In this document: piece after piece, positions 1 through 64,000 of the stretch
Position numbering within the stretch: the stretch's first letter is position 1
How the letters are laid out: every line of letters starts with the position of its first letter
Assembly (NCBI RefSeq): GCF_902706095.1
Contig: NZ_CACSJP010000001.1
Coordinates: 930,001 to 994,000, forward strand
Length of the DNA: 64,000 bases
From: Rhizobium sp. 18065
GTDB lineage: Bacteria; Pseudomonadota; Alphaproteobacteria; Rhizobiales; Rhizobiaceae
Direction: 5' to 3'
Translations under genes and position numbers: made by a program
Notes under the pieces: model-generated
What the model saw: only the letters and a program-made list of their open reading frames with translations
The model's database searches: none
What the model was told of the DNA's origin: nothing

Positions 1-311
1 ACGAGCAGCGGGATGCACAGATCCGGATCGTCGTGATGCAGTTCGAGTGTCACTGTGACTTCGCCGTCGCCATGGTCGATCGCCCGGGCCGCAACGCCTT
101 TGAAGGCACGGGCCGGCAGGGCGAAGGAGAGGGGAAGGCCGCTGCCAGGAAGGATTTTGCGCAGCACGGCGCCGCGTTCGTCGATGGTGATTGTCACATC
201 GCCTAAGGAGCCGTGCAATGCGTAGGAGACCTGCTGTGGGAACCGCGAGGGATCCAGTCGCAGAGTGGCTCCTGCCCAATCGGGCTTCATAACGGTGTTC
301 GTCATCTTCAT
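1..311 (-). CDS. DUF6101-like conserved protein, C-terminal part cut off by window edge
   Basis: An uninterrupted minus-strand reading frame runs from a start at 311 (alternatives at 305 and 290) to the left edge of the window, giving at least 103 residues. The translation begins MKMTNTVMKPDW and includes LDPSRFPQ and RAFKGVAARA, which resembles what I remember of the rhizobial DUF6101 family; its function is unknown. An AAGGG lies just upstream of the 311 start. The codon use is typical of the rest of the window. The family assignment is from memory and only moderately sure; that the frame is coding is more certain. The C terminus is outside the window. Confidence 0.6.
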   Translation of the reverse strand, partial: MKMTNTVMKPDWAGATLRLDPSRFPQQVSYALHGSLGDVTITIDERGAVLRKILPGSGLPLSFALPARAFKGVAARAIDHGDGEVTVTLELHHDDPDLCIPLL

Positions 312-700
312 GCTACCCTTGTTTTACCCGAGAGCGCGTCATGTGCTCGTCTGTTTGGGACTTCTCGTCCTCTGTAGGGGCAACATAGCCAGCGGCTGTT
401 CGAGACAGCTTAAAAATCGCGGTAAAAAAAACCTTGCAGTCTCAAATGGTTAGTTTTGTCGTACTGCGCAGGGTTGCTGAAATATGAAAATCGGGGCCGA
501 TCTATTCCAGATCGATACAGATGTCGGAATGCCGGGATGTGGGCCGGGATGTTGGAAGGCCGAGCCAGTATGCCGCCTGTTTCATGCGGCCGTCTCGAAA
601 AGCGCATTCGCAGCGTTTCTTCACAAAGATATAAAGCTCCGAGCAAGGATTAAGGCGCATGATGCGATTCGCATAATTCGATTTTTCTGCCGAGGACGCG
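312..700. other. Intergenic region, no gene recognised
   Basis: This stretch of about 390 bases lies between two divergently transcribed genes. The short open frames in it have no convincing ribosome binding site or recognisable product. It must hold the promoters for the DUF6101-like gene and the DUF1217 gene. I see no clear operator, repeat or hairpin apart from a GAGGAC ribosome binding site close to the 701 start. Confidence 0.4.
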
Positions 701-2887
701 ATGGTTTCCACATATCTGAGCTACGATCTTGCGACGCGAGATATGAAGTCGAGCCTGAACCGCGTCGCCTCTGACAGCCAGGTTGCGCGCGAAACCGCGT
801 ATTTCGAAGAGAATATCGGCAACGTCACGTCAGTGGATGAATTCCTCGACGACTACCGCCTCTATTCCTTTGCAATGAAGGCCCATGGTCTCGAGGAGAT
901 GACCTATGCCAAGGCCTATATGAAAAAGGTCCTGGAAAGCGATCTCAGCGAAAGCTCCAGCTTCGCCAACGTCCTGTCCGATGATCGATATCGCAATTTC
1001 GCCGCCGCTTTCCAGTTCACCGGCCAGACCAAGGATTCCCAGACGTCGGCGCAGGAAACCAAGCTGCTTGCGCTTCTGGATGAGCAGCTCGTTGCCGAAA
1101 ACGACGCGATCGAGACCGAAACCTACTATTACGAGTCGGCGATCGACACCGTCACCTCGGCCGACAGCCTGGTCAAGAACACCCGCCTGTTCAATTATGT
1201 TCTCGATGCCTATGGCATCGACGGCACCTATTACACCAAGGAACATTTCACCAAGATCCTGACCAGCGATCTCAGTGACAGCACAAGCTACGTGAACCAG
1301 TTGGTGGAAAACGACGCGTCGAATTCGGCGGCCTTCCTCAAAATGGCCCAGGCGTTCAGCTTCAACACCGATGGCTCCCTTTCCGGAACGACGGCCCAGA
1401 GCGCCGAACAGAAGGAAGGTACTGTCGCTCTCTATATCGAGGAAGAGCAGACCTACGCCTCCGAATACTATCTGCAGCGCGAAAAAGCCTATTATACCGC
1501 GCAGATCGCCAATGTGACCACGGTCGAGGACATCACCGGCGACGAGCGGCTGTTCAACTATGTCAAGACCGCCCTGGAGCTTGACGGAACGGTGACCGCT
1601 TCGGTGTTCAAGTCGATCGTCACCAGTGACGTCAGTGCCTCGAGCAACTACGCCATCACCAATGGCGGCAGCGCATGGGTCGCGGTTGCGCAAAAGTTCA
1701 ATTTCGGCACGGACGGCAACGTCCAGACGGGCTATTCGGCGCAGGGCAGCGCCCAGCTTGCATCGACGCATACCGGCTTTGCCGAATTTTACGATGACGA
1801 AAGCGAAGAGATGAAGACGTCGACCATCGACTACTTCACCGAAAAAATGGCCGAGATCACCAGTGTCGACGATCTCCTGGACAACAGTTCGCTTCGCCTG
1901 ATGTTGCAGCGGGCTTTCGGATTTGAAGGAGACGAATTCAGCAATTCCGAGCTGCGCAGGGTCCTGACCAGCGACATCACTGATCCGAACAGCTACGCCA
2001 ACAAGTCGAAGGATTCTCGCCTGATCGAAATGGCGACCTTGTTCAACTTCGACAGCGAAGGTGAAGCCAAGGCGCCGTTGCAGGCGCAAAACCAGGCGAC
2101 TGCGACCAATATCGCCAAGGACTACATCGTCAAGCAGATCCTCTACCTGGAGGGTGACGAGCAGACGACGGCAAAGGAAGCGGCCACCAAGGAATCTGAA
2201 TATTATCAGGAGCAGATCGCCAGCATCCGCACCGCTGACGAACTTCTGGCTGATCGGCGTGTCGTCGATGTCGTGCTCGGCGCATTCGGCTTCGACGGCG
2301 ACGAGGTGACGGACGACTTCCTCAAGCAGTTGTTTGCGTCGGATCTCGAGGATCCGAAGAGCTTCGCGAACCAGCAGACCGATACCAAATGGGCGGAACT
2401 GCTCGCGTCCTTCAACTTCGACAGCGAGGGCAATCTGACCGATGACACCGTCGGTACGGTACAGCAGCGCGGCGAAACGCTCGAAACCATCAATCTCTAC
2501 CTGCGCCAGACGTTTGAAGAGAGCGAAGGCGAAAGCAATCAGGGTGTTCGCCTTGCTCTTTATTTCGAGCGCACGGCACCGACATTGACCGATGCCTATG
2601 ACCTGATCGCCGATGAGGCGCTGCTGGAAGTCTTCCGCACCACGTTCGGCTATTCGGAAGAATTCTCCAACATGGACGTCGACATGCAGGCGAAGATCGT
2701 CGAGGACAATATCACGCTCTCGGATTTCCAGGATCCGGCGAAGATGGAGCGCTTCCTGCAGCGTTACACGGCCATGTATGACACCGAGAACGCCAGTTAC
2801 GACACGTCCGCACTGTCCATTCTCCAGGGCAGCGGCGGCGGGATCTCCGCCGATCTCCTGACCACGCTTGCCGGCTTGAAATATTAG
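701..2887 (+). CDS. Large DUF1217 repeat protein
   Basis: This 728-residue protein is built from about six copies of the same unit, spaced roughly 115 residues apart. Each unit carries a pattern like YY..I..VTSV..L..D.RL...V..A.G, a central SDLSD/SDVSA/SDITD motif, and an end such as FNFDSEG (units begin near residues 34, 142, 265, 375, 503 and 620). This is the DUF1217 signature. DUF1217 proteins are common in rhizobia, sometimes coded near flagellar genes, but the function is not established. There is no signal peptide or membrane segment, and the protein is acidic. The start at 701 follows a GAGGAC ribosome binding site. It is a single-gene unit closed by a strong terminator at about 2942-2973. 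Confidence 0.85.
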   Translation: MVSTYLSYDLATRDMKSSLNRVASDSQVARETAYFEENIGNVTSVDEFLDDYRLYSFAMKAHGLEEMTYAKAYMKKVLESDLSESSSFANVLSDDRYRNFAAAFQFTGQTKDSQTSAQETKLLALLDEQLVAENDAIETETYYYESAIDTVTSADSLVKNTRLFNYVLDAYGIDGTYYTKEHFTKILTSDLSDSTSYVNQLVENDASNSAAFLKMAQAFSFNTDGSLSGTTAQSAEQKEGTVALYIEEEQTYASEYYLQREKAYYTAQIANVTTVEDITGDERLFNYVKTALELDGTVTASVFKSIVTSDVSASSNYAITNGGSAWVAVAQKFNFGTDGNVQTGYSAQGSAQLASTHTGFAEFYDDESEEMKTSTIDYFTEKMAEITSVDDLLDNSSLRLMLQRAFGFEGDEFSNSELRRVLTSDITDPNSYANKSKDSRLIEMATLFNFDSEGEAKAPLQAQNQATATNIAKDYIVKQILYLEGDEQTTAKEAATKESEYYQEQIASIRTADELLADRRVVDVVLGAFGFDGDEVTDDFLKQLFASDLEDPKSFANQQTDTKWAELLASFNFDSEGNLTDDTVGTVQQRGETLETINLYLRQTFEESEGESNQGVRLALYFERTAPTLTDAYDLIADEALLEVFRTTFGYSEEFSNMDVDMQAKIVEDNITLSDFQDPAKMERFLQRYTAMYDTENASYDTSALSILQGSGGGISADLLTTLAGLKY

Positions 2888-2941
2888 TTCTGATTCCCTT
2901 CGGCAGCGCTGCTGGTGCTGTCGCATTTGATCTCGATTTAA

Positions 2942-2973
2942 AACCTGCCGCGACTTGCCGGCAGGTTTTTTTT
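2942..2973 (+). terminator. Rho-independent terminator after the DUF1217 gene
   Basis: A perfect 9-bp stem AACCTGCCG/CGGCAGGTT with a short loop is followed by a run of T. It ends the DUF1217 transcript immediately before the mod operon promoter region. Confidence 0.88.
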
Positions 2974-2978
2974 GAACT

Positions 2979-3006
2979 ATCGATGTATCCATTGGGATAT
3001 ATCGAT
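2979..3006. promoter_or_regulatory. Putative ModE operator upstream of modA
   Basis: The arms ATCGATGTATCC and GGATATATCGAT form an inverted repeat matching at 11 of 12 positions around a 4-base spacer. It resembles known ModE sites, which have ATCG...TATA half-sites in inverted orientation. It lies just before the modA ribosome binding site, so a bound repressor would block the promoter. A modE gene lies 3 kb away facing modC, which fits molybdenum-responsive repression of modABC. Binding itself is inferred. Confidence 0.75.
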
Positions 3007-3021
3007 GCGGAGGCTCGCGTG

Positions 3022-3831
3022 GTGAGCAAGTTTTGGAAACGAATGGCGGCTGGCAGCCGTATAGCCGTTGCCGTTGCAGCAATTTGGGCCGCCCCCTCGA
3101 CTGCCCCCTCGGCCGCTTTCGCCGCTGAACCGGTGACGGTATTCGCAGCCGCAAGTCTCAAGGAAAGCGTGGAGAAAGTCGCGATCGACTGGAAGGCGGA
3201 AACCGGCAACGAAGTGCGCCTGTCCTTTGCCGGAAGCTCGGCTCTTGCCAAGCAGATCGAAGAAGGTGCCCCGGCCGACGTTTTCATTTCCGCTGACCTG
3301 AAATGGATGGATCACCTCGACAAGGCCGGCAAGATCAAATCCGACACCCGGGTCAACCTGCTCGGCAACCGCATCGTGCTTGTCGCGCCGAAGGGCTCGT
3401 CGCTGAAAGCCAGTATCACGACCGGCTTTCCGCTCGCCGAACTTCTCGGCGATGGCCGTCTGTCCATGGCCAATGTCGATGCCGTGCCGGCCGGAACCTA
3501 TGGCAAGGCAGCCCTGGAAAATCTCGGTGTCTGGGATACCGTGAAGGACAAGGTTGCCCAGGCCGAGAACGTGCGTGCGGCCCTGCTTCTTGTGGCGCGC
3601 GGCGAAGCGCCTCTCGGCATTGTCTATGAGACCGATGCCAGGGTTGATCCTTCGGTGACGATCCTCGATCATTTCCCGGAAGACAGCCACAAGCCCATCG
3701 TCTATCCGGCCGCTCTGACCGCAGACAACGCAAACGCGAACGCCGCCGCCTTCCTCGCTTACTTGCAGGGTGCCAGAGCGCATGCCATCTTCACCGAAGC
3801 TGGCTTCACGGTCCTCGCCAAAACGAACTGA
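3022..3831 (+). CDS. modA: Molybdate ABC transporter, periplasmic binding protein
   Basis: ModA captures molybdate (and tungstate) in the periplasm and passes it to ModBC. The protein has an N-terminal signal sequence ending near AAFAAEP, then the family hallmarks VFAAASLKES, FAGSSALAKQI, GAPADVFISAD and NVDAVPAGTYGKAAL, and about the usual length (269 residues). I choose the GTG at 3022 because a GGAGG lies at 3009-3013; an in-frame ATG at 2983 lies inside the ModE operator and has no ribosome binding site. It is the first gene of modABC, with a 73-base gap to modB. Confidence 0.93.
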   Translation: MSKFWKRMAAGSRIAVAVAAIWAAPSTAPSAAFAAEPVTVFAAASLKESVEKVAIDWKAETGNEVRLSFAGSSALAKQIEEGAPADVFISADLKWMDHLDKAGKIKSDTRVNLLGNRIVLVAPKGSSLKASITTGFPLAELLGDGRLSMANVDAVPAGTYGKAALENLGVWDTVKDKVAQAENVRAALLLVARGEAPLGIVYETDARVDPSVTILDHFPEDSHKPIVYPAALTADNANANAAAFLAYLQGARAHAIFTEAGFTVLAKTN

Positions 3832-3904
3832 CCCGAACAACCTGATCCAACCAAACGACCCACAGCAATTGACCAGGCCTTGAGACTGCAACCAGGATGA
3901 CCGC

Positions 3905-4597
3905 GTGACGCTGACAGCTGAGGAATGGACCGCTATGCTGCTCAGCCTGAAGGTCGCGGCCGTTGCCGTGGTCTTTTCGCTGCCCGTGGGCATCGCCGTT
4001 GCCTGGCTGTTGTCGCGCCGTGAGTTCTGGGGCAAGACCCTGCTCAATGGCCTGGTCCATCTGCCGCTGATCATGCCGCCGGTGGTGACCGGCTATCTGC
4101 TGCTCATCACCTTCGGGCGCAAGGGTAGTGTCGGCGTCTTCCTCGAAAGCTGGTTCGGCCTCGTCTTTTCCTTCCGCTGGACAGGGGCTGCCCTTGCCGC
4201 AGCCGTGATGGGCTTTCCGCTTCTTGTGCGTTCCATTCGCCTGTCCATGGATGCCGTGGATCGCCGGCTGGAAGCCGCAGCCTCCACCCTTGGAGCGCCG
4301 CCGGCCTATGTTTTCCTGACCGTAACCCTGCCGCTGGTCCTTCCGGGCATTGCTGCCGGTGCCATCCTCGCTTTCGCCAAGGCGATGGGCGAATTTGGTG
4401 CGACGATCACCTTTGTCTCCAATATTCCCGGCGAAACCCAGACGCTTGCGAGTGCCATCTACACCTATACTCAGGTGCCGGGCGGTGATGTTGCCGCCAT
4501 GCGGCTGACCCTGATCTCGATTGCGATTTCCTTCGCTGCGCTGATTGCTTCCGAAGTTCTCGCCCGCCGGCTGGCCGCACGCATGGGAGAGGGCTGA
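3905..4597 (+). CDS. modB: Molybdate ABC transporter permease
   Basis: This is the inner-membrane channel subunit of the molybdate importer. Its 230 residues contain five or so hydrophobic segments and the binding-protein-dependent permease (EAA) loop, EAAASTLGAPPAYVFLTV, which docks onto the ATPase. The N terminus includes LPVGIAVAWLLSRREFWGK, as in ModB. Translation starts at a GTG (3905) 8 bases after a CAGGA. The stop codon overlaps the modC start by one base (TGATG), implying coupled translation. Confidence 0.93.
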   Translation: MTLTAEEWTAMLLSLKVAAVAVVFSLPVGIAVAWLLSRREFWGKTLLNGLVHLPLIMPPVVTGYLLLITFGRKGSVGVFLESWFGLVFSFRWTGAALAAAVMGFPLLVRSIRLSMDAVDRRLEAAASTLGAPPAYVFLTVTLPLVLPGIAAGAILAFAKAMGEFGATITFVSNIPGETQTLASAIYTYTQVPGGDVAAMRLTLISIAISFAALIASEVLARRLAARMGEG

Positions 4598-5682
4598 TGC
4601 TGGACATCGCCATACGCCATGAGCAGGGAGGCTTTACGCTGGACGCGGATCTTCAGATCGGTGAAGGCCTGACGGCGCTGTTCGGCCCTTCCGGTTCCGG
4701 CAAGACGACGCTGATCAATCTGGTTGCCGGCCTTGTCCGGCCAGAGCAGGGACAGATCCGGCTTTCGGGCGAAACCTGGAGCGACAGCGATCATGGTATC
4801 TTCCTGCCGCCGCATCGCCGGCGCATCGGCTATGTCTTCCAGGAGCCGCGCCTCTTTCCGCATCTGACGGTGCGCCAGAACCTTGCTTATGGCGAACGCC
4901 TCTTGCCGCGCACCGAACGCCGCGAAAACCTGTCGCGCGTCGCCGATCTTCTGGGTCTTTCCGCTTTGCTGGATCGCCGCCCGCAACATCTGTCGGGCGG
5001 AGAAAAGCAGCGCGTGGCGTTGGGCCGTGCGCTGATGGCAAGTCCGCGGCTGCTGCTGATGGACGAGCCGTTGTCGGCCCTCGACAGCGAACTGAAGCTA
5101 CAGATCCTGCCGGATATCGAGCGCATCCGCGACGAGGTCGGCATTCCGATCCTTTATGTCAGCCATTCGGTCGAGGAAGTGGCGCGCCTCGCCACCCGCG
5201 TCGTTGTCCTTGAACGCGGCAAGACCATTGCCATCGGTGCGCCGGATGCGCTTCTGTCCACTGTGCCGCGCGGTGCCGGTGCCCTGCCGGCCGGCAACTT
5301 CATCTCCGCGATCATCACCGCCCATCATGAGGCCGACGGGCTGACAGAGGCGCTGTCCGGTGCAGGCCCCCTGTTTATCCGGGCGGTCGAATTGCCTCTC
5401 GGCACCGAAATCCGCGTCTTTGTCCCGGTCGCCGATATCATGCTGGCCACCGCCGAGGTGAACGGTCTCTCGGCCCTCAATCGCCTGGCCGGCCGGATCA
5501 CCGATATCCAGCGGGAAAATGGCTCAGCCGTCGCGGTCGTAGTCGATTGCAGCGGCGAGCGCGTGGCCGTCGAGGTCACCCGTCGTTCGGCAACCCAGCT
5601 TGGGCTCGCCATCGGCAAGCCGGTCCATCTGCTGTTCAAGACGGTGTCGATTGCACCGGAAGGCCTGTTTCGACGCGCCTGA
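4597..5682 (+). CDS. modC: Molybdate ABC transporter ATPase
   Basis: This is the energising subunit of the molybdate importer. Visible motifs are Walker A (GPSGSGKTTL), Q-loop region (FQEPRLFPHLTV), signature LSGGEKQRVALGRAL, Walker B (LLLMDEP) and the H-loop (VSHSVEEV). The C-terminal part after about residue 290 (LNRLAGRITDIQ...VAVEV) is the TOBE/MOP domain typical of ModC, which can bind molybdate and give feedback. At 361 residues it is full length. The gene ends one base from the end of the convergent modE gene, leaving no space for a normal terminator between them. Confidence 0.94.
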   Translation: MLDIAIRHEQGGFTLDADLQIGEGLTALFGPSGSGKTTLINLVAGLVRPEQGQIRLSGETWSDSDHGIFLPPHRRRIGYVFQEPRLFPHLTVRQNLAYGERLLPRTERRENLSRVADLLGLSALLDRRPQHLSGGEKQRVALGRALMASPRLLLMDEPLSALDSELKLQILPDIERIRDEVGIPILYVSHSVEEVARLATRVVVLERGKTIAIGAPDALLSTVPRGAGALPAGNFISAIITAHHEADGLTEALSGAGPLFIRAVELPLGTEIRVFVPVADIMLATAEVNGLSALNRLAGRITDIQRENGSAVAVVVDCSGERVAVEVTRRSATQLGLAIGKPVHLLFKTVSIAPEGLFRRA

Positions 5683-5683
5683 C

Positions 5684-6070
5684 CTATTCGCGCTCCGGCT
5701 TTTCCGGCTTGCCCGTTTCAAATTCGCGGTTCATCGCCTGATCGAGCCAGTCAAGCTCCGCCGCCAAAGCCTTCCGGCTCTCGCTATCCATCCGTCGGCA
5801 GCAGGCGAGCAGTCTCTCCCCAAACGGCGTCAGTCCGGCACCGCCACCGCTCTTGCCGCCATGGCGGGTGAAGATCGACGGTTCGGTGAACATGCGGTTG
5901 ATCTCGTCGGCAAGCAGCCATGCCCGGCGGTAGGACATGCCGATCGCAGCCCCCGCCGCCCGGATCGATCCATGCTCGACGATCAGCGCCAGAAGCTCCG
6001 CCTTGCCCGGACCGAGACGCGCTCCGTTGGCAAGGTCGATCCTGAACGTCAGGCGCGTCTCCTTGGCCAT
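5684..6070 (-). CDS. modE: One-domain ModE-type transcriptional regulator
   Basis: This 128-residue protein corresponds only to the N-terminal winged helix-turn-helix of ModE (GPGKAELLALIVEHGSIRAA, then GMSYRRAWLLADEIN). The two molybdate-binding (MOP) domains found in E. coli ModE are missing, so it must sense molybdenum status in another way or not at all. It begins 2 bases after the stop of the FAD oxidase gene and is the last gene of a tsaC-oxidase-modE operon. It converges on modC and probably binds the palindrome at 2979-3006. One-domain ModE proteins are known in Agrobacterium. Confidence 0.85.
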   Translation of the reverse strand: MAKETRLTFRIDLANGARLGPGKAELLALIVEHGSIRAAGAAIGMSYRRAWLLADEINRMFTEPSIFTRHGGKSGGGAGLTPFGERLLACCRRMDSESRKALAAELDWLDQAMNREFETGKPEKPERE

Positions 6071-6072
6071 GG

Positions 6073-7500
6073 TCAGTCGATCACTTTGCCGGGGTTCATG
6101 ATCCCCTTCGGATCGAAAGCCTGCTTGATCCGCCGCATCAGCTCGGTCTCGATCGCCGGCCGGCTGGCGGCAAGCTCGTCGCGCTTCAACTGGCCGACAC
6201 CATGTTCGGCGGAAATCGAGCCGTTATGCGCATGCACGATCCCGTGCACCACGGCATTCATCTCGCGCCAACGGCCGATGAATTGGGCCTTGTCGGCACC
6301 CACCGGCTGGCTGATATTGTAGTGGATATTGCCGTCACCGAGATGACCGAAAGCGCAGATGCGGGCGTCTGGCATCACCCGGCGCACGGCCTCGTCGGCT
6401 TCGCTCAGAAAGGCTGGAATGCGCGACACAGGCACTGACACGTCATGCTTTATCGAGCCGCCTTCCGGCCGCTGTGCCTCCGACATGCTCTCGCGCAGAT
6501 GCCAGAATGCTTCTTGCTGGCCAAGCGAACTGGCAATCGCCGCGTCCGCGATCAGGCCGGCCTCGAAGGCGTCTTCCAGCAGCGCCTGGATCATCGCATC
6601 GGCCGTCTCGGCGGAATCGGAGGTGGAAATATCGATCAGCACATACCAGGCATGGGCCGAGGGCAGGGGATCGCGCACGCCGGGGATGTGCTTCGTGGTG
6701 AACTCGATGCCGAGGCGCGGCATCAGTTCGAACCCGGTCAGCGCCGTGCCGCAATGCTGCGATGCCTTCTCGAACAGCGCCAGCGCCTGTGCAGGGCTAT
6801 CGAGACCGGCAAAGGCCACCTGCTTGCCGCGCGGGCGCGGATACATTTTCAACACCGCGCCTGTGATGATGCCGAGCGTGCCTTCCGCGCCGATGAACAG
6901 GTCGCGCAGGTCATAGCCGCTATTGTCCTTTTTCAGCCGGCGCAGCCCGTCCCAGATCTCGCCGGTCGGCAGGACCACTTCGAGCCCGAGGCAGAGTTGG
7001 CGCATATTGCCATAGGCGAGCACGGCCGTGCCGCCGGCATTGGTCGACAGATTGCCACCGATCCGGCAGGACCCTTCAGAACCGAGCGACAGCGGAAACA
7101 GCCGGTCATGCGCTTCCGCCGCTTTCTGGACATTTGCCAGAACGCAGCCGCCATCGACGATGATCACATCGGCAAGCGCATCGACTTCGCGGATACGGTT
7201 CATCCGCTCCAGTGAAAGCAGAACATCGTCGCTGCCCTCGCGCGGCACCTGTCCACCGACAAGGCCGGTGCCGCCGCTGACCGGCACGATCGGCGTTCCG
7301 GTTTCGCTGGCGAGTTTCAGGATTGCCGAAACCTCTGCCGTGCATGCCGGCTTCAGCACCAGTGGCGACGAGCCATGATAAAGTCCGCGATTTTCGGTGA
7401 GGTAAGGCTTGATATCGTCCTGCAGGACCAGCGCATGGGCTTCTCCGACGATATCGATGAAGGCGCGCAGCGTCTCGGCTCGCGTCAATGTCATGCTCAT
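6073..7500 (-). CDS. FAD-linked oxidase, D-2-hydroxyacid dehydrogenase type
   Basis: This 475-residue flavoprotein has the PCMH-type FAD-binding domain in its first half (PVSGGTGLVGGQ, SLGSEGSCRIGGNLSTNAGG, LFIGAEGTLGIIT) and the FAD-linked oxidase C-terminal domain (AFGHLGDGNIHYN, SISAEHGVGQLKRDEL, FDPKGIMNPGKV). The family oxidises D-lactate, glycolate or D-2-hydroxyglutarate; the overall pattern is closest to D-2-hydroxyglutarate dehydrogenase-like proteins, but the exact substrate cannot be read from sequence. Its start overlaps the stop of the upstream tsaC-like gene by 4 bases and its stop is 2 bases from modE, so the three are co-transcribed. Confidence 0.88.
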   Translation of the reverse strand: MSMTLTRAETLRAFIDIVGEAHALVLQDDIKPYLTENRGLYHGSSPLVLKPACTAEVSAILKLASETGTPIVPVSGGTGLVGGQVPREGSDDVLLSLERMNRIREVDALADVIIVDGGCVLANVQKAAEAHDRLFPLSLGSEGSCRIGGNLSTNAGGTAVLAYGNMRQLCLGLEVVLPTGEIWDGLRRLKKDNSGYDLRDLFIGAEGTLGIITGAVLKMYPRPRGKQVAFAGLDSPAQALALFEKASQHCGTALTGFELMPRLGIEFTTKHIPGVRDPLPSAHAWYVLIDISTSDSAETADAMIQALLEDAFEAGLIADAAIASSLGQQEAFWHLRESMSEAQRPEGGSIKHDVSVPVSRIPAFLSEADEAVRRVMPDARICAFGHLGDGNIHYNISQPVGADKAQFIGRWREMNAVVHGIVHAHNGSISAEHGVGQLKRDELAASRPAIETELMRRIKQAFDPKGIMNPGKVID

Positions 7501-8492
7501 GCACTGTTTCCTTCCGCATCGCGCGGGGCAGCAGCCCGCACCAGCCGGTCGTTGATCGCTTCGCCGAGCCCGTGATCCGGAATGGTGACGACGGCGATGC
7601 CTTGCGCCCCGCTTGCATCGGCTCGTTTCAGGTAGTCGAACAGATTGGCCGCTGCCTCCGCCAGATCGCCGGCGGGGCTGAGGTTCAGAACCATCACGGC
7701 GTCGGCCTCTCCGCTGATCGGCGTAGCGCCGAATGCGACAAGCGCTTCCTCTTTTGCCACGGAAGTGACATTCAGCCGTACGGTGGCATTGGGCGCATAG
7801 TGCGAGGCAAGCATGCCGGGGGCCTCGATGATCGCTGTGCCGGCCACCTTCGGGCGCTCGACCGCCATGCCGGCAAAGGCCTCGATGGCTTCGACGGACA
7901 CGCCGCCGGGTCGCAACAGGCGTATCTGCCCGTCCTCGATCTTGAGAATGGTCGATTCGACCCCGACCTCGCAGGCGCCGCCGTCGATCACCAGATCGAT
8001 CTTGCCGCCGAGATCGTCATCGACATGGGCGGCCGTGGTCGGGCTGATTTTGCCGGAAGAATTGGCGCTTGGTGCGGCAAGCGGCCGACCGAAATGCCGG
8101 ATCAGGTCGCCGGTGAAGCCGACAGGCACGCGGATGCCGACACTGTCGAGCCCGGCTGTCGCCAGCGGATGGATGTCGCTTTCCGGCTTGAGCGGCAGGA
8201 CCAGCGTCAGGGGCCCCGGCCAGAAATGTTCGGCCAGCCGGCGCGAAAGCGGATCGAAATCTGCATGCTGTTCCGCCATTTCAAGGTTGGCCATGTGACA
8301 GATCAGCGGATTGAAGCGCGGCCGGCCCTTGGTCTGGTAGATGCTGGTAATCGCTGCCGGATTGGTTGCGTCGGCAGCAAGGCCATAGACGGTCTCGGTC
8401 GGGATCGCCACCGGACGGCCGAGCGCAAGAATGACCGATGCGGCGTTGATCGCCTCATCCATGCCGCTGCCGATTGCGATGATCCGGGCCAT
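7497..8492 (-). CDS. L-threonylcarbamoyladenylate synthase (Sua5 type)
   Basis: The protein makes threonylcarbamoyl-AMP from threonine, bicarbonate and ATP, the first step towards t6A37 in ANN-decoding tRNAs. The YrdC domain fills the first 200 residues (PTETVYGLAADA, KGRPRFNPLICH, WPGPLTLVLPL, PSANSSGKISPT), followed by the C-terminal Sua5 domain (GMLASHYAPNATVRL), making 331 residues: the long Sua5 form rather than short TsaC. It is the first gene of the operon with the FAD oxidase and modE. No functional link between tRNA modification and molybdenum control is obvious. Confidence 0.92.
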   Translation of the reverse strand: MARIIAIGSGMDEAINAASVILALGRPVAIPTETVYGLAADATNPAAITSIYQTKGRPRFNPLICHMANLEMAEQHADFDPLSRRLAEHFWPGPLTLVLPLKPESDIHPLATAGLDSVGIRVPVGFTGDLIRHFGRPLAAPSANSSGKISPTTAAHVDDDLGGKIDLVIDGGACEVGVESTILKIEDGQIRLLRPGGVSVEAIEAFAGMAVERPKVAGTAIIEAPGMLASHYAPNATVRLNVTSVAKEEALVAFGATPISGEADAVMVLNLSPAGDLAEAAANLFDYLKRADASGAQGIAVVTIPDHGLGEAINDRLVRAAAPRDAEGNSA

Positions 8493-8714
8493 GTCCCTGC
8501 CTTGTTAGCTTTGTTCCCTGTGTCCTTAGCGTGTTCCAACATGCACGATCAAATGCCTTTTTTGATGAGCACGAGCATACATTGTTCCACAGTAAATTTT
8601 GAGGGGATCTGGCAATACTAAAATTTTATATATCGATGTAACCGAAAGAAAGAGTTCTTCTGCCTATAGTCACGGCTAACGAGACAAAAGCCGACTCAAG
8701 CCGGGAAGCCAAAG

Positions 8715-9794
8715 ATGCAGCAAGTCAAGAATCCTGCCTCCAGCATTGCGCTTCGCGTGGCAACTGCCATGCATCAGATGGGCATTGACGGGCTTCCGCG
8801 CAACTATGAGCTGGTCTACGAGGCCTATGCTGGTAGTAATCCCGAACTGGTCAGGGAATTCATTGCGCTCGGTAAGCTGAAGAGCCAGGAGGCACTGGAC
8901 GAGCTTGGCCGCAAATATTTGCCCCATCACCATGAAGATGGTCTCCTGAGCCGCCAGAGTGGCCAGGTGCGCGCTGAAATGAGCAATTTCATCAATCTGC
9001 TCAATGAGGAAAAGATCTCCCTGACCGACTACGGCCGCGTCATCGGCAATGCCTCGAAAACGATCCTCACGGAAGCCGATCTCGAAGGGACGCCGCTCGG
9101 CCAGTCGATCAAGGCACTGAAGGCGGCAACCGAAAGACGCGCGCACCAGAACAGCAATGTCGTTCGCGCCGTGGTCGACAAGACCGCATCGCTGGCCGAT
9201 ATGCAGCGCGAGGCCGATGAAGCCGAAGCGGCAAAGTTTGTCGATCCGCTCACTCGCCTTGCCAGTCGCCGTGCCTTCAACAAGGCCGTGGCGAAGATCT
9301 ATGCCAACCCGGAAATGCCGGTTCTGTGCGGCGTCGCTGTCGGTGAGATCGACGATTTCGCCCGGATCCAGGAGCAGATGGGACCGGCTGTTGCCGAACG
9401 CTTCCTGATGCAGGTTGCCAAGGTGCTGGAAGCCGTGTCCGGCGGCGGCGACCTTGCCTGCCGCTTCGATGCCGGCCGCTTCGGCCTGTTGCTCTACACG
9501 TCTGACGAGGATGAAGTCGGCCGCGTCATCGAACTGGTGCGCGCCAAGTTGAAGGCCACGGCCTTTGTCGGCTCCTCCACCGGCCGCGCTCCGGGCCAGA
9601 TGGCCATGTCCTTCGGCGTGTGTTTCTCCGAACAGGCTCCGAACGCCTTCGACTTTACCAATTTTGCCGAAAAGGCGCTGTCGACATCCAAGGCCAACGG
9701 TGGTGATACCGTCACGATCTACGGCGCCAATGACTATACGTCCAAGGACTGGCTGATCTACAAGAACAAGCCGGTTGGTGGCTTCGGCGCCTGA
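8715..9794 (+). CDS. GGDEF-family protein with degenerate active site
   Basis: The C-terminal half of this 359-residue protein is a GGDEF domain, recognised by VDPLTRLASRRAFNKAV at about residue 177. The catalytic GGDEF signature is replaced by DAGRF (residues 252-256, in CRFDAGRFGLL), so cyclase activity is unlikely. The N-terminal 150 residues (ALRVATAMHQMGI, LPRNYELVYEAYAG) form a mainly helical region of unknown function that I recall seeing with GGDEF domains in rhizobia. No membrane segment is seen. It is probably a c-di-GMP-related regulator acting by binding rather than catalysis. It is a single gene with a 222-base upstream gap. Confidence 0.8.
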   Translation: MQQVKNPASSIALRVATAMHQMGIDGLPRNYELVYEAYAGSNPELVREFIALGKLKSQEALDELGRKYLPHHHEDGLLSRQSGQVRAEMSNFINLLNEEKISLTDYGRVIGNASKTILTEADLEGTPLGQSIKALKAATERRAHQNSNVVRAVVDKTASLADMQREADEAEAAKFVDPLTRLASRRAFNKAVAKIYANPEMPVLCGVAVGEIDDFARIQEQMGPAVAERFLMQVAKVLEAVSGGGDLACRFDAGRFGLLLYTSDEDEVGRVIELVRAKLKATAFVGSSTGRAPGQMAMSFGVCFSEQAPNAFDFTNFAEKALSTSKANGGDTVTIYGANDYTSKDWLIYKNKPVGGFGA

Positions 9795-9813
9795 CGGCGA
9801 AAGACGCCGAGCC

Positions 9814-10419
9814 CTACAGCTTCGCGATAATCTTGCGTATTTCCGTATCGCGGGCGCCGAGCATCAGCACGTTGCGCAAGGCTTCCCTTGGGTCATGGGT
9901 GCGAAACAGCAGCCCGTTATCACGGATCGACCTGTCGACAACCATGGCCTTCTGCTCGGTCTCCGGCTTGATCGCGACAGCGAAATACATCCGCGTGTAG
10001 CTCTGCCGGATCTGTTCGAAGAACTGCTCGCTGCCGCCGATTTCGGCAAAGAAGTTGGCGATGTAGAAAGCCCATTTCACGTCGGCATATTGGGCGAAAT
10101 TGGTGCGCGCCGCCGTGACATGGCAGTAGCCGAGATGCGGACTGTCATCGAGCGTCTTGTGAAAGATCATCTTCGGAAACTGGATCGAGCGATGGAAGCC
10201 GTTGATCCGGCTATGGGTGGTTTCGGCCGCCGTTTCCAGTCGCCGCCCGGTGCGCACGGCAACCTCGGCATAGGTGAGGTAGCGCTTCTCCTCCGCAAAC
10301 CAGTCGTCGCGATGGCGCGAGATGCGTCCGGTGCGCAGGAATTCCGTATGCGCGGCCTTGGTTGCGGTCGCACTTTTGTCCGGGACTTTCGGGGCCGCGT
10401 AATATCGAAGTTTTTGCAT
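9814..10419 (-). CDS. Conserved hypothetical protein, DUF6656-like
   Basis: This protein of about 201 residues starts MQKLRYYAAPKV and contains TEFLRTGRISRHRDDW, YLTYAEVAVRTGRRLE, NGFHRSIQFPKMIFHKT and DNGLLFRTHDPREALRN. It resembles what I remember as DUF6656, a family restricted to Rhizobiales without known function. There is no signal peptide or membrane segment. The start is uncertain: 10419 is chosen, but in-frame starts exist at 10479 (ATG) and just upstream of it (TTG, preceded by AAGGGAG). The sequence upstream of 10480 is richer in AT and looks non-coding. It converges on the degenerate GGDEF gene. Confidence 0.68.
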   Translation of the reverse strand: MQKLRYYAAPKVPDKSATATKAAHTEFLRTGRISRHRDDWFAEEKRYLTYAEVAVRTGRRLETAAETTHSRINGFHRSIQFPKMIFHKTLDDSPHLGYCHVTAARTNFAQYADVKWAFYIANFFAEIGGSEQFFEQIRQSYTRMYFAVAIKPETEQKAMVVDRSIRDNGLLFRTHDPREALRNVLMLGARDTEIRKIIAKL

Positions 10420-10784
10420 GTCGAGGCTCTGACGGTTACTGGCTTGGTACGCCGATCTTACAGCGACATGGTTAATCATGATTTCCAAGGCACTGTGCTC
10501 CCTTGAGGTTTCGCGAGGCTTACCGCAGCGCACATTGAATTGACTGAATTCGTTCCGCTCTGATGATGTTCTCCGAGTGCGACAGGCATTGGCAGCCGAT
10601 CGCTTTGGTTTGTCATTTTGCGCCATTGCAACAGTTTCGGACGCCACTGATTTTCCCTATCTCCAAGAAAATACACATCATTTTTGAGGAGGCGCTTTTT
10701 GCGCCTTTGCATGGACATGTCGCAAACATTTCCGGCCGTGTCGTTTCGCAATGCAGTACCGGACTGCCGCCTGTGTTTAGATAT

Positions 10785-11024
10785 CGGCAAGCTCGAGGTG
10801 CCGCCCTGCTAGGGAGGGTGGAAAATCGGGAAGCCGGTCAAAATCCGGCGCTGCCCCCGCAACGGTGGTGGAGATAGACGTAACGGCAAAAGGCCACTGG
10901 GAAGGTCCTGGGAAGGCGCCGAACGTGTCTGGCAACGGACGTCTCCAGAGCCCGGAAACCAGCCTTGAAGCAATGATATTTGAGGTCGCGGTGGGCGACC
11001 GGAGATAGCCGTGATCGCCCTTTT
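10785..11024 (+). promoter_or_regulatory. Cobalamin (B12) riboswitch with terminator-type expression platform
   Basis: The adenosylcobalamin riboswitch signature is clear: AAATCGGGAAGCCGGT at about 10823, the near-invariant B12-box core GCTGCCCCCGCAACGGT at 10850-10866, and the 3' element AGAGCCCGGAAACCAGCC at 10947-10964. After it come two mutually exclusive hairpins: GGTCGC/GCGACC (10984-11000) and GGGCGA/TCGCCC followed by TTTT (10993-11024). The second looks like an intrinsic terminator and the first like an antiterminator. It lies directly upstream of the Rieske oxygenase gene at 11081. Such riboswitches normally turn expression off when cobalamin is plentiful. Confidence 0.93.
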
Positions 11025-11080
11025 CGGGTCGATTGGTGCTGCGCTCCTGTTCCATCGCCGGTGAAACGAACGAGGACGAC

Positions 11081-12325
11081 ATGGATCTGCACAGCACGGT
11101 ATTGCGGCAGTTGAAGAACCGCCGGGAAGGCTTCAGCCTGGAGCAGCCTTTCTACATCGATCAGGATTATTTCAAGCTCGACATGGAGCAGATCTGGTAT
11201 CGCGACTGGCTGTTCATCGGCCATGACTGCGAAATCCCGCGCGCCGGCAACTATTTCACCGCCCAGGTCGGCGATTATCCGATCGTCATGGTCCGCGGCA
11301 AGGATCAGGTGATCCGCGCTTTCCACAATACCTGTCGCCACCGCGGTCACCGCGTCTGCACCTCGGATCGCGGCGCGTCCGCGAAGCTGGTCTGTCCCTA
11401 CCACAACTGGACCTACGATCTCGACGGCTCGCTGGTCTTCGCCCGTCAGATGGGTGAAACCTTCGACAAGAGCGAGTTTGGCCTGAAGCCGGTTCATTGC
11501 GAAAGCGTCGCTGGCTACATCTTCATCTGCCTTGCGAACGAACCCGCCGATTTCGCGCCGGTCAGGGCATCGATCGAACCCTACATGAAGCCGCATCGGC
11601 TTTCGGAGGCCAAGGTCGCCCATCGCAGCACGATCATCGAGAAGGGCAACTGGAAGCTCGTCTGGGAAAACAACCGCGAGTGCTACCACTGCGCCAGCAA
11701 CCATCCTGAACTCTGCCGCACCTATCCGGAAGCCCCGACGGCAACCGGCGTGCAGGGCGCCGGCGACGACCCGGTCATCGCCGAACACTGGCAGCGTTGC
11801 GAGGCGGCCGGCCTGCCGAGCACCTTCAATATCGATCCGTCCGGCCAGTTCCGCACCGCCCGCATGCCGCTGATCCAGGAGGCCGAAAGCTACACCATGT
11901 CCGGCAAGCGTGCGGTCAAGCGTCCGCTGTCCGACGACGTCTCGACCTCGCATATCGGCACCATGCTGCTGTTCCACTATCCCTCGACCTGGAACCACAT
12001 TCTCGTCGACCACGCGATCTCCTTCCGGGTCACGCCGCTGTCGGCCGAGGAAACCGCAGTCACCACCACCTGGCTGGTGCACAAGGATGCGGTCGAAGGC
12101 GTCGATTACGACCTCGAGGAACTGACCCATGTCTGGGAAATGACCAACGACCAGGACCGCTCGATCGTCGAGGAAAATGCCTTCGGCATACGCTCCCCGG
12201 CCTATGAGCCCGGTCCCTATTCGGTCGAGCACGAAGGTGGCGTCATGCAGTTCGTCGACTGGTACACGACCTTCATGATCAACCGTCTGCAGGGCGAAAA
12301 AGCCCGCCTCTCAGTTGTGGCCTGA
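11081..12325 (+). CDS. gbcA: Rieske non-haem iron oxygenase, glycine-betaine monooxygenase type
   Basis: This is the alpha subunit of a Rieske oxygenase (414 residues). The [2Fe-2S] ligands are C85, H87, C105 and H108 (CRHRGH and CPYHNW), and the catalytic iron site includes H203 and H208 (ECYHCASNH). Length and sequence fit GbcA, which with a reductase oxidises one N-methyl group of glycine betaine to formaldehyde, giving dimethylglycine. The closely related proline betaine (stachydrine) demethylase is the main alternative. I choose the ATG at 11081, after CGAGGACGAC; an in-frame start at 11033 lies at the edge of the riboswitch. It forms an operon with the reductase 1 base downstream, under cobalamin riboswitch control. 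Confidence 0.88.
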   Translation: MDLHSTVLRQLKNRREGFSLEQPFYIDQDYFKLDMEQIWYRDWLFIGHDCEIPRAGNYFTAQVGDYPIVMVRGKDQVIRAFHNTCRHRGHRVCTSDRGASAKLVCPYHNWTYDLDGSLVFARQMGETFDKSEFGLKPVHCESVAGYIFICLANEPADFAPVRASIEPYMKPHRLSEAKVAHRSTIIEKGNWKLVWENNRECYHCASNHPELCRTYPEAPTATGVQGAGDDPVIAEHWQRCEAAGLPSTFNIDPSGQFRTARMPLIQEAESYTMSGKRAVKRPLSDDVSTSHIGTMLLFHYPSTWNHILVDHAISFRVTPLSAEETAVTTTWLVHKDAVEGVDYDLEELTHVWEMTNDQDRSIVEENAFGIRSPAYEPGPYSVEHEGGVMQFVDWYTTFMINRLQGEKARLSVVA

Positions 12326-12326
12326 T

Positions 12327-13412
12327 ATGAACATGATGCTCGCTCCCTATCGCCACGTCGATGAAATGCGTCCCTGGTCCGACAGGGAGCATCTGCTGGA
12401 ATGCGTCGCCGTCACGCCGGAAGCCCCCGACGTGATGACCTTCACCTTCCGGCCGAACAAACCGGGCCTGTGGTTCCGCTACCAGCCCGGCCAGTTCGTC
12501 ACGCTGGAAATCCCGGTCTCGCCGGAACCGGTGATGCGCACCTATACCCTGTCTTCCAGCCCGTCGCGGCCCTATACGATCGCGATCACGGTCAAGGCGC
12601 AGAAGGACAGTATCGGCACCCGCTGGATGTTCGACAACCTGAAGCCCGGCATGGCGCTGAAGGCGATCGGCCCGCTCGGCGATTTCTCCTATGCCCGCCA
12701 TCCGGGCAGGAAATACCTGTTCATCTCGGCCGGTTCCGGCATCACCCCGATGATGTCGATGAGCCGTGACATGGGCGACCGCTCGCCCGACAGCGACATC
12801 GCATTTCTCCATTGTGCCCGCTCGCCCGACGACATCATCTTCCGCTGGGAGCTTGAAGCAAAGGCGCGCGACATGCCGCATTTCACCCTCGGCTTCATCA
12901 TCGAGCAACTCGGCCGCGGCCAGCTCTGGTCGGGCCTGAAGGGCCGCATCGACAAGGCGAAGATCGCGCTTCTGGCCTCGGATTTCCTCGAGCGCACAGT
13001 CTTCTGCTGCGGACCGGAGCCGTTTATGGCCACCGTCCGCGAGGCGCTGTCCGGCGCTGGCTTCGACATGAGCCAGTATCATGAGGAAACCTTCCAGCCG
13101 GCCAAGCCGCAACTACCTATCGTCGTTGCCGATCATTCGGATGGCGAGCAGCCGACGAAAGTCACCTTTGCCATGTCCGGCAAGGACGGGCTCTGCGCGC
13201 CCGGCCATACCGTACTTCAGGCTGCCCGCTCGTCTGGCGTGCGCATCGGTGCCGCCTGCGAATCCGGTCTCTGCGGCACCTGCAAGGTGTTGAAGATTTC
13301 CGGCGAGGTCGAGATGGAGCACAATGGCGGCATCCTCGACGAGGAAATCGACGAGGGCTATATCCTGGCCTGCTGTTCGCGGCCAAAGGGCGAAATCGAA
13401 ATCGAGGCGTGA
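12327..13412 (+). CDS. gbcB: Ferredoxin-NAD(P)H reductase component of the Rieske oxygenase
   Basis: This 361-residue protein carries electrons from NAD(P)H to the Rieske partner. It has an FAD-binding domain (MRTYTLSSSP), an NAD-binding domain (LFISAGSGITPMMSM, FCCGPEPFM) and a C-terminal plant-type [2Fe-2S] domain with ligands in CESGLCGTCK and a final ACC. That domain order is that of GbcB. The start at 12327 lies 1 base after the gbcA stop (TGATATG), so the two genes are surely co-expressed. A strong terminator at 13437-13476 closes the operon, so only these two genes are under the riboswitch. Confidence 0.88.
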   Translation: MNMMLAPYRHVDEMRPWSDREHLLECVAVTPEAPDVMTFTFRPNKPGLWFRYQPGQFVTLEIPVSPEPVMRTYTLSSSPSRPYTIAITVKAQKDSIGTRWMFDNLKPGMALKAIGPLGDFSYARHPGRKYLFISAGSGITPMMSMSRDMGDRSPDSDIAFLHCARSPDDIIFRWELEAKARDMPHFTLGFIIEQLGRGQLWSGLKGRIDKAKIALLASDFLERTVFCCGPEPFMATVREALSGAGFDMSQYHEETFQPAKPQLPIVVADHSDGEQPTKVTFAMSGKDGLCAPGHTVLQAARSSGVRIGAACESGLCGTCKVLKISGEVEMEHNGGILDEEIDEGYILACCSRPKGEIEIEA

Positions 13413-13436
13413 ATTCGACCAGGCGATGAACGTCAT

Positions 13437-13476
13437 CAGGGCGTGCCAAGCGATTGGCGCGCCCTGTCCGTTTTGT
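13437..13476 (+). terminator. Rho-independent terminator after gbcAB
   Basis: A 13-bp stem, CAGGGCGTGCCAA paired with TTGGCGCGCCCTG (one G-U pair), with a GCGA tetraloop, is followed by TCCGTTTTGT. It ends the riboswitch-controlled operon. The rest of the gap up to 13703 shows nothing else recognisable. Confidence 0.85.
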
Positions 13477-13703
13477 CCTTGCATCGCAAGGCGATGGAAC
13501 AAACGGCACGGTCATCCGTTGGCAGGCAATCGCGGTCGTTGGTCGCGGCCAACTGGACCGCGCAAACATATCAAGTTTTAGAATAAAACCAATGTTAATG
13601 CTGGGTTCAGGATGACACCGGTAATTTTCATTTCAGGATCAGCGTTCGCAAGGCATGGGCCGGGACATAAAGCTGGTCGCGGAAAACGCAGGGAGAAAGT
13701 CGC

Positions 13704-14144
13704 ATGAAGACTGCATTCAAACGTATGGCGGGTCTCGTACTGGCTGCCGCTGTCGGCTTTACCGGCATCGTGCCGGCACAGGCCATGAGCCTGCCGCGTG
13801 CGCCGGTCGAGGCAAGCTCTGACGTCGCAGAGGTTCAGTATCGTCGCCGTGAGTATCGCCGTCACTACAATAACGGTCATCACTATCACAACGGCCACCG
13901 TGGCTACTCGCACCGTCGCCCCGGCTATCGCTATCACAACGGCGCCTGGTTCCCGCTCGCTGCCTTCGCAGCCGGTGCAATCATCGGCGGCGCTGTTGCC
14001 TCCCAGCCACGTCCGAGCGCAGGTGGCATCAACCCGAGCCATTACCAGTGGTGCGCCAACCGCTACCGCTCTTACGACAGCCGCAGCAACACGTTCCAGC
14101 CCTATGGTGGGCCCCGTCAGCAGTGCCTGTCGCCTTACTATTGA
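13704..14144 (+). CDS. BA14K-family secreted protein
   Basis: This 146-residue protein has a signal peptide (cleavage near VPAQA), a region rich in His, Tyr and Arg (residues 45-80, repeats like HYHNGHRGY), a Gly/Ala hydrophobic segment (AAGAIIGGAVA) and the C-terminal BA14K signature (SHYQWCANRYRSYDSRSNTF, then GGPRQQC). BA14K proteins are small envelope-associated proteins of Rhizobiales; the Brucella member is immunoreactive and has been reported as lectin-like. The start follows a GGGAG. It is a single gene. Confidence 0.88.
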   Translation: MKTAFKRMAGLVLAAAVGFTGIVPAQAMSLPRAPVEASSDVAEVQYRRREYRRHYNNGHHYHNGHRGYSHRRPGYRYHNGAWFPLAAFAAGAIIGGAVASQPRPSAGGINPSHYQWCANRYRSYDSRSNTFQPYGGPRQQCLSPYY

Positions 14145-14254
14145 GCCAATACCTCTCTGATCGGCGTGCCCGAACAGCTCGCCCCGTCAGCGCTTCAATA
14201 CCCGGCCTTGCGCCGGGTATTGTCGTTTTGGGCAACAGCCGTGGATGCGATTGA

Positions 14255-15250
14255 CTAGAGAATGCCAGTCCGCCTCAGCAGATACCAGGCAGCGGCGATC
14301 GATATGACGATGAAGCCGATCGCAAAGATGGTGCCATCAGCCTCTGCCGCGAACGGCAGGTTCGACGTGTTCATGCCGAAAAAGCCGGTCACCAGCGATG
14401 GTGGCAAAAGGAAAGCCGTCATCAGCGAGAGAATGTAGAGGTGCCGATTGGTTTCCGACGATAGTTTCGAATCGATTTCCTCATGCAGCAGCCGGGCGCG
14501 TTCCTGCAGCGCATGAACGTCATGATCGACGGATTCGAGCCGCGCCGTCAGCCGCTGTGCCGCTTCGTCGAAGCCGAAGGGCATATCCTCGTCGTCGCTG
14601 GCCGCCGCGCGGCGCATCAGCGACAGCATGGTGCGCAGATGCCGGTAGAGCCGGACAACCACCCGCCGGACCGGTGCCAGCCTGCGCCGCTCGTCGCGCA
14701 GCTCGCTGTCGTATACAAAGTCCTCGATCGCGTTCAGTTCCTCGGTCAGTTCGATGACCACCGAGATGATGCCGCGCTGGAACTCGGCCACCAGCGTCTC
14801 GAACAGATGCATCGGGCTGCGATATTTCGTAGAATTCTTTTCCACGGCGGCCCGCACCCGGTCGATCGAGCGGATTGGTTGCAGCCTGGTGGTGATGATG
14901 AATCGTTCGCCCAGGGCAAAGTGCAGCCAGCCGAGATCGCGTGTCTCCTTGTCGAACTCCCGCTGAAAATCGACAAGCGTGCCGAACACCATCTGATCGT
15001 CCACCGTCAGGGCGGCGTGCGTATCATGCGTGGTCAGCACGGAGCGCGCCTGCTCCGTCAGCCATTCGAAACCATCCAGCAAGGCGCCGACGCGGGCATC
15101 GGCAATGTTCAGGTGCAACCAGATAAATCCCGGTCCCTCAGCCAGCATCGCGGGCTTGACGTCGGCCGACAGCCGTGTCGCCTGACCCGAGACCGGATCG
15201 ATCCGGTAGCCCCAGACGAGACCGGGCAGGGCGTGGATTGCATTGAGCAT
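14255..15250 (-). CDS. CorA-family divalent cation transporter, ZntB-like
   Basis: This 331-residue protein has a long cytoplasmic N-terminal domain and two C-terminal membrane segments. The first ends in the CorA hallmark GMN (GFFGMNTSNLPF at about residue 290). The N-terminal part (FIWLHLNIAD, DDQMVFGTLVDF) and the loop after GMN fit the ZntB branch, which moves zinc, rather than the Mg-specific CorA branch; the ion is inferred. It is transcribed alone towards the BA14K gene. Confidence 0.88.
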   Translation of the reverse strand: MLNAIHALPGLVWGYRIDPVSGQATRLSADVKPAMLAEGPGFIWLHLNIADARVGALLDGFEWLTEQARSVLTTHDTHAALTVDDQMVFGTLVDFQREFDKETRDLGWLHFALGERFIITTRLQPIRSIDRVRAAVEKNSTKYRSPMHLFETLVAEFQRGIISVVIELTEELNAIEDFVYDSELRDERRRLAPVRRVVVRLYRHLRTMLSLMRRAAASDDEDMPFGFDEAAQRLTARLESVDHDVHALQERARLLHEEIDSKLSSETNRHLYILSLMTAFLLPPSLVTGFFGMNTSNLPFAAEADGTIFAIGFIVISIAAAWYLLRRTGIL

Positions 15251-15291
15251 GGGCGGCTGTCCTTAGAGGGGCTGTATGCGCGCGGAAAACG

Positions 15292-15321
15292 AAAAAAGCG
15301 CGCCGGTTGAACCGGCGCGCT
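15292..15321 (-). terminator. Rho-independent terminator after phoX
   Basis: A perfect 11-bp stem AGCGCGCCGGT/ACCGGCGCGCT with a 3-base loop is followed, on the minus strand, by a run of six T. It lies just downstream of the phoX stop at 15345. Confidence 0.88.
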
Positions 15322-15344
15322 CCATGATGGTTTATGTCGGGGGC

Positions 15345-17255
15345 TTAGCCAATCCTGGCATTGTCCTCGCGCTTGACGGCAACGATCGTCGAACGCGGCA
15401 GCTTGCCTTCGCCATCCGGGAAAGGCGCGCCCGGATGCTGGATGCCGACGAACATCGTCCGCTTGTCGCCTGTCCAGGTCATGCCGGTCACTTCGCCGCC
15501 CTTCGGGCCGGTGAGGAAGCGCTCGATGCGGCCGGTTGCCGGATCGCCGGCAAGCATCTGGTTGTTGCCCTGGCCGACGAAATCGCCCTCGTTCGAATCC
15601 TCGCCATCCGTCTGGATCCACAGCAGACCGGTCGAATCGAACATCATGCCGTCCGGCGAGTTGAACATGTTGCCGGAATTGATGTTCGACGAGCCGGCGT
15701 AGAGGCCGTCCTTGTGCACGTCCGGATTGCCGGCCATGACGAACAGGTCCCACTTGAACTTGCCATCGGCATGGTCGTCGTTCTCCGGGTACCAGCGCAC
15801 GATCTGGCCGAACTCGTTGCTTTCGCGCGGATTGACGGCACTGATTTCCATCACGTCGCCGCCAGCATTGGTGCGCATCTTGCCGTCCTTCAGGACGCCG
15901 CGGTGGCTGTTGTTGGTCAGGGCGCAATAGGCTTCGATCGCAACCGGGTTGACCGCGACCCATTCCGGGCGGTCCATCGTGGTCGCGCCAACCTTTGAAG
16001 CGGCCTGGCGGGTGAAGACATGGATCTCGTCCATCTTCATGCCGGTGGCGTCCGGCGTCAGCGCCAGCCATTCGCCGGTGCCTTCGTCGGAGAACTTGGC
16101 GACATAGAGCGTGCCTTCGTCGAGCAGCTTGGAGGTGTCGCCACCCGGAACATAGATGCCGTTCGAGACATATTTGTAGAGGAACTCGCCACGCTCGTCG
16201 TCGCCCATATAGACGACGACGCGACCGTCGCGGGCAATCACTACGGCAGCGTTTTCATGCTTGATGCGGCCAAGTGCGGTGCGCTTGATCGGGGTCGAGG
16301 AGGCATCAGACGGATCGATCTCGACGACATAACCGGTGCGATGCGGTTCGTTCGGGTTTTTCGACACGTCGAAACGCTCGTCGAACTGCTCGTAGCCATA
16401 GCGGGTCTCGGCGACGATGCCGTAGCGCTTGAAGTCATCCGGCATCTTGAAGTTCGCGTCGGTTGAGCCGAAATAGCCGTTGAAGTTCTCTTCGCAGGTC
16501 AGATAGGTGCCCCACGGCGTTTTGCCGGCGCCGCAATTGTTGAAGGTCCCGAGACAGTCGACGCCATCGGGATCGGCAGCCGTCTTGACGAGATCCGAAC
16601 CGGCGGCCGGGCCCGAGAGCTTCATCGGCGTGTTGTGATGGATGCGGCGGTTGAACGGGCTGTCGATGACAATTTCCCAGCCGTCGGCGCCTTCAGCCAC
16701 TTCCATGACGGTCACACCCTGCATGTTCTGCAGGATCTTCACGTCGTCGAGGCTCTTCGGCATGCCCTTTTCATTATTGGGCAGGTTGGTCTCGTTGTTC
16801 ACGTATTCGTGGTTGACGGCGATCACCTGGTGGGTGCCGATCAGGAAGCTCTCCATGCCATCGGTGTTCTCGCCGAAGACCTTGTCGGAGGCTTCAAGCG
16901 AAACTCCGTTGACCGGGTCGATGTCGGCGACGTTGGAGAACAGCGGCTGGCCCCACTTGGCGAGCGGCCTCCAGTTATAGCCTTCCGGCACATGGACAGT
17001 GGTGTCCGTCTGGGCGGCAATCGGCTTGAACGGGAAGCGCGAGGCTGCATCCTGCGCCTGTGCGGATGTCGAATTCATCAGGTTGCCGACCGAACCCATG
17101 GCAATGGCAGCCGAACCCATGGCCAGAACACCGAGAAAACCGCGGCGGGAGACGGCCCGTTCGACGACGCGATCGAAATCGGTAACGGCAGGCGGCGGGT
17201 TCTGCAACTCATCCCATTCGTCCCAGGACAGGTGGTTGGTGTTCGTATCGGTCAT
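15345..17255 (-). CDS. phoX: PhoX-family alkaline phosphatase, Tat-exported
   Basis: PhoX enzymes are calcium/iron-dependent phosphatases that release phosphate from organic esters in the periplasm during phosphate starvation. This 636-residue protein has a twin-arginine signal (SRRGFLGVLAMGSAA, residues 36-50) and PhoX-family motifs: VNHEYVNNE, CGAGKTPWGTYLTCEENFNGYF, RIKHENAAVV, GDDERGEFLYKYVS and SPDGMMFD. A candidate Pho box of three half-sites lies 45-73 bases upstream. It is a single gene with a strong terminator. Confidence 0.93.
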   Translation of the reverse strand: MTDTNTNHLSWDEWDELQNPPPAVTDFDRVVERAVSRRGFLGVLAMGSAAIAMGSVGNLMNSTSAQAQDAASRFPFKPIAAQTDTTVHVPEGYNWRPLAKWGQPLFSNVADIDPVNGVSLEASDKVFGENTDGMESFLIGTHQVIAVNHEYVNNETNLPNNEKGMPKSLDDVKILQNMQGVTVMEVAEGADGWEIVIDSPFNRRIHHNTPMKLSGPAAGSDLVKTAADPDGVDCLGTFNNCGAGKTPWGTYLTCEENFNGYFGSTDANFKMPDDFKRYGIVAETRYGYEQFDERFDVSKNPNEPHRTGYVVEIDPSDASSTPIKRTALGRIKHENAAVVIARDGRVVVYMGDDERGEFLYKYVSNGIYVPGGDTSKLLDEGTLYVAKFSDEGTGEWLALTPDATGMKMDEIHVFTRQAASKVGATTMDRPEWVAVNPVAIEAYCALTNNSHRGVLKDGKMRTNAGGDVMEISAVNPRESNEFGQIVRWYPENDDHADGKFKWDLFVMAGNPDVHKDGLYAGSSNINSGNMFNSPDGMMFDSTGLLWIQTDGEDSNEGDFVGQGNNQMLAGDPATGRIERFLTGPKGGEVTGMTWTGDKRTMFVGIQHPGAPFPDGEGKLPRSTIVAVKREDNARIG

Positions 17256-17299
17256 GTTGGCCTCCAGGGTTGGATTGGAATGGTTCCAGCCTTTGGGTT

Positions 17300-17328
17300 A
17301 GTCAGTGGCGATGACAGGCATGTGACGA
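17300..17328 (-). promoter_or_regulatory. Candidate PhoB-binding Pho box upstream of phoX
   Basis: Read on the minus strand, three half-sites occur at exactly 11-base spacing: TCGTCAC, CTGTCAT and ACTGACT. The middle one matches the Pho box half-site CTGTCAT exactly and the flanking ones match partly. The position, 45-73 bases before the phoX start, suits activation by PhoB under phosphate limitation. The rest of the 17256-17590 gap must carry the divergent promoter of the acyl-CoA dehydrogenase gene. Confidence 0.72.
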
Positions 17329-17590
17329 ATATGTGGTGCCTCGATACATCGCCTATGCCTGAAACACAGGTTGCGCAGCGCTTGTATCATGGTTTGCAGG
17401 GCCACCGAGGTCAGGGTAGGGGGCCAGATCACGGGCCGTTCGCGCTGCCTGCGTGCAGGTTCTGCCGGTGCATCCATCGCAAATAGTTTGACGTTTACGT
17501 AAAAATCAATTAGCCAAAGTGGGAAGCTTCGCACATCCTGGGTGGGGGATGATCGCGGGCAGTTGCACATGAAATATGGAGGAGAAAGCC

Positions 17591-19381
17591 ATGTACAAGG
17601 CGCCCGTGGAGGAGATTGCGTTCACCTTGAAGCATGTGGCCGGTCTGGCCAAGGCGATCGATGACGGAAAGCTCGGCGACCTGAGCGATGACCTCGTCGA
17701 TGCCATTCTGTCCGAGGCCGGGCGCTTTGCCAGTGACGAAGTGGCGCCACTCGCCGAAATCGGCGACAGGCAGGGTGCCCGCATGATCGACGGCAAGGTC
17801 ATTGTTCCCGACGGCTGGGCCGACCTCTATCGCCACTGGGCTGAAGGCGGCTGGAACTCGCTGACCGCATCGGAGGAATTCGGCGGGCAGGCGCTTCCCC
17901 ATATGCTGAACGTTGCAGCGCTGGAAATGTGGAATTCGGGCTCCATGGCCTTTGCGCTTGGCCCGACGCTGACCATGGGTGCTGTCGATGCCGTCACGGT
18001 CCACGGCGCCGACAGCCTCAAGCAGACCTATCTTCCGAAAATGGTCTCCGGCGAATGGACCGGCACGATGAACCTGACCGAGCCCCATGCCGGCTCGGAC
18101 CTCGGCGTGATGAAGTCCCGCGCCGAGCGCCGCAACGACGGCACCTACCGGATCTTCGGCCAGAAGATCTTCATCACCTGGGGCGAACACGAGATCACCG
18201 AGAACATCATCCATCTGGTTCTCGCCCGACTGCCGGATGCCCCCGCCGGCACGCGCGGCATCTCGCTCTTTCTCGTGCCGAAATATCTCGTCAATGACGA
18301 CGGCTCGCTCGGGGCTCGCAATGATCTTCACTGCCATTCGCTCGAGCACAAGCTCGGCATCCACGGCTCGCCGACCTGCACGATGATTTATGGTGACGGC
18401 AAGTTCGGCGACGAGCCGGGCGCCATCGGCTATCTGATCGGTGAGGAGAACAAGGGCCTGAACTGCATGTTCACGATGATGAACAATGCCCGTCTCGCTG
18501 TCGGCATGCAGGGCGTGGCGATCTGCGAGGCCGCGACCCAGAAGGCCGTGCAATATGCCAAGGACCGCACGCAGGGCAAAGCCCCCGGCTGGACGGGGTC
18601 GGGCCAGGCGGGAGGCATGTCGCCGATCATCGAGCATCCCGATGTCGCCCGCATGCTGGTGACGATGAAGGCGCTGACGCAAGGCGCGCGCGCCATTTGT
18701 TATGTCTGCGCCCACGCCACCGACATGAGCCATCATGAGGCGGGTGACACGGCTCGCCATTGGGCCGAGCGTGCAGCACTTCTCACTCCGATCGCCAAGT
18801 CCTTCGCCACCGATGCCGGCGTCGAGGTTGCCTCGCTCGGCATCCAGACCCATGGCGGCATGGGCTTCATCGAGGAAACCGGTGCTGCCCGCTTCTGGCG
18901 CGACAGCCGCATTGCCCCGATCTATGAAGGCACCAACGGCATCCAGGCAGCCGACCTCGTCACCCGCAAGCTGCCTCTGTCGAATGGCGCGCAGGTGCGC
19001 GGCTTCATTGGCGAACTGAAGGAGATCGTCTCCGTTGTTCGCGCTTCCAATCTCGACGGTTTCGGCGAAACAGCAGACCGGCTGGACGCAAGCCTCGCCG
19101 ATCTCGATGAGGCAACGGAATGGCTGCTGGCCGAACTTGCAGCCGGCAATGCTTCGGCAGCGCTCGCCGGTGCCACGCCGTACCAGCGCCTCTTCGGCCT
19201 GGTGCTGACCGGCGTCTATCTTGCCAAGGGCGCGCTGGCCGAAGAGGAGCACGGCCGTGACAACCGCCTGGCGCTCTGCCGTTTCGCCGCTGAAAACATC
19301 ATCGCAGAAACCGCAGCGCTGAAGGACCGCGTCATCAATGGTGCCGCGAGCCTCGAAGCGGCGCGGGCTCTATTCGCGTAG
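17591..19381 (+). CDS. Acyl-CoA dehydrogenase, long form with C-terminal extension
   Basis: This 596-residue flavoprotein catalyses the first oxidation step of beta-oxidation. Motifs include MNLTEPHAGSDLG (FAD/substrate loop), KIFITWGEH, the conserved ARLAVGMQGV helix, GIQTHGGMGFIEETG, and the catalytic-base region RIAPIYEGTNGIQA, followed by a roughly 120-residue C-terminal extension typical of the 600-residue subfamily. The start at 17591 is chosen because GGAGGAG lies directly before it; an ATG at 17576 has none. It is followed, across a palindromic repeat, by an enoyl-CoA hydratase gene, together probably a fatty acid degradation unit. Confidence 0.92.
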   Translation: MYKAPVEEIAFTLKHVAGLAKAIDDGKLGDLSDDLVDAILSEAGRFASDEVAPLAEIGDRQGARMIDGKVIVPDGWADLYRHWAEGGWNSLTASEEFGGQALPHMLNVAALEMWNSGSMAFALGPTLTMGAVDAVTVHGADSLKQTYLPKMVSGEWTGTMNLTEPHAGSDLGVMKSRAERRNDGTYRIFGQKIFITWGEHEITENIIHLVLARLPDAPAGTRGISLFLVPKYLVNDDGSLGARNDLHCHSLEHKLGIHGSPTCTMIYGDGKFGDEPGAIGYLIGEENKGLNCMFTMMNNARLAVGMQGVAICEAATQKAVQYAKDRTQGKAPGWTGSGQAGGMSPIIEHPDVARMLVTMKALTQGARAICYVCAHATDMSHHEAGDTARHWAERAALLTPIAKSFATDAGVEVASLGIQTHGGMGFIEETGAARFWRDSRIAPIYEGTNGIQAADLVTRKLPLSNGAQVRGFIGELKEIVSVVRASNLDGFGETADRLDASLADLDEATEWLLAELAAGNASAALAGATPYQRLFGLVLTGVYLAKGALAEEEHGRDNRLALCRFAAENIIAETAALKDRVINGAASLEAARALFA

Positions 19382-19394
19382 TCTTTGGCGTCGC

Positions 19395-19543
19395 GCGAAA
19401 CGCGGCCCCTCATCCGCCTGCCGGCACCTTCTCCCCGCAAGCGGGGAGAAGAGCGAAGGCCGCAGCGCCTCCGGTCCCCCTCGCCCCGTTCACGGGGAGA
19501 GGGAGCGCCGAGCGAAGCGGAGGCGGGGTGAGGGGCTTTTCGC
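19395..19543. repeat. RIME-like palindromic intergenic element
   Basis: The 190-base gap between the two beta-oxidation genes holds a dispersed-repeat-like element. Its outer arms are complementary (GCGAAA...GCCCCTCATCCGCCT against AGGCGGGGTGAGGGGCTTTTCGC), and it contains two inner palindromes: TTCTCCCCGC/GCGGGGAGAA and CCCCGTTCACGGGG. This matches the Rhizobium-specific intergenic mosaic element style. It would form a large RNA stem-loop between the two messages. Family identity is from memory. Confidence 0.7.
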
Positions 19544-19573
19544 AGCGACGGATCTAATTGAAGAGGGACAAGC

Positions 19574-20332
19574 ATGACCGACCACATCCAGATCACCCGC
19601 CCGGAGGCCTATCCCGGCGTGCTCGTCCTGCGTTTCAACCGCCCGGACAAGAAGAATGCCATCACGCAGGCCATGTACGAGAAGCTGGCCGCCGGCCTGC
19701 TGGAAGGCGAGGCAGACGAAGACATCCGCGCGATCGTCTTCCTCGGCACCGAGGGCTGTTTCTCCGCCGGCAACGACATGGCCGATTTCCTCGGCTTCGC
19801 CATGGCCGGCGCCGTCGGTGAACCCGCCGCCTTCGGCCTGCTCAAGGCGCTGACCGAAGTCACCAAGCCGCTGGTTTCCGGCGTCGATGGCCTCGCCATC
19901 GGCATCGGCACGACGCTCCACATGCATTGCGACATGACGGTGGCGTCCGACCGCAGCCTGTTCAAGACCCCTTTCGTCGATCTGGCGCTCGTGCCGGAAG
20001 CGGCCTCCAGCCTGATCGCGCCGCGCATCATGGGGCACCAGCGCGCCTTCGCCATGCTCGCCGCAAGCGAAGGGTTTTCAGCCGAGCAGGCACGCGAGGC
20101 CGGCCTGATCTGGAAGGTGGTGGCACCCGCAGACGTCGAAGCCGAAACGCTGAAGATCGCCGCATCGCTGGCCTCCAAGCCGCCGGCCGCAATGAAGATC
20201 GCCCGTGCTTTGGTCAAGGGCAGCCCGGACGATGTGCGGGCGCGCATGCAGGAAGAGCTGGTGCATTTTGTCGCCCAGCTGAAGAGCGTGGAAGCCCGCG
20301 CCGCCTTCGAGGCGTTCATGAAAGGGCGGTAG
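19574..20332 (+). CDS. Enoyl-CoA hydratase/isomerase family protein
   Basis: This 252-residue crotonase-fold protein hydrates enoyl-CoA in beta-oxidation. It shows the family order RFNRPDKKNAIT, FSAGNDMADF (oxyanion hole region) and VDGLAIGIGTTL. The usual catalytic Glu pair is only partly visible: around residue 135, DLALVPEAASS carries one Glu. It may therefore be an isomerase or a related crotonase; the substrate is not readable. It starts after GAGGGACAAGC and is probably co-transcribed with the acyl-CoA dehydrogenase. Confidence 0.86.
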   Translation: MTDHIQITRPEAYPGVLVLRFNRPDKKNAITQAMYEKLAAGLLEGEADEDIRAIVFLGTEGCFSAGNDMADFLGFAMAGAVGEPAAFGLLKALTEVTKPLVSGVDGLAIGIGTTLHMHCDMTVASDRSLFKTPFVDLALVPEAASSLIAPRIMGHQRAFAMLAASEGFSAEQAREAGLIWKVVAPADVEAETLKIAASLASKPPAAMKIARALVKGSPDDVRARMQEELVHFVAQLKSVEARAAFEAFMKGR

Positions 20333-20352
20333 GCTCGGGTCGCGTTGAACAA

Positions 20353-20375
20353 AAAATGACGTTCGTCATTTTATT
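20353..20375 (+). terminator. AT-rich perfect palindrome, likely terminator
   Basis: AAAATGACG and CGTCATTTT form a perfect 9-bp inverted repeat around TT, 20 bases after the enoyl-CoA hydratase stop, followed by ATTTG. The A-rich upstream side and T-rich downstream side fit a weak terminator. A regulator-binding palindrome is the alternative. Confidence 0.5.
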
Positions 20376-20561
20376 TGTCAGCGTGAGCTTTTGCTTAAAT
20401 TCCTCTTAATTCTCTCGACCTATTCATGGGTGAATGGCGATCTAACAGAATCGCAGCATCGACATGAAGTCGCATGCTTGTCACACCATGACCCAATGGC
20501 AGTGTCCGGCCAGGCTGCGTTTGCGCGCCGAAATGTCGGATGAGAATTTCAGGAATTCCCC

Positions 20562-22655
20562 GTGAACGCCCGTTCAAATCTGATGACCAAAATCCTGCTG
20601 GTCGCGTCCCTTGTGGTCGTTGCCGCTCTGACCGGCTTCTCGGTCTATATCGACAGTCTCCAGCGTCGGGCTGCCACCGATGCTGTCGAAAGCGAAATCA
20701 ACTCCTCCGGCCTTCAGGCCTCGCAGAGCATCTCCAACTGGCTGGGCGCCCGCGTCATGCTGACCGAGCTGGCCGGCAATGCTGCAGCCAAGGCCAGTGA
20801 CGCTGCCGGCATCACGGCTGCCTTCGACAATCCCGTGCTGATCCGCGAGTTCATGTCGACCTATGTCGGCGACGAGCAGGGCGTGTTCACCAGCGTGCCG
20901 AACCAGCCGCTGCCGGAAGGTTATGATCCGCGCAAGCGCCCGTGGTACCAGGATGCCGTCAAGGCCGACAAGATGGTCCTGACCGACCCTTATGCCGATG
21001 CCTCGACCGGTAACCTGATCATCAGCGCTGCCATGCCGGTCAAGCGCGACGGCAAGCTCTTCGGCGTCGCCGCCAGCGACTTCTCGCTGACATCCCTGGT
21101 CGAGATGGTCAAATCCGTCGACATGGGGGGCAAGGGCGCAGCGTTTCTCGTCAAGGCTGACGGCACCATCCTGGTCCATGCCGACAATACGCTGGTGACC
21201 AAGAAGCTGGCCGATGCCTTCCCGGCCAACACGCCGGTGATCGGCAGCGCCATCAGCGAAAGCACGTTTGCCGACAAGTCCGTCCTGGTCAGCTTCCTGC
21301 CGATCAAGGGGCTGCCGATGGGCGACTGGTATCTCGGCGTCACCGTCGACAGCGATCTGGCCTATGCCAGCATCGGACAGTTCCGGGTGGCCGCCACCAT
21401 TGCCACGATCATCGGCGTCATCGCCATGACGGCGGTACTGGCCGCGCTGCTGTCGCGCCTCGTCGTGCGCCCGGTCGTCGATATGACCGGAGTCATGGGC
21501 AAGCTCGCCGGTGGCGATGTCTCGGCCGATATTCCAGGCACCGACCGCGTCGACGAAATCGGTCAGATGGCAGCAGCCGTCGCCGTCTTCCGCGACAATA
21601 TCATCGAGCGCGGACGCCTGGCCCGCGAGGCGGATGAAACTCGCACGATGACCGAACAGGAGCGCCGCGAGCGCGAATCCCTCAAGGCCCGCGAGGCCGA
21701 GCAGGTATCCTTCGCCGTGCAGGCTCTGGCCGATGGACTCGGCCGCCTTGCCAATGGCGATCTTGTCCACCGGATCGAGACACCGTTTGCCGGCGATCTC
21801 GATCGCCTGCGCGCCGACTTCAACAACTCGGTCACCAAGCTGCATGATGCGCTGGCCATGGTTGGCCGCAATGCGCGCGCCATCGACAGCGGCGCGACCG
21901 AAATTCGGTCGTCGGCCGACAATCTCGCCCGCCGTACCGAACAGCAGGCGGCCTCCGTCGAAGAAACTGCAGCCGCCCTCGAAGAAATCACCACCACGGT
22001 CAAGGACAGCGCCCATCGTGCCGAGGAAGTCGGCCAACTGGTCACCCGTGCCCGTGGTGGTGCGGAAAAGTCCGGCGAGATCGTCCAGCGCGCGGTTGGT
22101 GCCATGCAGGGGATCGAGAAGTCGTCCGACGAGATCTCCAACATCATCGGGGTGATTGACGAAATTGCCTTCCAGACCAATCTCCTGGCGCTGAACGCCG
22201 GTGTCGAGGCGGCCCGTGCCGGGGAAGCGGGCAAGGGTTTTGCCGTCGTCGCCCAGGAAGTGCGCGAACTCGCCCAGCGCTCGGCCAATGCCGCCAAGGA
22301 GATCAAGACGCTGATCAGCGCATCGGGAGACCAGGTGCGGGCAGGCGTTGAACTGGTCAACCTCACCGGCCAGGCGCTGGAGGTGATCGTCCGCGAGGTT
22401 CAGGAGATCAACGGCCATGTCAACGCGATCGTCACCGCGTCGCGCGAACAGTCGACCGGCCTGTCCGAGATCAACACCGCCGTCAATACAATGGACCAGG
22501 GCACCCAGCAGAACGCCGCCATGGTCGAGGAACAGACGGCGGCAAGCCATGGCCTTGCGACCGAAGCCGCAGCCCTGACCGGCCTGCTGGCTCAGTTCCG
22601 CATCGATGAGCGGGCAAACGCGCAGGAGACGCGCACGCGTCGCTACGCGGCCTGA
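20562..22655 (+). CDS. Methyl-accepting chemotaxis protein with amino-acid-type dCache domain (McpU-like)
   Basis: This 697-residue chemoreceptor has one membrane segment near residues 9-30, a periplasmic dCache domain to about 275, a second membrane segment, HAMP, and a signalling domain ending near 675. The residues diagnostic for amino-acid binding in dCache domains are present: Y121, R126, W128, Y129 (YDPRKRPWY), Y144 and D173. It probably senses amino acids. From memory, S. meliloti mcpU lies next to the same acyl-CoA dehydrogenase, hydratase and RNA methyltransferase genes, so orthology is likely. It lacks the C-terminal CheR-docking pentapeptide that two of the other receptors here have. 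The start is a GTG after CAGGA. Confidence 0.9.
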
Positions 22656-22680
22656 TCTCCGTCGTCATCACAAAACGCAG

Positions 22681-22713
22681 AAACGGCACCCATCGCGGTG
22701 CCGTTTTTGTTTC
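22681..22713 (+). terminator. Rho-independent terminator after the McpU-like gene
   Basis: The stem AAACGGCACC/GGTGCCGTTT (10 bp, loop CATCGC) is followed by TTGTTT. Confidence 0.85.
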
Positions 22714-22730
22714 GCCTCCCGTTCATTCCT

Positions 22731-22785
22731 GGTGTTCATTCCTCGTGTTCGCTCATTGGTTCAGTTTCTGTTCACCGGTTCTGCG
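22731..22785. promoter_or_regulatory. Tandem GTTC array containing a possible LexA (SOS) box
   Basis: GTTC recurs at short intervals upstream of the small secreted protein gene: GTTCATTCCTGGT, GTTCATTCCTCGT, then GTTCGCTCATTG and others. One pair, GTTCAGTTTCTGTTC at 22759-22773, fits the alphaproteobacterial LexA consensus GTTC-N7-GTTC exactly. It lies 83 bases before the start at 22856. With so many GTTC words in a short space, a chance match is quite possible. Confidence 0.35.
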
Positions 22786-22855
22786 GATAGTGGTCGCACA
22801 AACATTCGTCTCATGCGTTTATCGAGACGAAGCGTGAAAACTGTTCGAGGTCGCC

Positions 22856-23170
22856 ATGGTGCGTGTGTTCCGTCTTGCCCTTTGCCTGGCCTGCCTGGGC
22901 CTTTCATCCGTCGTCGGTCCCGCTCAAGCGGCCAGCCGGACCCAGACCGATCTGCAACTGGTGAATGACAACGGGGATGTCATCATCCAGAGCCAGTCCC
23001 GGCGCCAGAGGCAGCCGGGTGTGCGGCCGCAGCGCTACTACTGCGTCATTCCGCCTTCGGGCACCCGCAATGGCGGGGCCGAGGCATCGTGCCCGGCCAG
23101 TCCCGGCCGCGTCGGCGGCAGTTGCCGCTGCGCCAACGCGACCGGTTCCGGCATCCTCCAGACCTACTGA
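22856..23170 (+). CDS. Small secreted protein of unknown function
   Basis: This 104-residue protein has a signal peptide (hydrophobic residues 5-20, cleavage near GPAQA/AS), then a basic stretch (QSQSRRQRQPGVRPQRYY) and four cysteines near the end (YYCVIPP, ASCPAS, SCRCAN), which suggest disulfide bonding in the periplasm. I do not recognise the family. GAGG upstream supports the start at 22856. It is convergent with the haem peroxidase gene, ending 11 bases from it, and sits in a small insertion between the McpU-like and RNA methyltransferase genes. Confidence 0.68.
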   Translation: MVRVFRLALCLACLGLSSVVGPAQAASRTQTDLQLVNDNGDVIIQSQSRRQRQPGVRPQRYYCVIPPSGTRNGGAEASCPASPGRVGGSCRCANATGSGILQTY

Positions 23171-23180
23171 CCGCTGACGT

Positions 23181-24761
23181 TTAGCCGATCGGGTCGATGT
23201 CCCCGACGAAGCGGATGAGGTCGGCCATGGTGAAGTGGCCGGGCGCAGCACCCGGCAGTTCCGGCTTCCAGTTCGACTGCCGCCAGAGGAAGGAGTCGTG
23301 ATCGCCGTGGACGAGACCGATGAAGGTCTCCGCGACGAGCGTCGATCCCATCGGACCAAGCCTTAGACCCTTGTGATAGTGCTCGGCCTCCTTGAGCACG
23401 TAATACCAGAGCGGCGTCTTCTTGTGAAAACCGTGCTTCGCCGCCACCACCCCATCCGGGCCTGTAGCGATTTCCACAGGTTTCATCGGCACGATCCCCA
23501 TCGCCCGACAGACGTCCTGCCCCGACGGAAGGCCAATCTGCACGCCGCGTTTCAGGTTGCGGAAGGGCAGGACGAAGTCGCGCGCTGCGGTCTTGTCCGT
23601 CTCGGGCCGCAAGCCCGGCAGCGTATGCAGTTCGGGCACGATGAAGGGATCGAGGCGCCGGGCGTGATTGAGGGTGAAGTTGGGCTCCGGCGGCGTGCCG
23701 AGGTCAAAGAAGCGCCGCCAGTCGATGATCCAGTTGGACGGCAGGTCGCGCAAGGGGCCGGGACCGCCACCGGTGTTGACCGCCCCTTTGTCCACCAGCT
23801 CGCCGACGATCTGGCCAGACTTGCCGGTAAAGTTGAACAGCAGCTTCAGCGTCCCGTCGGTGAAGGCATCGGGGCCGGGGTTGAACACCCGATTGTGGCT
23901 GTAGCTCTGCCGCACCATCGAGTGGCCGAGGCGGTAGGCGGCAGCAGCAAATTCCGCCGGCATGAACGGCCGGCTGCGAAAGCGGTAGAAACGGCGGCCG
24001 TCGTGCTTGATGCGGCGCACCAGCCCCGGTTCGGTCAACCGCTCGACGAAGTCGAAGAGCACGATCCACTGGTAGTGCCAGGTGACGATGCGCCGCGCCT
24101 CGTGAAAAAGCGCCATGCCCTTGAGCGCCGGCTGGCTCGCCTGCAGGCCCTCGACCACCTTGTTGTGGAACTTCAACATCAGCAGGTGAAACTGGGCGAT
24201 CAGCAGGTTTTCGTCATTGCGTTCGTCGAAGATCAGCGCATGGCCGACCTGGTTGCGTGGCAGGTCATTGGGAAACGCCGCGATGGGGTTGCCGGCCTTG
24301 TCCTGTGACGCGGAGGCCTTGCCGATCAGGAATTTCTCGATGACGCGATGCGTCGCCGGATCGCGGTCGTAGAGATAGGGATGGATGCCCGGCCCGTCGC
24401 CATAGAGCGAATCGAGATCCAGCGCCGGCGTGCGGAAATTGCTGGTGGCCAAAGGATCGGCCTCCTGCTGCTCGAGCGGCGTCGTGTCGAGCGTGATGTC
24501 ATGGTCGACAAACTGGCCGAGATAGGTAAAGCCGGCGGGAACGTTGGGGTTGTCGCCAACGGGATCGGTATTGCCGTCCGCCCCGACCGCATCCTTCATC
24601 GCGACGGCAAGTTCAAACAGGTCGTCTTCGTCCGCATCAAGCGCTGTGAGCGTTGGAAAGATGCGGCCAAATTTTCCAGGGTCTGCATTGCCGGCAAGGG
24701 CCTGCAAGGCGGCACGGTTCATCCCACGGACACCGTGTCCGTGCATCGCAACTTCCGACAT
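23181..24761 (-). CDS. Animal-type haem peroxidase
   Basis: This 526-residue protein belongs to the peroxidasin/cyclooxygenase superfamily of haem peroxidases. The distal haem side is GQFVDHDITLD with the distal His at residue 87; the proximal His is residue 280 (RLGHSMVRQSY). Other family features are FRTPALDLDSLYG, HALIFDERNDENL and LLMLKFHNKVV. There is no signal peptide, so it is probably cytoplasmic or exported by a type I route. The start at 24761 is chosen for the strong GGAGG 6 bases upstream. Bacterial members are of unclear function; oxidation of halides or phenolics is possible. It has its own 174-base upstream gap. Confidence 0.88.
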   Translation of the reverse strand: MSEVAMHGHGVRGMNRAALQALAGNADPGKFGRIFPTLTALDADEDDLFELAVAMKDAVGADGNTDPVGDNPNVPAGFTYLGQFVDHDITLDTTPLEQQEADPLATSNFRTPALDLDSLYGDGPGIHPYLYDRDPATHRVIEKFLIGKASASQDKAGNPIAAFPNDLPRNQVGHALIFDERNDENLLIAQFHLLMLKFHNKVVEGLQASQPALKGMALFHEARRIVTWHYQWIVLFDFVERLTEPGLVRRIKHDGRRFYRFRSRPFMPAEFAAAAYRLGHSMVRQSYSHNRVFNPGPDAFTDGTLKLLFNFTGKSGQIVGELVDKGAVNTGGGPGPLRDLPSNWIIDWRRFFDLGTPPEPNFTLNHARRLDPFIVPELHTLPGLRPETDKTAARDFVLPFRNLKRGVQIGLPSGQDVCRAMGIVPMKPVEIATGPDGVVAAKHGFHKKTPLWYYVLKEAEHYHKGLRLGPMGSTLVAETFIGLVHGDHDSFLWRQSNWKPELPGAAPGHFTMADLIRFVGDIDPIG

Positions 24762-24935
24762 GGGATTCCTCCATTCAACCACTTCGGTTGGCAAACATGC
24801 ATTGGAGCTAATACGATGACACAGGATCGCGATGCGTGCAACGCCAAAGATATATAATCTTTGGTTGCATTTTAACTAATTCTTAAAAGCCGTGTCCGAA
24901 TTGCACCGCAACTACCGACCGGTGATCGTTGCAGT

Positions 24936-26186
24936 TCAGCCCTTGGAAAGCGTCACCACCGCTTCCACATGCGGCGACCAGAGGAACTGATCGATCGGGG
25001 TCACCTGGTCGATCCTGTAGCCGCCGGCAATCAGGATCGACAGGTCGCGGGCCAAAGTCAGCGGATTGCAGCTGATCGCCACGATTTTCTTCACCTGCGA
25101 ACGCGCAAGCTCGGCGCATTGCGCTTCGGCGCCGGCGCGCGGCGGATCGAACACCACGGCGTCGAAATGCTTGAATTCCGAGGTCATCAGTGGTCGGCGG
25201 AACAGGTCGCGCCGTTCGACGCTGAAGGTTTTCAGCCCTTGCGTCATCCGTGCACCCTGATCCAGCGCCTTGATCGCCTTCTCGTCGCCCTCCACGGCAT
25301 GCACCTGCGCCTTGCGGCCAATGCGCAGCCCGAATGTGCCGATACCGGCAAACAGGTCGGCGACGCGCTTGGCCTTGCCGATATGGGCAATGGCGATCTC
25401 CGCCATCTTCTCTTCCGCTTCCAGCGTCGCCTGGGTAAAGCCGCCCGGCGGCAGCGAGACGCGCGCGCCCCCGAAGTCCAGCATCGGCTTGTGCGGCTCG
25501 ATGACGATCTCGCCATTGGCCGAAACGCGCGCGATGTCGCGCAGCCTGATCACCGCATCGCTGACGGCACGCCGTTCGCGATCGCCCAGACCGCCGCGCA
25601 GGCCGTCGAGCGAGATGTCGAGACCGGTCAGCGTTTCCGTCACCGTCATGCGAAACGCGTCTGACCCGGCAGCCTTGGCGATGATCTTCAGAGCGTCGAG
25701 CCGGGAGATGATCCCGTTCGACGCGATGGGACATTCCTCGATCGGCACGACATGATGGGTCTCGGCCTGGTTGATGCCGATGACCAGATCCTTCTCGCGC
25801 CGACGCACGGTAAACACGATCCGGCGGCGCTGGTGGGCATGCGCCTCGACCATGTCTGCAACCGGCGCCTCGATATCCTTGGATTTCAGCGCCGCGATCA
25901 GGACCTGTCGCTTGAAGGCGTTGTAGGCGGGTTTCGCCAGATGCTGCATCGAACAGCCGCCACAGGTGCCGCCAACGCCGTCGGGGCCGAAATGTTTGCA
26001 CACTGGCTCGATCCGGTCTGGCGAGGTCGTGGCAAAGGACATGATCGTGCCTTCGCTTTTCACCCGCGCAATCGACACGGTTTCACCGGGCAGCGCAAAC
26101 GGCACGAAGATCGGCCCGTTTTCGCCATGCGCGACGCCGTCACCTTTGGCGCCGAGGCTGGAGATGGTCACGGACTCGGCGCTCAT
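24936..26186 (-). CDS. 23S rRNA m5U methyltransferase, RlmD/TrmA family
   Basis: This 416-residue protein is a class I SAM-dependent uracil-C5 methyltransferase. It has an N-terminal TRAM domain (residues 1-55), the iron-sulfur cysteines (CKHFG, then CGGC at about 72-80), the SAM motif VADLFAGIGTFGLRIG, the FDPPRAGAEAQ motif, and the catalytic cysteine in ISCNPLTLARD. The family methylates U in 23S rRNA (RlmC/D type) or tRNA (TrmA type); which one cannot be said. It overlaps the tlyA stop by 4 bases, so the two RNA methyltransferases are translationally coupled. Confidence 0.9.
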   Translation of the reverse strand: MSAESVTISSLGAKGDGVAHGENGPIFVPFALPGETVSIARVKSEGTIMSFATTSPDRIEPVCKHFGPDGVGGTCGGCSMQHLAKPAYNAFKRQVLIAALKSKDIEAPVADMVEAHAHQRRRIVFTVRRREKDLVIGINQAETHHVVPIEECPIASNGIISRLDALKIIAKAAGSDAFRMTVTETLTGLDISLDGLRGGLGDRERRAVSDAVIRLRDIARVSANGEIVIEPHKPMLDFGGARVSLPPGGFTQATLEAEEKMAEIAIAHIGKAKRVADLFAGIGTFGLRIGRKAQVHAVEGDEKAIKALDQGARMTQGLKTFSVERRDLFRRPLMTSEFKHFDAVVFDPPRAGAEAQCAELARSQVKKIVAISCNPLTLARDLSILIAGGYRIDQVTPIDQFLWSPHVEAVVTLSKG

Positions 26187-27022
26187 TCGGCGTCCTCGCC
26201 CATGTTGACATCAGCCGCGTCACCGGTGTCTTCATCAGTCTCTTCGTCAATGTCATCATCGCCATCCTCGTCCGGCTTGACGCCGGCGAGCAGGAATTCC
26301 TCATTGCCGTCGCCGCCGGCGATCGGCGAGGCGATCAGGCCAAGGCTGGTCCAGCCCATGTCCTCCGTCAGCCAGCGTTCGAGTTCGGCGGCCACCAGCG
26401 GTGCGGTTTCCGGCGCCTTCAACAGGCCGGCCTTGCTGATCGCCTCGCGCCCGGCTTCGAACTGCGGCTTGACCAGCAGCAGGCAATGGGCGCCCGGTTC
26501 GGCAAATTCGAGCGCCGGCACCAGCGCCAGCTTGAGCGAGATGAACGAGACATCCGAGACGATGAAATCGATCTCCCGGTTGTCGATATCCTCCGGCTCC
26601 ATGTAGCGGGCGTTCAGGCCCTCGATATTGGTGACGCGCGGATCCGACGCCAGGCGCGGATGGAACTGGTCGTGGCCGACATCCACGGAGGTTACATGGG
26701 CGGCCCCGCGCTTCAGCAGCACTTCGGTGAAGCCGCCCGTCGAGGCGCCGACATCGAGGCAGTCGCAGCCTTCGGGCGACAGGCCGAAATGATCGAGACC
26801 GGCCACCAGTTTCAGCGCCGCGCGCGAGACATAGTCCTGCGCCGGATCGTCGATGGTGAATTCATGGGTGGCGGCAAACACCAGGCTCGGCTTGCTCACC
26901 ACCTTGCCGTCGACCTTGACGGTTCCACGCTGGATGGCGTCGCGGGCGCGCGAGCGGCTGGCGAAAAGGTCGAGGGCGACCAGCAACTGGTCGAGGCGTT
27001 GGGGCTCGGGAAGATCTGTCAT
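26183..27022 (-). CDS. tlyA: TlyA-family rRNA 2'-O-methyltransferase
   Basis: TlyA-family enzymes methylate ribose hydroxyls of 16S and 23S rRNA. The protein has an N-terminal S4 RNA-binding domain (RLDQLLVALDLFASRSRARD, KVDGKVVSKPS) and an FtsJ-like SAM domain (DCLDVGASTGGFTEVLLKRG, DFIVSDVSFISL, LLVKPQFEAGRE). The last 30 residues are an unusual acidic tail rich in Asp and Glu. The length is 279 residues. In relatives I recall tlyA directly following dxs; here dxs is more than 10 kb away. Confidence 0.92.
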   Translation of the reverse strand: MTDLPEPQRLDQLLVALDLFASRSRARDAIQRGTVKVDGKVVSKPSLVFAATHEFTIDDPAQDYVSRAALKLVAGLDHFGLSPEGCDCLDVGASTGGFTEVLLKRGAAHVTSVDVGHDQFHPRLASDPRVTNIEGLNARYMEPEDIDNREIDFIVSDVSFISLKLALVPALEFAEPGAHCLLLVKPQFEAGREAISKAGLLKAPETAPLVAAELERWLTEDMGWTSLGLIASPIAGGDGNEEFLLAGVKPDEDGDDDIDEETDEDTGDAADVNMGEDAE

Positions 27023-27182
27023 GCTCCGTCAATGATCCGACAGGGCCTTCGGCGCAAGTCTTTTGTGCCATTGCGGCCTGCTGGTGCGTCGCATTTCTGC
27101 CCTTGCCGGTGCTGGACACTTGTCGGCCGTGTCAATTTCTGGTTAATTAGCAATTAATTAATAAAAGGACTCTAATGTAGGT

Positions 27183-27316
27183 TTGGGCTTGCACAACCGG
27201 ATCTCCTCCATCCGCTGCAGCCCTGAATTACCATGCAGCCTGCGGAACCTCCTCCTCCCGGACCGCAGACGAGCAGAAGCCCTCCGGTTTCGGGCCCGGA
27301 GGGCTTCGGCGTTTTA
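27183..27316 (+). ncRNA. Small regulatory RNA with anti-Shine-Dalgarno loops (alpha-r14-like)
   Basis: The 557-base gap between tlyA and the next receptor gene contains a three-hairpin RNA. Hairpin 1 is CGGAT-CTCCTCC-ATCCG (27198-27214) inside an outer stem GGGCT/AGCCC. Hairpin 2 is CTGCGG/CCGCAG (27240-27268) with a loop holding CCTCCTCCTCCC. Hairpin 3 is a strong terminator GAAGCCCTCCGG/CCGGAGGGCTTC (27276-27307) followed by GGCGTTTT. Two single-stranded CCUCC loops plus a terminator are the hallmark of the alpha-r14 sRNA family of Rhizobiales, which can pair with Shine-Dalgarno sequences. A possible -10 (TAATGT) lies at about 27173. The 5' end is approximate; the remainder of the gap is otherwise unremarkable. 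Confidence 0.75.
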
Positions 27317-27579
27317 GGGCTTGTTTTGCAGCTTCGCTTCCTGCTGTCGTCGCCCCTTTGATGGCCTTCCTCATCCTGTTGTAGTTAACAATAGCTTACG
27401 GATGGCTATGCGATTTTTCGCAGCCCGATCTTAGTATTTTAGAGAAAATTAAATATAGGCCGTCTAAAGTGCTCCATGGCTCGCGATGACCACGGGCTTC
27501 ACCGTCACAGCCCTCATGATGAAACAATGTGAACGCGAAACCTGCCGTCGCCACACGACATATTGAGGGAAGGCAAGAC

Positions 27580-29499
27580 ATGTCCCGCCTGAGCATCAAG
27601 GCTTCTTTGATTGCGATCTTCACGCTGATCGCCCTTGTTTCATCCGTTTTCGCCTGGCTGTCGGTCAGTGCCCTGAACACGGTTAATACATCTTCGGAAA
27701 ACATAGCACGCAACTGGCTGCCGAGCGTCAAGACCGTCAAGGAGATCCAGGCCGAGGTCTTCAGACTTCGCATTGCCTATCTCAACCATATCACGTCGTT
27801 GACGCCCGAGGCGATCGCTGCCGCAGACAAGGCGGTGCAGTCCCAGTCGGCCACTGTCACCGAAGCCATCAAGCGTTATGAGCCGCTGATCTCTTCGGAC
27901 GTGGAACGCCAGAAACTCGCGGCCATCAGGGATGGCGTGACGGCCTATGAGAAGCGCGGCGCGGACATGCTTGTCCTGTCGCGGGCCAACAACAATGCCG
28001 AGGCGGGCGAGGTTCTCAACGAGATGCGGGCGCTGATGGAGCCGGTCTCCAAGACGGTCGACGAACTCGTCGAGATCAACGTTCAGGGGGCGGACGACTC
28101 GGTCCGCGCCGGTGACGCCGCCTTCAATGCCGCCCTAATCCAGACCTATACGGCCATCGGCGTTCTTGCGATCCTGCTGATCACCGCCACCTTCTATGCT
28201 CTGGCCGGCGTCGCCAGGCCGATCGAGCGGATCACCGACGCGATGCGGAAGCTGGCCGGCGGCAATGTCGATGATACCATTCCTTTTTCCGGGCGTGCGG
28301 ATGAGATCGGCGCCATGGCCGGCGCCGTCGAGGTCTTCCGGCAGGCGGCGATCGAGAACAATCGCCTGACGGAGGAAGCCGAATTCCAGCGCAAGAGCGC
28401 CGAGGAACAGCGCGTCATTCTGCAGAAGCAGGCCGAGGAAGATGCGCGGCGCAAGCTCCTTCAGGCCACGAGCGCGCTCGCCATTGGTCTGAAGAAGCTG
28501 GCTTCCGGTGATCTGACCTACAAGATAACCGAGACCGTGTCGGAGGATTTCGAAGGCCTGCGCGACGATTTCAATGCCTCGGTCACGCAGCTTGCGCAGA
28601 CGATGAGCGCGGTTGCCGAAACGACCGGCAACATCGACAACGGCACGCGTGAGATCGCTTCGGGTGCAAACGACCTGTCGAAGCGCACGGAACAGCAGGC
28701 GGCGGCGCTGGAAGAGACAGCCGCAGCCCTAGACCAGATCACCGTCAACGTGTCGAATTCGTCCAAGCGCACGCAGGAGGCCCGCTCGGTCGCTATCCTG
28801 GCCAATGAAAACACGACGAAGTCTGTGGAAGTGGTGTCCAGTGCCGTCGACGCCATGCAGCGCATTGAGCAGGCGTCCGGTCAGATCGCCAACATTATCG
28901 GCGTCATCGACGAGATCGCCTTCCAGACCAACTTGCTGGCGCTGAACGCCGGCGTCGAGGCAGCCCGTGCCGGTGAAGCCGGCAAGGGTTTTGCCGTCGT
29001 GGCGCAGGAAGTCCGTGAACTTGCCCAGCGCTCGGCCAACGCCGCCAAGGAGATCAAGGGTCTGATCCAGAACTCCTCGGTTGAAGTCGATAGCGGCGTG
29101 AAGCTGGTGCGCGACACTGGCGTCGCCCTCAAGGCGATCGGCGATTACGTTTCGCAGATCAACCAGCTGATGGACGCCATTGCCACCTCGGCCCGCGAAC
29201 AGTCGACAGGCCTGGCCGAGGTCAATACCGCCGTCAACCAGATGGACCAGACCACACAGCAGAACGCCGCGATGGTCGAGGAATCGACAGCCGCTTCCGC
29301 CACGCTGGCCCAGGAAGCCGGGCGTCTGCGCAGTCTTGTCGGCCAGTTCAAGCTGCCGGGCCAGGGCTCGGCCGCACCGGCCATCGCCGATCGCGGCTAT
29401 TCCAGCACATCCGCTACCCGTGCACCGGCCGCCCCGGTCCGGCGCGCACCGGCAGTACAGGGCAACCTGGCCGTCAAGGAAGAGTGGAGCGAGTTCTGA
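27580..29499 (+). CDS. Methyl-accepting chemotaxis protein, four-helix-bundle sensor
   Basis: This 639-residue receptor has a first membrane segment at residues 5-28, a helical periplasmic domain of the 4HB_MCP type (NWLPSVKTVKEIQAEVFRLR), a second membrane segment near residues 185-210, HAMP, and the signalling domain with the conserved hairpin tip ([20 protein letters not shown]). It ends in EEWSEF, a match to the WxxF-type docking peptide for CheR/CheB. The ligand is unknown; 4HB domains sense small molecules or binding proteins. The start at 27580 follows GAGGGAAGG. A terminator at 29530-29566 closes the gene. Confidence 0.88.
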   Translation: MSRLSIKASLIAIFTLIALVSSVFAWLSVSALNTVNTSSENIARNWLPSVKTVKEIQAEVFRLRIAYLNHITSLTPEAIAAADKAVQSQSATVTEAIKRYEPLISSDVERQKLAAIRDGVTAYEKRGADMLVLSRANNNAEAGEVLNEMRALMEPVSKTVDELVEINVQGADDSVRAGDAAFNAALIQTYTAIGVLAILLITATFYALAGVARPIERITDAMRKLAGGNVDDTIPFSGRADEIGAMAGAVEVFRQAAIENNRLTEEAEFQRKSAEEQRVILQKQAEEDARRKLLQATSALAIGLKKLASGDLTYKITETVSEDFEGLRDDFNASVTQLAQTMSAVAETTGNIDNGTREIASGANDLSKRTEQQAAALEETAAALDQITVNVSNSSKRTQEARSVAILANENTTKSVEVVSSAVDAMQRIEQASGQIANIIGVIDEIAFQTNLLALNAGVEAARAGEAGKGFAVVAQEVRELAQRSANAAKEIKGLIQNSSVEVDSGVKLVRDTGVALKAIGDYVSQINQLMDAIATSAREQSTGLAEVNTAVNQMDQTTQQNAAMVEESTAASATLAQEAGRLRSLVGQFKLPGQGSAAPAIADRGYSSTSATRAPAAPVRRAPAVQGNLAVKEEWSEF

Positions 29500-29529
29500 T
29501 TGCTCTGACGACGGAACCACACAGCTGAC

Positions 29530-29566
29530 AACGCTCCCCGGTCTTGAACTGACCGGGGGGCGTTTG
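29530..29566 (+). terminator. Rho-independent terminator after the 4HB receptor gene
   Basis: AACGCTCCCCGGTC pairs with GACCGGGGGGCGTT (14-bp stem with one mismatch) around TTGAACT, followed by TGGCGTTTC. From here to 29899 I see only a region without recognisable genes, which must contain the promoter of the next receptor. Confidence 0.75.
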
Positions 29567-29899
29567 GCGTTTCTGCAGGTGGTGATCAGCATGACACCGG
29601 ATGCCGAAAGCCGGCCTGACGACACCGCAGATGCAGGCGGCGGATGTCGCCGCGACCTTGCAGCGGGGCATTTTTTCGATTGTCCCCAGCCTGCCTTGAC
29701 AGTCGTCAAACCTGAGCGACGACGGTAACGCCTTGTAAAGTCGTTTGAGCAAATATCCGCCCGATCGAAGAGAACCGGCGGCCTCCTACGCGCGTCATGA
29801 CGTTTACGCGTGCCCGGATCGGATCATGGACCCGCATTTTTCGCCGCACGTTTGGTGCTGCCCATGCCCGCATTCCGCGCGGGCCGGAAGGTTTCCGTT

Positions 29900-31882
29900 A
29901 TGTCATTTAAAGACCTGTCTTTGAGCAAGAAACTGATTTTGACCTTCTGCGCCATCATGGCCGGTTGCTTTATTGCCTCGCTGGTTGTCCTGCTGCAGGC
30001 CTACGGCGCCAAGTTTGCCTCGCGCGATCAGGATCGCTCGCAGCGGATCGTCAATCTTGTCGATGCCGCCATGAATGCGATGCTCGAACAGGCAGTCAAC
30101 CAGCGCGGCTTTCTTCTGGTCCGCAGTGACAGCACCCTCAATGCGGTCTTGGCCGAACGTCAGGCGCTGAATAAAGCGATCGACGAAGCCAGCACGGTGG
30201 CTGCCGGCGAAACCGATATTATCCGCTCGCTTGATGCGATGCGCGCGTCGGCCGACAGTTATGCCGGCGAAGTTGCTGATCCGCAGATCCTCGCCGCCAA
30301 GAGCGACGCACCGCTTGTCGAAATCCTTGCTATCGGACACAAGCAGGCCGGCGGTCAGCTCGACCAGTTCCGCAAGGCCGCTGCCGACATCAAGACGCAG
30401 CTTGCCGCCCGCACCGCTCAAAACCGCGAAGCGCTGGAATCCGCCCACCTTCAGCTCGAACTTGCGCTTTTCCTCGGGTCTGCGGTCGCCGGCGTCTTTG
30501 CCATCGGCCTGATCTATCTTCTCGCCCGCTCGATCGTCACGCCGATCACCGGCATGACCGAAGCCATGACCAGCCTTGCCGCAGGCAACCATGCCATCGA
30601 CGTTCCGGCCGTCGACCGTGGCGACGAAGTCGGCAAGATGGCCAAGGCGGTTCTGGTCTTCAAGGACGCGGCGATCGAAAGCGCGCGCATGGCCGAGGAG
30701 CGCCAGTCGATGCGTCAGCAGGTCGAGGCAGAGCGGCAGAAGTCCGAGGCGGAAAAGGCCCGCGAGGCTGACGAAGTCGGCTTTGCCATGAGCCAGCTCG
30801 CTGAAGGTTTGACAGCACTTGCCAATGGCGATGTCGTGTTCCGCCTCGACAAACCGTTCGCCGCGCGCCTCGACAGCCTGCGTGGTAATTTCAACGACTC
30901 GCTGGACAAGCTTCAGGCCGCGCTACACTCGGTCGGTGCCAATGCCCAGGCGATCAACGCCGGTGCCGCCGAGATCCGAGCTTCGGCCGATGATCTCTCC
31001 AGACGCACCGAGCAGCAGGCCGCCTCCGTCGAGGAAACGGCTGCCGCCCTCGAGCAGGTGACGACCACCGTCAAGGATACCGCCAGACGCGCCGAAAATG
31101 TCGGTGAACTGGTCGCGCGCACCCGCACCGGCGCCGAGCGTTCCGGCGATGTGGTTCGCAATGCGGTCCGGGCGATGACCGAGATCGAGAAATCGTCCGG
31201 CGCGATCGGCAACATCATCGGCGTCATCGAGGATATCGCCTTCCAGACCAATCTGCTGGCACTGAATGCCGGCGTCGAGGCGGCCCGCGCCGGTGAAGCC
31301 GGCAAGGGATTTGCCGTCGTTGCCCAGGAAGTGCGTGAACTGGCCCAGCGCTCGGCCAATGCGGCCAAGGAGATCAAGGGACTGATTTCCAACTCCACCA
31401 CCCATGTCGGTAACGGTGTGTCGCTGGTGGGTGAAACCGGCATGGAACTGGAAAAGATCGTCTCGGCCGTGCAGGAAATCAGCCAGCACGTTACCGCGAT
31501 TGTCACCGCAGCCCGCGAACAATCGACCGGCCTGCAGGAGATCAACACCGCGGTCAACGCGATGGATCAGGGGACCCAGCAGAACGCTGCCATGGTCGAG
31601 CAGCAGACGGCAGCCTCGCATTCGCTGGCCGCGGAAGCAGCCTCGCTCAACACGTTGCTCGCCCAGTTCCGTCTTGGGCAGGGCCAGGCACCCTCGGCCC
31701 GCGCGCCCGTCGCCGCTTTCCGCCCCATCGCACCGGTCTCGCGCAGCAACACGCCGAAGGTTGCATCTGCTACCCACGCGGCTGCACCTTCGCCGGCGCG
31801 AGCGCTTGCCGGCAAGCTCGGTCGCGCCTTCGGTGGTGCCGCAGCCCCGGCAAAATCGGAACAGGAGTGGTCGGAGTTCTGA
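29900..31882 (+). CDS. Methyl-accepting chemotaxis protein, CHASE3-like sensor
   Basis: This 660-residue receptor has membrane segments near residues 12-35 and 190-212, a helical periplasmic domain containing [12 protein letters not shown] (a motif resembling CHASE3-type sensors), HAMP, and the signalling domain ([19 protein letters not shown]). After a Pro/Ala-rich flexible linker it ends in EQEWSEF, a CheR/CheB docking peptide. The start at 29900 follows GGAAGG; an in-frame start 30 codons upstream lacks one. The signalling region closely resembles those of the neighbours, suggesting duplication and exchange of sensor domains. Confidence 0.87.
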
Positions 31883-31888
31883 TCTGCA

Positions 31889-31926
31889 ACCGGGCGTGGG
31901 GCACACAGGTGTGTCCAACGCCCGGT
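31889..31926 (+). terminator. Hairpin after the CHASE3-like receptor gene
   Basis: An outer stem ACCGGGCGT/ACGCCCGGT encloses an inner stem CACAC/GTGTG. There is no T run, so this is a weak or Rho-assisted terminator, or an mRNA-protecting structure. Confidence 0.5.
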
Positions 31927-32068
31927 CGTGGAACGCCAAGCATTGTTTAACAATATCTCTCTTTTTGATGGTCAGATCTCGCATTTTTGAACGGAAAATT
32001 AACGGCAGATGCCGATTTTGTTACCGTTTACATCGCCGCCGGGAGAGCGGCTCTTGCACGGGATCATT

Positions 32069-33913
32069 ATGTTCAATTCATTGAAGAAACTGCCGCTCTC
32101 GCTCCAGATGGCCCTGGGCATCGGCATCGCCGTCGCGGCCATCCAAGCCGGAACCGCCGCCTACGAGATATCGTCAGAGCGCCTGACGCTCACCGACAAG
32201 GCCGCCAAGCGCGGTGACGCTGCCTTGGACATGCTCGAATCTGTCCACACCCAGGCCATGCTGAACCGCAAGGAAGTTGGGGAAGACGACCCCGCCATCG
32301 AGACACTCGATGGTACCATGGAGCAGTTTTCCAATTCCGGGGGTAGCGTCAAGCTGTGGCTGGTCATGGCGCCGAAGGTCATCGATTTCCAGAAGTCGCA
32401 AGGCGAGACCGAATTTGAGGGTCCGCATGACAGCGTCGACCAGCAGGCCATCGCGACCCTCCAGCGTCTGAACAGTCTGGAAGGCGAACGCTTTCGCATG
32501 ACCCGCCCGGTCATTCTCGGGCAGGGTAGCGCGACCGACGAAAAATGTGCCTCCTGTCATACCGCGAAGATGAATATCCGACCGGGTGAAGTCATGGGTG
32601 TCTACAGCGCCGAGGTCGATCTTGCCCCCGAGCTGGCCACCTGGCGCACCAATGCCTGGAAGCGGCTCGGCATGGCTGCTGGCGCGCTGGTGCTGATGAT
32701 CGGTCTCATGGTCCTGATGCTGCGCATCACGGCAATCAATCCGCTGCGCAAGCTCGCCCGGGCAACGCAGGGGCTGGCCAACGGCAACCTCGAAGTCGAT
32801 GTCGGCAACGACGATCGGCGTGACGATCTGGGCATCATGGCGCGCGCGCTAGAGATCTTCCGGGACAACCTGCGCCGCACGCGTCAGCTCGAAACTGAAA
32901 CGCAGCAGGCCCGGCGCGAGGCCGAGGAGCACCGTCTGGAGGTCGAACGCCGAGCGGAAGAAGAGGGTGCCGAAAAATTGCGTTTCGCGACCGCCGGTCT
33001 GGCAAGTGGTTTGCGCCGGCTTGCGGCAGGCGATCTCGCCTTTCAGATAGAGGTTCCCTTTGCCGAAAATTTCGAGACACTCCGTCACGATTTCAATGCG
33101 TCCATCCGTGAACTGGCCAACACAATGTCCGCGATCCAGAAAGCTGCCGGCACGATTGACGAAGGCAGCGCGAACATTGCCGATGGTGCAAGCGAACTGG
33201 CCCGCCGTACGGAGAGTCAGGCAGCCTCTCTGGAGCAGACCTCCGCCTCGCTCAAGGAGATCAACGACACCGTCCACGCCTCAAACCAGCGGGTTACAGA
33301 CGCGCGCGATGTCGCCAAGAGGGCGAACCAGAGTGCGCTCACGTCCGGCAAGGTGGTGACGGAAGCCGAGCAGGCCATGCGGCGGATCGAGGAAAGCGCC
33401 CAGCAGATCTCCAACATCATCGGCGTCATCGACGAGATCGCATTCCAGACGAACCTGCTGGCGCTAAATGCCGGCGTCGAGGCGGCCCGTGCGGGAGAGG
33501 CAGGCAAGGGCTTTGCCGTGGTGGCCCAGGAAGTGCGCGAACTTGCCCAGCGTTCCGCAAATGCCGCCAAGGAAATCAAGGCGCTGATCCAGAACTCCAC
33601 CTTGCAAGTCGAAAACGGTGTGAAGCTGGTGCATGGCACGGGCGAAACACTGGTCGAGATCGGTGGTCTCATCCAGACCATCAACGACCATATGGATGCC
33701 ATCGCCAAGTTTTCGCACGATCAGTCGAACGGCTTGCGTGACATTGCCGGCGCAGTCGATACCCTGGATGTCGTCACGCAGCAAAATGCCAAAGTCTCAG
33801 ACCAGCAGAGCCTAGAGGCGAGCCGGCTCGCACAGGAATCGGCCGACTTGCGGGTGATGATCGAGCGGTTCAGGCTGGTAACGGATCGCGCCGGCGCACG
33901 GCGCGCCGCCTGA
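32069..33913 (+). CDS. Chemoreceptor with periplasmic c-type haem site (CxxCH)
   Basis: This 614-residue receptor has a first membrane segment at residues 10-30, a periplasmic domain to about 195, a second membrane segment, HAMP and a complete signalling domain ([18 protein letters not shown]). The periplasmic part carries CASCH (residues 160-164, bases 32546-32560), the covalent haem c attachment motif, in a context like DUF3365/Tll0287 domains (TRPVIL...[13 protein letters not shown]). It is therefore probably a redox, oxygen or NO sensor whose haem is attached in the periplasm by the cytochrome c maturation system. It lacks the EWSEF tail of its two neighbours. The ATG at 32069 is preferred over the in-frame start at 32009. 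Confidence 0.85.
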
Positions 33914-33941
33914 CCGCAGGCGATAGACACCCGAGAAACGA

Positions 33942-33971
33942 AGAAAGCCCGTGGCGTGCCACGGGCTTTCT
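33942..33971. terminator. Bidirectional terminator between the haem receptor and DUF2188 genes
   Basis: AGAAAGCCCGTGG pairs perfectly with CCACGGGCTTTCT (13 bp, loop CGTG). T-rich flanks on both strands let it serve both convergent genes. Confidence 0.82.
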
Positions 33972-33994
33972 CACTTGAGCCTGCCAGGCAGGCT

Positions 33995-34252
33995 TTATCG
34001 GACGTCGTCAATATCATCGACGACATCAGTCACAGGGCGGTCTGCACCGTCGGCATGCTCGTGATGCCAGTTGCCGTCCTCGTCCTGCCAGCTGATCTCG
34101 GCATCACCATCGGCAAGCTGCTGCGCACCGGCTGCGTGCCGTGCGGCACGAACAGCGTCTTCATGCGTGGCAAAAGCCTCGGAATAGACCGCGCCCAGTC
34201 GATAGGCGAACCCTTCGTCATGGGCGACGACGTGATAGGTAACTTTGGCCAT
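33995..34252 (-). CDS. DUF2188 domain protein
   Basis: This 85-residue protein starts MAKVTYHVVAHDEGFAYRLG and continues with FATHEDAVRAARHAA and GDAEISWQDEDGNW, the layout of DUF2188 (a short beta-alpha fold). The function is unknown; members are often found among stress genes. The C terminus is acidic. The start at 34252 follows GAGGAGG. It is transcribed in the same direction as the membrane-anchored coiled-coil gene, 43 bases downstream of it. Confidence 0.78.
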   Translation of the reverse strand: MAKVTYHVVAHDEGFAYRLGAVYSEAFATHEDAVRAARHAAGAQQLADGDAEISWQDEDGNWHHEHADGADRPVTDVVDDIDDVR

Positions 34253-34295
34253 CGCGGACCTCCTCGGTGCCATGAGCCTTTAGTGACATGAGCCC

Positions 34296-34637
34296 TTAGT
34301 GCCAGGACCAGCGGCTGTCGCGCGGCGGAGGAGAGGACGTTGCCACAAGGTAGCCGATCAGGCCGCCGATGACGCCGATGGTCAGCAATGCCGTCGAAGT
34401 GGCGGTCGGGTGGCGACGCACCACGCCTGCAACGCTGTCGGCACCTTCACGGGCGTAATCGGCCATCACGCCGGCGGTACGGGTCGCGCTCTGCGCAGCA
34501 CCCTGGACAACGTCGCTTGCCTTGTGGCGCAGGTCGATGCTTTTCCGGCTGGCCTGCTGTGCAATGACATCCTGCAGTTCACTCATCTGATCGCGCAATT
34601 CGCGCAGTTCTGCCTGAAGAGCTGAATTCGTGGCCAC
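34296..34637 (-). CDS. Small tail-anchored coiled-coil protein, ElaB/DUF883-like layout
   Basis: This 113-residue protein has a coiled coil in residues 6-35 (LQAELRELRDQMSELQDVIA), a central amphipathic part, and one C-terminal membrane helix (ALLTIGVIGGLIGYLVA) followed by a short tail. This is the layout of ElaB/YqjD/DUF883 proteins, which in E. coli anchor ribosomes to the inner membrane in stationary phase; sequence similarity itself is not strong enough to be sure. The start is a GTG at 34637 preceded by AAGGA. It lies with sodB and DUF2188 in a minus-strand block suggestive of stress physiology. Confidence 0.68.
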   Translation of the reverse strand: MATNSALQAELRELRDQMSELQDVIAQQASRKSIDLRHKASDVVQGAAQSATRTAGVMADYAREGADSVAGVVRRHPTATSTALLTIGVIGGLIGYLVATSSPPPRDSRWSWH

Positions 34638-34735
34638 GGTAGATCCTTTCACGGTTGTTTCGGATTTCGAAGAGGAAACGCCAGTACCGTGCAATTGTTC
34701 CATCGACCGCGGCCGTCCATCGCCGGCAGGCACGC

Positions 34736-34764
34736 AAAAGCCCGACACGTTTCCGTGCCGGGCT
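34736..34764 (-). terminator. Rho-independent terminator after sodB
   Basis: On the minus strand AGCCCGGCACG pairs with CGTGTCGGGCT (one G-U pair, GAAA tetraloop), followed by TTTTGC. Confidence 0.85.
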
Positions 34765-34790
34765 CATCTGCATGACCGATATCTGCCGAA

Positions 34791-35393
34791 TTACTTCGAG
34801 GCAGACTCGTACATTTCCAGGACGTAATCCCAGTTGATCAGGCTGTCGACGAAGGCTTCGAGATACTTCGGACGGGCATTGCGGTAGTCGATGTAGTAGG
34901 AGTGTTCCCAGACATCGACGCCGAGGATCGGCGAAGCGCCGTGAACCAGCGGGTTTTCGCCGTTCGGCGTCTTGGAGATTTCCAGCTTGCCGTCCTTGAC
35001 CGAGAGCCAGGCCCAGCCGGAGCCGAACTGTGTCGTGCCAGCGGCAATGAAATCGGCCTTGAACTTGTCATAGCCGCCGAGGTCGCTATCGATTGCAGCC
35101 TGCAGCTTGCCCGGCAGGCTCTTGCCGCCGCCATCCTTCTTCATCCAGTTCCAGAAGTGGATGTGGTTGTAGTGCTGGCCGGCATTGTTGAACAGGCCGG
35201 CATTCTTGCCATAGGACTGCTTGACGACTTCTTCCAGCGACAGGCCTTCCAGGCCCGAATCCTTCAAGAGGTTGTTGCCGTTGGTGACATAGGCCATGTG
35301 GTGCTTGTCGTGGTGAAACTCGAGGGTTTCAGCCGACATGAACGGGCCGAGCGAGTCGTAGGCATAGGGAAGGGCGGGCAATTCGAAGGCCAT
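34791..35393 (-). CDS. sodB: Iron/manganese superoxide dismutase
   Basis: This enzyme dismutates superoxide in the cytoplasm. The 200-residue protein has the metal ligands in the expected places: the His in LEFHHDKHH, the His in NHIHFWNW, and the Asp and His in DVWEHSYYIDY. The GTTQFGSGWAWL segment and overall spacing fit the Fe-SOD branch; cambialistic use of Mn is possible. The start at 35393 (MAFELPALPYAYD) follows AGGAG. It is a single gene with a terminator. Confidence 0.94.
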   Translation of the reverse strand: MAFELPALPYAYDSLGPFMSAETLEFHHDKHHMAYVTNGNNLLKDSGLEGLSLEEVVKQSYGKNAGLFNNAGQHYNHIHFWNWMKKDGGGKSLPGKLQAAIDSDLGGYDKFKADFIAAGTTQFGSGWAWLSVKDGKLEISKTPNGENPLVHGASPILGVDVWEHSYYIDYRNARPKYLEAFVDSLINWDYVLEMYESASK

Positions 35394-35587
35394 GGTGGTA
35401 TCTCCTCTTGGCAAAAGATTGCGTTTTGGCAGGTGACGGGAACATAGGTGCGGAACAGGGGTGAGGCAACCGCAGATCCGTTAAAATCAGTACGCGAAGG
35501 GAAAGATTTGTCTCTTCGCTGCCATCTTTTGCGGCAATGGTTTAGCCGGAATCACGCCGCTCGAATTTTCTTCCGAAGGGATATGGC

Positions 35588-35905
35588 ATGTCACGCTTCA
35601 CGCTTGTTTTCGCAATGGCTTTTGCAACGTCCACTGCGGCTTATGCGTCGTCCGATACCGCCTGGGCGGACTTCGCCAAAGATGTCTCCGCCAAATGCCT
35701 GAAGGCGGCCGAAGGCAGTCTCGAAAAGCCGAAGATTGTTGTCGATCCGTTTGGCACCGAGAGCTATGGAGTGGCGATCCTGAACGGCAAGGCCGCCGGT
35801 GCGGATGCTACGGTCAGCTATCTCTGCGTCTACGACAAGCAGGACAAGACGGCCCAGATCGGCAGTGAAATCCCGGCGGAAAAGCTCGGCGTCACGATCC
35901 CGTGA
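35588..35905 (+). CDS. Small exported protein of unknown function
   Basis: This 105-residue protein has a signal peptide (residues 1-20, cleavage near AYASS), two cysteines (AKCLKAA and YLCVYD) and a beta-rich C-terminal half ending in ATVSYLCVYDKQDKTAQIG. I do not recognise the family. GAAGGG lies upstream of the ATG. It is convergent with the YkgJ-type gene. Confidence 0.68.
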   Translation: MSRFTLVFAMAFATSTAAYASSDTAWADFAKDVSAKCLKAAEGSLEKPKIVVDPFGTESYGVAILNGKAAGADATVSYLCVYDKQDKTAQIGSEIPAEKLGVTIP

Positions 35906-35917
35906 GAAGCCTGAAGC

Positions 35918-36259
35918 CTATTTGAAATAGACGTCGGGTTCCGGCAGCCCGTTCAGGCTGAAGCCGAATTCGGCGCGGGCGATCTTGCATTCCTCGTCGC
36001 CCGGCATGCAGGTCCGACAGACATGCGGCCGCACCGCATAGACGGAACAGCCGACATGTTTGCCGACTTCGCCGGTGAGCGCGCAGCAGCGGCCGTTCTC
36101 GAATTTCATCCCGCTTTCGTCCTTGGCGATCATCGCCTCGGGAATGGCGGCAAGCTCCTCGTCGCTTTCCAGCGAAAAGCGCGGCCAGTCCGCCGAGTAG
36201 GCGCAGCAGGCGCCGCAGCTCTGACAGTCGAAGATCTCCGGGGGCGAGGTTTCAAGCAT
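35918..36259 (-). CDS. YkgJ-family cysteine-cluster protein
   Basis: This 113-residue protein has the zinc- or iron-chelating YkgJ pattern: CQSCGACC near the N terminus, CCALTGEVGKHVGCSVY in the middle and RPHVCRTC later. The family is proposed to bind metal through these cysteines; its role is not settled. The start at 36259 follows GAGGCGAGGCTG, which overlaps the stop region of the upstream MFS gene, so the two are likely co-transcribed. Confidence 0.82.
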   Translation of the reverse strand: MLETSPPEIFDCQSCGACCAYSADWPRFSLESDEELAAIPEAMIAKDESGMKFENGRCCALTGEVGKHVGCSVYAVRPHVCRTCMPGDEECKIARAEFGFSLNGLPEPDVYFK

Positions 36260-36269
36260 CAGCCTCGCC

Positions 36270-37442
36270 TCAGTTCCGCTGCCGGATGCGCAGCAGGTTG
36301 ACCGCAAAAACGAAGGTGAAGACCAGCATCAAAAGGCCGGTGAAGATCGGTCCCGCATCGACCGAGACAAGATCCATCGTGGCACCCGTGGCGCCGGAAC
36401 CGAAGGCGCTGCCGATCGCGTAGGACAGGGCAAAGACGGCGCTGCCCGACACCAGCAAGCCACCGCGAAAGCGTTCGCCCAGAAGCGTCAGGCTGGCGGT
36501 ATAGAGCGAGAAGCTTGCTGCGCCGAGAATGGAGACCGCAATGAGCAATCCGATCTGCGATGTCATCAGCGGCAGGGCCAGAAAGGCGAGTGCGGCAAGC
36601 AGCGAACCGGAAACCGCCACCACCGGCCGCGACACCCGGTCGAGCAGCCAGCCGACGAACGGCTGCGCAATCGCTGTCGGCAGGGCGACCATGGTGACGA
36701 CGAAGGCGGCGAAATTGGTCGAATAGCCACGCTCGACGAAATAGAGCGGGATCATCGAGATCGCGGCGATGTCCGAAAAGCCGAAGGCGAGTACCATCAG
36801 CGTCAGGATCGGGGCAAGCTTGACGAAGGTCATGAGCCCGCCGGCTTCAGACGCCTCCGGCTTTGTCTTGGCATACCGTCCGAGCATGACGGAGGCGAAG
36901 GCGACCAGCGCGACATAGGCGGCGGTCAGCGCGAACGCGAAGCCGCCTTCGATGCCGATCAGCGGAATGGCCAGCGGCCCGGCGGCAAAGCCGGCACACA
37001 TGCCGGCGCTATAGGCCCCCGACACCCGCCCGCGTATCCGGTCTGGACAGGCGGTATTCAGCCACGCTTCGCTGACCGTGTAGATGATGCTGGTGCAGAA
37101 GCCGAGCAGGAAGCGCGCGGCAAACCACACCCACAGCTGGTCGAAGACGGAAAAGGTCGCAAGCGCGACCGACACGCCGCAGAGCGAGGCGATGATCAGC
37201 CTATCGCCGCGCATCCTGCGCGTCAGCGGGCCGATCATCAGTGTCGAGGACGCAAGCCCGAGCGCAAACACCGAGGCATTCAGTCCGGACATCGTCGAGG
37301 ACACGCCGCGGCTTTCGAGGATCAGGGCAATCAACGGATAGGTCAGGCCCTGGCCGACGGCAAAGGCAGTAACCCCCAGGATGACGACGCCAATCGCCGC
37401 CCAATCGGGTGCGAAGTCCTCCGCTGTCGTCAATGTGTGCAT
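36270..37442 (-). CDS. Major facilitator superfamily transporter
   Basis: This 390-residue inner-membrane protein has about 12 hydrophobic segments and an MFS-like loop (TRRMRGDRLIIASL). Segments such as LLGFCTSIIYTVSEAWLN and the second-half QPFVGWLLDRVSRPVV resemble the YcaD-type subfamily of putative sugar/drug transporters. The substrate cannot be inferred. It starts after GGAGGTCACC and is followed 10 bases later by the YkgJ-type gene. Confidence 0.85.
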   Translation of the reverse strand: MHTLTTAEDFAPDWAAIGVVILGVTAFAVGQGLTYPLIALILESRGVSSTMSGLNASVFALGLASSTLMIGPLTRRMRGDRLIIASLCGVSVALATFSVFDQLWVWFAARFLLGFCTSIIYTVSEAWLNTACPDRIRGRVSGAYSAGMCAGFAAGPLAIPLIGIEGGFAFALTAAYVALVAFASVMLGRYAKTKPEASEAGGLMTFVKLAPILTLMVLAFGFSDIAAISMIPLYFVERGYSTNFAAFVVTMVALPTAIAQPFVGWLLDRVSRPVVAVSGSLLAALAFLALPLMTSQIGLLIAVSILGAASFSLYTASLTLLGERFRGGLLVSGSAVFALSYAIGSAFGSGATGATMDLVSVDAGPIFTGLLMLVFTFVFAVNLLRIRQRN

Positions 37443-37556
37443 GGTGACCTCCGGGGCGCCCTTGAGCGCCGGCTCATCCTCGCCTCAATATCCGGGCGGG
37501 CAGGGGAAGTCCAGCAGGAGAGGGGTATCCGCCAAGTTCCAGCGAACGGGGCTACA

Positions 37557-39476
37557 TCATCCCGCGGCATTGACCCCGGCTCGGGTTTCGCCGAGTGCTG
37601 CAAACACGGTCTTGAGAATGCCGGCGGCATCGAGGCCGGCCTTGGCATACATCACCTCCGGCTTGGCCTGATCCATCCAGTAGTCCGGCAGGACCAGCGA
37701 ACGCATCTTCAGGCCGCCGTCGAGCAGGCCTTCATTGACCAGTAGATGCACGACCTGACTACCGAAGCCGCCGACGGCGCCTTCCTCGACAGTCACCAGC
37801 ACAGCATGTTCGCGGGCGAGGCGACGGATCAGGTCGACATCGAGCGGCTTGGCAAAGCGCGCATCCGCCACGGTCGTCGACAGTCCGGCCGCGTCGAGAT
37901 CTTCGGCAGCCAGCAGGCAGTCGGCCAGACGCGTGCCGAAGGACAGAAGCGCCACCTTGGTGCCTTCCTTGACGATCCGGCCGCGGCCGATCTCGAGGAT
38001 TTCGCCGCGTTCCGGCAGGGCAACGCCCACACCTTCGCCACGCGGATAGCGGAACGAGATCGGACCATCGTCATAGGCCGCGGCCGTGCGCACCATGTGC
38101 TTCAGCTCCGCCTCGTCGGCGGCTGCCATCACCACAAAGCCGGGCAGGGATGCGAGGAAACCGGTGTCGAAGGAACCGGCATGTGTCGGTCCATCGGCGC
38201 CGACAAAGCCGGCGCGATCGATCGGGAAGCGGACCGGCAGACCCTGGATCGCCACGTCATGCACGACCTGGTCGTAGCCGCGCTGCAGGAAGGTGGAATA
38301 AAGCGCGCAGAACGGCTTGAAACCTTCCGACGCCAGACCGGCGGCAAAGGTCACGGCATGCTGCTCGGCAATGCCGACATCGAAGGTGCGCTTGGGAAAG
38401 AGTTCCTGCAGCTTGTCGAGGCCTGTGCCGGACGGCATGGCGGCGGTGATGCCGACGATTTTTTCGTCAAGCGTGGCTTCCTGCACCAGCGCATCGCCGA
38501 ATACGGCGGTGTAGCTCGGCGCATTCGGCTTGGCCTTCGCCTGCGTCCCGGTGATCACGTCGAACTTGTTGACGCCGTGATACTTGTCGGCGGCCGCTTC
38601 CGCCGGCGCATAACCCTTGCCCTTCTGCGTCACCACATGGATCAGCACCGGACCCTTGCCATTGTCGCGCACATTGCGCAGCACGGGCAAAAGATGCTCG
38701 AAGGAATGGCCGTCGATCGGGCCGATATGGTAGAATCCCATCTCCTCGAACATCGTTCCGCCGGTCACATAGCCGCGCGCATGTTCGACGGCACGGGTAA
38801 TCGCCCGGTCGATATTCTTGCCGAGATAGGCCGTCAGCTTCTTGCCGATATCGCGGATGCCCATATAGGTCCGGCCGGAGGCGAGACGCGCCAGATAGGC
38901 ACTCATCGCGCCGGTCGGCGGCGCGATCGACATGTCGTTGTCATTGAGGATGACGATCAGCCGGGCGTCGAGCGCACCGGCATTGTTCAGCGCCTCATAG
39001 GCCATGCCGGCCGACATCGCACCATCGCCGATCACTGCGATCACTTTGCGATCGGAGTTCGAGAGTTCGGCCGCAACCGCCATGCCGAGACCGGCAGAGA
39101 TCGACGTCGACGAATGGGCCGCACCAAAGGGGTCGTATTCGCTCTCGGCGCGCTTGGTGAAGCCGGAAAGGCCATCTTCCTGACGCAGCGTCCGGATCCG
39201 ATCACGGCGCCCGGTGAGGATCTTGTGTGGATAGCATTGGTGGCCGACATCGAAGATCAGCCGGTCGTCCGGCGTGTTGAACACCTTGTGGATGGCGATG
39301 GTCAGTTCGACCACGCCAAGTCCCGCACCCAGGTGGCCTCCGGTCTTGGAGACGGCATCGATCATCTCGTCGCGCAGCTCGCGGGCGAACTGCGGCAGAT
39401 CACGATCTTCGATGGTCCGCAAGTCGGCAGGCAGCTTGACCTTGTCGAGAAGGGGTGTGTCGGGCAGGGATGTCAC
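37557..39476 (-). CDS. dxs: 1-deoxy-D-xylulose-5-phosphate synthase
   Basis: Dxs condenses pyruvate and glyceraldehyde 3-phosphate, the first step of the MEP isoprenoid pathway, using thiamine diphosphate. The 639-residue protein has [12 protein letters not shown] at the N terminus, the ThDP motif [16 protein letters not shown], the middle domain [17 protein letters not shown] with the catalytic Glu, and the transketolase C-terminal domain. It starts at a GTG. In relatives xseB, dxs and tlyA are adjacent as I recall; here xseB is 1.9 kb away and tlyA more than 10 kb away. Confidence 0.95.
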
Positions 39477-39567
39477 GGGCTCATGCCTCTTCTAGTCGTC
39501 GTTGGGTGCGCGATACCATCCTCGCAGGATCAGGGCAAATCGACGGCACCAACCAGTTATATAGACA

Positions 39568-40494
39568 TCAACGACCGTCCGGCAAAGGCACAAACTCCTC
39601 TTCGTCGCCCGGAACGATGTCGAAGCGCCCGGTTCTCCACTCTTCCTTGGCCTGTTCTATGCGTTCCTTCGAGGAGGAGACGAAGTTCCACCAGATGAAT
39701 TTCTTCGAATCCATCGCAGCACCACCGAACAGCATGACATGGCAGCCCTGGGCGCCACCGACCAGCGTGATGGGGTCGCCAGCCCGGAAAACCAGCAATT
39801 GATCGGCGGCAAACCGGTCGCCGGCGATCTCGATCTCGCCCTCCAGCACGTAGAGCGCCCGCTCTTCCTGCGTCGCATCGAAAGGGAAACGGGCATGTGG
39901 CTGCAGGGTCAGGTCCACATAAAGCGTCTCGGAAAACGATGCGACCGGCGACGTTATGCCGCCCATCGATCCGATCACCACCCGACCGGCTGCGCCCCCG
40001 GCGTTAAAAAGTGGCAACTCGGTCTTGGCCGTATGGGCAAACGCCGGATCGATTTCCTCCATCCGCTCCGGCAGCGCCAGCCATGTCTGCAGGCCGGAAA
40101 TCGACAAAGGGTGGCCGCGCAGGTTTTCCGGCGTGCGCTCCGAATGCACGATGCCGCGCCCGGCCGTCATCAGGTTGATGTCACCCGGCGCGATCACCAG
40201 TTCGGTGCCGAGGCTGTCGCGATGCTTGATCTCGCCGTCGAACAGATAGGTGACGGTCGACAGCCCGATATGGGGGTGCGGCCTGACATCCATCGCATCG
40301 CCGGCCTTGAGCACCGCCGGGCCCATGCGGTCGAAGAAGATGAACGGCCCGACCAGCCGCCGCTTCGCCGATGGCAGCGCCCGGCGCACCGAAAAGTTGC
40401 CGATATCGCTGGAGCGCGGGATGATCAGATGCTCGATGGCATCGCAGGCGAACGTATCGCCGGGAACGGGGTCATTGCCGGGAAAGAAGGACAT
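39568..40494 (-). CDS. Pirin-family protein
   Basis: This 308-residue bicupin protein has the metal-site motif RPHPHIGLSTVTYLFDGEI with the expected histidines, the later His in GRGIVHSE, and a second cupin (LYVLEGEIEIAG). Bacterial pirins such as YhhW act as quercetinase-like dioxygenases or bind metabolic enzymes; the role here is unknown. It sits between dxs and a toxin-antitoxin-like pair. Confidence 0.88.
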   Translation of the reverse strand: MSFFPGNDPVPGDTFACDAIEHLIIPRSSDIGNFSVRRALPSAKRRLVGPFIFFDRMGPAVLKAGDAMDVRPHPHIGLSTVTYLFDGEIKHRDSLGTELVIAPGDINLMTAGRGIVHSERTPENLRGHPLSISGLQTWLALPERMEEIDPAFAHTAKTELPLFNAGGAAGRVVIGSMGGITSPVASFSETLYVDLTLQPHARFPFDATQEERALYVLEGEIEIAGDRFAADQLLVFRAGDPITLVGGAQGCHVMLFGGAAMDSKKFIWWNFVSSSKERIEQAKEEWRTGRFDIVPGDEEEFVPLPDGR

Positions 40495-40657
40495 GGGCGC
40501 AAGTCTCCGGTTTATCGTGGCGCCACTGTAATCCGGGATTGCCGCCGCGCACAGTGCGCTGCGCGGATGGAAGCTGTGACGCAGCGTCCAATTTTTGGGG
40601 AACTTGCGGTGTCTACGATTGATTGACGCCTATGGCGTTGAATGTCATATTGACGAT

Positions 40658-40948
40658 ATGAAGGCCGAGCTGCTCTTTCGTGAACGTATCATCTACAACG
40701 ATGGAGCCATTCTCGAGATGACCGTCTGGCAGGTTCCCATGCCTGTCCCACCGTCGCGGCATTTCCTGAAATACTCGCTGTTCTATGGTCGGCCCGGCGA
40801 GCGCATCGTCTTGTACGATAACGAGCGCGGTAAAGGTGACCATAGACATTATGGACCACGTGAGGAGGCATACCGATTTGTCTCCGTGGAGCGATTGCTC
40901 ACAGACTTCAGAAGCGATGTCGAATTGGCCAGAGGTGAAACAATATGA
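40658..40948 (+). CDS. DUF6516-family protein, putative toxin
   Basis: This 96-residue protein starts MKAELLFRERIIYNDG and contains LKYSLFYGRPGERIVLYDNE followed by KGDHRHYGPREEAYRF, the DUF6516 signature. The conserved DNERGKGDHRHYG block suggests an active site. DUF6516 genes are usually paired with a small HTH gene and are predicted toxins; here the pair overlaps by 4 bases (ATGA). An in-frame start further upstream (40595) lacks support. The pair is inserted between two housekeeping genes, consistent with mobility. Confidence 0.78.
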   Translation: MKAELLFRERIIYNDGAILEMTVWQVPMPVPPSRHFLKYSLFYGRPGERIVLYDNERGKGDHRHYGPREEAYRFVSVERLLTDFRSDVELARGETI

Positions 40949-41298
40949 GCAAGGATATCAATATCCACGTCGGCGGCTCCTTCGACCAGGCTGCTAGTCG
41001 TTTTATCGACGCATGGCATCGCGCCGAGGCGGGAGATCCGGTTTCGGAAGAGCACCTGACATTTGTCGACTGGGAGGCCTTTACCCGTACCATGACGGGC
41101 AAGCGCCTTGAGTTGTTGCGGTATCTTCACCGCCATCCCCAGGATAGCGTTGCGGCCTTGGCCCGTAGCCTCAAGCGCGATTACCGCCGGGTGCATGAGG
41201 ACGTCGAGATTCTGACCGCGGCCGGTCTGATCAATCGTGATGGGCTGACGCTGACTGCGGGATACGATGAAATCCGCACAGTGATCAACATAAGTTAG
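40945..41298 (+). CDS. HTH protein, putative antitoxin paired with DUF6516
   Basis: This 117-residue protein has a winged helix-turn-helix (LRYLHRHPQDSVAALARSLK, then RDYRRVHEDVEILTAAGLI), like MarR/HVO_A0114-type putative DNA-binding proteins. Its N terminus (INIHVGGSFDQAASRF) is probably the toxin-interacting part. Its start overlaps the DUF6516 stop by 4 bases, so the toxin gene comes first, the reverse of the usual order. It likely neutralises the partner and represses the operon. Confidence 0.75.
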   Translation: MSKDINIHVGGSFDQAASRFIDAWHRAEAGDPVSEEHLTFVDWEAFTRTMTGKRLELLRYLHRHPQDSVAALARSLKRDYRRVHEDVEILTAAGLINRDGLTLTAGYDEIRTVINIS

Positions 41299-41337
41299 GC
41301 AACGGTTGTCCGCTTCAGCAGGAGCCGTGAGATAAGC

Positions 41338-41592
41338 TCACTGCCCGTCGAGCGGCTCGACGCCGGCCGGCTTGCCGGCGCGGTCGAGGCGGATTTTCTC
41401 GATCCGGTTTTCGGCCGCCGAGAGAAGCGTCTCGCAATGTTTCTTCAGCAGCTCGCCACGCTCGTAGATGGCGATGGATTCGTCCAGCGCCACGTCGCCG
41501 CGCTCCAGCCGCGCCACGATGCTTTCGAGTTCGGCCACGGCCTTTTCGAAGGAATAGCCGGTCAGGTCGGCGGGGGCGGCGGTGTCGGACAT
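41338..41592 (-). CDS. xseB: Exodeoxyribonuclease VII small subunit
   Basis: XseB joins several copies to one XseA to form the single-strand exonuclease VII. The 84-residue protein has the family pattern [20 protein letters not shown], then [19 protein letters not shown], a helical hairpin. The start at 41592 follows AAGGG and lies 3 bases inside the end of the histone deacetylase-like gene, so the two are coupled. xseA is not in the window. Confidence 0.93.
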
Positions 41593-41594
41593 AC

Positions 41595-42530
41595 TCAACC
41601 CTTCATCAGTCTAGCGATATGCAGGCCGGCCGATTCGGCCAGACCCTCGAGATCATAGCCGCCTTCAAGCAGGCTGACGACCCGGTTCTTGGCAAAGCGA
41701 TCGGCAACTTCGAGCAGGCGCCCGGTCGCCCAGTCGAAATCCTCGCCGACCAGGTTGATCTGCGCTAAGGGATCGCGGTGATGCGCGTCGAAGCCGGCCG
41801 AGATCAGGATCAGGTCCGGTGAAAAATCATGCAGTGCCGTCAGCACGCGCGACTTGAACGCCTCGCGAAAGTGGTCGGAGCCAACATTCGGCGAAAGCGG
41901 TGCGTTGACGATATTGTTCTTCGTGCCCGTCTCGTCCTTGGCGCCGGTGCCGGGATAAAGCGGCATCTGGTGCGTCGAGCAGAACAGCACGGACGGATCG
42001 TCCCAGAAAATGTCCTGCGTGCCATTGCCGTGATGCACGTCCCAGTCGACGATCGCGACACGCTCGACGCCATAGACCTTCTGCGCATGACGGGCGGCGA
42101 TCGCCACCGTGTTGAACAGGCAAAAGCCCATGGCCTTCGACTTCTCGGCATGATGGCCAGGTGGCCGTCCGGCGACAAAGGCATTGTCGGCCTTGCCGGT
42201 CATCACGTCGTCGACGGCCGATAGTGCGCCGCCGATTGCCGTCAGAGCAACTTGCAGGCTTTTCGGCGAGGCATAGGTGTCGGCCTCGATCTGGTTGATC
42301 TCGCCGTCTTCCTCCGGGATCTGGCGCATCACTGCAAACAGATGCTCCTCCGGATGCGCCAGCGTCACCGCATCTTCGTTGGCCTGCTTCGCCTCGATCC
42401 GCACCAGACGCTCGAAATTCGGATGCTCCAGCGCGATGTTCAACGAGCGCAGCCGGTCGGCCCGCTCCGGGTGGCCGGGTGGCGTATTGTGCTCGAGAAA
42501 CAGCGGATTCTCATAGAGATGTGTGGTCAT
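41595..42530 (-). CDS. Histone deacetylase-family protein (acetylpolyamine amidohydrolase-like)
   Basis: This 311-residue zinc hydrolase has the HDAC-fold motifs [19 protein letters not shown], the metal-binding [16 protein letters not shown], and [14 protein letters not shown]. Bacterial members deacetylate polyamines, acetoin-related compounds or proteins; the natural substrate is unknown. The start at 42530 (MTTHLYENP) follows GAGG. It heads a unit with xseB. Confidence 0.9.
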
Positions 42531-42720
42531 GGCATTTTTCCTCGATCGCGCCTGTACATAACGCGCCCGTGGGTCATCTTCCACCACAGACCGGCGTTTT
42601 TACAGTATTCGGCATCCGCTTCGCGGTTTACCCTGTTTCGCGACGCTTGGCGGTCGGCCTTGTTATCTTTTAGCCAATGCCGTTAAATGCGCCAAAGCCA
42701 TGGAAAGACAGGCCTTCTTC

Positions 42721-43122
42721 ATGAATGAGATCGAACGGGTCGAGGTGAGCCAACTCACAATCCCCTATCGCGACATTGGCATGTCCGGCGAGATGCAGGC
42801 GGCCGCCTATGTGACCCATGCCGAGGCCGCGCTGACGCATTTCTGGCGCTATCGCCCGCCACTGGAAGACGAGCCGAACTATACTGTGTCCAAGCTCGAA
42901 CTGCGGCTTTTCTTTCCCCTGCGCTTCGAAGACAAGGTCACGCTCACCGTCAAGATCGACAAGATCGGCGGCAAGTCGCTCGGCTTCGAGGTCCTGTTCG
43001 ACAAGGACGGCCAGACGGCAGCCGAGGTCGACGTGATCTGGACGGCGCGGGATCCCGAGACCACTGAGCCGGTGGCGCTTCCTGAAGACACGCGCGACTG
43101 GCTGTATCGCTATCTGAGGTAG
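42721..43122 (+). CDS. Hotdog-fold thioesterase-like protein with altered active site
   Basis: This 133-residue protein resembles YbgC-type acyl-CoA thioesterases: PYRDIGMSGEMQAAAYVTHAEAAL, then RLFFPLRFEDKVTLTVKIDKIG and SLGFEVLFDK. In active relatives the first motif reads like D-x-D...G-H-x-N; here the second Asp is Gly, the His is Glu and the Asn is Gln, so catalysis may be lost or changed. The start could instead be the in-frame ATG at 42700. It converges on a phosphotransferase gene. Confidence 0.72.
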   Translation: MNEIERVEVSQLTIPYRDIGMSGEMQAAAYVTHAEAALTHFWRYRPPLEDEPNYTVSKLELRLFFPLRFEDKVTLTVKIDKIGGKSLGFEVLFDKDGQTAAEVDVIWTARDPETTEPVALPEDTRDWLYRYLR

Positions 43123-43126
43123 TTTT

Positions 43127-44014
43127 TCAGAGCGTTTTGCGCAGGATGACGGCGAGAACTCGACGCTGCTCGTCCAGTGCGGGCGATCCGCTACGGCGCA
43201 TGTCAACCGTTGTGATCAATGCCTTCCACAGAGCCCAGCCTCTTGCACGCTGCCATGTCGCCGCATCAAGTGGCAAAGCGGTGCGAAATCGCGCTCTCGC
43301 TTCGCCATCGAGGAAGGTCCAGGTAATGACCAGATCGCAGGCTGGATCACCGATGGCGGCCGTACCGAAGTCGATCACGGCGGCAAGCTGCCCGCCTGCC
43401 ACCAGCAGATTGCCCGGCGCGATGTCGCCGTGAACCCAGACCGGTGGCCGCTCCCAATGGCTGGAAAGTGCCTCATTCCAGATCGCGGTCGCGACATTGC
43501 CATCAATCTCGTCGCCAAGTTCGGCGATCGCCGCAACGGTCTCGGCGCTGTAGATGCCCAGGTCGCCGCCGCGGTGGAAATTGTGCTGACCGGCCGGCGG
43601 GCCGCCCGCCGTCTCGGCCCGATGCAGGGATTGGATGAAGCCGGCAAGCCGGTCGGCAAATCCGAACATGTCCGAGACCGCTGCCGTCGTGGCCGGCTCG
43701 CCTGTGATCCAGCCATAAATGCCAAAGGGAAAGGCATAGTGTGGCGACGCTTCTCCCATTGCCAGCGGGGTCGGGATCGGCAGGGAAAGCTGCGGCGCCA
43801 GCATGGGAAGGATCCGTTGTTCCTTCGTCACCTGCGCCGCATAGCTCCCGGCGCTGGGCAACCGCACCGACATCGTTTCGCCGAGCCGGAAGGTCTGGTT
43901 GTCCCAGCCGCCGGGCACCACCTTTCGAACCGGTAGTCCCGCCCATTGTGGAAACTGGTCAGCGATCAGTGCGCGAACCAGGGTCTCGCTGATGTCCAGC
44001 CTGTCACTCAACAC
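43127..44014 (-). CDS. Aminoglycoside phosphotransferase-family kinase
   Basis: This 295-residue protein has the APH/choline kinase-like fold: a nucleotide lobe (VPGGWDNQTFRLGE), the catalytic loop WVHGDIAPGNLLV, and the metal-binding VIDFGTAAIGDPACDL. It probably phosphorylates a small-molecule hydroxyl; the family includes many kinases unrelated to antibiotics, so resistance should not be assumed. It starts at a GTG. It is followed by bioY on the same strand. Confidence 0.85.
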   Translation of the reverse strand: MLSDRLDISETLVRALIADQFPQWAGLPVRKVVPGGWDNQTFRLGETMSVRLPSAGSYAAQVTKEQRILPMLAPQLSLPIPTPLAMGEASPHYAFPFGIYGWITGEPATTAAVSDMFGFADRLAGFIQSLHRAETAGGPPAGQHNFHRGGDLGIYSAETVAAIAELGDEIDGNVATAIWNEALSSHWERPPVWVHGDIAPGNLLVAGGQLAAVIDFGTAAIGDPACDLVITWTFLDGEARARFRTALPLDAATWQRARGWALWKALITTVDMRRSGSPALDEQRRVLAVILRKTL

Positions 44015-44065
44015 CCGCGCTCCAACTGTGCCAATGCCGTTGGGCTGGCATTCTGATCAATCTGC

Positions 44066-44629
44066 TCACGCGCTCCGGTGCAGGATCGGATAACCGACCA
44101 TTACGGCGCGGCCGGCAAGGCCGGCGACGACGGCCTTGAGCAGGTCGCCCGGGATGAAGGCCATCGAGCCGTACAATGCCTTTTCCAGCCCGAGGCCGGC
44201 GCCGAAGGCGAGATAGCCGATGCCGAACAGATAGAGGACCAAAACCCCGCCGATGGCGGCCGCTGCGATGAAGCCGAGCGTCTGCTTGGTCGCCGCGAAC
44301 GTGTAGCCGGCAAAACCTTCAGCGATCCGGCCGGTGACATAGGCGGCCGGCAGCCAGCCGAGCAGGAAGCCGACGGTCGGGCCGGCGAAGACACCGAGAC
44401 CACCGCGTCCGCCGGACAGCACCGGCAGGCCGATTGCGACAAGCAGGATAACCAGTGCCACCGCAAGCACACCGCGCCTTGCACCGAGAACCACGCCGGC
44501 CAGCATGACGCCGAGCGACTGTGCGGTGATCGGCACCGGAATGAAACCGAGCGTGATCGGCGGCACGGCGCCAAGTGCCACGATGATGGCGGCAAACAAG
44601 GCGATAAGTACGAGGTCGCGTGTCTTCAT
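44066..44629 (-). CDS. bioY: Biotin transporter substrate-binding component
   Basis: BioY is the membrane S component that captures biotin for the ECF-type importer. The 187-residue protein has five to six membrane helices and the family hallmarks ITLGFIPVPITAQSLGVMLAG, VFAGPTVGFLLGWLPAAYV and SMAFIPGDLLKA. The start at 44629 follows AGGGGGATCTC. It is the last gene of bioMNY, 29 bases after bioN. Confidence 0.93.
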   Translation of the reverse strand: MKTRDLVLIALFAAIIVALGAVPPITLGFIPVPITAQSLGVMLAGVVLGARRGVLAVALVILLVAIGLPVLSGGRGGLGVFAGPTVGFLLGWLPAAYVTGRIAEGFAGYTFAATKQTLGFIAAAAIGGVLVLYLFGIGYLAFGAGLGLEKALYGSMAFIPGDLLKAVVAGLAGRAVMVGYPILHRSA

Positions 44630-44658
44630 GAGATCCCCCTGATAAACATGATCCAGCT

Positions 44659-45261
44659 TCACTGCCCGCGAATGCCGCGCGCGTCAATGGCGGCGGCGAT
44701 GCTGTCCGCATCCTTCAGCGTCGCGATGATCAGCGGCGCGATGACCGTGCCGGCCTTCGGCGTCAACCCGCGGGCGCGGTGTGCCTCGCGGATCGCATCA
44801 TAGCGCGTGATGATTTCCGGAACAAAGCGCACGACCAGCCCGACTGCAAGGCCGATATCGGCGGCCTTCAGCAGCCCCAGCCGCTCCAGCGGCATCGCCG
44901 CCCGGGTGATCACCGCGATGAAGTCCGAAATGCTCGTCGTCGCCGTGACGCTTGCGGCCAGCAGCATCAGCGCCGTCAGGCGAAGGCCGGTCACGCTCGC
45001 CTCCTCGACGCCGTTGAACAGAAGATGTAGGCCGACGACGGCGAGAATGGTGGCAAGGATCGGGACCAGCGGGCGGATCGCGACCCGCAGCGGCTGGCCG
45101 AGCCCCAGATAGATCGTACCGGTCGCCAGCGTGGCAAACGTCAGCAGCGGGATCGAGCGCGTCAGGAAGAGGAGGACGGCGAAGACCGTCAGGCCCGCGA
45201 GCTTGGCACCCGCTGGCAGGCGGTGCATCACTGTGCGGCCGTCGTGATAGAGGCTCCTCAT
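44659..45261 (-). CDS. bioN: Biotin ECF transporter transmembrane component
   Basis: BioN (EcfT type) couples the BioM ATPase to BioY. The 200-residue protein has about five membrane segments and EcfT features such as YDAIREAHRARGLTPK and SIAAAIDARGIRG, the two Ala-Arg-Gly coupling motifs. It overlaps the bioM stop by 4 bases. Confidence 0.92.
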   Translation of the reverse strand: MRSLYHDGRTVMHRLPAGAKLAGLTVFAVLLFLTRSIPLLTFATLATGTIYLGLGQPLRVAIRPLVPILATILAVVGLHLLFNGVEEASVTGLRLTALMLLAASVTATTSISDFIAVITRAAMPLERLGLLKAADIGLAVGLVVRFVPEIITRYDAIREAHRARGLTPKAGTVIAPLIIATLKDADSIAAAIDARGIRGQ

Positions 45262-45938
45262 GCGCCTGCAATCTCCACGTAGCGCGCAACGGCCTCGTGA
45301 CCCTGCCCATCAAAGGCGAGTGCCCCTTCGTGGAAGACGAGCACGCGCGGATAGTCGCGGATCAGCTCGAGGTCGTGGGTGATGACGATCGCCTGCTGGG
45401 CCAGCCCCTCGATCGCTGCTTTGACCATCGCCCGGTTCTTCAGGTCGAGCTGGTTGGTCGGCTCGTCGAACAGGATCAGTTCCGGCGCGGTGACCACGAC
45501 TGCGGCCAGTGCTGCCAGTTGCAGTTCACCGCCCGACAGTTCATGCGGTCTTCGGCTGGCCAAATGGGTGATCCCGAAACGGTCCAGCACGCGGTCGACC
45601 GCGGCCTCAAGCGCTGGCCCCTTCAGACCCCGGCTTTTCGGCCCCATGGCGATGTCGTCGCGGATGATCGGCAGGATGATCTGGTTGGCCGGGTTCTGAA
45701 AGATGAAGCCGGCCTTCGCCATTACCTCCCGCTCGTCCTTCACCGTATCCAGACCGTCCAGCGTGACGGTCCCGGATGTCGGCTTGGCAAGGCCGTTGAT
45801 CAGCCGGGCGAAACTGGTCTTGCCCGAGCCGTTGAGGCCGATCACGCCGATCCGCGGCTCGGACAACACAAGCGTAAGCGGCTTCAGCGCTGAATGTTCG
45901 CCGTGGCGGAGTTCGGTCTGGTCGAAACGGATATGCAA
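45258..45938 (-). CDS. bioM: Biotin ECF transporter ATPase
   Basis: BioM powers biotin uptake. The 226-residue ABC ATPase has Walker A (GLNGSGKTSF), Q-loop (FQNPANQIIL), signature LSGGELQLAAL, Walker B (LILFDEP) and H-loop (VITHDLELI). I choose the TTG at 45938 (LHIRFDQTELRHG), preceded by AGGAG at a 9-base spacing; longer in-frame versions add residues with no similarity to the family. A weak match to a BioR-type box (TTCTATAGAC, 45965-45974) lies just upstream. Confidence 0.9.
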   Translation of the reverse strand: MHIRFDQTELRHGEHSALKPLTLVLSEPRIGVIGLNGSGKTSFARLINGLAKPTSGTVTLDGLDTVKDEREVMAKAGFIFQNPANQIILPIIRDDIAMGPKSRGLKGPALEAAVDRVLDRFGITHLASRRPHELSGGELQLAALAAVVVTAPELILFDEPTNQLDLKNRAMVKAAIEGLAQQAIVITHDLELIRDYPRVLVFHEGALAFDGQGHEAVARYVEIAGA

Positions 45939-46156
45939 GGCGGACGTCTCCTGAAGTGTGCCGGTTCTATAGACCCTCGGTGCGATGAGGGGAATGGCTC
46001 GCTTAGGCGCCACCGATGGCCGCTTCGTTGACAAAACCGCTTCTCCGCTCCATATTTACGTAGAAGTTTCGAGGTGGGAACGGCCTACCCACGCACCCGC
46101 AAGGGTCAGTAGCCGCAAGGCGAAGAGATCCGGGATTTGGCACCCCGGCGGAAATG

Positions 46157-46183
46157 AAAACCCCGCTCGCGCGGGGTTTTTCA
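46157..46183. terminator. Strong bidirectional hairpin terminator
   Basis: AAAACCCCGC/GCGGGGTTTT forms a perfect 10-bp stem with a TCGC loop and T-rich flanks on both strands. It lies immediately after the stop of the minus-strand hypothetical gene at 46181, which supports that gene. Confidence 0.8.
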
Positions 46184-46426
46184 TTTGGTGCGGATCAGAT
46201 GTCCCTTTCGCAATCGGTTGGCAAGTTTGTCGCGGTCTATCGGATAGGTGGACTTTACCATGTAGATGCCCTGTCCCGTGGGCTTGATCAGCACGGCCAC
46301 CAGAACGATGAGTCCAGCCTGGTTGATCTCCCTGACGAGTTCGAAACCGTCGCCGGCATGCTTCGGCGATTGGCCCACATGGGTTGGATCCGTGACGGCC
46401 TGTGAGAGATACGGCACGCATGACAT
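46181..46426 (-). CDS. Small hypothetical protein
   Basis: An 81-residue minus-strand frame starting MSCVPYLSQAVTDPTHVG and containing VREINQAGLIVLVAVLIKPTGQ, with a C terminus YPIDRDKLANRLRKGHLIRTK, has codon use like its neighbours (mostly G or C in third position) and ends directly at a strong terminator. I do not recognise the family. A plus-strand frame (46196-46405) overlaps it and looks less likely. The 284 bases from 46427 to 46710 hold nothing else I can name. Confidence 0.45.
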   Translation of the reverse strand: MSCVPYLSQAVTDPTHVGQSPKHAGDGFELVREINQAGLIVLVAVLIKPTGQGIYMVKSTYPIDRDKLANRLRKGHLIRTK

Positions 46427-46710
46427 AAAGCTGTCCGGGTGTGATCTGAATGCGTGTTTTTGGGCTGGGATAGAGAAGGTAACGAAGCCTTTGGTCAAGT
46501 GGAGGCCAAAGCTTCTCAATTGGTGGACCGGAAGCTCCCCCAGGATCAAAGGTCGGAAACGGGGCCAGTCTCTGGGATCGCTCAACCTGCGTTCCTTCGT
46601 GTCGTCCGTCGAGTGTCTTAATCCTCCGGTTGTATCGCTTCGCAGTGCGAGTTGAAAATAGGGGAAATTCGTCGATTGAACAAACCACGAACATCCGCTA
46701 GCCTATTCCC

Positions 46711-47898
46711 ATGGCGATTCAAATCTCAAATCCGCAGGCGCGACGTATCTTCCTCGAGCGGCAGGGGCTGTCGCGTCCGCCGCACAAGGCGCTGGGGCGC
46801 GATGGCCTCTACGCATTGATCCATGACCTGGGTTTCGTCCAGGTCGACAGCATTCAGGTCGTCGAGCGGGCCCATCACCAGATCCTGTTTTCCCGCAGCC
46901 AGACCTACCGGCGCGAGGACCTGTCGCATCTGCTGGAAAAGGACCGCTCCCTGTTCGAGCACTGGACGCATGACGCCTCGATCATCCCGTCTGCCTTCTT
47001 TCCCTACTGGAAACACCGCTTCCGCCGCCGCGAGGCGAAGATCCTGGAAAACTGGCGCAAATGGCAGGGTGAGGGCTTCGACCAGGCCTTCGAGGAGACC
47101 TACGAGAGGATCCGGTCCGGTGGACCGATCCTGTCGCGCGACGTCAAGGCCGAAGACCATAAATCCGGCGGCTGGTGGAACTGGCATCCCAACAAGACGG
47201 CGCTGGAATTCCTCTGGCACACCGGCAAGCTGTCGATCGCCAGGCGGGAAAACTTCCAGAAAGTTTATGACCTGTCCGAGCGGGTGATCCCGGGCGAGCA
47301 CCATGCCAGTGAAGTCGATCACGACAGCTTCGTCGACTGGGCCTGCCGGTCAGCCCTGACCCGCCTCGGCTTTGCCACGTCGGGTGAGATCGCCGCCTTC
47401 TTCGACATTATCACGCCGGATGAGGCCAAGGCCTGGATATCAGCCCATCGTGAGGAACTGGATGAGGTGCTCATCGAGACGATGGAGGGCAAGCCGCGTC
47501 TGTCCTTCGCCTTCATCGAGGGGCTTTCCACCCTGCTGGATGCACCGGAGCCGCCGGCCCGCATCCGCGTGCTCAGCCCCTTCGATCCGCTGATCCGCGA
47601 CCGCAATCGCACCGAACGCCTGTTCGGCTTCTTCTACCGTATCGAGGTGTTTGTGCCCGAGCCCAAGCGCCAGTACGGCTACTATGTCTTCCCGCTGCTG
47701 GAGGGAGACCGCCTGATCGGCCGCATCGACATGAAGGCCGACCGCAAGGCGGGTGTGCTCGACGTCAAGCGCCTGTGGCTGGAACCGGGTGTGAAGCCTT
47801 CTGCCGGCCGACTTGAGAAACTACAAGCGGAACTGGGACGCCTTGCGCGCTTCTCTGGCGTCGAGCAGGTCAGCCTGCGCGATGGCTGGCTCGGCTAG
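46711..47898 (+). CDS. Winged-helix DNA glycosylase, YcaQ/AlkX family
   Basis: This 395-residue protein belongs to the HTH_42 family of winged-helix DNA glycosylases, which excise alkylated or crosslinked bases. The active-site region VQVDSIQVVERAHHQILFSR carries the QxD motif of the AlkX (YcaQ) branch, rather than the QxQ of AlkZ. Other features are FEHWTHDASIIPS, and late basic segments (LSPFDPLIRDRNR) of the DNA-binding surface. It is a single gene followed by a GNAT gene. Confidence 0.87.
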   Translation: MAIQISNPQARRIFLERQGLSRPPHKALGRDGLYALIHDLGFVQVDSIQVVERAHHQILFSRSQTYRREDLSHLLEKDRSLFEHWTHDASIIPSAFFPYWKHRFRRREAKILENWRKWQGEGFDQAFEETYERIRSGGPILSRDVKAEDHKSGGWWNWHPNKTALEFLWHTGKLSIARRENFQKVYDLSERVIPGEHHASEVDHDSFVDWACRSALTRLGFATSGEIAAFFDIITPDEAKAWISAHREELDEVLIETMEGKPRLSFAFIEGLSTLLDAPEPPARIRVLSPFDPLIRDRNRTERLFGFFYRIEVFVPEPKRQYGYYVFPLLEGDRLIGRIDMKADRKAGVLDVKRLWLEPGVKPSAGRLEKLQAELGRLARFSGVEQVSLRDGWLG

Positions 47899-47967
47899 CG
47901 CCGGCGCTCTCGACCACCGGTCGTGCCCACCAATTGCTCCCCACCGCAAGCAGGAAAATGTATCGCA

Positions 47968-48396
47968 ATGTCTGCCACGTCTGACGCCTATCGCATCGAA
48001 CCCGTCACGCCCACTGTAAAAGACTATCTCCGCCTGCGACAGCAAGCAGGCCTCAGCCCGTTTTCCGAGGAAGCAGCAAACCGCGGATTGGCCGGCTCGA
48101 TCTTCGCCGTCTCACTGATGCAGGGCGAAGAGATCGTCGGCATGGGCCGCATCATCGGCGATGGCGGCTGCTTCTATCAGGTCACCGATATCGCGGTCCT
48201 CCCCGACCATCAGGGCAAGGGGCTCGGCAAGCGCATCATGGCAGCCCTCACCGATTACATGAAGGCAAATTTGCCGGCCACCGCCTATGTCAGCTTGATC
48301 GCCGATGTTCCGGCGAACAAACTCTACGAACAGTTCGGCTTTGCCGAGACCGCACCACGTTCCGTCGGTATGGCCATGACGATCGGTTCGCGGTAA
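47968..48396 (+). CDS. GNAT-family N-acetyltransferase
   Basis: This 142-residue protein has the acetyl-CoA binding motif A, VTDIAVLPDHQGKGLGKRIM (with the QGKGLG loop), and the C-terminal NKLYEQFGFAET typical of GNAT enzymes. It resembles small single-domain members that acetylate amines or proteins; the substrate is unknown. The start at 47968 has only a weak ribosome binding site (AGGA), so an upstream start at 47923 is possible. Confidence 0.85.
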   Translation: MSATSDAYRIEPVTPTVKDYLRLRQQAGLSPFSEEAANRGLAGSIFAVSLMQGEEIVGMGRIIGDGGCFYQVTDIAVLPDHQGKGLGKRIMAALTDYMKANLPATAYVSLIADVPANKLYEQFGFAETAPRSVGMAMTIGSR

Positions 48397-48399
48397 TCC

Positions 48400-48441
48400 T
48401 TGTAAAATCCATCAAGTGACGTATATATTACCTGTCATTTG
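48400..48441 (+). promoter_or_regulatory. Promoter and putative autoregulatory operator of the Xre/RES pair
   Basis: TTGTAA (-35-like, 48400) and ATATAT (-10-like, 48423) are 17 bases apart. An imperfect inverted repeat, CAAGTGACG and TGTCATTTG, brackets the -10. Antitoxins of this type usually repress their own promoter through such a site. Confidence 0.55.
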
Positions 48442-48456
48442 ACGGAGGATGCTCTG

Positions 48457-48891
48457 ATGCTGGAAATGTTCGACCGGACGCAGGCAAAGACAGCAGCAAG
48501 GCCGCAGGGCTTTGCAACCGAGGCCGATCGCGACCGCCTGTCGAAGACGGCCCTGAAGGCCTACCGACGCATCGTCGCTCATTGGGATCTGACCAGCCAG
48601 CAGGCGGCAGCTCTTCTCGGTGTCTCCGTCAGCACCTGGGAGCGGTTGAAGCCTGAAACCGCGGAAAAGACGCTCAGCCAGGACCAGATGACCCGCATTT
48701 CCGCCCTGACAGGTCTCTACAAGGGCCTGCACCTGCTGTTTGCCGACAACATGGCCGACCGCTGGCTGTCGCTGGAGAATACGGGCCCGCTGTTTGACCG
48801 CCGCTCGCCTATCGCCGCCATGATCGAGGGTGGCATACCCCATATGCTCGACGTTCGCCGCTATGTCGACGCCGTGCGCGGAGGCCTTTGA
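48457..48891 (+). CDS. Xre/MbcA/ParS-type antitoxin
   Basis: This 144-residue protein has a helix-turn-helix (LTSQQAAALLGVSVSTWERLK) and the C-terminal MbcA/ParS toxin-binding domain (RISALTGLYKGLHLLFADNMADRWL, then SPIAAMIEGG). It pairs with the RES-domain gene that begins directly after its stop. The start at 48457 follows GGAGG. It is expected to neutralise the partner toxin and repress the operon through the operator at 48413-48441. Confidence 0.9.
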   Translation: MLEMFDRTQAKTAARPQGFATEADRDRLSKTALKAYRRIVAHWDLTSQQAAALLGVSVSTWERLKPETAEKTLSQDQMTRISALTGLYKGLHLLFADNMADRWLSLENTGPLFDRRSPIAAMIEGGIPHMLDVRRYVDAVRGGL

Positions 48892-49602
48892 TTGACGCTC
48901 GACGGCGTGCCGATCGTCACGATCGCCTATCCGAAGACGGTGCGGCTGGTGTCGACCGCGCGCCTGCGCCAGGCCGTGCTTGTGTCGCTGGTTGATACTG
49001 CCGATGAACTGGCCGAACTGGCCGAGATCGAGGCCGCCACCAGCAACAGGATCGTGGCGGAGACGCGCGGCATATCGGGGCTGGCATCCAATGAACTGGT
49101 CTATGACGTGCCGCATGCACATTTCATCAATGCCTGCTTTGCCTATGCCAAGCCGCGCGAGCCCAACCGCTTCAACGGAGGCGACCGTGGTGCCTGGTAT
49201 TCGGCGCTGGCCGTCGAAACCTGCCTGGCCGAAATCATCTTTCACATGACGGATTTCCTCGCCAGGGCCGGGGATTTTAACGCCGTGGTCGAATATGCCG
49301 AGATGTTCTGCAGCCTGTCGGGTGATTTCCTCGATATGCGCGCGGAGACAGAACATGGCGCACTCGATCCGGACAAGGCGCGTGGCTATCCCCTCGGCAA
49401 TGCGCTCGCCGAAGATGCGCGCAGGGCAGGGGCCAACGGCATCGTCTATCCTTCAGTCCGACACCCGGGCGGCACCTGTTTTGCGGTCCTGCGCCCGGCG
49501 GCGGTACAGTCCGTCCGCCAGGGCGATGTCTACCGGCTGGTCTGGTCCGGCAAGCCGGCTCCGGCCACCGAAGGCCCGATCGCCTCTCCACCCTCCCCTT
49601 GA
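48892..49602 (+). CDS. RES-domain toxin (NAD+-degrading)
   Basis: RES toxins degrade NAD+, as shown for MbcT and ParT/Res homologues. This 236-residue protein has the conserved R93 (PNRFNGG), E114 (CLAEIIFH) and S188 (IVYPSVRHPGG) that name the domain. It starts with TTG immediately after the antitoxin stop, with GGAGG 7 bases before. The final residues (ASPPSP) are coded within a palindromic repeat, so the C terminus seems to have been rewritten by that repeat. Confidence 0.9.
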   Translation: MTLDGVPIVTIAYPKTVRLVSTARLRQAVLVSLVDTADELAELAEIEAATSNRIVAETRGISGLASNELVYDVPHAHFINACFAYAKPREPNRFNGGDRGAWYSALAVETCLAEIIFHMTDFLARAGDFNAVVEYAEMFCSLSGDFLDMRAETEHGALDPDKARGYPLGNALAEDARRAGANGIVYPSVRHPGGTCFAVLRPAAVQSVRQGDVYRLVWSGKPAPATEGPIASPPSP

Positions 49603-49611
49603 GGGGAGGGT
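49590..49611. repeat. Short palindrome overlapping the RES toxin stop
   Basis: ACCCTCCCC/GGGGAGGGT is a perfect 9-bp inverted repeat around TTGA, a common rhizobial short intergenic palindrome. The TGA stop of the RES gene lies in its loop. It could also act as a terminator hairpin, although no T run follows. Confidence 0.6.
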
Positions 49612-49639
49612 CGGCCACAGGTCCGCGGTAGGTGATGCC

Positions 49640-50740
49640 TCAGACGATCTCGGTCGCCGAGATTTTGATGCCGAAGCCTTCGAGGCCGACATAGTGGCGC
49701 TCGCGTGAGGACATCAGCCTGATCGAGGTGACGCCGAGATCTTTCAGGATCTGCGCGCCGAGTCCGATTTCCAGCCATTCACTCTCGCGCACCTGGGCTT
49801 CGCTATGGGCTTCCCGGTCGAGCTTGCCGGTGCGTGCGGTGGTCGAGACACCGACGCCGACCGAGCCCTCGCGCAGATAGACGATGACGCCGCGGCCCTT
49901 CTCGGCGATCTTCTTCATGACGCCGTCAATCTGCCGGTTGTTGCCGAAAACGTCGGCGCCGACATGCTCGAGATGCAGGCGCACCGGAATGTCTTCGCCA
50001 TCGCGGATGTCGCCGAACACCACGGCCAGATGCTGCATCGGATCCCAGGGCAGCGAGTAGCTGTGGCCCTTGGCCGTGCCATAGGGTGTCTGGATATCGA
50101 AGCTCGAATGCAGCTGGATCAGCGTTTCCTTGCGCTGGCGATAGGCGATCAGGTCGGCAACCGACACTTGCTTCAGACCATGTTCCTCGGCAAAGGACGC
50201 AACCTGCGGACCGCGCATGACCGTGCCGTTGTCATTGACCAGTTCGGAAATCACACCGATCAGCGGCAGGTTCGCCAGCTTGCACAGATCGACCGCGGCT
50301 TCCGTATGGCCGGAACGCATCAGCACGCCGCCTTCGCGCGCGACCAGCGGGAAGATATGGCCGGGCCGGACGAAATCGGTAGCGCCGACATTCGGGTTGG
50401 CGAGATTGCGCACGGTAAGTGTCCGATCATCGGCCGAAATTCCGGTCGAGGTACCGTGCTTGAAGTCGACGGAGACGGTGAACGCCGTGGTATGGGCGCT
50501 GTCATTGTCGGCGACCATGGCCGAAAGGTTCAGCCGTTTGGCCTCCTCTTTCGGCATCGGTGCACAGACGATGCCCGAGGTATGGCGTACGATGAAAGCC
50601 ATCTTTTCCGGCGTGCAATGCACGGCCGCGACGATCAGATCGCCTTCGTTCTCGCGGCCGTCATCGTCCATGACGACGACGATCTCGCCGGCTTCGAAGG
50701 CACGGATGGCGTCAACGACACGCTTCTGGTCATAGCTCAT
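49640..50740 (-). CDS. ribB: 3,4-dihydroxy-2-butanone 4-phosphate synthase with degenerate GTP cyclohydrolase II domain
   Basis: The first 205 residues form an intact RibB domain of riboflavin synthesis (VVVMDDDGRENEGDLI, RHTSGIVCAPM, RPGHIFPLVAREGGVLMRSGHTEAAVDL). The C-terminal 160 residues are GTP cyclohydrolase II-like, but the zinc-binding cysteines are absent: where active enzymes have SECLTGD...RCDCG, this one reads LEHVGADVFGNNRQIDG. It is therefore probably RibB-active and RibA-inactive. It starts 9 bases after the aroC stop and is co-transcribed with it. Confidence 0.9.
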   Translation of the reverse strand: MSYDQKRVVDAIRAFEAGEIVVVMDDDGRENEGDLIVAAVHCTPEKMAFIVRHTSGIVCAPMPKEEAKRLNLSAMVADNDSAHTTAFTVSVDFKHGTSTGISADDRTLTVRNLANPNVGATDFVRPGHIFPLVAREGGVLMRSGHTEAAVDLCKLANLPLIGVISELVNDNGTVMRGPQVASFAEEHGLKQVSVADLIAYRQRKETLIQLHSSFDIQTPYGTAKGHSYSLPWDPMQHLAVVFGDIRDGEDIPVRLHLEHVGADVFGNNRQIDGVMKKIAEKGRGVIVYLREGSVGVGVSTTARTGKLDREAHSEAQVRESEWLEIGLGAQILKDLGVTSIRLMSSRERHYVGLEGFGIKISATEIV

Positions 50741-50749
50741 GGCAGAACC

Positions 50750-51844
50750 TCACTTCAGGCGGCCGGTCTGGCCGCGATCCCTCAGAATATGGTCGAGAAT
50801 GGTGCAGGCGAGCATCGCCTCACCGACAGGCACGGCACGGATCCCGACACAGGGGTCGTGGCGGCCCTTGGTCCGCACATCCACCTCATTGCCGTCGGAA
50901 TCGATCGAGCGACGTTCGGTCAGGATCGACGAGGTCGGCTTGATGGCAAAGCGCGCGACCAGCGGCTCGCCCGTGGCGATCCCGCCGAGCACGCCGCCGG
51001 CATGGTTGGAGAGAAACACCGGCTTGCCGTCCGGCCCGATCCGCATCTCGTCGGCGTTTTCCTCGCCGGTGATTTCAGCGGCCCCGAAGCCATTGCCGAT
51101 CTCCACGCCCTTGACGGCGTTGATCGACATCAGATTGGCGGCGATATCCTGGTCGATCTTGCCATAGACCGGTGCGCCGATCCCGGCCGGTACGCCTTCG
51201 GCGATCACTTCGACGACCGCGCCGACGGAGGAGCCTGACTTGCGGATTTCGTCGAGATAGCTTTCCCAGACGGGAACGATCGCGGCATCAGGGCAGAAGA
51301 ACGGGTTCTGGTCGACCTGGGCCCAGTCCCAGTTGTCGCGGTTGACCTTGTGGCGGCCGATCTGCACCAGCGCGCCGCGGATCGTCACATTCGGCATGGC
51401 AAGCCGCGCCAGAGCGCCGGCAGCCACGCGCGCCGCCGTCTCGCGGGCAGACGAGCGCCCGCCACCGCGATAGTCGCGGATGCCGTATTTCAGGTCATAG
51501 GTGAAGTCGGCATGGCCCGGACGATAACGCTTGGCGATATCGCCATAATCCTTCGAGCGCTGGTCGGTGTTTTCGATAAAGAGCGACACCGGCGTGCCGG
51601 TGGTGATCATCGAACCGTCTTCCTGCGGCATTACGCCGGACAGAACCTTGACGATGTCGTCCTCGCGCCGCTGGGTGACGAAACGCGACTGGCCGGGTTT
51701 GCGCTTGTCCATGAAGATCTGCAGGTCTTCCTGCCGGAAGCGGATACCCGGAGGGCAGCCGTCGATGACGGCGCCAAGCGCCGGTCCGTGGCTTTCGCCC
51801 CAGGTGGTGACGCGGAAGAGGTGACCGAAGGTGTTATGCGACAT
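50750..51844 (-). CDS. aroC: Chorismate synthase
   Basis: AroC converts EPSP to chorismate with reduced FMN, the last shikimate-pathway step. The 364-residue protein shows [52 protein letters not shown], and the C-terminal [16 protein letters not shown]. The start at 51844 (MSHNTFGH) is chosen; the longer frame has no family similarity. It forms an operon with ribB. Confidence 0.95.
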
Positions 51845-51867
51845 GAGTGACGAACCGCTCCATTCTG

Positions 51868-51890
51868 GCCGGCGAGGCATGCTCGCCGGC
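51868..51890. other. Perfect hairpin in the aroC leader
   Basis: GCCGGCGAG/CTCGCCGGC is a perfect 9-bp inverted repeat with a 5-base loop, 24 bases before the aroC start. There is no T run. It could be a leader structure or a short repeat; nothing else is recognised between 51891 and 52073. Confidence 0.4.
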
Positions 51891-52073
51891 TGGGGCCTTG
51901 GATGGCGTCACTCATAGAGCAAATTCAGGAAAGGTGTGAAGCGCTTTTCCTCTCCGGATGGGCCAAAAAGCGGACGGACGTTTCTTTGTTTCACCCAAAC
52001 AGGCTCAAACAGATTGCCCACGCAAGCCGCGCGGCAATCAGGTGTTCGGCCTGTGTGGATGCGGCAACTGCCG

Positions 52074-55000
52074 TCAGGAAGCCTGCCTTTGTGGTAAGCG
52101 GGTGACAAAGCGGCTGAAATCCTCGAAGGACAGCGGCTTGGCAAACGCATAGCCCTGCAGATAGTCGCAGCCGAGCTGGCGTAGAAGCGCGGCATGCTCG
52201 TGGGTTTCCACCCCTTCGGCTACCGTCTCGATACCGAGCGAGCCGGCGATCTCGACGATCGAGCGCACCAGGCTGCGTTCCTGCGGCTGGGTGGTGATCG
52301 GCATGACCAGCTGGCGGTCGATCTTCAGCCGCTTCGGCTTCAGCTTCAGAAGGCTGACGATCGAGGTATGGCCGGTGCCGAAATCATCGATCTCGATATC
52401 GATGCCGAGCGCCTTGATACGGTCGATATTGCTGGTCGCGATCGTGTCGCTGTCATCGAGGAAGATGGATTCGACCAGCTCGAAACAGATCGAGCCCTCC
52501 GGCACGTTCAAGCCTTCCAGCTGTTCGATCAGGTTTTCGTCATGCAGGCGCTTGGATGAGACATTCACGGATATGCGCGGCACCGGCACACCGAGTGCCG
52601 TCCAGCGCATCTGGTCCTTCAGGGCGGTCTGCAACACCAGTTGGTCGATGCGGGCCATGACGTTGAGGTCTTCGGCAACTTTCAGGAATGCGCCGGAAGC
52701 AAGCACGCCGCGATCGGGATGGCGCCAGCGGACGAGAGCCTCGGCGCCGCAGAGCTGCATGCTGTTGGCTTCGAACTGCGGCTGGTACCAGACGATGAAT
52801 TCGTCGCGATCAAGCCCGGCCAGCATGTCGTCGGCCATGCGCTTCTTGGCGATGATGTTCGCCTGCAGGTCGGGCGTGAAGAATTCGTAGCAGTTGCGCC
52901 CCTTTTCCTTGGCCTGGTAGAGCGCGATATCCGCGTTGATGAGGGCCTTGCGTGCATCGGGGATAAGACCGATCGCCTGGGCGATGCCGATGGACACGCC
53001 GCAGCGGCAGTCGAAGCCTTCGAAATCCACCGGCTGCCGCATCTCCTCGATGATCCGGGTCGAAAGCTCGGCCAGTTCGTCCATCGAAGCGTCCCGTCGG
53101 ATCAGGATGACGAATTCGTCACCGCCGATGCGCGCCACCAACTCGCCGCGCGGCACATGCCGCATCAGCACGCGCGACGCATGCACCAGCATCGCATCGC
53201 CGGCCGCATGGCCGAGCGTATCGTTGATTTCCTTGAAGCGGTCGAGGTCGAGATGCAGGATGGCGAACTTGTGCCGTTGCGTTTCGCCCTTGCGTGTCAG
53301 AGCGTCCAGCTCCAGATCGAGCTTGCGGCGGTTGGCGAGCGCTGTCAGCGGATCATGCAGCGCATTGAACTCGATGCGGTTCTTGGCCAGTTCCAGCTCG
53401 ATATTGCGCATGTCGGCTTCGGCCTTGGCCGAGCGCAACTGTTCGGCCAGCAACGCGTCTGCCGTCACGTCGAAAGCGATACCGAACAGCTTCTTCTTGC
53501 CGTCGCGGTTCATATAGAGCTGGCCGACCGAGCGAATGAAGCGGGTTTCGCCATTCGGCAGCAGAACGCGCTGAATGGTGTTGAGTGTCTGGTCGTTGGT
53601 CGTCGCCCGTTTGGTGTTCAGCAGAATGTCGCGTCGCTCTTCGGCATGCAGACAGGACATCCACTGGTGTTCGGTCACCGGCTGGTCGCTATAGGCAAGA
53701 CCGTAGAGCTGATGCATGCGCTCGTCCCACATGGCATTGCGGGTGACCGGGTCGCCTTCCCATATCCCGCAATTGTAGGATGCAAGCGCAAGGTCGAGCC
53801 TTTGCGACAGCATGGCCAGATCGTGTTCGCGGCTGGACAGTTCGTCGAGCGCCAGTTCCAGCTCGGCATTCTTGATGTCGCTGGTTTCCTTGGCCTGGCT
53901 CAGCGACTGCGTCACCAGCGTATCGGTTGTCACGTCGCAGACGATGCCCGTCAGGCGCTTGATGCCGCGCTCGTTGATCGAGCAGGCTCCAGCCGAGCGC
54001 AGGTAGCGATAGGTCCCGTCGGAGAGCTCGATCCGGTAGGTGACGTCCCAGGCGGTTTCGGTGCCGGCGATCACGCAGTCGAAGAACTGTTGCTCGACCT
54101 TCTGCACATCATCCGGATGGATGGTGGCATACCAGTCGGCCAGGCGATCCTCCTGGTCCGTCAGGCTGACGGGAAGGCAATGCAAACCGGCAGAGCGTTC
54201 GTCCCAGTGCAATTCATGGGTGTCTTGATCGATATCCCAGATGCCGATATTCGACGTTTCCATGGCCAGCTGGAAGCGGTGCGACAGGTCGATCAGTCGT
54301 TCCTCACGACCCTGCAATCGGCTGATGTTGCGATTGCGTTCGCGCAGCAGGAACAGGGCGAGCAGCACCGGCACCATCATCGCGGCAACCGTCGCAAGCA
54401 CGATCATTCTGATGGGCATGATGCGGTTCATTGCCACATCCCAGCCCTCTACCGGCGCGCCATAAAGCACGAAGGAGAGATCGTGGTGGCTGAATTCCTG
54501 GGCGATCGGCTGCTCGTCGTGGATGCTTGCGGTGCCGAACAGTATTCGGCCTTGCGGGCCGGCAGTTGCAATCGCCATATGCAGCTGGTCAAACTTGTGG
54601 TCGAATTCGCCTTGGGAAGAGGAACTGCCGGCGCCGGAAAGACCCGAAAGCCCGGCAGCATCAAAGATCTTGGTGATGTCCAACGAAACGATCATCAATT
54701 TCCATGCCTTCGTTGCTTCCCAACTCGGCGGCGGCACCGGAATGCTCAGTTCCACCGTGTTGTTCTCGAGCGACAGCTTCGGCTGGAATGCCATCCGGTG
54801 GATATCATGCAGCGGCACGAAGGCGACCGTGGTGATGTGCGGGTCGCGTGCGACGATCTTGTTGATCGTCCGGTTGAGCTCTGTCGGCGACAGCATCGGA
54901 TCGTCCGCGATATCATCGGCAATCGCCATCGCATTGGCGACATCCATGTTCAGCCGGTTGCGAATTGACACTTGCGCATGCTCCAGGGCATCCGCGACTT

Positions 55001-55160
55001 CATGTTCGACGCGTTGCTGTTCGTACTGCGCGGAACTACGGTCGATCAACACGCCGGCGCCGATGATCACTGTGCTGATCACGCCACCCAGGGCGAGCCA
55101 TAGAACGCCTTTGCTCCACCCTTCGCCGTCGTGGCGCTGTCCTGCATCGAAGATACGCAA
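52074..55160 (-). CDS. Membrane GGDEF-EAL protein with two PAS domains
   Basis: This 1,028-residue protein likely makes and/or degrades c-di-GMP. Two membrane segments (about residues 20-40 and 255-275) bracket a periplasmic sensor; two PAS domains follow, then a GGDEF domain with intact active site (ARIGGDEFVILI) and an EAL domain with GAEALVRWRHP, the DDFGTG loop, and TVAEGVET. Both catalytic sites look intact. I prefer the TTG at 55160, preceded by AGGA; a GTG at 55178 has no spaced ribosome binding site. It is a single gene. Confidence 0.9.
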   Translation of the reverse strand: MRIFDAGQRHDGEGWSKGVLWLALGGVISTVIIGAGVLIDRSSAQYEQQRVEHEVADALEHAQVSIRNRLNMDVANAMAIADDIADDPMLSPTELNRTINKIVARDPHITTVAFVPLHDIHRMAFQPKLSLENNTVELSIPVPPPSWEATKAWKLMIVSLDITKIFDAAGLSGLSGAGSSSSQGEFDHKFDQLHMAIATAGPQGRILFGTASIHDEQPIAQEFSHHDLSFVLYGAPVEGWDVAMNRIMPIRMIVLATVAAMMVPVLLALFLLRERNRNISRLQGREERLIDLSHRFQLAMETSNIGIWDIDQDTHELHWDERSAGLHCLPVSLTDQEDRLADWYATIHPDDVQKVEQQFFDCVIAGTETAWDVTYRIELSDGTYRYLRSAGACSINERGIKRLTGIVCDVTTDTLVTQSLSQAKETSDIKNAELELALDELSSREHDLAMLSQRLDLALASYNCGIWEGDPVTRNAMWDERMHQLYGLAYSDQPVTEHQWMSCLHAEERRDILLNTKRATTNDQTLNTIQRVLLPNGETRFIRSVGQLYMNRDGKKKLFGIAFDVTADALLAEQLRSAKAEADMRNIELELAKNRIEFNALHDPLTALANRRKLDLELDALTRKGETQRHKFAILHLDLDRFKEINDTLGHAAGDAMLVHASRVLMRHVPRGELVARIGGDEFVILIRRDASMDELAELSTRIIEEMRQPVDFEGFDCRCGVSIGIAQAIGLIPDARKALINADIALYQAKEKGRNCYEFFTPDLQANIIAKKRMADDMLAGLDRDEFIVWYQPQFEANSMQLCGAEALVRWRHPDRGVLASGAFLKVAEDLNVMARIDQLVLQTALKDQMRWTALGVPVPRISVNVSSKRLHDENLIEQLEGLNVPEGSICFELVESIFLDDSDTIATSNIDRIKALGIDIEIDDFGTGHTSIVSLLKLKPKRLKIDRQLVMPITTQPQERSLVRSIVEIAGSLGIETVAEGVETHEHAALLRQLGCDYLQGYAFAKPLSFEDFSRFVTRLPQRQAS

Positions 55161-55472
55161 CTGTAAAATTCCTGTCACTCCAAGTTACGGGAAGTCTATA
55201 GGTGGGGGGTTAATTTAGCCTTGCCCCAACAAAACAGCGGCGCATCTAACCCATGGTTCCGTTTGACCATTTTTGACTTCCACCGTGTCTCGCGTGAAAA
55301 CTTGTGCGAGATTGCCGACGATCCTGGAATAACAAACTGGGGAGGGTTGATCCTTGCCCTCGTTACGGTCCACAATCTTTGCGAAAAGGACACATCTGCG
55401 GGCGAATTTTGCCACATTCAGGAGGCTATTTTGCATCATATATTTTTAGTCGTTTGGTCGAGGGTGGTCCGT

Positions 55473-55733
55473 ATGCGCATCGTCATTTCTGTCTTGCTTG
55501 CTACAGCAAGCTTTTTGTCTCCTCTCTCTGCCTTTGCCGGCAGTGATGACGTCGAGGCAACCATCGAGGCGGTCAATGTCGACAGCATGAGCCTGGTGCT
55601 CGACGACGGCAAGACCTACACCGTGCCGGCAGAGTTCAACTTCGACGGTCTGGAAAGTGGACAGAAGGTCATCGTGTTTTACACGGAAGTCGACGGCAAG
55701 CGCGTCGTGGACGATCTCGAAGTCATCCAGTAA
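55473..55733 (+). CDS. DUF1344 small exported protein
   Basis: This 86-residue protein has a signal peptide (residues 1-22, cleavage near AFAGS) and a short beta-rich domain (EATIEAVNVDSMSLVLDDGK, then YTVPAEFNFDGLESGQ) that fits DUF1344, found in Rhizobiales. The function is unknown. GAGGGTGG precedes the ATG. It has a terminator of its own. Confidence 0.82.
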   Translation: MRIVISVLLATASFLSPLSAFAGSDDVEATIEAVNVDSMSLVLDDGKTYTVPAEFNFDGLESGQKVIVFYTEVDGKRVVDDLEVIQ

Positions 55734-55752
55734 AGCGACTGGTCATTGCGCG

Positions 55753-55787
55753 ACGGCGGAGACCCCGGACCGGTTTCCGCCGTTTTC
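55753..55787 (+). terminator. Rho-independent terminator after the DUF1344 gene
   Basis: ACGGCGGA pairs with TCCGCCGT; TTTC follows. It lies between two convergent genes. Confidence 0.75.
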
Positions 55788-55808
55788 TATTTGAACAATC
55801 CTGGTATT

Positions 55809-56399
55809 TTACATCCAGCCGATCATGCCGGCATCGCGATCGATCTTCAGAATACGATCCTGCGGAATATTGATGTCGCAGGCCTCATCCTCGTCCATGC
55901 CGCCGATCAGGCGAAAGCAACTGCGGATGACGCCGCCATGGCTGACGCAGATCGTCTGCCGTTCGACGGAGTTCAGCCATGCACCGATTCGCCAGGACAG
56001 GATCTCGTAGCTTTCGGCATCCTGGCCGGGTGGAATGAACCCCCATTTGCGCTGCGCCCGCATCTCCACTCGCTCCGGTGAAGTCTTCGCCAGTTCGGCG
56101 AGCGTAAAGCCTTCCCAGTCGCCGAAGGACAATTCCTTCAGCCTGTCGTCCAGTCGGTAGGCGAGGGGATCCAGACCCATTTCGGCGCGAAGGCGCTCCA
56201 TGGTTTCGCGCGTGCGCCTGAGCGGCGAGGCGACGAAGTCGTACTGGGCGACGCTGTCGCCCAGGACATGCGCCAGCGTTTCGCCATTGCGCATCGCTTG
56301 GCCGCGGCCGGTTGCATTGAGGTCTATGTCTTTTTGACCCTGCATCCGGCCTTCGGCATTCCAGTCGGTCTGACCGTGTCGGATCATATAGATGAGCAC
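55809..56399 (-). CDS. Histidine phosphatase (phosphoglycerate mutase) family protein
   Basis: This 196-residue protein has the catalytic RHG motif (MIRHGQTDWNAEGRMQG), SPLRRTRETMERL, the Glu in LKELSFGDWEG and a second catalytic His in VSHGGVIR. The family includes phosphoglycerate mutases and broad phosphatases; the substrate is unknown. It starts at a GTG 19 bases after the fabI stop, so the two are co-transcribed. Confidence 0.88.
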   Translation of the reverse strand: MLIYMIRHGQTDWNAEGRMQGQKDIDLNATGRGQAMRNGETLAHVLGDSVAQYDFVASPLRRTRETMERLRAEMGLDPLAYRLDDRLKELSFGDWEGFTLAELAKTSPERVEMRAQRKWGFIPPGQDAESYEILSWRIGAWLNSVERQTICVSHGGVIRSCFRLIGGMDEDEACDINIPQDRILKIDRDAGMIGWM

Positions 56400-56418
56400 G
56401 GTGTCAGACCCCTGAGTT

Positions 56419-57237
56419 TTAGTCCTTGGCGACCGAAATGTCCGGTGCGTCGACGGCCTTCATGCCGACAGTGTGGTAACCACAGTCGACGTGATGCACT
56501 TCGCCCGAAACGCCGGTCGACAGGTCCGACAGAAGATACATGCCGGATGTACCGACTTCGTCGGTTGTGACATTGCGCTTCAGCGGCGAGTTATACTCGT
56601 TCCACTTGAGGATATAGCGGAAGTCGCCGATGCCGGAGGCGGCCAGCGTCTTGATCGGGCCAGCCGAGATCGCATTGACGCGAATTCCGCGGCCACCCAT
56701 GTCGACGGCGAGGTAGCGCACGGAAGCTTCGAGAGCTGCCTTGGCAACGCCCATGACGTTGTAATGCGGCATGACCTTTTCAGCACCATAATAGGTGAGC
56801 GTCAGCAGCGAACCGCCGTCATTCATGATCTTTTCGGCGCGCGCAGCAACGGCGGTGAACGAATAGACCGAGATATCCATCGTCCTGGCGAAATTTTCGC
56901 GGCTCGTCTCGATGTAACGGCCGGTCAGTTCGTCCTTGTCGGAGAATGCGATGGCGTGCACGACGAAATCGATCTTGCCCCACTTGGCTTCGAGATTGTT
57001 GAAGACGGCGTCGATGCTGTCGAGATTGGTAACGTCGCAGTCGCCGGCCAGAAAGGCGTCGAGTTCCTGCGCCAAGGGTTCGACGCGCTTCTTCAGCGCA
57101 TCACCCTGCCAGGTAAAGGCGATCTCAGCGCCCTGGTCGTGACAGGCTTTGGCAATGCCCCATGCGATGGAGCGATTGTTTGCAACGCCCATGATGACGC
57201 CGCGCTTGCCTGCCATAAGGCCGGAACCTTGAGCCAT
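56419..57237 (-). CDS. fabI: Enoyl-[acyl-carrier-protein] reductase (NADH)
   Basis: FabI performs the last reduction in each cycle of fatty acid synthesis. The 272-residue SDR protein has GKRGVIMGVANNRSIAWG for the cofactor, and the Y-x6-K catalytic motif of FabI (YYGAEKVMPHYNVMGVAKAAL). The start at 57237 (MAQGSGLMAGKRG) follows AGGGGAT. The gap between it and the J-protein gene (about 320 bases) holds no recognisable feature. Confidence 0.95.
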   Translation of the reverse strand: MAQGSGLMAGKRGVIMGVANNRSIAWGIAKACHDQGAEIAFTWQGDALKKRVEPLAQELDAFLAGDCDVTNLDSIDAVFNNLEAKWGKIDFVVHAIAFSDKDELTGRYIETSRENFARTMDISVYSFTAVAARAEKIMNDGGSLLTLTYYGAEKVMPHYNVMGVAKAALEASVRYLAVDMGGRGIRVNAISAGPIKTLAASGIGDFRYILKWNEYNSPLKRNVTTDEVGTSGMYLLSDLSTGVSGEVHHVDCGYHTVGMKAVDAPDISVAKD

Positions 57238-57559
57238 GATGTGATCCCCTGATACTTTCGATGAACTGCCTATGGCATAGGCCGTTCCGGCGTACAAGAT
57301 TGAACCGGATCATCAACTGTTAGGCAGCGTAACAAAGGGTGTGTTCATCAAAAAACTGCCATAACACAGCGTGAAAGCTGCATTTATGGCCAATAGGCGT
57401 GGTGATTTTTCTGTGTGTCGTGCGCGTGGCCGGACGATTCTCGGCCCTGGAATTTCACAAAAAGGGGCCGCGATCGTCGACGCATTCATGGGTTGCGCCG
57501 GCTGGCCAAACGATGATCGCGGACCATATCCCGGCGCGCGCGGCAACCGCTCGGAGGGG

Positions 57560-58918
57560 TTACAGATAGAGCCCTTCGCGCATCAGCCGCATCAGGTCGG
57601 TAACCTTCTCGTCCGGCTTTTCCCACAGCATGACACGCAACTCGACCAGTAGCGCACCGCGTCCGCCGGCTCCGTCCGGCAAGCCGAGTGCATCGATGCG
57701 GATCACCTGATCCGAATTCGACCAGGCAGGAACGGTGACCTTCACCATCGCATCTGGGCCTTCCGGGCCTTCGACCTCGACATCGCAGCCGAGCACGGCA
57801 TTTTCCAGGGTGATCGGCAGGACGGTGCGAATGTCATAGGCGTCGACCAGGAATTTCTCCGTCCGCATCACCTTGATGGTGACCGCGACATCGCCGCGCT
57901 GCATGCCCTGGAATTTCAGGCCCTGCGCCTTCAGTCGAACCACATGGCCGTCGGTCACGCCGTCCAGCGGTACACGCACTTCACGGCCGTCATTGAGTGT
58001 GATCGGCACCGATTTCTGTTCCAGCAGGTCGCTGATCGCGACAACGGCTTCGGAGAAGACATCCGGCGCTTTTTCCGGCGGTGGTGGTGGAACGCCGCGG
58101 ATGCGGCGCACCAGCGAGCTGATCAATTCGATTGGTGCCAGAAGCGGTGAGCTTGGGGCACGCAGCGGCGAGCCTTCGTTGAGCTCGGCCGCTTCCGCGT
58201 CGCGCTTCAGGCTTTCAGCGGCAGCGGCAGATTCGGGACTTTCGCCAAATATTCGGCTGACCAGATCTTCCGGGCCTTCCGCCTTGCTGGATTGCGCGCT
58301 GGCGGCATCGGCTTTCTTGTCCTGTTGGCCGGCACCCCCGGAAGACTGGGTCTGCTGGGACGGTTTGGCATTTTGGCTCTGGGCCGTGTCTGCCTGTTCG
58401 GCCTGCGCCTTTGCGTTTACCTGTGCCTGAGCTTGAGCTTGTGCCTGTGCTTTGGCCTGAGCCTGGGCGGATTGCGCTTGCGCCGTCTGGGCCTGCGCCT
58501 GTGCTTTCTGGGCATGTGCCTGCGCAGCCTTGGCGGCCTGAGCTGCCTGCGCTGCTGCCGTGTCGGCCTTTGCCTTCACGGCTTCGGCCTGGGCAAGTTC
58601 GGCCAGGATGCGCTCGGCATTGGCCTTGGCCTGTTTTGCTTTTTCGGCAGCTTCGCGCGCTGACTGGCGCTGCTGCATGATTGTCTGCTCGCGTTCCATC
58701 GCCTCGACCTTCACGCGTTGCTGGTCATACCGGTTGCGTTTTGCTGGATCTTTCAGGACTTCGTAGGCACGGCCGATTTCGGCAAAACGGTTATTGGCGT
58801 GCGGATCGTCGCGATTCTGATCGGGATGCACGCTTTTCGCCTTGGAGCGCCAAGCCGCCTTGATCTCGTCTGCGCCCGCATCGCGCTTAACGCCGAGGAC
58901 TGAATAAAAATCTCGCAT
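57560..58918 (-). CDS. J-domain chaperone with Ala/Gln repeat linker (CbpA-like)
   Basis: This 452-residue protein has an N-terminal J domain with HPD at residues 31-33, and a C-terminal DnaJ substrate-binding domain (VPLDGVTDGHVVRLKAQGLKF, VPAWSNSDQVIRI). It lacks the zinc finger and the Gly/Phe region, so it is type II (CbpA-like). Between residues about 84 and 181 it contains a low-complexity stretch dominated by AQ and AQAQ repeats, coded around 58391-58680, which is unusual. The start at 58918 has a weak ribosome binding site. It is a single gene. Confidence 0.85.
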   Translation of the reverse strand: MRDFYSVLGVKRDAGADEIKAAWRSKAKSVHPDQNRDDPHANNRFAEIGRAYEVLKDPAKRNRYDQQRVKVEAMEREQTIMQQRQSAREAAEKAKQAKANAERILAELAQAEAVKAKADTAAAQAAQAAKAAQAHAQKAQAQAQTAQAQSAQAQAKAQAQAQAQAQVNAKAQAEQADTAQSQNAKPSQQTQSSGGAGQQDKKADAASAQSSKAEGPEDLVSRIFGESPESAAAAESLKRDAEAAELNEGSPLRAPSSPLLAPIELISSLVRRIRGVPPPPPEKAPDVFSEAVVAISDLLEQKSVPITLNDGREVRVPLDGVTDGHVVRLKAQGLKFQGMQRGDVAVTIKVMRTEKFLVDAYDIRTVLPITLENAVLGCDVEVEGPEGPDAMVKVTVPAWSNSDQVIRIDALGLPDGAGGRGALLVELRVMLWEKPDEKVTDLMRLMREGLYL

Positions 58919-59135
58919 CAACGCCACCAAAATCAGTCGACCAGTTGCGCGTCCGGATCATGGAGCCGTCACTGGCGAATACTCAAAGCCGTCCCGCGAA
59001 ATTGTCATGCGGTCTCGGCGTTACAATGTCTGGTGAGGTTTGCACGCAAGGAGCTAATTGAATCTTACGCGTCACGCGGTGCCAAGTGCTGTTTCTTCTC
59101 GTTTGCTTAAGCAAACGTTTCAAATACGAATGAAG

Positions 59136-59546
59136 TCAGGACTGACGGTCGAAACTCAACAGCTGCCAGTTGCCGGAGCCGGATGTGCAGGTCTTGCCGG
59201 AGAAATAGGCGATGCCTTCATAGGAATGGCGGGTCGTCGAAAAGTTGCGGCAGATAACGCCCTGGCCCTTTTCTTCCTGGATCGCTGTGACGACACCGGC
59301 GCTGCCGGTCGTCGCATTGGCCCAGGGCAGGGGCTTGCCTTCGGTCTTCGACAGGTCTGCCGACGACACGGCACTCTGCACGGTCAGTTCGTCTAATCCG
59401 TTTCCGGAGGTGCGGCCCTTGGAGATTGTGTTGGTCGAGATCGAACTGTCGACCGTGTCGGAACCGAAGAGGTCCATGCTGCCGCCGAAGCATCCGCTGA
59501 GCGGAAGTGTCGCAGCAAGAGCGAGAAGGATCTTGCGTCTGCTCAT
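59136..59546 (-). CDS. Surface lipoprotein, RT0821/Lpp0805-like
   Basis: This 136-residue protein has a lipoprotein signal with lipobox LSGC at about residue 19 and a C-terminal domain (TAIQEEKGQGVICRNFSTTR, then YEGIAYFSGKTC) of the RT0821/Lpp0805 surface-antigen type. It should be an outer-membrane lipoprotein. The start at 59546 follows AAAGGG. The function is unknown. Confidence 0.78.
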   Translation of the reverse strand: MSRRKILLALAATLPLSGCFGGSMDLFGSDTVDSSISTNTISKGRTSGNGLDELTVQSAVSSADLSKTEGKPLPWANATTGSAGVVTAIQEEKGQGVICRNFSTTRHSYEGIAYFSGKTCTSGSGNWQLLSFDRQS

Positions 59547-59659
59547 GCACCTACCCTTTGTACGCTCGACCGACTTTGCTATGTCTACTTCCAAATGGGG
59601 TCCCGTCCAATACCGCGTTCTGGACACCTATCATGAAGGTCAGGAGCATTTGAGGCAAT

Positions 59660-60280
59660 ATGTCGGATATCGGGTTAACAAGTGGTGACTTTACCGAAGA
59701 GAGTGAACCCTTCGCGCTGTTCGGCGCGTGGTTGCAGGATGCGCAGGCGTCAGAGCTCAACGATCCCAACGCGGTAGCGCTGGCGACCGTGGATGCGGAT
59801 GGCCTTCCGAATGTCAGGATGGTTCTGCTCAAGGGTTTTGATAGCCGCGGTTTTGTATTCTACACCAATTTCGAGAGCCAGAAAGGACAGGAAATTCTCG
59901 GCCAGAACAAGGCGGCAATGTGTTTTCATTGGAAATCCTTGCGTCGGCAGGTGCGTCTTCGCGGTGCGGTCGAGATCGTCTCCGATGCAGAGGCCGATGA
60001 ATATTACGCGTCACGCCCGCTCGGCAGCCGCATCGGCGCCTGGGCTTCGAAGCAGTCGCGCCCGCTGGAAGGCCGTTTTGCGCTGGAAAAATCGGTGGCA
60101 GAATACACCGCCCGCTACGCGCTTGGAAACGTGCCGCGCCCGCCGCATTGGTCGGGTTTCCGCATCGTGCCGCAATCGATCGAATTCTGGCACGACCGCA
60201 AGTTCCGCCTGCATGATCGCATCGAGTTCCGTCGCGAGACATCCACCGGTGCCTGGTCAAAGGTTCGCATGTATCCGTGA
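59660..60280 (+). CDS. pdxH: Pyridoxamine 5'-phosphate oxidase
   Basis: PdxH oxidises PNP or PMP to pyridoxal 5'-phosphate using FMN. The 206-residue protein carries [50 protein letters not shown] and the C-terminal [19 protein letters not shown]. The family-typical length and start are intact. It is divergent from the lipoprotein gene and convergent with the deacetylase gene. Confidence 0.95.
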
Positions 60281-60307
60281 TCGTGCGGGCATGGCAGCGG
60301 TCCCGGC

Positions 60308-61366
60308 CTAGCAGCCGCCATAGGCGAGTTTGGTCGGAATGCCTGAAACCAGTGCAGTGACATAGCGGGGCTTCTGGTAGAAGCCGTTGAGCGACAGGCG
60401 CGGCAGGCTCTGCGGCGCCGACATGGCATCGCAGCAAAGCGTTCCCGGTCGTGTTGTCACCGACAATTTGAAGCCGGCCCAGTCGGCAAGGGCTGCCGTT
60501 TTCGGCGTGGCGCTGCGTGTGTCGCCATAGGGATAGGCAAATGTCGTCGGTCGGGAGCCGGAAAGCGTTGCCACATAGTCGGCGCTCTGGTTGAGCTCGT
60601 CGAGCACGACTTCGTCAGTCAGAAAACCCAGGCCGCGATGGCTGACCGTATGGGCACCGAGAGAGACCAGTGGATGTCCTGTCACCAGGGCACGCAGTTC
60701 GTCCGCATTCATCACCGTATCCGCGACGATCGCATGCGGGTCTATTCCAGCACTCTGCGCCGTGGCGTTCAGTCTTTCGATAGCGCTTGTCTCATCGCCG
60801 ACGAAGATCTGTTTGCACACATGGTCGAAAGCACCAAGCTTTCCCGAAAGCGTGCGCGTGTCGAAGGCGATCGCACCACCGTCGAAATCGAGGGTAACGT
60901 GGTCCTTGGCGCCGATCAGCGCGGCGGCCGTCTCCCACCACATGGTATGGCTGCGCTCGGACAGGCCCTTGCAGACGAAGATCGTGCAGGGCACGCCATG
61001 GCGCTCGAAGATCGGCACGGCATGTTCGGCATTGTTGCGGAAGCCGTCATCCAGGGTAAAGACGACAAATGGCGCCACAGGATCGTCTTCCGCCATCAGC
61101 GCGGGCACATCGGCCAGTCGCGCAAAGCGGAATCCGGCAGTTTTCAGTTGCAGGATTGTTTCCTCCAGGAACTCAGGCGTGATTTCCAGGTGGCGATTGG
61201 GCGCAAACGCAGCGGGCCTGAAGGGCTGGACATGGTGCAGCGTCAGGATAATGCCGCGTCCACGGGCCGAGGCCATGATGCCAAGCTTCGACAGGCCGTG
61301 AGCAACCTCCAGCCCGCCAGTGATCGCCAGCCGTCGCAACAGCCGTTTGAAATCCGCCTTCGTCAT
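60308..61366 (-). CDS. Polysaccharide deacetylase-family protein
   Basis: This 352-residue protein has the NodB-homology fold with the metal/catalytic motif TLDDGFRNN and the His motif HTVSH, and ends in the remainder of a TIM-like barrel (TFAYPYGDTRSATPK). It probably removes N- or O-acetyl groups from a surface polysaccharide. There is no clear signal peptide, although the first 25 residues are amphipathic. The product or substrate cannot be named. Confidence 0.85.
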   Translation of the reverse strand: MTKADFKRLLRRLAITGGLEVAHGLSKLGIMASARGRGIILTLHHVQPFRPAAFAPNRHLEITPEFLEETILQLKTAGFRFARLADVPALMAEDDPVAPFVVFTLDDGFRNNAEHAVPIFERHGVPCTIFVCKGLSERSHTMWWETAAALIGAKDHVTLDFDGGAIAFDTRTLSGKLGAFDHVCKQIFVGDETSAIERLNATAQSAGIDPHAIVADTVMNADELRALVTGHPLVSLGAHTVSHRGLGFLTDEVVLDELNQSADYVATLSGSRPTTFAYPYGDTRSATPKTAALADWAGFKLSVTTRPGTLCCDAMSAPQSLPRLSLNGFYQKPRYVTALVSGIPTKLAYGGC

Positions 61367-61692
61367 GATACCCGCGCGGGATTTCTATGCCCCGCTCTCC
61401 TCAAAGCGGCAGACTATGCGGACACAGGTTAAGCTTCGCTCAATGATGCAGTGAAACATGTAGCAATTGGGAAGACGCGGCCGATATCGCAGCAGGGCAT
61501 CATCTTGCCCTGTGACATTAACATGACGGTAACCATAAAAGTTGCAACTCTTGGGGACGATTGGTTACACATGATCCCGCCTGGCTGATTGTCGCCCCAT
61601 TCTTGCCTTAAGCGCACTCCCGCATCCGGTGCGTAGCGGGAATCAGTTTTGCCGGAACAGTCATCCAGATCCAGGCGGCTATTGGAGTTTTC
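61367..61692. other. Intergenic region upstream of the carboxypeptidase gene
   Basis: These 326 bases separate the divergent deacetylase and D,D-carboxypeptidase genes and must hold both promoters. I see no RNA gene, repeat or clear operator. Confidence 0.4.
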
Positions 61693-63027
61693 ATGAGCAA
61701 GTTAATGATCGTACTGTCGTTTTGCGTGGCGGTCTTTTCACTTTCGACGACGGCTCATGCAGGCAGTGCCCAGTTTTTGCTCGATGCACGCACCGGCGAA
61801 GTTCTCGCGTCGGAAAACCCCGATACCCTCAACCACCCCGCCTCGCTGACCAAGATGATGACCATCTATATGGCGCTCGACGCGATCCGCGCCGGCAAGC
61901 TCTCCTGGGACAGCCCGGTTCCGTTTTCGAAATATGCAGCCGCCCGTCCGCCGACCAAGCTGCGCGTCAAGGCCGGTGACAAGATCACCGTCAGGGAAGC
62001 CGTTCTGTCGCTGATCATCGTATCTGCCAATGATTCCGCTGCCGCACTTGGCGAGAAGCTGGGCGGTTCCGAGGAAGCTTTCGCTGGCATGATGACCCGT
62101 AAGGCCCGTGCGCTCGGCATGATGAACACCACCTTCTTCAATGCATCCGGCCTGCCGCACGACCAGCAGTTCACCACGGCGCGCGACATGTCGACGCTCG
62201 GCATTGCCCTGATGCGTGACTTCCCGGAAGGCTACAAGCTGTTTGCCACCAAGAGCTTCGCCTTCCGTGGCCGCACGATCAACGGCCACAACAATCTGAT
62301 GTATCGCTACAAGGGCATGGACGGCATCAAGACCGGTTATACCAATGCCTCCGGCTACAATCTGGTCAGCGCCGTCGAGGACGATGGCCGCCGCGTCATC
62401 GGCGTCGTCATGGGTGGCCGCTCCGCTGCTAGCCGCGACAAGATCATGGAAAAGCTGATCACCGCCAATATCCGCAAGGCATCGACCGGCAGCAAGCTGC
62501 TGGTCAGCCGCTCGACCGGTGTGCAGATGGATATCGCGCGCCTGGATGGCGCCGTGCCGGTACCGGCCCCGCGGGCTTCGGCAGTCGCCGCCCTTGAAAG
62601 CATGGTCGGCACATCAGTTGCATCCGCCTCGACCGCAACAGCCTATGCCGGCGGCAAGGTCGCCGATGCCGATCAGCCGCTTGCCGCAGCCGTACCGCGC
62701 GCCACCATCGGCGCTGACGTAGCGGCAATCCAGGCTTCGTCCCAGGCCAGAACACAGTCGACGAGCGCCAAGGATCGCAAGTGGCAGATCCAGATTGCCG
62801 CCGCGACCAGCGCCCAGGCCGCCATGGACATGCTCTCGGACGCCCGCTCAAAGATCGGCCAGCCGCTTCAGGGCCTCGATACCTATACCGAAATGGTGAC
62901 GCGCAACGGCACGACATTCTACCGCGCCCGTTTCACCGGCTTCGTCACCAAGGACGAAGCCCGCACGGCTTGCGACATGCTGGTGCAGAACCGCTACGAT
63001 TGCGTGCTCATGCCCGCTCGCGGGTGA
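61693..63027 (+). CDS. D-alanyl-D-alanine carboxypeptidase with SPOR domain
   Basis: This 444-residue periplasmic enzyme trims pentapeptide side chains of peptidoglycan. It has a signal peptide (residues 1-23), the penicillin-binding motifs SLTK (residues 51-54), SAN (VSANDSAA) and KTG (GIKTGYTN), and a C-terminal SPOR domain (WQIQIAAATSAQAAMDML, then YRARFTGFVTKDEARTACD) that binds denuded glycan at the division site. The Ala-rich segment between them is a linker. Confidence 0.92.
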   Translation: MSKLMIVLSFCVAVFSLSTTAHAGSAQFLLDARTGEVLASENPDTLNHPASLTKMMTIYMALDAIRAGKLSWDSPVPFSKYAAARPPTKLRVKAGDKITVREAVLSLIIVSANDSAAALGEKLGGSEEAFAGMMTRKARALGMMNTTFFNASGLPHDQQFTTARDMSTLGIALMRDFPEGYKLFATKSFAFRGRTINGHNNLMYRYKGMDGIKTGYTNASGYNLVSAVEDDGRRVIGVVMGGRSAASRDKIMEKLITANIRKASTGSKLLVSRSTGVQMDIARLDGAVPVPAPRASAVAALESMVGTSVASASTATAYAGGKVADADQPLAAAVPRATIGADVAAIQASSQARTQSTSAKDRKWQIQIAAATSAQAAMDMLSDARSKIGQPLQGLDTYTEMVTRNGTTFYRARFTGFVTKDEARTACDMLVQNRYDCVLMPARG

Positions 63028-63378
63028 TCAGTGGCGCTCTCGCAACGCGATCTGCAGGTCCTTTGCAAGTCGGTCGGGGATGTCCATCTGCACATGCAAT
63101 AGACTCATGACGCCGAGGCGGCCACTCGGAAGCTGTCTGAAAAAAATGTAGTGCCGTTCGAAGCGGCTGACATAGACGGTTTCCCGAATTCCGGCTTTCT
63201 CGGTCAATCGTCCCGGCACACGGCGCCACAAAGCTTTGTTGTCGCACAGCAGCGACAGGTGGTCATGAAGCTTGCGGATATAGCGTTCGGCCTGAAATTC
63301 TCCCCATCGAAGCTTGGTGTCGCTGAAGATTGCATCCTGTTCCTTATCCGCAACGGAATAGAACAGATATCCTCCCAT
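63028..63378 (-). CDS. ParE/RelE-superfamily toxin-like protein
   Basis: This 116-residue protein has the plasmid stabilisation fold layout: helical N terminus (TKLRWGEFQAERYIRKLHDHLSLL is its centre), then basic strands (RETVYVSRFERHYIFFRQL) and a C-terminal helix. It starts 1 base after the stop of the upstream antitoxin-like gene, in the usual antitoxin-toxin order. The family assignment is by layout and context, so it is moderately sure. Confidence 0.72.
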   Translation of the reverse strand: MGGYLFYSVADKEQDAIFSDTKLRWGEFQAERYIRKLHDHLSLLCDNKALWRRVPGRLTEKAGIRETVYVSRFERHYIFFRQLPSGRLGVMSLLHVQMDIPDRLAKDLQIALRERH

Positions 63379-63379
63379 A

Positions 63380-63631
63380 TCAGGATCTGGAATTTCGACG
63401 GATAACGTCTTCAGCCGAAACGGTAATATAGCTTTCTTCGGTGGCAGAAGCGGCTGCACCGAGAGTGTCGGCCAGATAGGCGGTGGACAAGTCGTCTGCC
63501 TTCATCTCACGTCTGATCAGGTCTTCGACATAGTCTTCGGGCTTGGTAAAAGGGCTACTTTCGCCGGTTCGCGTCAAAAGGTAAGCTTCGAGGGTCTCGT
63601 CAAGAGTGATACGCAGGCTTTTGCTGGACAT
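63380..63631 (-). CDS. ParD-like antitoxin
   Basis: This 83-residue protein begins with a ribbon-helix-helix-like segment (KSLRITLDETLEAYLLTRTG) and continues with FTKPEDYVEDLIRREMKAD, the ParD/CopG layout. A C-terminal disordered tail would wrap the toxin. The 88 bases upstream (63632-63719) should carry the promoter; nothing specific is visible. Confidence 0.72.
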   Translation of the reverse strand: MSSKSLRITLDETLEAYLLTRTGESSPFTKPEDYVEDLIRREMKADDLSTAYLADTLGAAASATEESYITVSAEDVIRRNSRS

Positions 63632-63719
63632 AAGATCGCTCCAGAGACGCTTTGCTCAGAATTCATCCAATGGCAAGTGTCGCAGATTTTGCTTGTCGTG
63701 CAAACTGCATTTCGATTTT

Positions 63720-64000
63720 TCAGGCGTCTGCTTTGACCTCCAGCAACCCCATGCAGTCCAGCAAACTCTCCGCCACATGCGCGCACAGACCGAAGATCTC
63801 GTCCGTCGGAGCCAATAGGTCCGGCACCATCACCGCCATCATGCCGGCGGACGATGCCGAGCGGATGCCGTTGTGCGAATCCTCCAGCGCCAGGCAATCG
63901 GTAGCCGCCACGCCAAGCCTGTCCGCCGCCGCCAGATAGGGATCCGGCGCCGGTTTCCCGCGCGTGTAGTCGCCCTGCGCCACCACCGTATCGAAGCGGC
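63720..64000 (-). CDS. HAD-family phosphatase, N-terminal part cut off by window edge
   Basis: This is the C-terminal portion (about 93 residues) of a beta-phosphoglucomutase-like HAD hydrolase. It shows FDTVVAQGDYTRGKPAPDPYLAAA (HAD motif III with its Lys) split over FDTVVAQGDY and GKPAPDPY, then CLALEDSHNGIRSASSAGM (motif IV). The frame continues past 63986 to the edge without a stop, so the start lies outside the window. The substrate is unknown; phosphosugars are usual. Confidence 0.85.
   Translation of the reverse strand, partial: RFDTVVAQGDYTRGKPAPDPYLAAADRLGVAATDCLALEDSHNGIRSASSAGMMAVMVPDLLAPTDEIFGLCAHVAESLLDCMGLLEVKADA

Follow-up and report, generated by a model that had tools for sequence, protein, structure and literature searches.

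A cobalamin riboswitch upstream of gbcAB-like oxygenase genes in Rhizobium sp. 18065 and its co-occurrence with MttB-family corrinoid methyltransferase genes

Results

The gbcAB locus

Analysis of the window (the whole stretch of 64,000 nucleotides from Rhizobium sp. 18065) indicated that a cobalamin riboswitch lies directly in front of two genes coding for a Rieske oxygenase and its reductase. The features of the locus are as follows.

10779..10981, + strand: cobalamin riboswitch aptamer (RF00174); cmscan 102.8 bits, model positions 1-189 of 189, E 1.3e-24
10984..11000, + strand: hairpin after the aptamer, 6 pairs, loop GGTGG, conserved in homologous leaders
11072..11076, + strand: ribosome-binding-like GAGGA before gbcA, read from the sequence
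11081..12325, + strand: gbcA-like Rieske oxygenase, 414 aa, group Vb type; Pfam Rieske and Ring_hydroxyl_A over cut-off
12327..13412, + strand: gbcB-like reductase, 361 aa, with FAD, NAD and 2Fe-2S domains; Pfam Fer2, NAD_binding_1 and FAD_binding_6 over cut-off
13437..13466, + strand: terminator-like hairpin after gbcB, 13-pair stem, tail TCCGTTTTGT

The full-length RF00174 match is above the gathering score of 31.5 bits and was recovered again in a search of the whole genome. The gbcA start (11081) is 99 nt 3' of the aptamer, and gbcA and gbcB are on the aptamer's strand. The complete B12 riboswitch which the initial annotation had placed directly before gbcA-gbcB was borne out by the covariance model. 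The genome (31 contigs, 96% complete) carries five RF00174 riboswitches, and the targets of the other four were, by best match, cbiM/cbiQ, a BtuC-like ABC transporter (whose parts score below their cut-offs), bluB and cobU-cobW. Since these four precede uptake or synthesis genes, gbcAB is the sole target of the five without the look of cobalamin or cobalt supply.

The oxygenase and the reductase were named gbcA and gbcB by homology. Their scores against the curated models are under the cut-offs, at 510 bits for GbcA (equivalog model NF058607, cut-off 670) and 374 bits for GbcB (NF058606, cut-off 500). The solved structures best matching the window GbcA were 3n0q (545 bits) and 3vca/4qup (527 bits); two stretches of the chain of 3vca, which we take to be the Stc2 structure, occur unchanged in a gene of the S. 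meliloti plasmid pSymA. Stachydrine demethylase Stc2 is the name given to the S. meliloti structure of group Vb in the available portion of PMC10952381. A tree of 48 proteins placed the window GbcA together with the pSymA protein in a supported clade that leaves out the row closest to the GbcA model (L069), which itself has 567 bits, under the cut-off of 670; the tree shows kinship to Stc2 and cannot place a true GbcA, because no protein in it exceeds the GbcA cut-off. The features given for group Vb in the accessible parts of PMC7948474 and PMC10952381 are an Asn in place of the CntA aromatic residue (Tyr203), a CXXC pair and His/His iron ligands, and by spacing the window GbcA has N198, C201, C204, H203 and H208. 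Because of these residues and the clade with Stc2, the window oxygenase is most likely a betaine demethylase, a prediction that leaves the particular betaine unspecified.

Leader hairpin and terminators

The RF00174 class has a regulatory hairpin with a conserved loop after the aptamer, called the kissing-loop hairpin. Comparison of 54 homologous leaders, in which the script took the best-pairing candidate per leader and so favoured pairing, revealed a hairpin with a GGYGG-type loop and at least 5 consecutive pairs in 44, weaker pairing in 5 and no such motif in the remaining 5. Of the 49 leaders having the motif, 46-49 can form each of pairs 1-5, and pairs 3-5 of the stem are made by several standard pair types across leaders. 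As judged from this comparison, the hairpin at 10984..11000 is probably the regulatory kissing-loop hairpin of the riboswitch class, with a putative kissing contact.

The plausible terminator/antiterminator pair that had been proposed for the leader was not confirmed, in that a terminator scan of positions 10600-13700 gave no terminator-like site in the leader. Folding likewise gave no clear effect on the ribosome site, since its predicted access moved by at most 0.03 in 23 of the 26 leaders on forcing or forbidding the hairpin, with start codons taken from the protein match, which may be off in a few of the 26. The terminator proposed after gbcB fared partly better. The 13-pair hairpin at 13437-13466 was the one terminator-like match in the scan, where shuffles expect 2.6 such matches, and because of this expectation the length of the stem is the only point in favour of a terminator.

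Distribution of the riboswitch among homologues

Homologues of the oxygenase at E 1e-100 or better were present in 83 of the 397 genomes of the order sample. The riboswitch preceded the homologue in 20/26 rows at 62% identity or more (window included) and in 6/22 rows at 52-59% identity, and it was found in 0/22 examined rows at 42-49% identity, these being the rows fetched and searched out of about 47 in that range. A model (R1) was built from 26 of the gbcA riboswitches of the order sample and used on named loci, the best 80 of at least 596. An R1 match was located directly before the gene in 47 of these 80, and a motif search gave the same 47. A weak partial match of 36 bits in Primorskyibacter (L205) was counted as without riboswitch, and a match about 1.25 kb upstream in L194 was not counted as linked. 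Named loci with the riboswitch include Mesorhizobium, Shinella, Sinorhizobium/Ensifer, Ciceribacter, the Rhizobium tropici group, Labrys, Aminobacter and a Ruegeria, while it was not found in the sampled loci of Rhizobium leguminosarum type, Agrobacterium, Ochrobactrum type and Martelella.

Corrinoid methyltransferase genes in the genome of strain 18065

Three MttB-family genes were found in the genome of strain 18065. Contig 16 groups an MttB-family gene with genes for a B12-binding protein and a DUF1638 protein, and a PF02574 S-methyltransferase gene follows about 3 kb further. The available text of PMC12478193 gives genes like this set a role in methionine synthesis and in the cobalamin-dependent demethylation of glycine betaine; it reports that an aerobic alphaproteobacterium requires MtgC and MtgD to demethylate glycine betaine and that the MtgBCDE genes occur in S. 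meliloti. The MtgBCDE route is the presumed counterpart of the oxygenase.

The tree of MttB subtypes (43 proteins, a quick method, two long branches flagged) showed that the MttB of the sampled riboswitch-bearing Rhizobiaceae is of the contig-16 type, beside mtgC and the DUF1638 gene, and that the one MttB of Methylocapsa sp. S129, a strain with no riboswitch, is of a far type. An mtgC match was present in 17 of 40 fetched MttB loci. An open reading frame in L018 considered as MetH was rejected, being a sensor kinase, and on contig 2 of strain 18065 a B12-binding match falls in a 1255-aa frame that is MetH-like by size only.

Co-occurrence of the riboswitch and MttB

The MttB family was detected in 125/397 genomes of the order sample, where at most 3 candidates were scored per genome, so that absences are less firm than in the 50 named genomes. 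Among the 45 order-sample genomes that carry a homologue of at least 52% identity, MttB was present in 25/25 with a riboswitch-linked gene versus 8/20 without. The 50 named genomes (27 of the 33 without and 23 of the 47 with a riboswitch among the best 80 loci) were picked by hand, mainly omitting genome fragments and near-duplicates; MttB was present in 23/23 of those with the riboswitch and in 5/27 of those without. Pooled, this second proposed survey, of co-occurrence with corrinoid-dependent methyltransferases, gave MttB in 48/48 riboswitch-linked genomes versus 13/47 others (Fisher 2e-15, uncorrected for kinship), and per gene copy in 49/49 versus 15/49. Three genomes (G150, G254 and G377) have two gbcA copies each, and a genome was taken as having the riboswitch if any copy has one. 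Many riboswitch-linked genomes carry several MttB genes. In genus g2, with five genomes containing the gene, MttB occurs in the sole riboswitch-bearing genome and in none of the other four.

The 13 genomes with MttB and no riboswitch at gbcA count against the oxygenase being a back-up. Ciceribacter lividus and Mesorhizobium sp. CA8 carry an MttB of the mtgB-mtgC type found in strain 18065 and yet have no gbcA riboswitch, so the MttB subtype cannot explain all the exceptions. Five further exceptions belong to family f41 (G217, G237, G286, G341 and G365); their MttB is close to that of the riboswitch-bearing G254 and G377, and in 4 of the 5 the only kind of gbcA is that of the riboswitch-less second copy of G254 and G377.

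Other riboswitch targets beside gbcAB

Reading of 25 neighbourhoods of 19 kb each around riboswitch-linked gbcA copies revealed that in 4 of them further riboswitches, checked with cmscan, precede the B12-independent enzymes metE, nrdA(B) or nrdD. In L113 (G150) metE, nrdAB and gbcAB are consecutive with their own cobalamin riboswitch before each; L105 (G198) has metE, nrdA and gbcAB in a row, each behind a riboswitch, and L100 (G189) has nrdD, nrdAB and gbcAB in the same manner. In L099 (G265), which is of the window's family, a riboswitch-preceded metE is a few genes away from the riboswitch-preceded gbcAB. The window locus has no metE or nrd neighbours with riboswitches.

Discussion

The presence of MttB in all riboswitch-linked genomes and the company of metE and nrd genes support, on comparative grounds, the reading given in the initial annotation. 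We put at roughly 0.75 the probability that the gbcAB oxygenase is a B12-independent alternative to corrinoid-dependent betaine demethylation and is shut off by cobalamin. At ample cobalamin, the gbcAB leader riboswitch would lower expression of the oxygenase, a direction of control suggested by the riboswitch class. The two-component Rieske oxygenase would strip N-methyl groups from a betaine using O2 and no cobalamin, and it would stand in for betaine demethylation by the corrinoid-dependent MttB family in the way that metE stands in for metH. The corrinoid counterpart in strain 18065 would be mttB with the corrinoid protein and DUF1638 genes, away from gbcAB. The candidate for the B12-dependent counterpart expected in the genome from the metE pattern is the MttB family, present in 48/48, the substrate of which may differ from that of the oxygenase; MttB presence is no proof of the same substrate because members of the family act on many substrates. 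We infer that the oxygenase and the MttB route share a substrate, and that cells switch physiologically between them, using the oxygenase only when cobalamin is short.

The riboswitch might instead serve the supply of cobalamin synthesis, low cobalamin leading to more betaine demethylation and so to glycine, from which 5-aminolevulinate is made, and to one-carbon units with which to methylate the corrin ring. Betaine is known as an additive of industrial cobalamin fermentations. Betaine stimulates cobalamin production in aerobic producers according to the accessible part of a review (PMC8123684), it is used in fermentation and feeding media of E. adhaerens in the portion available of PMC9157374, and the four other riboswitches of strain 18065 precede cobalamin synthesis or uptake genes. 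We consider this explanation unlikely, as it is MttB with which the riboswitch is associated, and in four relatives the riboswitches nearby precede metE, nrdA(B) and nrdD. Neither cobI nor metE tracks the gbcA riboswitch in the 50 named genomes: cobI over cut-off was present in 22/23 genomes with the riboswitch and 23/27 without, and metE in 4/23 and 4/27, respectively. Aquibium carbonis moreover has the riboswitch and MttB and no cobI over cut-off.

The distribution of metE also bears on a methionine back-up, in which MetH fails at low cobalamin, one-carbon units released by the oxygenase feed another route, and MttB is linked to this indirectly. Genes for MetH (L104) or MetE (L099) near riboswitch-gbcAB and a PF02574 homocysteine methyltransferase gene near the mtgB-mtgC cluster of strain 18065 are in keeping with it. 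It is slightly less probable than a role in cobalamin supply, given that metE presence does not follow the riboswitch and that oxidative demethylation yields formaldehyde and not a methyl group for homocysteine.

The gene tree of 98 rows called for 11 state changes in the riboswitch and 9 in MttB. On supported branches there were 5 or 6 independent pairs, in which an average of 3.0 or 3.8 changed the same way and 0 the opposite way; the sign test on these pairs was not significant (median p 0.25 and 0.125), being underpowered at 5 or 6 pairs. The dependent-evolution model was preferred over the independent one (log-likelihood -49.6 versus -62.5, LR 25.8, p 3.5e-5), in a fit where the rate of riboswitch loss without MttB ran to its bound and which used a quick GbcA tree and not a species tree. 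Cobalamin riboswitches were present, at least one per genome, in 50/50 named genomes, and at least 7 of the 8 metE genes among the matches listed have one directly upstream; in G404, G406 and G413 metE is preceded by a riboswitch while MttB and the gbcA riboswitch are absent. Shared ancestry only, in which two traits of long standing in a section of the order disappeared jointly through chance or general gene loss, would agree with their clustering on the tree and the few independent pairs, and is the least probable of the three alternatives, in view of 0/49 rows having the riboswitch without MttB, of the preference for dependent evolution, and of those genomes that lack the gbcA switch and keep other cobalamin riboswitches, three of them before metE, for which reason the missing gbcA riboswitch is not a general lack of such switches.

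For the oxygenase as a B12-independent stand-in, the nearest precedent is metE/metH, where the same riboswitch class precedes a gene replaceable by a cobalamin-dependent enzyme of the same genome. In the available text of PMC2211319 the rule is that, where both members of such a pair occur, cobalamin represses the B12-independent one, with metE named and the desaturase ole1 as a candidate. Unlike metE/metH, the gbcAB/MttB pair would be chemically dissimilar, one side removing the methyl group oxidatively with O2 and the other passing it to a corrinoid protein, and the gbcAB step would be catabolic whereas that of metE is biosynthetic. Control of B12-independent ribonucleotide reductases by cobalamin riboswitches is known for nrdAB, and in the neighbourhoods examined here riboswitches before nrdAB or nrdA (L100, L105 and L113) and nrdD (L100) stand in a row with riboswitch-gbcAB; those enzymes serve DNA precursors whereas gbcAB would serve catabolism. 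The window protein resembles GbcAB and Stc2 of S. meliloti in the group Vb Asn and CXXC beside the iron site, differing from GbcA by its score and from Stc2 in that no cobalamin riboswitch was found at the Stc2 locus.

The riboswitch class and the metE/metH logic are already known, and gbcAB appears to be a new target. A literature search, with supplements, subscription papers and some older surveys outside its reach, found no report of cobalamin riboswitch control of gbcAB, in agreement with the initial annotation, which knew of no description of such regulation. The main text of PMC12478193 has the word riboswitch a single time, among its references, and riboswitch control of gbcAB was not found in the available portion of it.

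A wider proposition, which we favour with less confidence than the reading for gbcAB itself, is that in Hyphomicrobiales and a Ruegeria cobalamin sets the chemistry of betaine use, by corrinoid methyl transfer when it is present and by O2 oxidation to formaldehyde when it is scarce. On this proposition gbcAB would join metE and nrdAB/nrdD as a riboswitch-controlled B12-free stand-in, and lineages that lost their corrinoid methyltransferases would then shed the riboswitch. If true, cobalamin riboswitches would gain a catabolic target of a new sort, betaine use by rhizobia would be tied to cobalamin status, and the cell's choice between two betaine routes would become genetically accessible. The cost and benefit of such a natural switch may be testable because an aerobic cobalamin-dependent glycine betaine route was reported in 2025 (PMC12478193, in the part available). 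The gbcAB switch may also bear on the role of betaine in industrial cobalamin fermentation with Ensifer-type strains.

Some further genes were observed around riboswitch-gbcAB. A gene for a GbdR-like regulator, under the cut-off of 480 bits, is within about 5 kb in L102 (373 bits) and L111 (345 bits). In L102 a divergent riboswitch precedes a gene for a TonB-dependent receptor, with the vitamin B12 receptor as best model, below cut-off, and the neighbourhood L108 contains a second riboswitch.

Additional cobalamin riboswitches, divergent to that of gbcAB, were found at two of the loci in which gbcAB is directly preceded by such an element. At locus L102 the additional riboswitch (10720-10917, + strand) lies upstream of a gene resembling TonB-dependent B12 receptors, and the one at locus L108 occupies positions 8310-8514 on the - strand. 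Genome G265 harbors an additional gbcA-like gene (409 aa; locus L099, 11680-12909, + strand) downstream of its riboswitch-gbcAB copy.

Homologues of gbcA that are not preceded by the riboswitch are also present in genome G131 and in four genomes of the genus labelled g2 (G023, G187, G281 and G385), in none of which MttB was found. Analysis of the second MttB-family gene of Rhizobium sp. 18065 (locus L017, 9369-10910) indicated that the next gene, at 10922-12985, encodes an OYE/FadH-type oxidoreductase of 687 aa; a similar oxidoreductase adjoins gbcA at locus L123, where no riboswitch is found.

The GbcA from locus L182 (JAHREI010000004.1), a record entitled Bacillus subtilis strain SK6B4, clustered with Pseudochrobactrum in the gene tree, and this assembly is probably mislabelled or mixed.

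Two other structured RNAs were identified. A SAM_alpha riboswitch (81.1 bits) at locus L105 (3043-3120, - strand) is located shortly 3' of a large ORF (3272-7042, - strand), which falls in one cluster with the MetH of locus L104, and upstream of a second ORF (2066-2989, - strand). Within the window, positions 46064-46156 (+ strand) matched the skipping-rope RNA (RF02924) with 54.7 bits, the gathering score being 36.7.
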